A stretch of DNA of 25,628 bases from a virus: positions 1 through 25,628 of IMG/VR virus record IMGVR_UViG_3300031621_000033; one strand, 5' to 3'. This document shows positions 1 through 25,628 of this stretch, one piece after another. How positions within the stretch are numbered: the first letter of the stretch is position 1; each line of letters starts with the position of its first letter. The notes under the pieces are model-generated. The model had not been told where the DNA came from and did no database searches. It saw nothing but the letters and a program-made list of their open reading frames with translations. Position numbers and translations under genes: made by a program.

Positions 1-3000
1 TCGCCTATATCGTCATTAATACCTTGTAGCTGATAAGCACCATCTAAAACAAAATTTACTTCAGTAAATTGTGTGTATCCTGTTTGATACCAATCTATGT
101 AATCCCAAAACAATGCAACATCGTATGCTTGACTTGCTATTCTTTGCCAAAGTCTTGAAGTACTATCTCTTTCGTATAATGCCCATTTTCCTAAAATAGT
201 TTCGTCATTTTTTACTAACGCTGTGTATTTTCTAATTGTAATAATGTCATTTGCTACGTAACCTTTTCCGCCATTAAGAACTGTAACATTTGTAATTACA
301 CCTAGATTGTTTATTGTAAATTCTAATTCTGCTCCCGTACCTGTGCCTGAAATACTATATGTAGGTGCAACTAGATATCCACGTCCTGGATTAATAACAT
401 CAACTCTAATTATACTGCCGTCTGTTATAACCAATGTCAAAGTTGCTTGTGTAGCTTTTGCAACTCCTATAAATGCAAGGTCAGCTACAGTATCTACTGA
501 TGTGTCAAATTGTCTACTAACTGCACTAGGTTGAGGATCTGATGCTTTTATTCTTGTTAGGTCTTTGTCGTCAATAATTAAGTTTTCTTTTAAGACTCCG
601 TTAACTCTTTCTATAACTTGCTTTAGTGCTTCTGCGTTGTTAATAAACCAACTTTGTCTAGGTGTGTTTAGTATACCATACTTTTCTTTTGGACTTAATC
701 CCGGAGCGGGTACCTGTTTACCTTGTTGGTCATATCCTACTAAGCTATCAATCCACTTACGCTCAATATCTCTGTTAGGAATACTTGTTGATAATCCGTC
801 AGTAACAATTTGATACTGGTTGTGTATATTAATGTTCTGGTTATCAATTGTCCAATATTGTATACTAACTGCAATATCTTTGTTTTCTAGTAAGCTATCA
901 CAGTTATATATTGTAAAACTATCAGGCGAAATAAGAGCTGCAAATTTATATCCCTGTCCTTTTGGATCTCTAATTAAACTTGCTACATCAAATGCACTTA
1001 ATGTCCTAAATTCAACATCAGGTGTAGTACGTTTATCTTTTACCCAGAAATAATACTTTGTGGTTAAACTACCACTAATGCTATCATATGTTTGTCTTGA
1101 TGAATATACAGTATCGCCATAAAGGCTAGTACCGTCTATGCCCTGGTCTTGTGCTTCTTCTGTGTTACTTAGGCTATTCCATTTGCTAGGTAATACACTA
1201 GATTCTACCCATTCGTAAACATCAATTGTGTTGCCTTGAAATAAAGTGCTCCAGTTGTTTGCAGAAAATATTACATCTGATTGATATGCATTCAAATATT
1301 TTGCATTTGTTAAATTCCACCAAAGCTCACCAACTTGTTCTGGTCCCCAACTTGCTGTTGGCATAACAGTTACATTAGATCCACCAAGTGTGTAATATGC
1401 AGGATCATAATAAGTTTTATAAGTTAAGTTTTGTTCAGCTGGGCCTGCAACTTTTCCTTGTACAGGATCAATATAATCTAAGTATGTAATTAATTGGTTA
1501 GATTTAATATTATATAAAATTGCACGTTTAATTTTGTTGATATCAACAGTGTCTTTAGGCAACCTCAAGTTTTCCCAAACATTTTTTCCGTCTGGTATTC
1601 TAAAGTCAATAACACTACCTGTATATACTGCATTTACACTTGTGTCTGGTAACCCAATATATACATGATTGCCTTTTAACTTAAAGTTATCACCAAAATT
1701 GTTTACACTACTAGTACTATCACTTTGACTTGATTGGTATTGTAATTGTTGTGCATACAACAGTCCGTCATTAATAACTTCGTATACAAACACAGAACCT
1801 TGTTGTTCGTAGTATTTTTTGTACGTAGTAAATTCGTTGTCAAAGGTAGTTGCGTTTGGATTTTCTTGGCTTGTTTGGTCTAACACATAGCCTGCATCTG
1901 TTTTAGAAAACTTATCAAATGTTGTGTTTGTCCAATTGTCGCCATTTTTACTGTTAACAATTAATCTACTGCCATCGAAATCAATCTTACTACCAAAAAA
2001 CTGTGAAGTTTTATTGCTAGGACTCATTAGTGTTTGTAGATATACAAACGTACCATTTACTTGTTTGTATACATAAACTTTACCCTGGTTGTTTTTATTT
2101 GTATCGTCTGATGGTGTTGATACTGCAATTAATTTGCCGTCGTTACTTATTGCTATACTATCACCGAATGATTCTGTCCCGCTAGGTGCATCAATCTGTT
2201 GCGAACGCTGATATTGTCCGTTAAGTATTCTATAAACTACAACTAAATTAGGTTTATTATTTCCATATTTTGCATTTACAATTAATATTTCGCCATCAGG
2301 TGTAAGATCAAAACTATTTGCAAAATCGTAAAGAGATCCTTGATCTAAAACTGTGCTTATATCGTTACTGCTGTCTGATACTATTGCTATTCCAGTATCG
2401 TTAGGAACATATCCTACATAGTCTATTAAATCGTCTGTGCTATCCCATTCTAACGTATTAAATGTGCCAGCTGTTATGTTTGTTACAGCATTATAGAGTT
2501 TGTTTTCTAAAGTAACTATATCTCCGATAAAGTAATTAGATGATGCACTAAATACACCTTTGAATTTTTTATTTTTTGCGTATTCCCAGTTATACGTAAT
2601 GCCGCTTTCGACTCCGCTTTTTAAGAAATATATTTTACCAGCATCTGAAACTGTACTACCTGCTGGAGCACTTACATATCCTCTGTAAACATTGTTAGCA
2701 TTTTTTGAAATCTCTACCTTTGTTCCTAGATAATTGTTGTCTTGTCTTTCAGGTCCAACATAACTGCCTAAACTAATGTAGTTTCCGGCATTGTTTTGTT
2801 GATACACATAATATATGCCTTCATTTGTAAATGGTGTTCCAACACTGCCGCCTGATGCCGTAGGAACTTTGTATACTTCGGTCCAATCAAGGTTATCTGA
2901 ACTAGGAGTATTTGCTCCTCTTGCAACACCATTAATTGTAGTTTGTTTGTAAATCCAGTACTCAAAATTACTGCTTGGTGTTAGGTTAGCAAAATCGCCT

Positions 3001-6000
3001 GTTAATGCATCTGCAACTTCAGTAGCTCCTAATTGAGAAACTGTTCTAAAGTCGCCTGCTGGAGGAGTTATATTTGCACCTGTATCTACAACAAACAATT
3101 TGCCTATGCCAGCTGCAACATTGCCGAGACTTACACGTTGTATTTGTCCCATAACACGCGGAATAGTATATATTCCAACTCTACCATAGTTGTCTGGATT
3201 AGGTCCTGGCCCATACGGTAAAAATTCTATTTCTGCATTGTTACCAAATTGATTACCTTTACTCCAATTACCAGATACATTTTTTACAAATATAGTTACT
3301 TCATTTAAACTTCTTTGATAAAAAGCAACTTCGGCTGTTGCACTAGTGGATCTATCACGGACTGTTTGTCCAACAATAGGCTCAAAAGGTAAACCGTTTA
3401 AACTTTTAGTATTTCTATAAGATATATATCCGTCCCATATATCATCAATAGTATGCTCTTTGTTTACTGCTGAAAAACTTAAACCAATTGTACTAGGATC
3501 ATCTAATGCATTTATAACTGGTAATACACTTAATTTAACACCTAAATTACCTGTAGCACTAAATGTTATAAAATTTACTGTATCAAATGATCCTGTAATG
3601 GTATTAATTTTTACTACTGTACTATTTGTTGTAGCTTCTACTACAACCGCAGTGGCTCCTGTTACTTGTTGAGTAATTATTTCGCCTTTACCTAACGAAA
3701 CTGCTGTGTCGAAAGTAGTTGTTGTTACTGTATCAGGTAAGTTGTTTAAGTATAATCTAAAATTATCACTTGCACTAGAAGTATCACTTAGTACCTTAGG
3801 TACTCTAACAACAAATTTAGAACTAATAACTGGATCTGATGTTCCCAGCGGTCCTGGTGTTCCTGTAAAACTAAGAGTTTGTATGTAACTGTTTATAACA
3901 CTTTCACTATCTTGTACATTTGTTTTGTAATCTAAACTTTGGTAATAATATCCGTCTAGTGTACTATCAGTAGCAACATCTGTAATTGACACAAAATCTT
4001 TATATACTAGGCCTCTTCCTGAATCTGAATTAGTATTACCAACCGCATACGGATTACTTGATTGAATAAACCAATATCCGCCCCATGAACTAGATGTTGT
4101 AATTGTTTCATTAGGACCAATACGTTGATATTCACCAACAAAATCATTTCCATCAATAAACAAACTATTTGCTGTTGGAAATAATCCATTAACAGCATTA
4201 ACATATATTGTTAATTGAGCGGATTCATTGTGCGTGTAAACTACTGTACCAATTGCTCCTTGTGTAGTAACCTTATCTCCAATAGCAGGAATATTATTAG
4301 ATGCATCAACATAAAGTATTGCATCTATTTTTTTAGTAATAGTATGTTCAGACTCTAGATATGATTTTGAGATATATGGTACAGTTCCATCAAATGGTGA
4401 TCTGTCTACAAGATTAAGTTGGGTTTGGTTAGCGTTTGCTAAACTATTCCATCTTAAATATATTTGATCTCCAACACCCGATCCGTCAAACATAGATTTA
4501 GGAGCTCTGAGTAAGAAGTGATCAGTTGTAATATTTTTGAAAGGATAGTCACCTGTAAGTATTACTGGTATTTCTTCAGCGGTTTGTGAATAATTATTAA
4601 GTGCGTAGTTTATTTGTGCAACACTATCAAAACTGCTAAATGTAATATTTGACACAGCACCTAAAATAGCTTCGTCAGCTTGCCATAAACTATTATTTAA
4701 ACGTACTATGTCGCCTGCTGCATAGTTTGTAGTTGTGTTAAAACCATTTTTAAAATTAGTTTTTACATTAGATGCATACGGAGCTCCAACAATAATATAT
4801 TTTGCATCTTCGCTCATCGATACACTATAACCAAACGTTTGTCCAGCACTAGCAATATTTTCATCAGGTTCTAAAACTTGATACAATGTATAATTTAAAG
4901 AATTGCTTGCTCTATTGTATATATAAACCTGTCCGTCACCTTTGTTTGGTGCTCCTACAGCAAGTTTGACGTTTCTACTATCAACTGCAATAGCAGTACC
5001 AAAGTTGTTTTCAGTTCCAGTTTCAGTATTTGATAATTCTTGTTGAACAGAAAATTTGTTTTTGTTTTGTAATACTCGCCATTTACCGTTGCCGTCATTG
5101 TCAATCCATAACTTTTCGTCAGTAGCAATTTCTTGTTCAGCAAGTGTGTTTGCCGCTGTAAGATTAGGTACTCTCACAGGAATAAATGCACTTATTCTAC
5201 CTTCACATTCATCAACTGTATTAATTGTACTTGTAGATTCAAAAACAATCTTGTTTAATGCAACGGATTTAACTTTAAAAAATCCTTCAATAGGAGCAAG
5301 TGTTTGCGTTAGTGTTTGAGTACTATCAAATGCACCCGGTGCATATGTTTTTATTAATACATTATATAATCCTAAAATATCGCCAGTATTAATATCTAAC
5401 GGAGAAGCATTTACAGTAACAGTAAATTCATTTGAACCTGTTTCAACTTTCTCTATCTTGTAGTCTTTTTGTACATGTTGTAAAACAGACCAATCTTCTT
5501 TTAGATTTCCTACCCATACATAGTCTTGATTGTCAATGTCACTAAATGATTTAGTTAAGATATCATTGTAAGTGCCAACTACTGTATTAACATCCTCTGG
5601 ATTTACATAGCCAGAATCTTTAGTATAGCCTTTTGAAATATATTTTGCAGGAAAAGGAGAGTGATCATAGTCCTTGCTTTTCAAGTAAGTTTCGTAGTCT
5701 TTTATTCTATATACTAAATCAGTTTCTAGTCCAGTACCTGTATTAGTAAGTAAAATAGGCTGAGGATCACTTCTAAATTGTTTTTCATCTAGTAAATATT
5801 CAACTTCTTCAAAACCTTCTGATGCTCCATACTGTCCGTCTTTTACTGCCCATTCTTCAAAGAAGTCTAAACTTTCTTGATCAGCACTTGCTAAAGCATC
5901 AAATAGTTTTGTTAAAGAATTTTTAGATCCTTTATCTAATATAAACCCTTGATAAAACTTATACTGGCTTACATCATCATTTATTATGTTTTCTAAATAA

Positions 6001-9000
6001 GTACGTTTTTGATACCCAATCAAATGCTGTGCTAAACGTTGTTGCTCAGTATCAAAGTTGTCGCTATCTAAGTCATAGAAATCACTAAACTGATTTATTT
6101 TATAATCAAAGTTTGTTAACAATCCTGGCGTAGGTTTTTTATCTAATCTATTCCAGTTTGCTGCTTCAAAAAGTAATGTTCCAGAAATTTTCTTATCTGC
6201 ACTATAATAAAATTCTTTATGTTTTACAAGGTCGCCAATAGTATAATCTTTCCAGGCTTCCCATTCAACTGCAATAGCGTTATCAAATATAAATCCTGGA
6301 ATATTTAAACTACCATTCCAGTTATCTGTTCTATATCCTAAAACTTTAATTCTTTCTTGTCTATAACCCGGAGCAGGATCATAGATTACATCATTAAATA
6401 CTGTCTTGTTATCAATAAGCAATACATGTTCTTTTTGAACTAGCGGGAATCTTACTGCAAAAATACCATCTGCAGAATTTACAACACGGACTGTACATTC
6501 ATTTTCTATACCTTTTGATATACGAATAAACTTGTTGTCTAATTTTTTTCCGTCGCCTTTTAGAATACTGTAACCAAAAAATGTATCGTATATATTATCT
6601 ACAATACTATAGTCAGTTATTAGTTTTAATTTTTGTGCTCCAGGACTTAGTGTAATGACAGTACCTGCTGCCCAATTTTGTGTAGTCCAAAACATAAACT
6701 GTTTAGAAGTTGTTGCCCAGTTTGCAACTTCATTTGAATCTGGTAATAGTTCGTCAAATACAAATCCAAGATCATTTAAATATTTTCCATAGCCGTATAA
6801 AAAATCTACTACATCTTGTAATGTAGAAAGTTTATCACCATAATTTAATACACTAGTTGTGAATTCAAACACACGCGGCATAGTTGCTATTGCACCACCA
6901 ACTAACGGTACTTCGGGAATACTAACAAAATTACTTGAATCAAAATTTGCTGAGCTAGTATGTGTTTTTATTACTCTATAAAATGCGTCTGATGCTTTAA
7001 CAATCTGTCCTACAGTATAGATTTTTTCGCTATCAAAAGTTACATATGATTCTGATATTCCACCTACATTGATTACCGGATCGTTTGCTTGTGCAATTCT
7101 TTTGTAATATTTAAAGCTAGGTTCAAAATTATCATAACCTGTAATTACATACCCACCTGCTTGTTTTTCAGCAATGACTCCGCTATAACTTATTGTCTTT
7201 ATAGGACTGCTTGTGTTTAAAATTAGATCATAATTTTCATTAGGTACAAAAACATTACCTTCGTTAGTTGGAGATCTTGAATCTAATATTAATCTAAATT
7301 TCTTCTTGTCTGAATACCCAGCAATTTTACTACCAATTTGATTACGTATGTTTACTAAATTTTTCTTGTATGAAATATACGACTCTATTGTGTTGCTTGT
7401 CATGTAGTTAGCTACATAGTTTACAAGACCACTAGTATATATTTGTGTTGTATCTTCTATAGTATTAGGAAATACAATGTTATCTAATTTGATAGGTATA
7501 TGAGAATCACCGTATATAATTTGTCCTGCTAAATTTCTTGTTTGTCTAGATCTATCAAATCCAACTGAAAATATATTGTTAGGTTGATTTTGTACCCAAG
7601 CAGTAATTAAACTAAATGGATATTCAGAACTTCTCCTCCAAGCTGACTCAACCGGGCCTCCGTCTCCAAATGTCCAATTATTTGTAATAGTAGATGAATC
7701 AAAATTATTAATTAATCCTGCTGCGTTTGGATCAAGGAGATTTCCTGAATCATCTACGGGTATATTTTGTTGTAGATTAGGCCTAATATAATTTTTATTA
7801 ACAACTATATTCTTTTTAGGTTCTCTAATAATACCTTTTTCTAAATCTTGCCATAATACTTTATTATTACGTGTGTATGGAGCTGGTCCGTATTGTGTTT
7901 CCCACCAAGTAGGTTTAATACTAAATCCTAACATTTCCCAAGGATTAGTATGCGGTCGGTCAGTGTCAAATGCATACATAAACGCTTGACGCCAATGCCC
8001 TGGCATATTCTCTGGTACATTATTATATATTGCACTTGAATAATTAAATGTAAATGCATTATTTCTATCAAAATAACTGTTATTAACATAATCTCCGTCT
8101 ACTAACTGATTCCACTGAACAAAATCTGCTGTCATTGAATAGTTAAGTTCTTGTCTAGTAAATGTTGTTTTTCTATTTAGGCCTGGTACAAATTTATGAA
8201 TATCTAAAAGGGTAACATCGTAACTTATTTTAATATTGTTATAAATTCTTAATTCTAATTCAAGTAATAACTTATCTCGAAAATCATTAAATCCAACAAA
8301 CTTACTTCCGTCGTGTCCTTCAATAACTGTCACTGGAACAATTGGAGTATTGTCAGTATAAATTTTTGGTTCAAAAGCAGGATACAACCCTAACTTTGTA
8401 GGTGTTGGAGGCATAAAACTAGCATTAGTACTATCATATTCGTAAACATCAATTACATCATTAACTAATTTAGTAGCAGTAATGTCAACAAAACCTTCAG
8501 AATTAAAAATATAATCTTTACTATGAGTAAGTTGAGTACCATTTAAATAAACCTGAACAGCTTTTCTACTTAAAGTTGACATCGAAAACGGTGTACTTAA
8601 AGCAAAATATCTTTCACTTGTATCTAAAACAGTATGCGAAGTTTTTATTGATCCGCCTTGCGGCACCATATCACTAAAATAAAACGGCATACTAGACGCT
8701 TTATCCTTATTCATTTCTTTAAGAATTTGGTCTACATGTTCTTTTACCGGTCCTTCAAATCCTAGAGTATTAGCTGTGGATAAAAACTGTCTTTTATATT
8801 TTCCGTACTCTCTTCTAGAATGTCTAATAGATTGTACTATGTTAGCACCCTTGTCAACTAAATGATAGGTTGATAAATTTATAGGACCGCTGTGTTTTAA
8901 AAACTTTTTGCCGTATAAAGTTATATTTCCCATATCTCTTAAATTACTCGGACCTGGAAATATTCCTACAAAATTATTTACTTCTTCAACTATAGTAGAA

Positions 9001-11534
9001 ACATGGTCATTAACTTCACCCAATGTAAATTCTGTTACATTTTCATTTAATGGATTTCTCTCTAAGTTTTTAGCAATTTCGTAATAACCATTTGCATTTT
9101 TATTATATTTGCTTTTTGTTTTTAAAACAATTACATCGTCAATACTTAGACTATTTGTAAACGTGATGTAAGAAACACCGTTTGCATCTGCATTTACAGT
9201 ATAATCTGTATTAACAAATTGTAACTTGTTATTTAAATATACTCTTAACCATAAATCATTAATGTAATCTACGTTATCGTAAACATCAATAAAGAAATTG
9301 TCAGTTGTGTTGTCGTATATATATTGTCTAATTACTGGTTGGCTACTTAGTTTGCTAGTTTTTAACCATCCATTAACATAACCAAACGTATTAATGTCTG
9401 TATATTTTCTTAAAAATCCTGTATCAGATTTTGTTGTATATAATACTGTGCCTATTTGGTATGTAAATTCATCACTTGTTAGATCAAAGTTAAAAGTTAT
9501 ATCACCAGTATTTGTAATATTTCTATAAGATAAAGGAAATCCTAATTCAGTATCATTAATTCCTGTTCCAACTTTATACGAAAATATTTTATTTCCTGAA
9601 AAAGTTGTAGAATTAAATTTTGTAGTATCACTAAAAGCGTTTCCGTTTTTATCAAACATGTCAAACAACGGCTGTTGATTAATAGCAGTTTTTTGTTGAC
9701 TTTGCTTCCAAACTGTCCCGTTATAACTATAAAACTTACCGCCATTAGTAGTTCCAAATTTTACAAAAACATTTTCATTTAATACTGGAGTTGTGTCTGT
9801 TTCTTCTACAAGAGATACTTGTGTATTATTCTTAAATTTTATAAAACTAACTTTATATATTTTACCGCTTACTAGTTTATCAGTGTCAGCAGTAAACAAA
9901 ACACGCATGCCGTTTGTTAAATTAACACCGTCAACATTGTAACCTGCACTACCTTCAATAGTTGAGAATATGTCAGTTGTAAAAGTATCAACTAAGTCAA
10001 CGTCTATTTTTGATTTTGTACCAAAATTAAATAATTTTAAACCTTCTTGGAATTCAATAATAGGTCGCTTTGCGCGAGAGTCTTCTAAGAGTGTTGAAGG
10101 ATTGTCACTAAATTTATTACTAGTTTCAATTACTGATTTATGGAACCATCTGTTATATCTACTCCACAAGTTTCCATCTGGACTCGCACGATTAATAACA
10201 ATGTAATCTTTCTTGCTTGGATATCCAAGTGCATTACTAAATGGATAAAAATCAAATCCTTGGGCATCAAAAGGTACTACTATGTCATCAGTAAAAGTTC
10301 CGCTTACAGTTAAGTCTTCTTGTTTAATTATTTGTATGCGATCGCCAACACCTTCTACATACCATTGGCCTGTTTTGTATTTTGCAGGAGTAACTTCGCC
10401 TGCAAATTCTACTTTCATTCCATTTGATAGTGCATACCCGTTACTAGTAGTATATGTTTGTTTACCTAAAATTTCTGCTTCAACATCTATTGCTGTGTTT
10501 TCTTCAATGTCAAAGATTTGCATATATCCAGATACGTTAGGATCATTTTTTGAAATATAAAATAGCGAATCTGGTGCAGTATCAGGAATAGTAAATTCTA
10601 TAATTCCTTTTTCAATATAAACTGTTGTAATTGTATTGCCGTCTTCGTCGGTTTTGCTTACACCTGTGCTATATATCAACGATGTATTTGTTGCATCTCC
10701 AAATTGTACACTAGCTAATGCTTCTGCTTGAGATACAGGATCTACAATAAAGCCACCGGCATCGTATGCTGTACCGTCTTGGTCGTATAACACAACATCA
10801 AAAACTCCTGAACTACGAACACCTTCTGTAGTTTCTACAATAACTGCTTCACCCGGTGTGAAACTTTTCTTTGTAGCAAATGCTAATGGGTGGTTAGGAG
10901 TATCTATACTAAATCTGTACTTTTGTCCTCTATATAACTTTATAGTTGGATTGTTTGTTAATCCATCAGGAGAAAATACATAAGTTACATTATCAACGTT
11001 CTGTCCTAATCCAACTGAATATGTACTTACTATATCTTTTGTTTGACCTGTAATAGTAAGCAAGTCTGGTCCATTGGGTAACCAATAATATTCTCTATAG
11101 TTTGCAAGTTTATCCCAATCAACATGCGGATTCCAAGCATAATCTTCTTGAGCATTTAACCTACTATGGTTGACTGTTGAACCGCCTAAGTTACCAACTG
11201 TGTTGATGTAATCATTGTAGTCTTTGTAGTATGTAACATTACCTAGATCATCTTTTATAACTGAAGCTGGTTCAAATTGATAGTTTTCTCTATCAGTTGT
11301 TACTGCACCTATATAATTATCCTTAGCAGTAAATGCTTTACTAACTTTACGTCCAAGATATCCATTTAACTTTTCGGCAACACCTGGTTGAATAAGTTGG
11401 TCTAATGTACTTGATAAGAATTTTTTGTTATGCGGTGTTCTAAAATACCGAGGTAAATGATCTTCACTTTTTCTTCTAATACTGTCGTTACCGCCTGGAA
11501 GTGGTGATTCAGATTGATCGTTATCGTAAGACAT
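1..11534 (-). CDS. Giant virion structural protein, baseplate gp7-position (partial, C-terminus beyond window)
   Basis: ATG at 11534-11532 overlaps the gp6 stop by one base (TAATG). The frame then stays open to base 3, giving 3,844 complete codons (over 400 kDa) with no stop in the window. Spot translations across the region give sensible protein throughout. The N-terminus (about residues 26-57) contains HLPRYFRTPHNKKF and LDQLIQPGVAEKLNGYLG. Residues about 1185-1225 contain TDRPHTNPWEMLGF and TWWETQYGPAPYT. Residues about 1838-1880 contain YQKRTYLENIINDDVSQYKF. I recognise these as typical of the very large structural protein that follows gp6 in marine T4-like phages, often labelled gp7 or baseplate wedge. 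The C-terminal third has FG-GAP-like repeats, listed separately. Its place in the gp48-53-5-25-6 series argues for a wedge or peripheral baseplate/fibre role. T4 gp7 is only about 1,030 residues, so the gp7 name is positional and inferred; the structural role is much surer. Confidence 0.85.
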   Translation of the reverse strand, partial: MSYDNDQSESPLPGGNDSIRRKSEDHLPRYFRTPHNKKFLSSTLDQLIQPGVAEKLNGYLGRKVSKAFTAKDNYIGAVTTDRENYQFEPASVIKDDLGNVTYYKDYNDYINTVGNLGGSTVNHSRLNAQEDYAWNPHVDWDKLANYREYYWLPNGPDLLTITGQTKDIVSTYSVGLGQNVDNVTYVFSPDGLTNNPTIKLYRGQKYRFSIDTPNHPLAFATKKSFTPGEAVIVETTEGVRSSGVFDVVLYDQDGTAYDAGGFIVDPVSQAEALASVQFGDATNTSLIYSTGVSKTDEDGNTITTVYIEKGIIEFTIPDTAPDSLFYISKNDPNVSGYMQIFDIEENTAIDVEAEILGKQTYTTSNGYALSNGMKVEFAGEVTPAKYKTGQWYVEGVGDRIQIIKQEDLTVSGTFTDDIVVPFDAQGFDFYPFSNALGYPSKKDYIVINRASPDGNLWSRYNRWFHKSVIETSNKFSDNPSTLLEDSRAKRPIIEFQEGLKLFNFGTKSKIDVDLVDTFTTDIFSTIEGSAGYNVDGVNLTNGMRVLFTADTDKLVSGKIYKVSFIKFKNNTQVSLVEETDTTPVLNENVFVKFGTTNGGKFYSYNGTVWKQSQQKTAINQQPLFDMFDKNGNAFSDTTKFNSTTFSGNKIFSYKVGTGINDTELGFPLSYRNITNTGDITFNFDLTSDEFTYQIGTVLYTTKSDTGFLRKYTDINTFGYVNGWLKTSKLSSQPVIRQYIYDNTTDNFFIDVYDNVDYINDLWLRVYLNNKLQFVNTDYTVNADANGVSYITFTNSLSIDDVIVLKTKSKYNKNANGYYEIAKNLERNPLNENVTEFTLGEVNDHVSTIVEEVNNFVGIFPGPSNLRDMGNITLYGKKFLKHSGPINLSTYHLVDKGANIVQSIRHSRREYGKYKRQFLSTANTLGFEGPVKEHVDQILKEMNKDKASSMPFYFSDMVPQGGSIKTSHTVLDTSERYFALSTPFSMSTLSRKAVQVYLNGTQLTHSKDYIFNSEGFVDITATKLVNDVIDVYEYDSTNASFMPPTPTKLGLYPAFEPKIYTDNTPIVPVTVIEGHDGSKFVGFNDFRDKLLLELELRIYNNIKISYDVTLLDIHKFVPGLNRKTTFTRQELNYSMTADFVQWNQLVDGDYVNNSYFDRNNAFTFNYSSAIYNNVPENMPGHWRQAFMYAFDTDRPHTNPWEMLGFSIKPTWWETQYGPAPYTRNNKVLWQDLEKGIIREPKKNIVVNKNYIRPNLQQNIPVDDSGNLLDPNAAGLINNFDSSTITNNWTFGDGGPVESAWRRSSEYPFSLITAWVQNQPNNIFSVGFDRSRQTRNLAGQIIYGDSHIPIKLDNIVFPNTIEDTTQIYTSGLVNYVANYMTSNTIESYISYKKNLVNIRNQIGSKIAGYSDKKKFRLILDSRSPTNEGNVFVPNENYDLILNTSSPIKTISYSGVIAEKQAGGYVITGYDNFEPSFKYYKRIAQANDPVINVGGISESYVTFDSEKIYTVGQIVKASDAFYRVIKTHTSSANFDSSNFVSIPEVPLVGGAIATMPRVFEFTTSVLNYGDKLSTLQDVVDFLYGYGKYLNDLGFVFDELLPDSNEVANWATTSKQFMFWTTQNWAAGTVITLSPGAQKLKLITDYSIVDNIYDTFFGYSILKGDGKKLDNKFIRISKGIENECTVRVVNSADGIFAVRFPLVQKEHVLLIDNKTVFNDVIYDPAPGYRQERIKVLGYRTDNWNGSLNIPGFIFDNAIAVEWEAWKDYTIGDLVKHKEFYYSADKKISGTLLFEAANWNRLDKKPTPGLLTNFDYKINQFSDFYDLDSDNFDTEQQRLAQHLIGYQKRTYLENIINDDVSQYKFYQGFILDKGSKNSLTKLFDALASADQESLDFFEEWAVKDGQYGASEGFEEVEYLLDEKQFRSDPQPILLTNTGTGLETDLVYRIKDYETYLKSKDYDHSPFPAKYISKGYTKDSGYVNPEDVNTVVGTYNDILTKSFSDIDNQDYVWVGNLKEDWSVLQHVQKDYKIEKVETGSNEFTVTVNASPLDINTGDILGLYNVLIKTYAPGAFDSTQTLTQTLAPIEGFFKVKSVALNKIVFESTSTINTVDECEGRISAFIPVRVPNLTAANTLAEQEIATDEKLWIDNDGNGKWRVLQNKNKFSVQQELSNTETGTENNFGTAIAVDSRNVKLAVGAPNKGDGQVYIYNRASNSLNYTLYQVLEPDENIASAGQTFGYSVSMSEDAKYIIVGAPYASNVKTNFKNGFNTTTNYAAGDIVRLNNSLWQADEAILGAVSNITFSSFDSVAQINYALNNYSQTAEEIPVILTGDYPFKNITTDHFLLRAPKSMFDGSGVGDQIYLRWNSLANANQTQLNLVDRSPFDGTVPYISKSYLESEHTITKKIDAILYVDASNNIPAIGDKVTTQGAIGTVVYTHNESAQLTIYVNAVNGLFPTANSLFIDGNDFVGEYQRIGPNETITTSSSWGGYWFIQSSNPYAVGNTNSDSGRGLVYKDFVSITDVATDSTLDGYYYQSLDYKTNVQDSESVINSYIQTLSFTGTPGPLGTSDPVISSKFVVRVPKVLSDTSSASDNFRLYLNNLPDTVTTTTFDTAVSLGKGEIITQQVTGATAVVVEATTNSTVVKINTITGSFDTVNFITFSATGNLGVKLSVLPVINALDDPSTIGLSFSAVNKEHTIDDIWDGYISYRNTKSLNGLPFEPIVGQTVRDRSTSATAEVAFYQRSLNEVTIFVKNVSGNWSKGNQFGNNAEIEFLPYGPGPNPDNYGRVGIYTIPRVMGQIQRVSLGNVAAGIGKLFVVDTGANITPPAGDFRTVSQLGATEVADALTGDFANLTPSSNFEYWIYKQTTINGVARGANTPSSDNLDWTEVYKVPTASGGSVGTPFTNEGIYYVYQQNNAGNYISLGSYVGPERQDNNYLGTKVEISKNANNVYRGYVSAPAGSTVSDAGKIYFLKSGVESGITYNWEYAKNKKFKGVFSASSNYFIGDIVTLENKLYNAVTNITAGTFNTLEWDSTDDLIDYVGYVPNDTGIAIVSDSSNDISTVLDQGSLYDFANSFDLTPDGEILIVNAKYGNNKPNLVVVYRILNGQYQRSQQIDAPSGTESFGDSIAISNDGKLIAVSTPSDDTNKNNQGKVYVYKQVNGTFVYLQTLMSPSNKTSQFFGSKIDFDGSRLIVNSKNGDNWTNTTFDKFSKTDAGYVLDQTSQENPNATTFDNEFTTYKKYYEQQGSVFVYEVINDGLLYAQQLQYQSSQSDSTSSVNNFGDNFKLKGNHVYIGLPDTSVNAVYTGSVIDFRIPDGKNVWENLRLPKDTVDINKIKRAILYNIKSNQLITYLDYIDPVQGKVAGPAEQNLTYKTYYDPAYYTLGGSNVTVMPTASWGPEQVGELWWNLTNAKYLNAYQSDVIFSANNWSTLFQGNTIDVYEWVESSVLPSKWNSLSNTEEAQDQGIDGTSLYGDTVYSSRQTYDSISGSLTTKYYFWVKDKRTTPDVEFRTLSAFDVASLIRDPKGQGYKFAALISPDSFTIYNCDSLLENKDIAVSIQYWTIDNQNINIHNQYQIVTDGLSTSIPNRDIERKWIDSLVGYDQQGKQVPAPGLSPKEKYGILNTPRQSWFINNAEALKQVIERVNGVLKENLIIDDKDLTRIKASDPQPSAVSRQFDTSVDTVADLAFIGVAKATQATLTLVITDGSIIRVDVINPGRGYLVAPTYSISGTGTGAELEFTINNLGVITNVTVLNGGKGYVANDIITIRKYTALVKNDETILGKWALYERDSTSRLWQRIASQAYDVALFWDYIDWYQTGYTQFTEVNFVLDGAYQLQGINDDIG
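243..395 (-). repeat. Glycine-rich paired GxGY motifs in the giant protein
   Basis: Residues about 3713-3763 of the giant protein contain NPGRGYLVAPTYSISGTG, then an alternating hydrophobic stretch, then NGGKGYVANDIITI. Two GxGY turns some 35 residues apart, each followed by beta-prone sequence, suggest two copies of a short beta unit. Similar glycine-rich units are common in tail-fibre and baseplate proteins of marine myoviruses. The function is not known from the sequence. Confidence 0.5.
1640..5012 (-). other. Seven FG-GAP-like repeats (probable split beta-propeller) in the giant protein
   Basis: Seven segments of the giant protein share an FG...(I/V)...D(G/x)...(V/I)xxP pattern, usually followed by G-x-V-Y-(I/V)-Y. 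Approximate residues and cores are: 2175 NNFGTAIAVD/LAVGAP/GQVYIY; 2233 FGYSVSMSEDAKYIIVGAP; 2933 YLGTKVEISK/YVSAPAG/GKIYFL; 3069 FANSFDLTPDGEILIVNAK; 3118 FGDSIAISNDGKLIAVSTP/GKVYVYK; 3179 FGSKIDFDGSRLIVNSKNG/GSVFVYE; 3274 FGDNFKLKGNHVYIGLP/GSVIDFR. This resembles integrin-alpha-type FG-GAP blades, and seven is the usual blade number. About 680 residues separate repeats 2 and 3. The pattern is seen in the translation; the propeller fold is inferred. Confidence 0.6.
3230..4295 (-). repeat. Three diverged beta modules inserted between propeller repeats 2 and 3
   Basis: The insertion in the giant protein holds three segments with a shared layout: G-x-x-(V/I)-x-x-x-x-x-x-A-x-x-x-V, then a V/I-rich strand pair, then (V/I)xG-x-(F/W)-x-x-x-N. 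They lie near residues 2415-2460 (IPAIGDKVTTQGAIGTVVY), 2610-2660 (GKGEIITQQVTGATAVVV) and 2717-2768 (FEPIVGQTVRDRSTSATAEV). The likeness is in pattern rather than identity. They read like small beta-sandwich or fibre-type units. Confidence 0.4.
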
Positions 11535-14500
11535 TAGTAACTACTACCTCCGCTGCTGCTACTGCTACTGCTACTAGTACTGCTTGTAGAAGAGCTTTGA
11601 ATACCTGTATTTGCTGCTGTGCTGTTTTCAGTGATTGTGCCTGATGCACTTATTTTAGTTGCTGTTATTGCATCTATAATATCTAAATTATCAACTGTTG
11701 CTCCACTTATGAACACTTGGTCTACTTCTGATTTTATTTCGTATAGGGAACCAAAATTTTGTGTTGCTTGTGTTGGAACAATTATAAACGTAACAATGTC
11801 AGGAGACAATTCGTTCATTACATATGTTGATAATTCACTAAAGTAAAAGGTTTCACCAAACTCCCAATTCTCTAATGCAAAGAATTGGTTGATAGCACTA
11901 ATAACTCTACTTTTTATATCGTTATCATTTAATACTAAATCAGGATTCTTTACTATTTTAAAAGATGCTTGTAAATCTAAACTAGCCTTATTGCCAAATA
12001 ATATTTTATATTTTACTGGATGATAAATTACTTCATCGCTTAAAGATTTTATTTTATTAATTTCTGCGCCGTACGATTGAAATAAACTATCGCTTGACAG
12101 TGGTAAAGGTTTTGCTGTAATAGTTCCGTCAATATATTGTCTAAAAGTTGTATCATATGATCTAGTCAACAAGTATGTATCAATTATATTACTTGAACTA
12201 GGATCAATACGTGTATTGTCATCTGCTGCGTGTATATATTGAAATTTAATTTTGTCTCTGCCAATATGTGCCCTGTAGTTTGTTACTAATTGTAATGTAC
12301 CAATTGTAGAATCATACTTCTTAAATATGCCACTATCTACAAGATAGAATATTTGTGCATTTGTGTAAGCACTTAATGCTCCAACCGCTGCCTCGTTTTG
12401 TTTGACGACAATGTTTTCTATTGCATTATCAACATAATTATAATCATCTACACCGTCAGTTGTAGTGATCTTTTTTTGAAATATATATTTAATAAGCGGA
12501 TTTGTATCTTCATCCACAATAACATCAAAAATTTCAGGATCATCAACTACACCGTCATCGTCTTCGTCAAAGAATGTAACTTCTACTTTTTTACTATTAA
12601 CATAACCTTCAGCATCTCTGTATTCTGCTGTTATTTCAAAATCCATATCAACAGTAAAACTATTAACACTATCTGGTTTGTTGTTATTATTTAGAACTGT
12701 AATTTTATCTTTTACAATTTTACCTGTTAGACTATTATAAATTTTATCACTACTATCAAAATAGAATCTTATTTCTTGATCGCTTTCAAACACATACCTA
12801 CTCGCTTTTGACTCAATAGTATACGTTTCGCCGTCGTTAGTAAATTTTAATAACCAACTTGCATCTAATTGTTGATTTGTATTATCACCAGTTTTACCTG
12901 TGTTAAAAGCACCTGTTGCATTTAGGTTGTTTTCAGTAATCACACGCCACTGTCCTAGATTTATATCAAATCTCAATCCAAATGTTTTGTATGCAAATAC
13001 TTGATCTATAATTTGTGTTTTTACATCTTGTTCTAAACTTTGTGCTAGAAAAGGTTTTATTTCTACAAGTTTTGCAGTGCTAGGTATAACATCGTTATAC
13101 ACAATTGGTCCTGACCCGTCTGCATTTATAACAGTTCCGTTTCCTTCTACACTCACAACCTTTACCCATTTATATGTACGAGAATTTAAATGATCGGCTT
13201 CTCCGTCCATAAGTGTTCCGTCTGGCATAAAATGTTTTCCGGCCGGTGCAATAAATTTTAAACTTGTCCCTGGTCTAATTAGTTTTAGAATACTAGTTGT
13301 AAATGTACCAAGCAACTGTTTTATACCGTTTACGTTTTCTAAGTAACCTGTACTCATATTTGTTTGATTAGTAGATTGCACCCAAGTTATGTTTAGATCG
13401 GCTGTATCAACCTTAGGGTACTTTACAAAATAATAGTTTCGCATTGCTTTGCTTGCTAAAATAGGTTCTATGTTATTTAGAATTACACCAGAAACATCTA
13501 TTTGTGTTAAGAATGTAAACTTATTTTTGTTAGTAATAAATTCTTTGTATATTATTCCGTCTGTACCAAATAAGTTAGTCTTGCTATATTTTCCAGTAGC
13601 ATCTAACAAATCAAAATATCTGCTAATACCACTTGCAATTCTGTTAACAGATTTAGTTTTTATAATTTCTTGGCTAACACCTAATGGTCCAATTTGATAA
13701 TCTTCACCGGTAACTAATCTATTTTGTGTATAATAAGTTGCAGGAGCTCTTTGTCTTATATTAGCATTTGTTTCTGATACAGTTGCATTATCAACAGTAT
13801 CTTGCAGGCTATAAGTAATACTTATGTTTTCAACTTTTCCAGACTTCGATGCATAAGGAATATCAATACTAATTCCACGCATGTCCTTAGGATCAATTAC
13901 AAGTCTTGCGTTTTTACTTGTTCTATAATATACTCTAAAATTACCTTGCGGTAAATTTCCAAATACACCATCTGAAAAGATTAAACTTACTCTATCATCT
14001 ATTCTAGTTAGCACACTAAAAATGTTTCTTATATTTTTTGACAAACTATTATAGATAACATTATTACCTTCAGTTGCTTCTACTTTTGTCCATTGTTCAA
14101 TTTCGTTTCCGATACTATCTAATTTATAAAGCCATAAATCTGTGTTGTTAACATTTGTTGCATCAACTGCTACTGTTTGATTAGAGCTAGGATTAGAAAC
14201 ATTAAAAGTACCTTGATCTAAAGTACCTTGTCTAAAGTGACAAAAAAAGCCTGTGTTGCTACTTGCAGGTCCACGGCCGTCATCTCTATATAAAAATGCA
14301 AAGTTATTTCCCGGAAAAGGAGCTTCTTCTAATATTGTTCCTGAGTCTATATCTGTAGATACTACTTCAAAACGTGTAGTTGAACCATCTACTGATTTAG
14401 AAAAACTAAAAGCAGGAACATCTGCGTTGGTAGAATTAAATCTATATTGTTGAGTAGGAATACCGTTTATAGTTTCTTTTTTTACAGGTCTTCCAAAAGT

Positions 14501-15004
14501 ACCATTTACAGGCAAAGCAGCATTTAAAACTTTTGTAAATTGTTCGTTCCAGTCTGGATTAGAAGGATCATTCCATAAAACTGTTTGGTTTTCTAAATTT
14601 ATGTTGTTACTGTCAAATAGTGTTTCAGTTGTGCTTACACTTTCTATTTTAAGTAAACCATTAGCGGCAATATTTCTTTTTGGATTATAGGAAAGCAAAC
14701 GTGCTAAACGTAGTACACTTTCTCGACGTTCTGCTGTTTCTAAAAAGTTTTCTCTTGCATTTAAATCAACTCTAAATGCTAGGTTTTGTCCTAAAAATGC
14801 AATTAGATCAATAATTGCAAGGTATTCAGAACTATCAATGTAATCGTTAAAATCTTCAGGATAATTTTCTCTAAGATAAGAGATCATAGTCCGACGTAAA
14901 TTGTCGAAATCATAACTTTGAAAATCAGCATTCTTATAAGACTGATATATGCGTTTCCAGTCTTCAGCTACTAATAATCTATTTTGTCTATCTGTTGATG
15001 ACAT
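11534..15004 (-). CDS. 6: Baseplate wedge protein gp6 (baseplate J-like family)
   Basis: This 1,156-residue protein is the wedge subunit that, in T4, forms the ring joining wedges around the baseplate hub. The N-terminus is characteristic of gp6: RLLVAEDWKRIYQSYKN, then YDFDNLRRTMISYLREN (residues 29-45), ENFLETAERRESVLRLARLL and SYNPKRNIAANG. The middle carries the baseplate-J region with QDTVDNATVSETNANIRQRAP and the GEDY motif near residue 440. T4 gp6 is about 660 residues, so this is nearly double, with an extra beta-rich segment and acidic stretches (residues about 820-850, DEDDDGVVDD). The last 20 residues or so are almost only serine. The start is backed by an AAGGA ribosome site at 15015-15011, and a late-type box lies just upstream. 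The downstream gene overlaps its stop by one base. Confidence 0.92.
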   Translation of the reverse strand: MSSTDRQNRLLVAEDWKRIYQSYKNADFQSYDFDNLRRTMISYLRENYPEDFNDYIDSSEYLAIIDLIAFLGQNLAFRVDLNARENFLETAERRESVLRLARLLSYNPKRNIAANGLLKIESVSTTETLFDSNNINLENQTVLWNDPSNPDWNEQFTKVLNAALPVNGTFGRPVKKETINGIPTQQYRFNSTNADVPAFSFSKSVDGSTTRFEVVSTDIDSGTILEEAPFPGNNFAFLYRDDGRGPASSNTGFFCHFRQGTLDQGTFNVSNPSSNQTVAVDATNVNNTDLWLYKLDSIGNEIEQWTKVEATEGNNVIYNSLSKNIRNIFSVLTRIDDRVSLIFSDGVFGNLPQGNFRVYYRTSKNARLVIDPKDMRGISIDIPYASKSGKVENISITYSLQDTVDNATVSETNANIRQRAPATYYTQNRLVTGEDYQIGPLGVSQEIIKTKSVNRIASGISRYFDLLDATGKYSKTNLFGTDGIIYKEFITNKNKFTFLTQIDVSGVILNNIEPILASKAMRNYYFVKYPKVDTADLNITWVQSTNQTNMSTGYLENVNGIKQLLGTFTTSILKLIRPGTSLKFIAPAGKHFMPDGTLMDGEADHLNSRTYKWVKVVSVEGNGTVINADGSGPIVYNDVIPSTAKLVEIKPFLAQSLEQDVKTQIIDQVFAYKTFGLRFDINLGQWRVITENNLNATGAFNTGKTGDNTNQQLDASWLLKFTNDGETYTIESKASRYVFESDQEIRFYFDSSDKIYNSLTGKIVKDKITVLNNNNKPDSVNSFTVDMDFEITAEYRDAEGYVNSKKVEVTFFDEDDDGVVDDPEIFDVIVDEDTNPLIKYIFQKKITTTDGVDDYNYVDNAIENIVVKQNEAAVGALSAYTNAQIFYLVDSGIFKKYDSTIGTLQLVTNYRAHIGRDKIKFQYIHAADDNTRIDPSSSNIIDTYLLTRSYDTTFRQYIDGTITAKPLPLSSDSLFQSYGAEINKIKSLSDEVIYHPVKYKILFGNKASLDLQASFKIVKNPDLVLNDNDIKSRVISAINQFFALENWEFGETFYFSELSTYVMNELSPDIVTFIIVPTQATQNFGSLYEIKSEVDQVFISGATVDNLDIIDAITATKISASGTITENSTAANTGIQSSSTSSTSSSSSSSSGGSSY

Positions 15005-15023
15005 ATTTCTTCCTTCTATAACA

Positions 15024-15030
15024 TATTTAG
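15024..15030 (-). promoter_or_regulatory. Late-type promoter box CTAAATA upstream of gp6
   Basis: The minus strand reads CTAAATA at 15030-15024, in the 51-base gap between gp25 and gp6 and 20 bases before the gp6 ATG. T4 late promoters need only TATAAATA at -10, read by gp55, and marine relatives often use (C/T)TAAATA. It would let gp6 and the giant gene be transcribed separately from the upstream baseplate genes. The heptamer also turns up by chance inside AT-rich coding sequence, so its position is the main support. Confidence 0.5.
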
Positions 15031-15055
15031 CCGATCGAGTAATGTACGTATATTA

Positions 15056-15508
15056 TTATGTATTCAAAAAGCCTGCATTTTGGTCAAATGTTAATTTCAT
15101 ATTTTCTGAAATATTATAAGGAAGATAGGTAAGACTTACTTCTATTTGTAGGCCGCTTTCGTACTGATCTACTGTTATGTTGTTTACTTTTACTCTTGGA
15201 TCATAATTAACAATAGCTGTCACGTTATCAATAATTGCACTTTTCATATCACCAGTAAACGGTTCAAATAGAGCGTCCCATATAATTGTTCCAAATTCAG
15301 GGTCACTAAGTTTTTCACCTTGCCTAATATGAAAATGATTTAAAAGATCTTGTTTTATAAGTGAAAGGTCATACAACACATTAGAAGAGTTACCTTCATT
15401 TACAGTGCTTATTCCTCTGTAAGTACGAGACCCAGGAATATCTGATCTCACACTTTTTTTGTTTTTTACCCTTATTTGTTTATAAAGTTGTTTTTCTAAA
15501 TTGCTCAT
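15056..15508 (-). CDS. 25: Baseplate wedge protein gp25
   Basis: This 150-residue protein belongs to the gp25/TssE lysozyme-like wedge family, whose members hold the inner wedge together with gp6 and gp53 and connect to the sheath. The family core is visible: LLNHFHIRQGEKLSDPEFGT, then IIWDALFEPFTGDMKSAI, then NYDPRVKVNNITV. The QGEKL...PEFGT...FEP arrangement is the usual conserved block. T4 gp25 is 132 residues, so the length fits with a short basic N-terminal extension (KQIRVKNKKSVRS). It begins 12 bases after gp5 ends, with AGG motifs upstream, and is followed by the gp6 promoter gap. Confidence 0.92.
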   Translation of the reverse strand: MSNLEKQLYKQIRVKNKKSVRSDIPGSRTYRGISTVNEGNSSNVLYDLSLIKQDLLNHFHIRQGEKLSDPEFGTIIWDALFEPFTGDMKSAIIDNVTAIVNYDPRVKVNNITVDQYESGLQIEVSLTYLPYNISENMKLTFDQNAGFLNT

Positions 15509-15520
15509 ATCGTATTTACC

Positions 15521-16894
15521 TTACCTTCCTTTACGGAATGTGTCTGCTACTTTTTTGTACTCAGCAGTAAAATTATTTCCTGTAGCATCTACTGTGTTCC
15601 CTGCTGTAGGATCAGCATCCGTTTTAGATGGTGTAAATTCTACAGGATTTAAATTCTCATGTGACATCCAAGGTTCGTGTTGTGGTGTACGTAACGGAAC
15701 GTCTGCTGTTTTAGCTGTAGGTCCGTTCATGTTTATTCCGTCAGGTGCTGTTTCAGTATGTGTTTTAGAACTTATATGTGTGCCTTCACCTGCTGTTATT
15801 CTGCCATCTTTGCCAGCTTTTAAACTTATATTTCTTCCTGCTGTCATAATAATATCTCTATCTGCTGTAATATTAAGATCGTTCTTAGTATGTACACTAA
15901 CACTATCATTTGCAAAAATATCTATCTTACCTTCAGCTGTCATTTCTATCCAAGTTGATCCTTTTGCATTTCCAATATAAATTAAATCTTCAGTGTTATG
16001 CATAAGGATTTGATGGCCTGTTCTAGTGCGCCATCTTGTTAGTTCGTTGTGTGGTAATGTAACTTCACCTACTTCATCTTTTTCAACGCTTGCATATTCA
16101 GGTGGTCCTGCGTTTGAGCCGCTTGAAGGAGTTTTACGAACCAACATAGGATCACCATCGTCCATAACAAATGTTGATCCGCCCAATCTGTTAAAAGGAA
16201 CCTGACTTCTTCCAAAATTTTCGCCGTAATTTGCAGTAGGTTTACCTTGGCGTCTATCAGCAGGTCCAGGTGTACTCCAACCAAAAACCATACTTGGGAG
16301 TTCTCGTCTTGCACTAGTAGTTGTCGTTCCTCGTGTAGTATCGCCTGATAACCCTTGTGTGTCTAAAACATTGCAGGTATCTGTATCGCAAGGCTTAATG
16401 TACTTTGTAGGATCTCTGCCTGTAGCTGGTTCTAATGATTTATTATATTCGCCGACAGGTTTAGGAGAAGTGTTATCTTCTGCATTATAGGTTGTAGAAG
16501 CTCTACCTGGTAACATAAAATTCATGTACTTATCTTGGACACATCCAATCCAATAACCAAATCCATAACTTTCTTCCATTGCAAGCACAACTACCTTTGT
16601 GCCAACATCAGGTGGAATAGCCCATATGCCGTAACTTTTTTGTGTATTGTCAAATCCAGGATTAGGCTTAACACCTTCGCGTGGAGTAACTCCGTAAAAA
16701 GGACTTACATAATAACAAGGCATTAAATATCCGCTACCACCTTCAGGATTACCAGCCTCATTTAATTTTAGTATTTCAACTTCTATTGCGCCCATATACT
16801 CGCTGTCTAGATGATTTACAATCTTACCGATGTACGGTCCAGATGTTTCCATCCAGTCAGGGCGATTAGTTCTTGAAAATTGATTCTTGATCAT
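15521..16894 (-). CDS. 5: Baseplate hub/spike protein gp5, lacking the lysozyme domain
   Basis: This is the 457-residue central spike protein of the hub. Residues about 15-130 look like the N-terminal OB-fold (SGPYIGKIVNHLDSEYMGAIEVEIL ... GIWAIPPDVGTKVVVLAMEE), shared with VgrG-type spikes. Residues about 215-260 contain GKPTANYGENFGRSQVPFNRL. From about residue 290 the sequence becomes a regular beta-helix (HQILMHNTEDLIYIG, WIEMTAEGKIDIFANDSVSV, DLNITADRDIIMTAGRNISL), the triple-stranded needle that pierces the outer membrane. T4 gp5 (575 residues) has a lysozyme domain between these parts; I see no such Glu-Asp-Thr enzyme here, as in other marine myoviruses. The start has an AGGAAA ribosome site. 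It lies between the hub-like gene and gp25. Confidence 0.88.
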   Translation of the reverse strand: MIKNQFSRTNRPDWMETSGPYIGKIVNHLDSEYMGAIEVEILKLNEAGNPEGGSGYLMPCYYVSPFYGVTPREGVKPNPGFDNTQKSYGIWAIPPDVGTKVVVLAMEESYGFGYWIGCVQDKYMNFMLPGRASTTYNAEDNTSPKPVGEYNKSLEPATGRDPTKYIKPCDTDTCNVLDTQGLSGDTTRGTTTTSARRELPSMVFGWSTPGPADRRQGKPTANYGENFGRSQVPFNRLGGSTFVMDDGDPMLVRKTPSSGSNAGPPEYASVEKDEVGEVTLPHNELTRWRTRTGHQILMHNTEDLIYIGNAKGSTWIEMTAEGKIDIFANDSVSVHTKNDLNITADRDIIMTAGRNISLKAGKDGRITAGEGTHISSKTHTETAPDGINMNGPTAKTADVPLRTPQHEPWMSHENLNPVEFTPSKTDADPTAGNTVDATGNNFTAEYKKVADTFRKGR

Positions 16895-16903
16895 TTATAT
16901 TTC

Positions 16904-19450
16904 CTAAGTAGCATCATTTGTTTCAGATGCGCCTGTGCCAGTTTTTCCTTTAGCATCAGCAGTGTCTTCAACGTTATCTGTATATATTTGATTACCGGTT
17001 GTTGTAGGCTTACTGTTGGTATCTCTGCCTTCTTGATTACGTCTCCTAATTAATTTTAATTGCTGGTTAAACACGCCTCCTGATAAGGTAGACATACAAA
17101 AAATAACTTGATATAATCCGCTAAATGCGCCAACTGGTTTTGTTCCATCTCCGGGAAATTCCATAGTCCCGTCTTGATTATAATCTAAAGGTGTTCTAAA
17201 ATTTACTAATATGTCAACTTCTGAACTTTGATAGTCCATTGTACCGTCTTCAGTTAAATTAATTATAGGTGTTTCTGCAGCATTATAATTACCCATACCG
17301 CTATCTGCAATATAATAGGGATCTCCCCATATAGTCATATTTGCTGTTACTAAATCTACATTACTGTTTACAATAGCATCGTTAAAATCTCTAGCAATTG
17401 ATTCCTTTGTGCGTTCTGGTAATCCGCCCTTGCCAGAAGATCCTGATTTAATAACTTCTTTTGTTGTAGTATTACCACTGCTACTTAAATTATCTGTATC
17501 GCCTGGTGTGGGTTTCTTTTTAGTACTTTTTTCTGGATTGCCTGAGCTTTCTTCTTTTTCAGTTTTTGATCCTGCTTTATTTTCTCCTCCAAAAGGCATA
17601 ATTGCTGTAAAGAATGCTTTGTCAAATTCAAGATTAAATTCTAAAACGTCATCATTCTTGCCAGTATAAATGTAATCATACTGTTTACAAACTTGTTGTT
17701 CTAAAGGTTTTAATCCCGGACTGGCTTTTGTAGGTGGCATATATCTATTAATATGTGCTTTATACGGCACTACCCTAAAAACATATAACTTAGGAAATTG
17801 ACCTGTTAAGTCCATTTGCTCGTAATTTGTAATATCATAAACATCTGTTTCAATCTTAAACCAAGGAATCATTCCGTTTTTATCTGGTACAGCTTCTGAT
17901 ACACGTCTACCATAGTCACTTAAAATAATAACTTCTTCTATTATATTTTGTATTTTAGTTCCGCTCTTAAATGTTAAATCTCTACCTTTATTACTAATGG
18001 TTATATTGCCTCTTTTAAAAACTCCAGTACTAACTGTGCTGGTCCTTGCTCTATTTGGAGGGCCACCTTGTGTTGTAGTCGTCTTAGTTTCTTCTACAAA
18101 TTTTGGTCTACCAAAAGGTTGTTTACCTCCATTAAGGTATGACTCTATAAGATCAGACTTTCCTATCTCATTAATGTTTTCAGGATTTTCTGCATTTGTT
18201 CTAACTGCTTCTCCTAATCCTGAACGCTTTACAACAATACCTAAAAGTTTACTTAATTCGGCATCAAAGTCTGCAGGCACATTACTATTTTCGTTACCAG
18301 TTATACTTTGAAATAATTTTAATTTTTCAGTGTCGGTAATTTTTCGTTTACCACCTTCGCCAGAATTAAGTTCGGGATTAGTAGTTGCTTTGCCAGCTTC
18401 AGTAGTTTGTCCTAATAATTGTTCTTTAGCCGATGCACGTTCTGTAGGGAAAGTTATCACATATTCGTCAACTGCTACAACCTGCTTTGATTCTAATTTT
18501 TTTTGTTCATATTCGTTAAACGTAGACATTAAACTTTTTGCACCACTTTGCAAAAGTTCAGACAGTGTTCTGCCTGTAATAGTAATATCAGTTTTAGTCG
18601 ACTGCACTTGATCTGATAGTCCTTGTTCGTGCCAAGGAATACACTGTACATTGTAAACACTTCCTCCTTCAGTAACACCAAAGTCTATGTTTACAAGTTT
18701 TACCGGAAAGATTCTACGTAAATTTGGTTTAGAAATATAATTTCCGTTGTTGTCCCAACCTTTAAATTCTAGTGTAACAACATAAGGCGCTTCAAGATAG
18801 TTCTTATATTCTGCTTGTACTGCTGCTACTTGAAGTGTTTGTAAAAACATTCCCATTGATAACGGTTCCGTAACCTTAAAGTCTATTGAAACTGCATTAG
18901 TCTGTTTAGTTTTTGTGTTATTGCCAATAATTGCATTTGTTTCAAAGTCATCTATATAGTATTCTATACGTCCTTTTTTCTCAAAAATAGTTGTTGCTTT
19001 GCCAGGAAGGCCGCCGCCTGACCTAGTAATCATTATTTCTGGATCTCTTTTTCTATATGTTTCATCAGGAAAATTAACTTCATAGGTATTGAGAACTCCT
19101 AAACCAATTACATAATTATAACTAGCAAAATCTCTTAATTCATTTGGAAACGGAGGGCCTGCTTGTGTAGTTACGCCTAACATTTTTGCAAATTTTTGTA
19201 GTTCTGCATTTTCATATTGCAGCTCTGTTCTATAATCTAAAGGTATGTTTAAAACAGGGTCAACTGCTGCAGACAATTTATCTGTGATTGCACCGTCAAT
19301 AGAATCTGCTATTGCATTTACATTTATGTTAGCTGAAGTCTTTAACGCATTAGCAACATTAGTTGCTTTTGACTCTGCAAAATCTTGAATAGATTTTCCT
19401 GCCTTAGTAGCTTGGTTAATTAAGTTTTGCGGAGAAAATTTATTAACCAT
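16904..19450 (-). CDS. Large baseplate hub-like structural protein (gp27-position candidate)
   Basis: This 848-residue protein has no clear T4 name. Its ATG directly follows the gp53 stop (TAAATG) and it ends nine bases before gp5, so it is co-translated with baseplate genes. The N-terminus is helical and amphipathic (residues 1-60). A beta-rich core follows, with LEAPYVVTLEFKGWDNNGNY and FPVKLVNIDFGVTEGGSVYN near residues 225-270. Low-complexity linkers lie around residues 340-470 and 640-690 (KTEKEESSGNPEKSTKKKPT). The C-terminal part (GAFSGLYQVIFCMSTLSGG, then FNQQLKLIRRRNQ) resembles the end of gp27/gpD-type hub proteins, which report gaining contact with the spike gp5. I infer a gp27-like hub role from that ending and the position next to gp5. 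A gp54-like or unique structural role is also possible. Confidence 0.6.
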   Translation of the reverse strand: MVNKFSPQNLINQATKAGKSIQDFAESKATNVANALKTSANINVNAIADSIDGAITDKLSAAVDPVLNIPLDYRTELQYENAELQKFAKMLGVTTQAGPPFPNELRDFASYNYVIGLGVLNTYEVNFPDETYRKRDPEIMITRSGGGLPGKATTIFEKKGRIEYYIDDFETNAIIGNNTKTKQTNAVSIDFKVTEPLSMGMFLQTLQVAAVQAEYKNYLEAPYVVTLEFKGWDNNGNYISKPNLRRIFPVKLVNIDFGVTEGGSVYNVQCIPWHEQGLSDQVQSTKTDITITGRTLSELLQSGAKSLMSTFNEYEQKKLESKQVVAVDEYVITFPTERASAKEQLLGQTTEAGKATTNPELNSGEGGKRKITDTEKLKLFQSITGNENSNVPADFDAELSKLLGIVVKRSGLGEAVRTNAENPENINEIGKSDLIESYLNGGKQPFGRPKFVEETKTTTTQGGPPNRARTSTVSTGVFKRGNITISNKGRDLTFKSGTKIQNIIEEVIILSDYGRRVSEAVPDKNGMIPWFKIETDVYDITNYEQMDLTGQFPKLYVFRVVPYKAHINRYMPPTKASPGLKPLEQQVCKQYDYIYTGKNDDVLEFNLEFDKAFFTAIMPFGGENKAGSKTEKEESSGNPEKSTKKKPTPGDTDNLSSSGNTTTKEVIKSGSSGKGGLPERTKESIARDFNDAIVNSNVDLVTANMTIWGDPYYIADSGMGNYNAAETPIINLTEDGTMDYQSSEVDILVNFRTPLDYNQDGTMEFPGDGTKPVGAFSGLYQVIFCMSTLSGGVFNQQLKLIRRRNQEGRDTNSKPTTTGNQIYTDNVEDTADAKGKTGTGASETNDAT

Positions 19451-19753
19451 TTATATGCCCAGCAATCTTTTTAAATTGCCTCCTTTAGGTAGGTATATTT
19501 CTACACCTGCTTCAAAATCATATACAGGATCTTTAATTGTGTTAATATTGCGTTGTGCAAATACCCACCAAAGTTTGTGGTCTCCGTATAAGTCGTAAGC
19601 AAGAAGATCTGGCCTATGAGTATACTGGACCTGTATCACATATGGTATATCATCTGATTCAGCAGGAATAGGACGTATTGTTAAAATATCAAGATACTGA
19701 CCGTTTTTGTTTTTAGTATCTTTCCATGGACTGTTTGCTGTATATTTTGCCAT
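19451..19753 (-). CDS. 53: Baseplate wedge protein gp53
   Basis: This 100-residue protein matches the small gp53 wedge family, which has a LysM-like fold and clamps neighbouring wedges near gp25 and gp6. Visible features are YVIQVQYTHRPDLLAYDLYG, then DHKLWWVFAQRNINTIKDP, then an ending typical of LysM-type phage wedge proteins (DFEAGVEIYLPKG). T4 gp53 is 196 residues; the short form is normal in marine relatives. The ATG overlaps the gp48 stop by one base (TAATG), and the next ATG follows its own stop directly, so all three genes look translationally coupled. Confidence 0.85.
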   Translation of the reverse strand: MAKYTANSPWKDTKNKNGQYLDILTIRPIPAESDDIPYVIQVQYTHRPDLLAYDLYGDHKLWWVFAQRNINTIKDPVYDFEAGVEIYLPKGGNLKRLLGI

Positions 19754-20634
19754 TAAATAAATCCGCCCTTCCCAACGTATCCGCCATTTACAAAGTTATC
19801 TAAACTAAACGACTCAACTGCACGCCTGCTGTATATTGGCTGTACTGTTGCTTGTATATTACTACGTGTAGGCACCCAAGCACCGTTTGGACCGTATCCA
19901 GGAACCTTAATATAATCTACATCAGATCCTAATTCAATAGCAAACGTTTGTACAATTACCGGAACATCTTTAAACACATAATCACCGTAACCATTTAGTC
20001 TTACTACAGGGGGAGGAGCACCTACATTACTTGTTTTTCCATAGGACATTTTAGTAATACTTCTTAAATAATGCACTGCGGCTAACCAATATTGTCCTTC
20101 ATAGTTATTTTCAACATAAAAGTCACCAACAATACTAAATGCATCCACTTTGGAGTTTTGATAAGCAAAAAAAGGATAATTACTATGTACAGGCTGAATT
20201 TGACTGTAATTAGCTGAATGTGTAATGTAAACTTGCGGAGTGTATGGCCAAACTAAACCATCAGTTTCAGTAAGTGGTTTTAACATACTACTACCTGCAA
20301 AGTTTTTAGGTAAGGATAATTTGACTCGCCAATCTGGATTAGCATCGCCGCTTGTTGCTTGGATAAATTCGAACTCTTCAGGCTGTGCATCAGGCAATAA
20401 ACCAAAAGATCTTAATGCTTTACCAAACCCGGAGGCTTGCACAAAATCTTCAACTCGTTGTGTTGCTCCTGCGGCTAGGCCCTTTATGTTTTCAGATCCG
20501 GCAAATGCTTCTACTGCTGCTGAAGGATCTAATGAACTACGTGCATTAGCTGCTCTTTCTGCTAGTTGTGCGGGATTTGGTGGTGTTCCTCTGCCGCTAT
20601 TGATTGGTTTACCATTACTGTCAGTTATTGCCAT
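19753..20634 (-). CDS. 48: Baseplate/tail-tube junction protein gp48
   Basis: This protein of 293 residues is the first gene of the leftward baseplate operon. The gp48 family caps the baseplate and starts polymerisation of the tail tube (gp19 is distantly related). Visible family-like blocks are FSIVGDFYVENNYEGQYWLA, AVHYLRSITKMSYG, then VVRLNGYGDYVFKDVPVIVQ and a C-terminal beta segment (NIQATVQPIYSRR). T4 gp48 is 364 residues. I chose the ATG at 20634 rather than the upstream in-frame ATG at 20682: the longer form adds a hydrophobic 16-residue leader not expected on a virion protein, and it would run through the late promoter box. The shorter start has an AGGA ribosome site nine bases upstream. 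Confidence 0.85.
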   Translation of the reverse strand: MAITDSNGKPINSGRGTPPNPAQLAERAANARSSLDPSAAVEAFAGSENIKGLAAGATQRVEDFVQASGFGKALRSFGLLPDAQPEEFEFIQATSGDANPDWRVKLSLPKNFAGSSMLKPLTETDGLVWPYTPQVYITHSANYSQIQPVHSNYPFFAYQNSKVDAFSIVGDFYVENNYEGQYWLAAVHYLRSITKMSYGKTSNVGAPPPVVRLNGYGDYVFKDVPVIVQTFAIELGSDVDYIKVPGYGPNGAWVPTRSNIQATVQPIYSRRAVESFSLDNFVNGGYVGKGGFI

Positions 20635-20643
20635 AAAAAAAAT

Positions 20644-20648
20644 TCCTA
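20644..20648 (-). promoter_or_regulatory. Ribosome binding site that decides the gp48 start
   Basis: The minus strand reads TAGGA, then nine mostly-T bases, then ATG at 20634. The alternative ATG at 20682 has no comparable purine-rich site. This supports the 293-residue form of gp48. Confidence 0.6.
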
Positions 20649-20659
20649 TTAATATAAAG

Positions 20660-20666
20660 TATTTAG
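20660..20666 (-). promoter_or_regulatory. Late-type promoter box CTAAATA upstream of gp48
   Basis: The minus strand reads CTAAATA at 20666-20660, 25 bases before the gp48 ATG. Transcription would begin roughly ten bases downstream, leaving the gp48 ribosome site in the leader. It matches the (C/T)TAAATA form of the T4 late -10 element. It directly abuts the -35 hexamer of the rightward gp55 promoter, so the two cannot easily be occupied together. The same heptamer precedes gp6. Confidence 0.6.
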
Positions 20667-20695
20667 TTGACTTTATTAACATAGTAGTTTATAAT
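20667..20695 (+). promoter_or_regulatory. Sigma-70 promoter for gp55
   Basis: TTGACT at 20667-20672 and TATAAT at 20690-20695 are separated by exactly 17 bases. This is one mismatch from the full bacterial consensus. It lies 23 bases before the gp55 start and would be read by the unmodified host polymerase, so gp55 is probably made before the late switch. Confidence 0.8.
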
Positions 20696-20718
20696 GTATA
20701 TAATTAATCGGAGAACCT

Positions 20719-21540
20719 ATGAGAAAAGTAAATTACTTAAACAACAAAGATATACTAAAAGAGATACACAAATCAAAAGCTACTTTTTGTAGTTATGTGG
20801 ATACAGACTATAATCAGTATGATGTGATTTTACCTAGTGTTGAAAAAATTAACAGACTAACTATTGCCGAAGCAAAGCGTAATAAAGCAAAACGTCTTAG
20901 TCAACAAGCATTTGAAGCAGCTAAACTAGCTGGTAAAAAAATTAAACAAGCAGAATGCGAAGTTGATTACAAAAAGATAACAAAAGAAGAACTTATTTTT
21001 AGAATTATGACGTACGAGCATGTTCCAGAAGAACCAGGTCGTAAGAAGAATCCAAAGACTATAGCAGACACAAAAGTTAAGTTAAACTTTCCACCTTTTC
21101 AACATTATAAATTTGATGAAAATGACGAAATTACTTGTATAGGAAAAAGTCATTGGTCAGGCGGTATGGAAAATGGTAACTTTGACCTAAAAGGCGGTAA
21201 CGCTACAAATAAACTTGCAAACATGTGGTTAAAACTAGTTGATCGTTATGCTACTCGAGGCAATGTACGTGGATACACATACAATGACGAAATGAAGGGT
21301 CAAGCAATACTACAACTTTCGCAGATTGGTTTACAGTTTGATGAATCTAAATCTGATAATCCTTTTGCTTACTATACTGCTGCTGTTACTAATAGTTTTG
21401 TACGTGTTATTAATATAGAAAAACGTAATCAAAACATTAGAGATGATATTTTAGAAATGAATCATTTAAATCCTAGCTATACTAGACAGCATTTGGGCGA
21501 ATGGGAAGCTGCAATGAAAAGAGAGTCCGAAAAAAAGTAG
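20719..21540 (+). CDS. 55: Late-transcription sigma factor gp55
   Basis: This 273-residue protein replaces the host sigma on RNA polymerase and reads the late -10 box. The N-terminus YLNNKDILKEI parallels YVNNKELLQAI of T4 gp55. Residues about 160-240 form the sigma-region-2-like core (LANMWLKLVDRYATRGNVRG, then GYTYNDEMKGQAILQLSQIG, then FDESKSDNPFAYYTAAVTNS, FVRVINIEKR), matching the T4 block NPHAYITQACFNAFVQRI. T4 gp55 is 185 residues. The extra length lies mainly between residues 20 and 150, with a Lys/Ala-rich helical stretch (50-80) and FPPFQHYKF. The T4 C-terminal clamp-binding tail (SLDFLYE) is not visible; this protein ends in a charged EWEAAMKRESEKK. GGAG lies five bases before the ATG. 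It sits between its host-type promoter and the gp47/46 promoter. Confidence 0.85.
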   Translation: MRKVNYLNNKDILKEIHKSKATFCSYVDTDYNQYDVILPSVEKINRLTIAEAKRNKAKRLSQQAFEAAKLAGKKIKQAECEVDYKKITKEELIFRIMTYEHVPEEPGRKKNPKTIADTKVKLNFPPFQHYKFDENDEITCIGKSHWSGGMENGNFDLKGGNATNKLANMWLKLVDRYATRGNVRGYTYNDEMKGQAILQLSQIGLQFDESKSDNPFAYYTAAVTNSFVRVINIEKRNQNIRDDILEMNHLNPSYTRQHLGEWEAAMKRESEKK

Positions 21541-21569
21541 TTGACAAGTGTAATATTTTACTGTATAAT
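21541..21569 (+). promoter_or_regulatory. Perfect-consensus sigma-70 promoter for gp47-gp46-hemC
   Basis: TTGACA at 21541-21546, a 17-base spacer, then TATAAT at 21564-21569: both hexamers match the bacterial consensus exactly. It starts at the base after the gp55 stop and lies 31 bases before the gp47 start. It should be a strong early promoter for the whole downstream cluster. Confidence 0.85.
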
Positions 21570-21588
21570 AATACAATAAGTATAAACT

Positions 21589-21593
21589 AAGGA
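21589..21593 (+). promoter_or_regulatory. Ribosome binding site supporting the TTG start of gp47
   Basis: AAGGA ends seven bases before TTG at 21601. No in-frame ATG lies near the conserved DIH motif, which is only ten residues in, so TTG is the only start that keeps the metal-binding N-terminus. Confidence 0.65.
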
Positions 21594-21600
21594 TTGAATA

Positions 21601-22611
21601 TTGTTTAAGAAAGCAGCAGTGTTTACCGATATCCATCTAGGATTAAAAGGTAATAGCAAAATTCACAACGAAGACTGTGAAGAATTTATAGATTGGTATA
21701 TTAAGCAGGCACAAGCTAACGGTTGTGAAACTGGTATATTCTGTGGTGACTGGCATCATAATAGGAATAGTCTTAATCTTACAACTATGGATAGTACTAT
21801 ACGATGTATGGAAAAACTAGGTAAAGCATTTAAAAAGTTTTACTTTTTTGATGGCAACCACGACTTGTACTATAAAGATAAACGTGATGTAAATTCGACT
21901 GCATTTGCTAAACATATTCCTGGTATAACATTTATTGATAAAATTTACGAAGAAGATGATGTAGCATTAGTTCCCTGGTTAGTTGGCGAAGAATGGAAAA
22001 AGATAAAAAATATAAAAGCAAAATATTTATTTGGTCATTTTGAACTTCCTAGTTTTTACATGAATGCTATGGTACAAATGCCAGACACAGGTGAACTACA
22101 AGCATCACATTTTTTAAATCAAGAATATGTGTTTAGCGGTCATTTTCATAAACGTCAACAGCAAGGAAAAGTACACTATATAGGCAATGCATTTCCTCAC
22201 AACTATGCAGATGCATGGGATGACGAACGTGGTATGATGATACTTGACCGCGAAAACAACAAAGAGCCTGAATATATTAATTGGGATAATTGTCCCAAGT
22301 ATAGAACTATAGGTCTTAAAAACTTGTTAGAAGATACTGATGCAATAATTAAACCTAAAATGTACTTGCGTGTTATTATAGATGTACCAATTTCATTCGA
22401 AGAGGCAACATTTATAAAAGAGACATTTGTTAATCAATATAAGTGCAGAGAAATATCACTTATACCTCAAAAACAAATGGAAGAAATTACAACAGATGTT
22501 GACATACAACATTTTGAAAGTGTAGATCAAATTGTTGCAGGAGAAATTGCAGCACTAGACACTGAAAACTTCAACAAAAAGATGCTATTGGACATTTATA
22601 ACGAACTATGA
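21601..22611 (+). CDS. 47: Recombination endonuclease subunit gp47 (SbcD/Mre11-like)
   Basis: This 336-residue protein is the nuclease half of the gp46/47 complex, which resects DNA ends for recombination-dependent replication and helps degrade host DNA. The calcineurin-like phosphoesterase motifs appear in order: FTDIHLG (Asp10, His12), GDWHHN (Asp50, His52/53), DGNHD (Asn86, His87), a His in LFGHFELP (His146) and SGHFHKR (His181, His183). All metal ligands are present. T4 gp47 is 339 residues, so the length is normal. The start codon is TTG, with AAGGA seven bases upstream and a perfect sigma-70 promoter before it. Its TGA overlaps the gp46 ATG (ATGA), fitting subunits made in fixed ratio. 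Confidence 0.95.
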   Translation: MFKKAAVFTDIHLGLKGNSKIHNEDCEEFIDWYIKQAQANGCETGIFCGDWHHNRNSLNLTTMDSTIRCMEKLGKAFKKFYFFDGNHDLYYKDKRDVNSTAFAKHIPGITFIDKIYEEDDVALVPWLVGEEWKKIKNIKAKYLFGHFELPSFYMNAMVQMPDTGELQASHFLNQEYVFSGHFHKRQQQGKVHYIGNAFPHNYADAWDDERGMMILDRENNKEPEYINWDNCPKYRTIGLKNLLEDTDAIIKPKMYLRVIIDVPISFEEATFIKETFVNQYKCREISLIPQKQMEEITTDVDIQHFESVDQIVAGEIAALDTENFNKKMLLDIYNEL

Positions 22612-24380
22612 TACGTATTAAGGATTTAACGGTAAAGAATTTCATGAGTGTGGGTAATCAAACCCAGGCTGTAGATTTTAACAAAGAACAACTTACACTT
22701 GTACTTGGTGAAAACTTAGACCAGGGAGGTGACGACGCAGGATCTCGTAACGGTACTGGTAAAACTACAATTATTAACGCATTAAGTTATGCGTTATACG
22801 GACTAGCACTCACTAATATTAAAAGAAACAATTTAATTAACAAAACTAACAGCAAGGGTATGTTAGTTACACTGCATTTTGAAAAAGATGGTGTTGATTA
22901 TAGGATTGAACGCGGCCGTTCGCCTAATGTTCTTAAATTTTATGTAAATGATCAAGAACAAGAAATGACAGATGAGTCGCAAGGCGATAGCCGTAAGACT
23001 CAAGAATCTATTAATGTGTTGTTAGGTATGAGTCATGATATGTTTAAGCACATTGTTGCATTAAACACCTATACAGAACCTTTCTTAAGTATGCGTCAAA
23101 ATGACCAACGTGCAATTATTGAACAGTTATTAGGTATTACAATTCTATCTGAAAAGGCAGATAATCTAAAAGAACAGATTAAACAAACTAAAGATGCTAC
23201 TACTCAAGAAACATTAAAAATTGAAGCAATACAAACTGCTAATAGTAAAATTGAAAGTACTATTCAAAGTCTACAAGGAACACAACGAGCTTGGTTGTCT
23301 AAACAAAAAACAAATATTACTAAATTAGTACAAGCAATCGACGAATTAGAGCATTTAGACATTGATGTAGAGTTAGATTCGCATGAAAAACTGGCTAATT
23401 GGTCACAACACAATAATGCTATTATGGCTCTTAAAAAGGAATTAAGTACATTAGAACCTGCACTACAACGTGCTGGCAAGTCTGTTGCAAAGGCAACTAA
23501 AGATATCGTAGATTTAGATGATGCAACATGTTATACTTGTGGGCAAGAACTACATGCAGACAAAAAAGCAGAGATTGCAGAGCGTAAAACTAAAGAACTT
23601 GATGATGCTGTAGCGTATCAATCCGAGATTGATGTTAAAGTAAAAGACGTTATGAAAGCACTTGAGGAGATCGGTGATATCAACGGCAAGCCCACTACGT
23701 TTTATGAAACTGCTAAAGAAGCATACGATCATAGACAAAATGTTGATAGTTTAAAGCAGGCATTAACTGCAAAAGAAAACGAAACAGATCCGTATCAAGC
23801 ACAAATTGATGAGCTAAACAATACTGCTATGCAAGAACTTAATTGGTCAGCTATAAACGACCTAACTACGTTCAAAGAGCATCAAGAGTTTTTATTAAAA
23901 CTATTAACCAACAAAGATAGTTTTATTCGTAAGAAAATTATTGAACAAAATTTAGCATACTTAAACAATAGACTTACATATTATATTGTTAAATTAGGAT
24001 TGCCGCATCAAGTTGTTTTCCAAAATGACTTAGCTGTTGAAATTACACAACTAGGACAAGACTTAGACTTTGACAACTTGTCAAGAGGTGAGCGTAATAG
24101 ACTTATACTTGGTATGAGCTTTGCGTTTAGAGATGTTTGGGAAAGTTTGTATCAGAATATTAATTTATTATTCATTGATGAACTTATAGACAGTGGTATG
24201 GATACTGCTGGAGTTGAAGGCGCTCTAGGCGTACTAAAGAAAATGGGCAGAGAACGAAACAAAAATGTTTATCTTATCTCTCACAAAGATGAACTAGTAG
24301 GTCGTGTTAATCATGTTATGCGAGTTATAAAAGAAAACGGCTTTACAAGTTATGAAAATGATATAGAGATTATAGAATGA
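22608..24380 (+). CDS. 46: Recombination endonuclease subunit gp46 (SbcC/Rad50-like ATPase)
   Basis: This 590-residue SMC-type ATPase partners gp47. The Walker A motif RNGTGKTT is at residues 47-54. Charged coiled-coil arms run from about 180 to 300 and 315 to 420 on either side of a zinc-hook CYTCGQEL (Cys308, Cys311), the CxxC dimerisation hook of Rad50 proteins. The C-terminal half holds the ABC signature LSRGERNRLILG (about 491-502), Walker B LLFIDELID (about 520) and the switch His in YLISHKDEL. T4 gp46 is 560 residues, so it is full length. No strong ribosome site is seen, so it is probably translated by coupling through the 4-base overlap with gp47. Its stop overlaps hemC in the same way. 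Confidence 0.95.
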   Translation: MIRIKDLTVKNFMSVGNQTQAVDFNKEQLTLVLGENLDQGGDDAGSRNGTGKTTIINALSYALYGLALTNIKRNNLINKTNSKGMLVTLHFEKDGVDYRIERGRSPNVLKFYVNDQEQEMTDESQGDSRKTQESINVLLGMSHDMFKHIVALNTYTEPFLSMRQNDQRAIIEQLLGITILSEKADNLKEQIKQTKDATTQETLKIEAIQTANSKIESTIQSLQGTQRAWLSKQKTNITKLVQAIDELEHLDIDVELDSHEKLANWSQHNNAIMALKKELSTLEPALQRAGKSVAKATKDIVDLDDATCYTCGQELHADKKAEIAERKTKELDDAVAYQSEIDVKVKDVMKALEEIGDINGKPTTFYETAKEAYDHRQNVDSLKQALTAKENETDPYQAQIDELNNTAMQELNWSAINDLTTFKEHQEFLLKLLTNKDSFIRKKIIEQNLAYLNNRLTYYIVKLGLPHQVVFQNDLAVEITQLGQDLDFDNLSRGERNRLILGMSFAFRDVWESLYQNINLLFIDELIDSGMDTAGVEGALGVLKKMGRERNKNVYLISHKDELVGRVNHVMRVIKENGFTSYENDIEIIE

Positions 24381-25120
24381 AACTTAAAGTAGGTGTACGA
24401 GGAAGTAAATTAGCACTTGCATATGCTGATCGTGTGTGCAATGAACTAGCGTGTGATACAGAGATTATACCTATAAAGACACCTGGTGATTTAAATCCAG
24501 ATGTTCCTATTTACGAAATAGGCGGTAAAGGAGTATTCTGTAGTACTATTGAAACTGCTTTACTCAATGGTGAAATTGATGTTGCAGTACATAGTCTAAA
24601 AGATATGCCCGGCGAAGAACATCCTGATCTAGTAATATCAGCAATGTTAAAAAGAAATAGTCCTCATGATGTGTTAATTGGAAAGGTAAGTTACGGATTT
24701 ACTATTGGTACAAGCAGTCCTCGTCGTGAAGCACAACTAAAAGAAATGTATAGTAACATAGGTGTACAAATTAAACCTATTAGAGGAAATATAGATACTA
24801 GACTAGAAAAACTTGACAACGGCAATTATGATGCTATAATATTAGCTGAAGCTGGATTACAAGCATTAGATATTCGTCGTACATGGATAAGAGTACCTAT
24901 TATACCAGCAGTAGGACAAGGAATAATTGCATTGCAAACTAGAAAAGACGATGCTAACACTATTGAAATAGTCAAAAAAGCTAATCATTCTAACACCTTT
25001 GCACAAGCACAAGTTGAACGTGCATTTTTGAAAGGCATAGGCGGTGATTGTCATACAAAACTAGCGGCACATGCAACCGGCAGTAATCCTATTACACTTA
25101 AGGCAATGTATTATGGTTGA
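24377..25120 (+). CDS. hemC: Hydroxymethylbilane synthase (porphobilinogen deaminase), C-terminally short
   Basis: HemC joins four porphobilinogens into hydroxymethylbilane, the linear tetrapyrrole that leads to haem, chlorophyll and cobalamin. Family motifs are clear: VRGSKLALA (Arg8, Ser10), GGKGVF (49-54), DVAVHSLKDMP with catalytic Asp76 (E. coli Asp84), GTSSPRR (Arg116, Arg117), RGNIDTRLEKL (Arg136, Arg142), DAIILAEAGLQAL, PAVGQG, and GIGGDCHTKLAAHA, whose Cys225 matches the dipyrromethane-cofactor cysteine (E. coli Cys242). The protein has 247 residues against about 313 in E. coli; only 22 follow the cofactor cysteine instead of about 70, so most of domain 3 is missing. It overlaps gp46 by ATGA and the next gene by eight bases. 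I do not know it as a T4 core gene, so it looks like an acquired host-metabolism gene. Activity without domain 3 is uncertain. Confidence 0.93.
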   Translation: MKLKVGVRGSKLALAYADRVCNELACDTEIIPIKTPGDLNPDVPIYEIGGKGVFCSTIETALLNGEIDVAVHSLKDMPGEEHPDLVISAMLKRNSPHDVLIGKVSYGFTIGTSSPRREAQLKEMYSNIGVQIKPIRGNIDTRLEKLDNGNYDAIILAEAGLQALDIRRTWIRVPIIPAVGQGIIALQTRKDDANTIEIVKKANHSNTFAQAQVERAFLKGIGGDCHTKLAAHATGSNPITLKAMYYG

Positions 25121-25328
25121 CGATGATATACACGATCAGCTGACAAAAGCCTATATGGAATACTTCAAAGAGAATGACAAGTTTGAAGCAAGAAATAGTG
25201 TAAGGACACATACTGCTAGTCGAAAATGTCTTAGAGAAATACGTAGATTAGCAAAACTACGCATGGAAGAAATAAGAGAAAAACACGTAACAACTAGAAA
25301 AACCAAGACCAAAGGCAAAACCAAATAG
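25113..25328 (+). CDS. Small basic helical protein of unknown function
   Basis: This is a 71-residue protein starting at the ATG inside the last codons of hemC (8-base overlap), with AAGG nine bases upstream. A longer in-frame start at 25071 would sit deep inside hemC and lacks support. The first half is acidic and helical (VDDDIHDQLTKAYMEYFKEN). The second is strongly basic (ASRKCLREIRRLAKLRMEEI, then a Lys/Thr-rich tail, TRKTKTKGKTK). Small proteins with this Y-x-x-(Y/F)...(L)x(E/K)(I/L)xxLAKxRRxE layout are common in marine phages. A histone-like, nucleic-acid-binding role is a guess from charge alone. It has no Cys/His metal site or membrane segment. Confidence 0.75.
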   Translation: MVDDDIHDQLTKAYMEYFKENDKFEARNSVRTHTASRKCLREIRRLAKLRMEEIREKHVTTRKTKTKGKTK

Positions 25329-25345
25329 GTACACATATATACTGG

Positions 25346-25628
25346 ATGCAGTGGACTTATAATGGAAAAAAGATAACCAAAATACCAGACGAATACGAAG
25401 GATTTGTTTATCTCATTACTAATAAAACTACAGGCCAAAAATATATAGGTAAAAAACTAGCAAAATTTAAAACTACTAAGCCACCACTTAAAGGCAAGAA
25501 AAATAAACGTCGCGGAACTAAAGAAAGTGACTGGAGAGAATACTATGGCTCCAGTGATAGACTGAACGCAGACGTTGCAACACTAGGCGAAGATAAGTTT
25601 ACAAGAGAAATACTATACCTATGTAAAG
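25346..25628 (+). CDS. GIY-YIG-type nuclease (partial, cut by window end)
   Basis: There are 94 complete codons from ATG at 25346 to the window edge with no stop. The GIY-YIG signature is present as GFVYLI (residues 19-24) and, ten residues after the first Tyr, QKYIGKK (31-37). A basic stretch, KPPLKGKKNKRRGTKESDW, follows, then EYYGSSDRL and an EDKFTREILYLC segment, typical of the short phage GIY-YIG proteins that also occur outside introns. The family includes homing endonucleases (T4 SegA, I-TevI) and repair nucleases. The catalytic Arg and Glu cannot be assigned with confidence in the visible part. It starts 17 bases after the small basic gene with only a weak ribosome site (a TGG just before ATG). 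Its position at the edge of an accessory gene block would fit a free-standing homing-type gene, but this is inference. Confidence 0.8.
   Translation, partial: MQWTYNGKKITKIPDEYEGFVYLITNKTTGQKYIGKKLAKFKTTKPPLKGKKNKRRGTKESDWREYYGSSDRLNADVATLGEDKFTREILYLCK

Follow-up and report, generated by a model that had tools for sequence, protein, structure and literature searches.

Does a phage hydroxymethylbilane synthase (HemC) deprived of half of its third domain still function as an enzyme, or is it the remnant of a host gene? This question was raised by a viral DNA of 25,628 nt, the whole of which is called the window hereafter (virus record IMGVR_UViG_3300031621_000033, positions 1 to 25,628). The dependence of HemC on domain 3 and its ability to count to four pyrroles have usually been probed with damaging mutants. 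A natural and conserved short form, together with a full-length SAR11 sister that has lost the same near-universal residues, makes the question directly testable. Our sequence comparisons show that many marine phages carry a short, strongly conserved HemC, which is more likely a functional enzyme than a defective gene.

The hemC frame of the window (Table 1) matched Pfam family PF01379 at 2e-63 with 214 bits (cut-off 22.1) and the NCBIfam equivalog TIGR00212 with 260.6 bits (cut-off 164), and its product possessed the cofactor cysteine and the catalytic aspartate of the HemC family. The profile of domain 3, PF03900, scored 22.8 bits, under its cut-off of 26, with 36 of its 74 positions matched. 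Since a complete domain 3 is missing, the protein is a truncated variant and not a canonical member of the family. These results bear out an earlier note on this DNA, which had described a phage HemC with a shortened domain 3, linked to gp46 by an ATGA overlap and with only 22 residues after the cofactor cysteine (Cys225 in a protein of 247 residues).

Table 1. Features of the window at and around hemC (nucleotide positions of the window)
Feature	Position	Strand	Basis
gp55-like late sigma factor	20719..21540	+	
gp47 (SbcD-like subunit)	21601..22611	+	PHROG
gp46 (SbcC-like recombination endonuclease subunit), borders the insertion site upstream	22608..24380	+	PHROG
hemC (247-aa hydroxymethylbilane synthase without C-terminal half of domain 3)	24377..25120	+	ORF, profiles, model
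ATGA, overlap of gp46 stop and hemC start	24377..24380	+	
Tyr16 codon, aligned to E. coli Gln19	24422..24424	+	
Ala163 codon, aligned to E. coli Arg176	24863..24865	+	
Cys225 codon, where the dipyrromethane cofactor is predicted to attach (= E. coli Cys242)	25049..25051	+	
22 codons 3' of Cys225; modelled two-stranded hairpin (residues 229-234 and 240-245)	25052..25117	+	
Conserved 72-aa ORF, borders the insertion site downstream	25110..25328	+	
SegE-like GIY-YIG protein, cut by the window end	25346..25628	+	

Viral relatives were collected in three scans of virus contigs, each retaining at most 80 of up to 222 relatives. They comprised 68 distinct HemC proteins, one of which was a contig-edge fragment, leaving 67 full-span sequences. 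Sixty-six of these 67 were 245 to 252 aa long, and the cofactor cysteine was followed by 22 to 25 residues in viral HemCs versus 51 to 84 in 110 cellular ones. The survey of viral genomes proposed in the earlier note thus revealed a short form that is both widespread and monophyletic (virus clade 100/100). The sole length exception, L004:2104-2844, was interrupted at codon 180, where GGA is changed to the stop TGA; this may be a true null allele or an error of sequencing. Pairwise dN/dS values between the window gene and its near relatives (0.16, 0.077 and 0.073) indicated purifying selection, as had been argued from the retained motifs. Over the whole set, for which selection ratios are rough owing to near saturation of synonymous sites in distant pairs, pN/pS was 0.27-0.29 in the tail and 0.30 in the rest of the gene. 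Judged by these similar ratios, purifying selection acts on the tail no less strongly than on the remainder.

An AlphaFold model of the window HemC, based on an alignment of 18 viral and 36 cellular rows, reached a mean pLDDT of 93.3 and a pTM of 0.89, and superposed on solved HemCs with Z scores of 26-32 and rmsd values of 1.2-2.2 Å. Its last residue met E. coli residue 265 of 313. Since the superposition stops at this point, the third strand and the last helices of domain 3 are absent from the modelled fold, in which the helix preceding the cysteine and two strands of this domain are kept. In an earlier run with phage sequences only, residues 227-247 had remained under pLDDT 50; as the addition of cellular rows made the C-terminal hairpin confident, too shallow an alignment is the probable cause of that low score. 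Domains 1 and 2 of HemC have the periplasmic-binding-protein fold, and in a structural search those of the model matched solute-binding proteins at Z of about 10.

The fold of domains 1 and 2 is the same in viral HemC and in cellular HemC/PBGD (E. coli 1PDA, B. megaterium 4MLQ and human HMBS), and the cofactor cysteine, the catalytic aspartate and the cofactor-binding arginines are common to both. Unlike the cellular enzymes, the viral form has neither Arg176 nor Gln19, its domain 3 ends before the last strand and helices, and its loops are shorter. For known enzymes such a loss of domain 3 is not trivial, since Lys55 from the active-site loop of the E. coli protein contacts residues 305-306, within the part absent from the viral form (PMC3945110), and since human HMBS does not tolerate changes in the hinge preceding its last helix and is damaged by almost every stop variant (PMC9934555). 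A phage enzyme lacking an otherwise indispensable C-terminal part has been shown to be active in the case of the truncated peptide deformylase of phage Vp16 (PMC5591237), an unrelated enzyme that provides an analogy only.

Fifteen residues named in enzyme studies were retained in the window HemC (equivalents of R11, S13, K59, S81, K83, D84, T127, S128, S129, R131, R132, R149, R155, R232 and C242 in E. coli numbering). The statement of the earlier note that all recognised catalytic residues remain was nevertheless too broad: R176 and Q19 are replaced by Ala163 and Tyr16, respectively, so that six of the seven tested arginines (R11, R131, R132, R149, R155, R176 and R232) are kept and R176 is not. 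Its claim regarding the cofactor cysteine did hold, Cys225 being invariant in 67/67 viral HemCs, as were Asp76 and the cofactor-binding residues and arginines. In E. coli, R176H impairs chain elongation (PMC3945110). Position 19 was Gln in 112 of 113 aligned cellular HemCs, and Tyr in 67/67 viral and 20/20 SAR11 proteins. Position 176 was Arg in 112 of the 113, in none of the viral proteins and in 0/20 from SAR11; the single cellular exception at both positions was the SAR11 row L288.

The SAR11 set consisted of 20 HemCs; their genomes belong to a single order, measure about 1.0-1.5 Mb and yielded one HemC match each. All 20 displayed Tyr at position 19, Ser, Ala, Tyr or Phe at position 176, and a full-length domain 3. 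Because SAR11 HemC lacks both R176 and Q19 too, their absence does not exclude the viral protein from the HemC family; a loss of these residues as a viral invention was rejected for the same reason. The SAR11-type HemCs (L288 and L393-L411) were unlike nearly all other aligned cellular HemCs in having neither residue, and ten other genomes assigned to the same order keep Gln19 and have Arg (in one case Lys) at position 176. The 16S probe SAR11-441R, in the sequence that we take it to have, matched exactly in 9/9 tested SAR11-type genomes and was absent from seven other genomes; it did not match the two of the other same-order genomes that were probed.

Phylogenetic analysis, which the earlier note had recommended for establishing the origin of the gene, united viral and SAR11 HemCs in one clade (support 100/97). 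The SAR11 (Pelagibacterales) proteins are the sister group of the viral ones and, like them, have Tyr at 19 and no Arg at 176, but are full-length (302-307 aa, with 59-63 residues after the cysteine). The simplest explanation of the active-site substitutions is a common ancestry of viral and SAR11 HemCs, and on this tree the truncation falls on the viral stem. Since the changes at R176 and Q19 are shared and the tree joins the two groups, the phages probably acquired hemC from a SAR11-like host, and its shortening came later. Both donor and host are putative, because the viral group is sister to SAR11 and not nested within it, with a long stem (0.81). The hosts of these phages are probably some of the most abundant cells of the sea. 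For the accompanying genes described below, HemF of the viral module showed 48-54% identity to HemF from genomes of the SAR11 order and 47% to that of another alphaproteobacterium, and HemE showed about 30% identity to all proteins tested.

Analysis of loci fetched by gp46 similarity indicated that hemC was missing at this site in 69 of 76 cases, the usual order being gp46, the 72-aa ORF and segE. Less than 1 kb of sequence was available rightward in 27 of these 69 loci, and nearly all show the 72-aa ORF directly after gp46. This ORF had been considered as the missing half of domain 3, acting in trans or joined by a frameshift, and was discarded because of its position next to gp46 in relatives without hemC. 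The distance at the gp46-hemC junction was the same as in the window in 42 of 65 distinct loci possessing both genes. Parsimony on the gp46 tree required 14 changes in hemC presence, seven of them forced by well-supported branches. Given these changes, hemC is, as far as the tree tells, accessory cargo coming and going at one site. The earlier view of an enzyme sitting inside the recombination operon was correct as to adjacency with gp46; what it describes is a site of variable insertion rather than a functional tie to recombination. Features expected of a phage auxiliary metabolic gene were found: a location among phage genes, an accessory distribution in relatives and a low dN/dS. Other cargo between gp46 and segE included SufE (L330:4270-4674), a tryptophan-halogenase-like protein (L387:5989-7641), a 2OG-Fe(II) oxygenase (L382:3676-4308), NUMOD3/HNH (L392:3643-4404) and a TMEM65-like membrane protein (L356:5773-6048).

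HemE and HemF work further along the pathway to which HemC belongs. Among 76 distinct hemC loci, hemC stood alone after gp46 in 49, in the order hemE-hemC in nine, and in the order hemE-hemF-hemC in five, four of which were at gp46 (hemE and hemF were identified by Pfam and NCBIfam). Clusters of the last two kinds occurred at L337:5770-8275, L388:5770-7490 and L269:2242-4747. Neither hemB nor hemD was present on 24 hemC contigs, all of them fragments. AlaS exceeded its cut-off in four of 32 virus records searched, and all four carry hemC. One 52.7-kb contig (L464, L465; G007, IMGVR_UViG_3300025892_001683) combined the short hemC with alaS, URO-D, haem oxygenase and bilin reductase, as well as a GMP-reductase-type gene and CsgG; this contig (L113/G007) resembles Pelagibacter phages HTVC008M and Mosig.

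Auxiliary tetrapyrrole genes have been reported from aquatic T4-like phages, namely valaS, hemO and pcyA/X of marine and freshwater phages including Pelagibacter phage Mosig, and phage AlaS has been shown to be active (PMC11480375). Some short-hemC contigs also carry genes of this type; that report covers alaS, hemO and pcyA/X, and the word hemC is absent from its text. A porphobilinogen deaminase and a coproporphyrinogen oxidase were mentioned in one main-text sentence for the deep-sea pelagimyophage PMP-MAVG-4, in an account whose main text, as far as consulted, does not describe domain-3 loss, SAR11 ancestry, hemE or the insertion site (PMC7029224). HemC, HemE and HemF add the middle of the tetrapyrrole pathway to the parts under phage influence, which so far were its first step (AlaS) and the breakdown of haem.

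We favour, with a probability of roughly 0.7, the view that hemC encodes a working, miniaturised hydroxymethylbilane synthase that came from a SAR11-like bacterium, was trimmed, and boosts supply through the haem pathway during infection. The ancestral gene would have been acquired from a member or relative of the Pelagibacterales already in the SAR11 active-site form, without Gln19 and Arg176. About 48 C-terminal residues (the third strand and last helices of domain 3) and short loops would then have been lost, leaving the cofactor helix, the cofactor cysteine and the two-stranded hairpin. In the infected cell, the dipyrromethane cofactor would be loaded on Cys225, four porphobilinogens joined and hydroxymethylbilane released, a product that would be taken on towards haem by host HemD and then by HemE and HemF of the host or the phage. 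The benefit may lie in a supply of haem, or in some phages of bilin, that is kept up or raised; haem or bilin is a likelier direction of the pathway than cobalamin or chlorophyll. It is also conceivable, if rather unlikely, that the lost half of domain 3 has been replaced by a virus-specific interface, serving self-association or contact with a nearby enzyme, for example HemE or host HemD, with changed chain release or substrate channelling. Candidate residues for such an interface, nearly invariant in viral HemC, are Arg168, Gly235, Pro238, Tyr245 and Tyr246.

In the E. coli and human enzymes, chain elongation and release of the product have been linked to domain 3 and R176. The viral protein lacks both, so that an active enzyme yielding shorter or mis-sized pyrrole chains, or turning over very slowly, deserves consideration; the invariant viral Arg168, conserved neither in the cellular set nor in SAR11, points in the same direction. 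Such an altered product is nonetheless improbable, because SAR11 genomes, with their single HemC match, share these active-site changes and because hemC is accompanied by hemE and hemF, which act on normal tetrapyrrole products. The resemblance of domains 1 and 2 to solute-binding proteins could suggest a binder of porphobilinogen or of another ligand without normal turnover, for instance one holding or regulating the pathway. Solved HemCs are far better matches to the model, and a mere binder would not need the Asp76, Cys225 and cofactor-binding arginines found in every viral sequence, which makes this role quite improbable.

A decaying or accidentally acquired host gene would agree with the internal stop of L004 and with the patchy distribution on the gp46 tree, but is very hard to reconcile with 66 distinct proteins of fixed length that have their motifs unchanged and a low dN/dS, and was rejected. 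The notion of an assembly or sequencing error at the stop concealing a full-length frame is hardly credible: the same C-terminal end recurred in dozens of contigs and, across many metagenomes, in more than 60 distinct genes. Moreover, the stop lies within the conserved ORF that follows, so that the rest of domain 3 could not be accommodated.

No description of the short HemC form was found in the open-access literature. In the phage collection, the only HemC matches in named phages were at most 39% identical and resembled bacterial DNA in phage records, and no HemC was among the matches listed in a structural search of predicted viral proteins. A short cellular HemC, if one exists, would lower the novelty of the viral form. 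PRK01066, a 241-position NCBIfam HemC model, is presumably chlamydial; a literature search on this model as a precedent for a short HemC retrieved nothing.

Regarding the phage itself, gp46 and the baseplate protein of the window were closest to those of Sinorhizobium phage Phosso, the Pseudomonas PA5oct group and Agrobacterium Atu_ph07, all very large phages of the T4 superfamily. The window cannot be assigned to the pelagimyophages (HTVC008M-type), its closest cultured relatives being neither HTVC008M nor Mosig. Possible Fe-S genes were observed on other hemC-bearing contigs, namely a NifU-type domain identified with Pfam (L269:1289-1678) and two ORFs that on visual inspection look IscU-like and SufE-like (L465:2654-3034 and L281:6955-7347, respectively). 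Positions 3-11534 (-) of the window form one open frame of at least 3844 aa, which runs off the window and probably encodes a very large structural protein.
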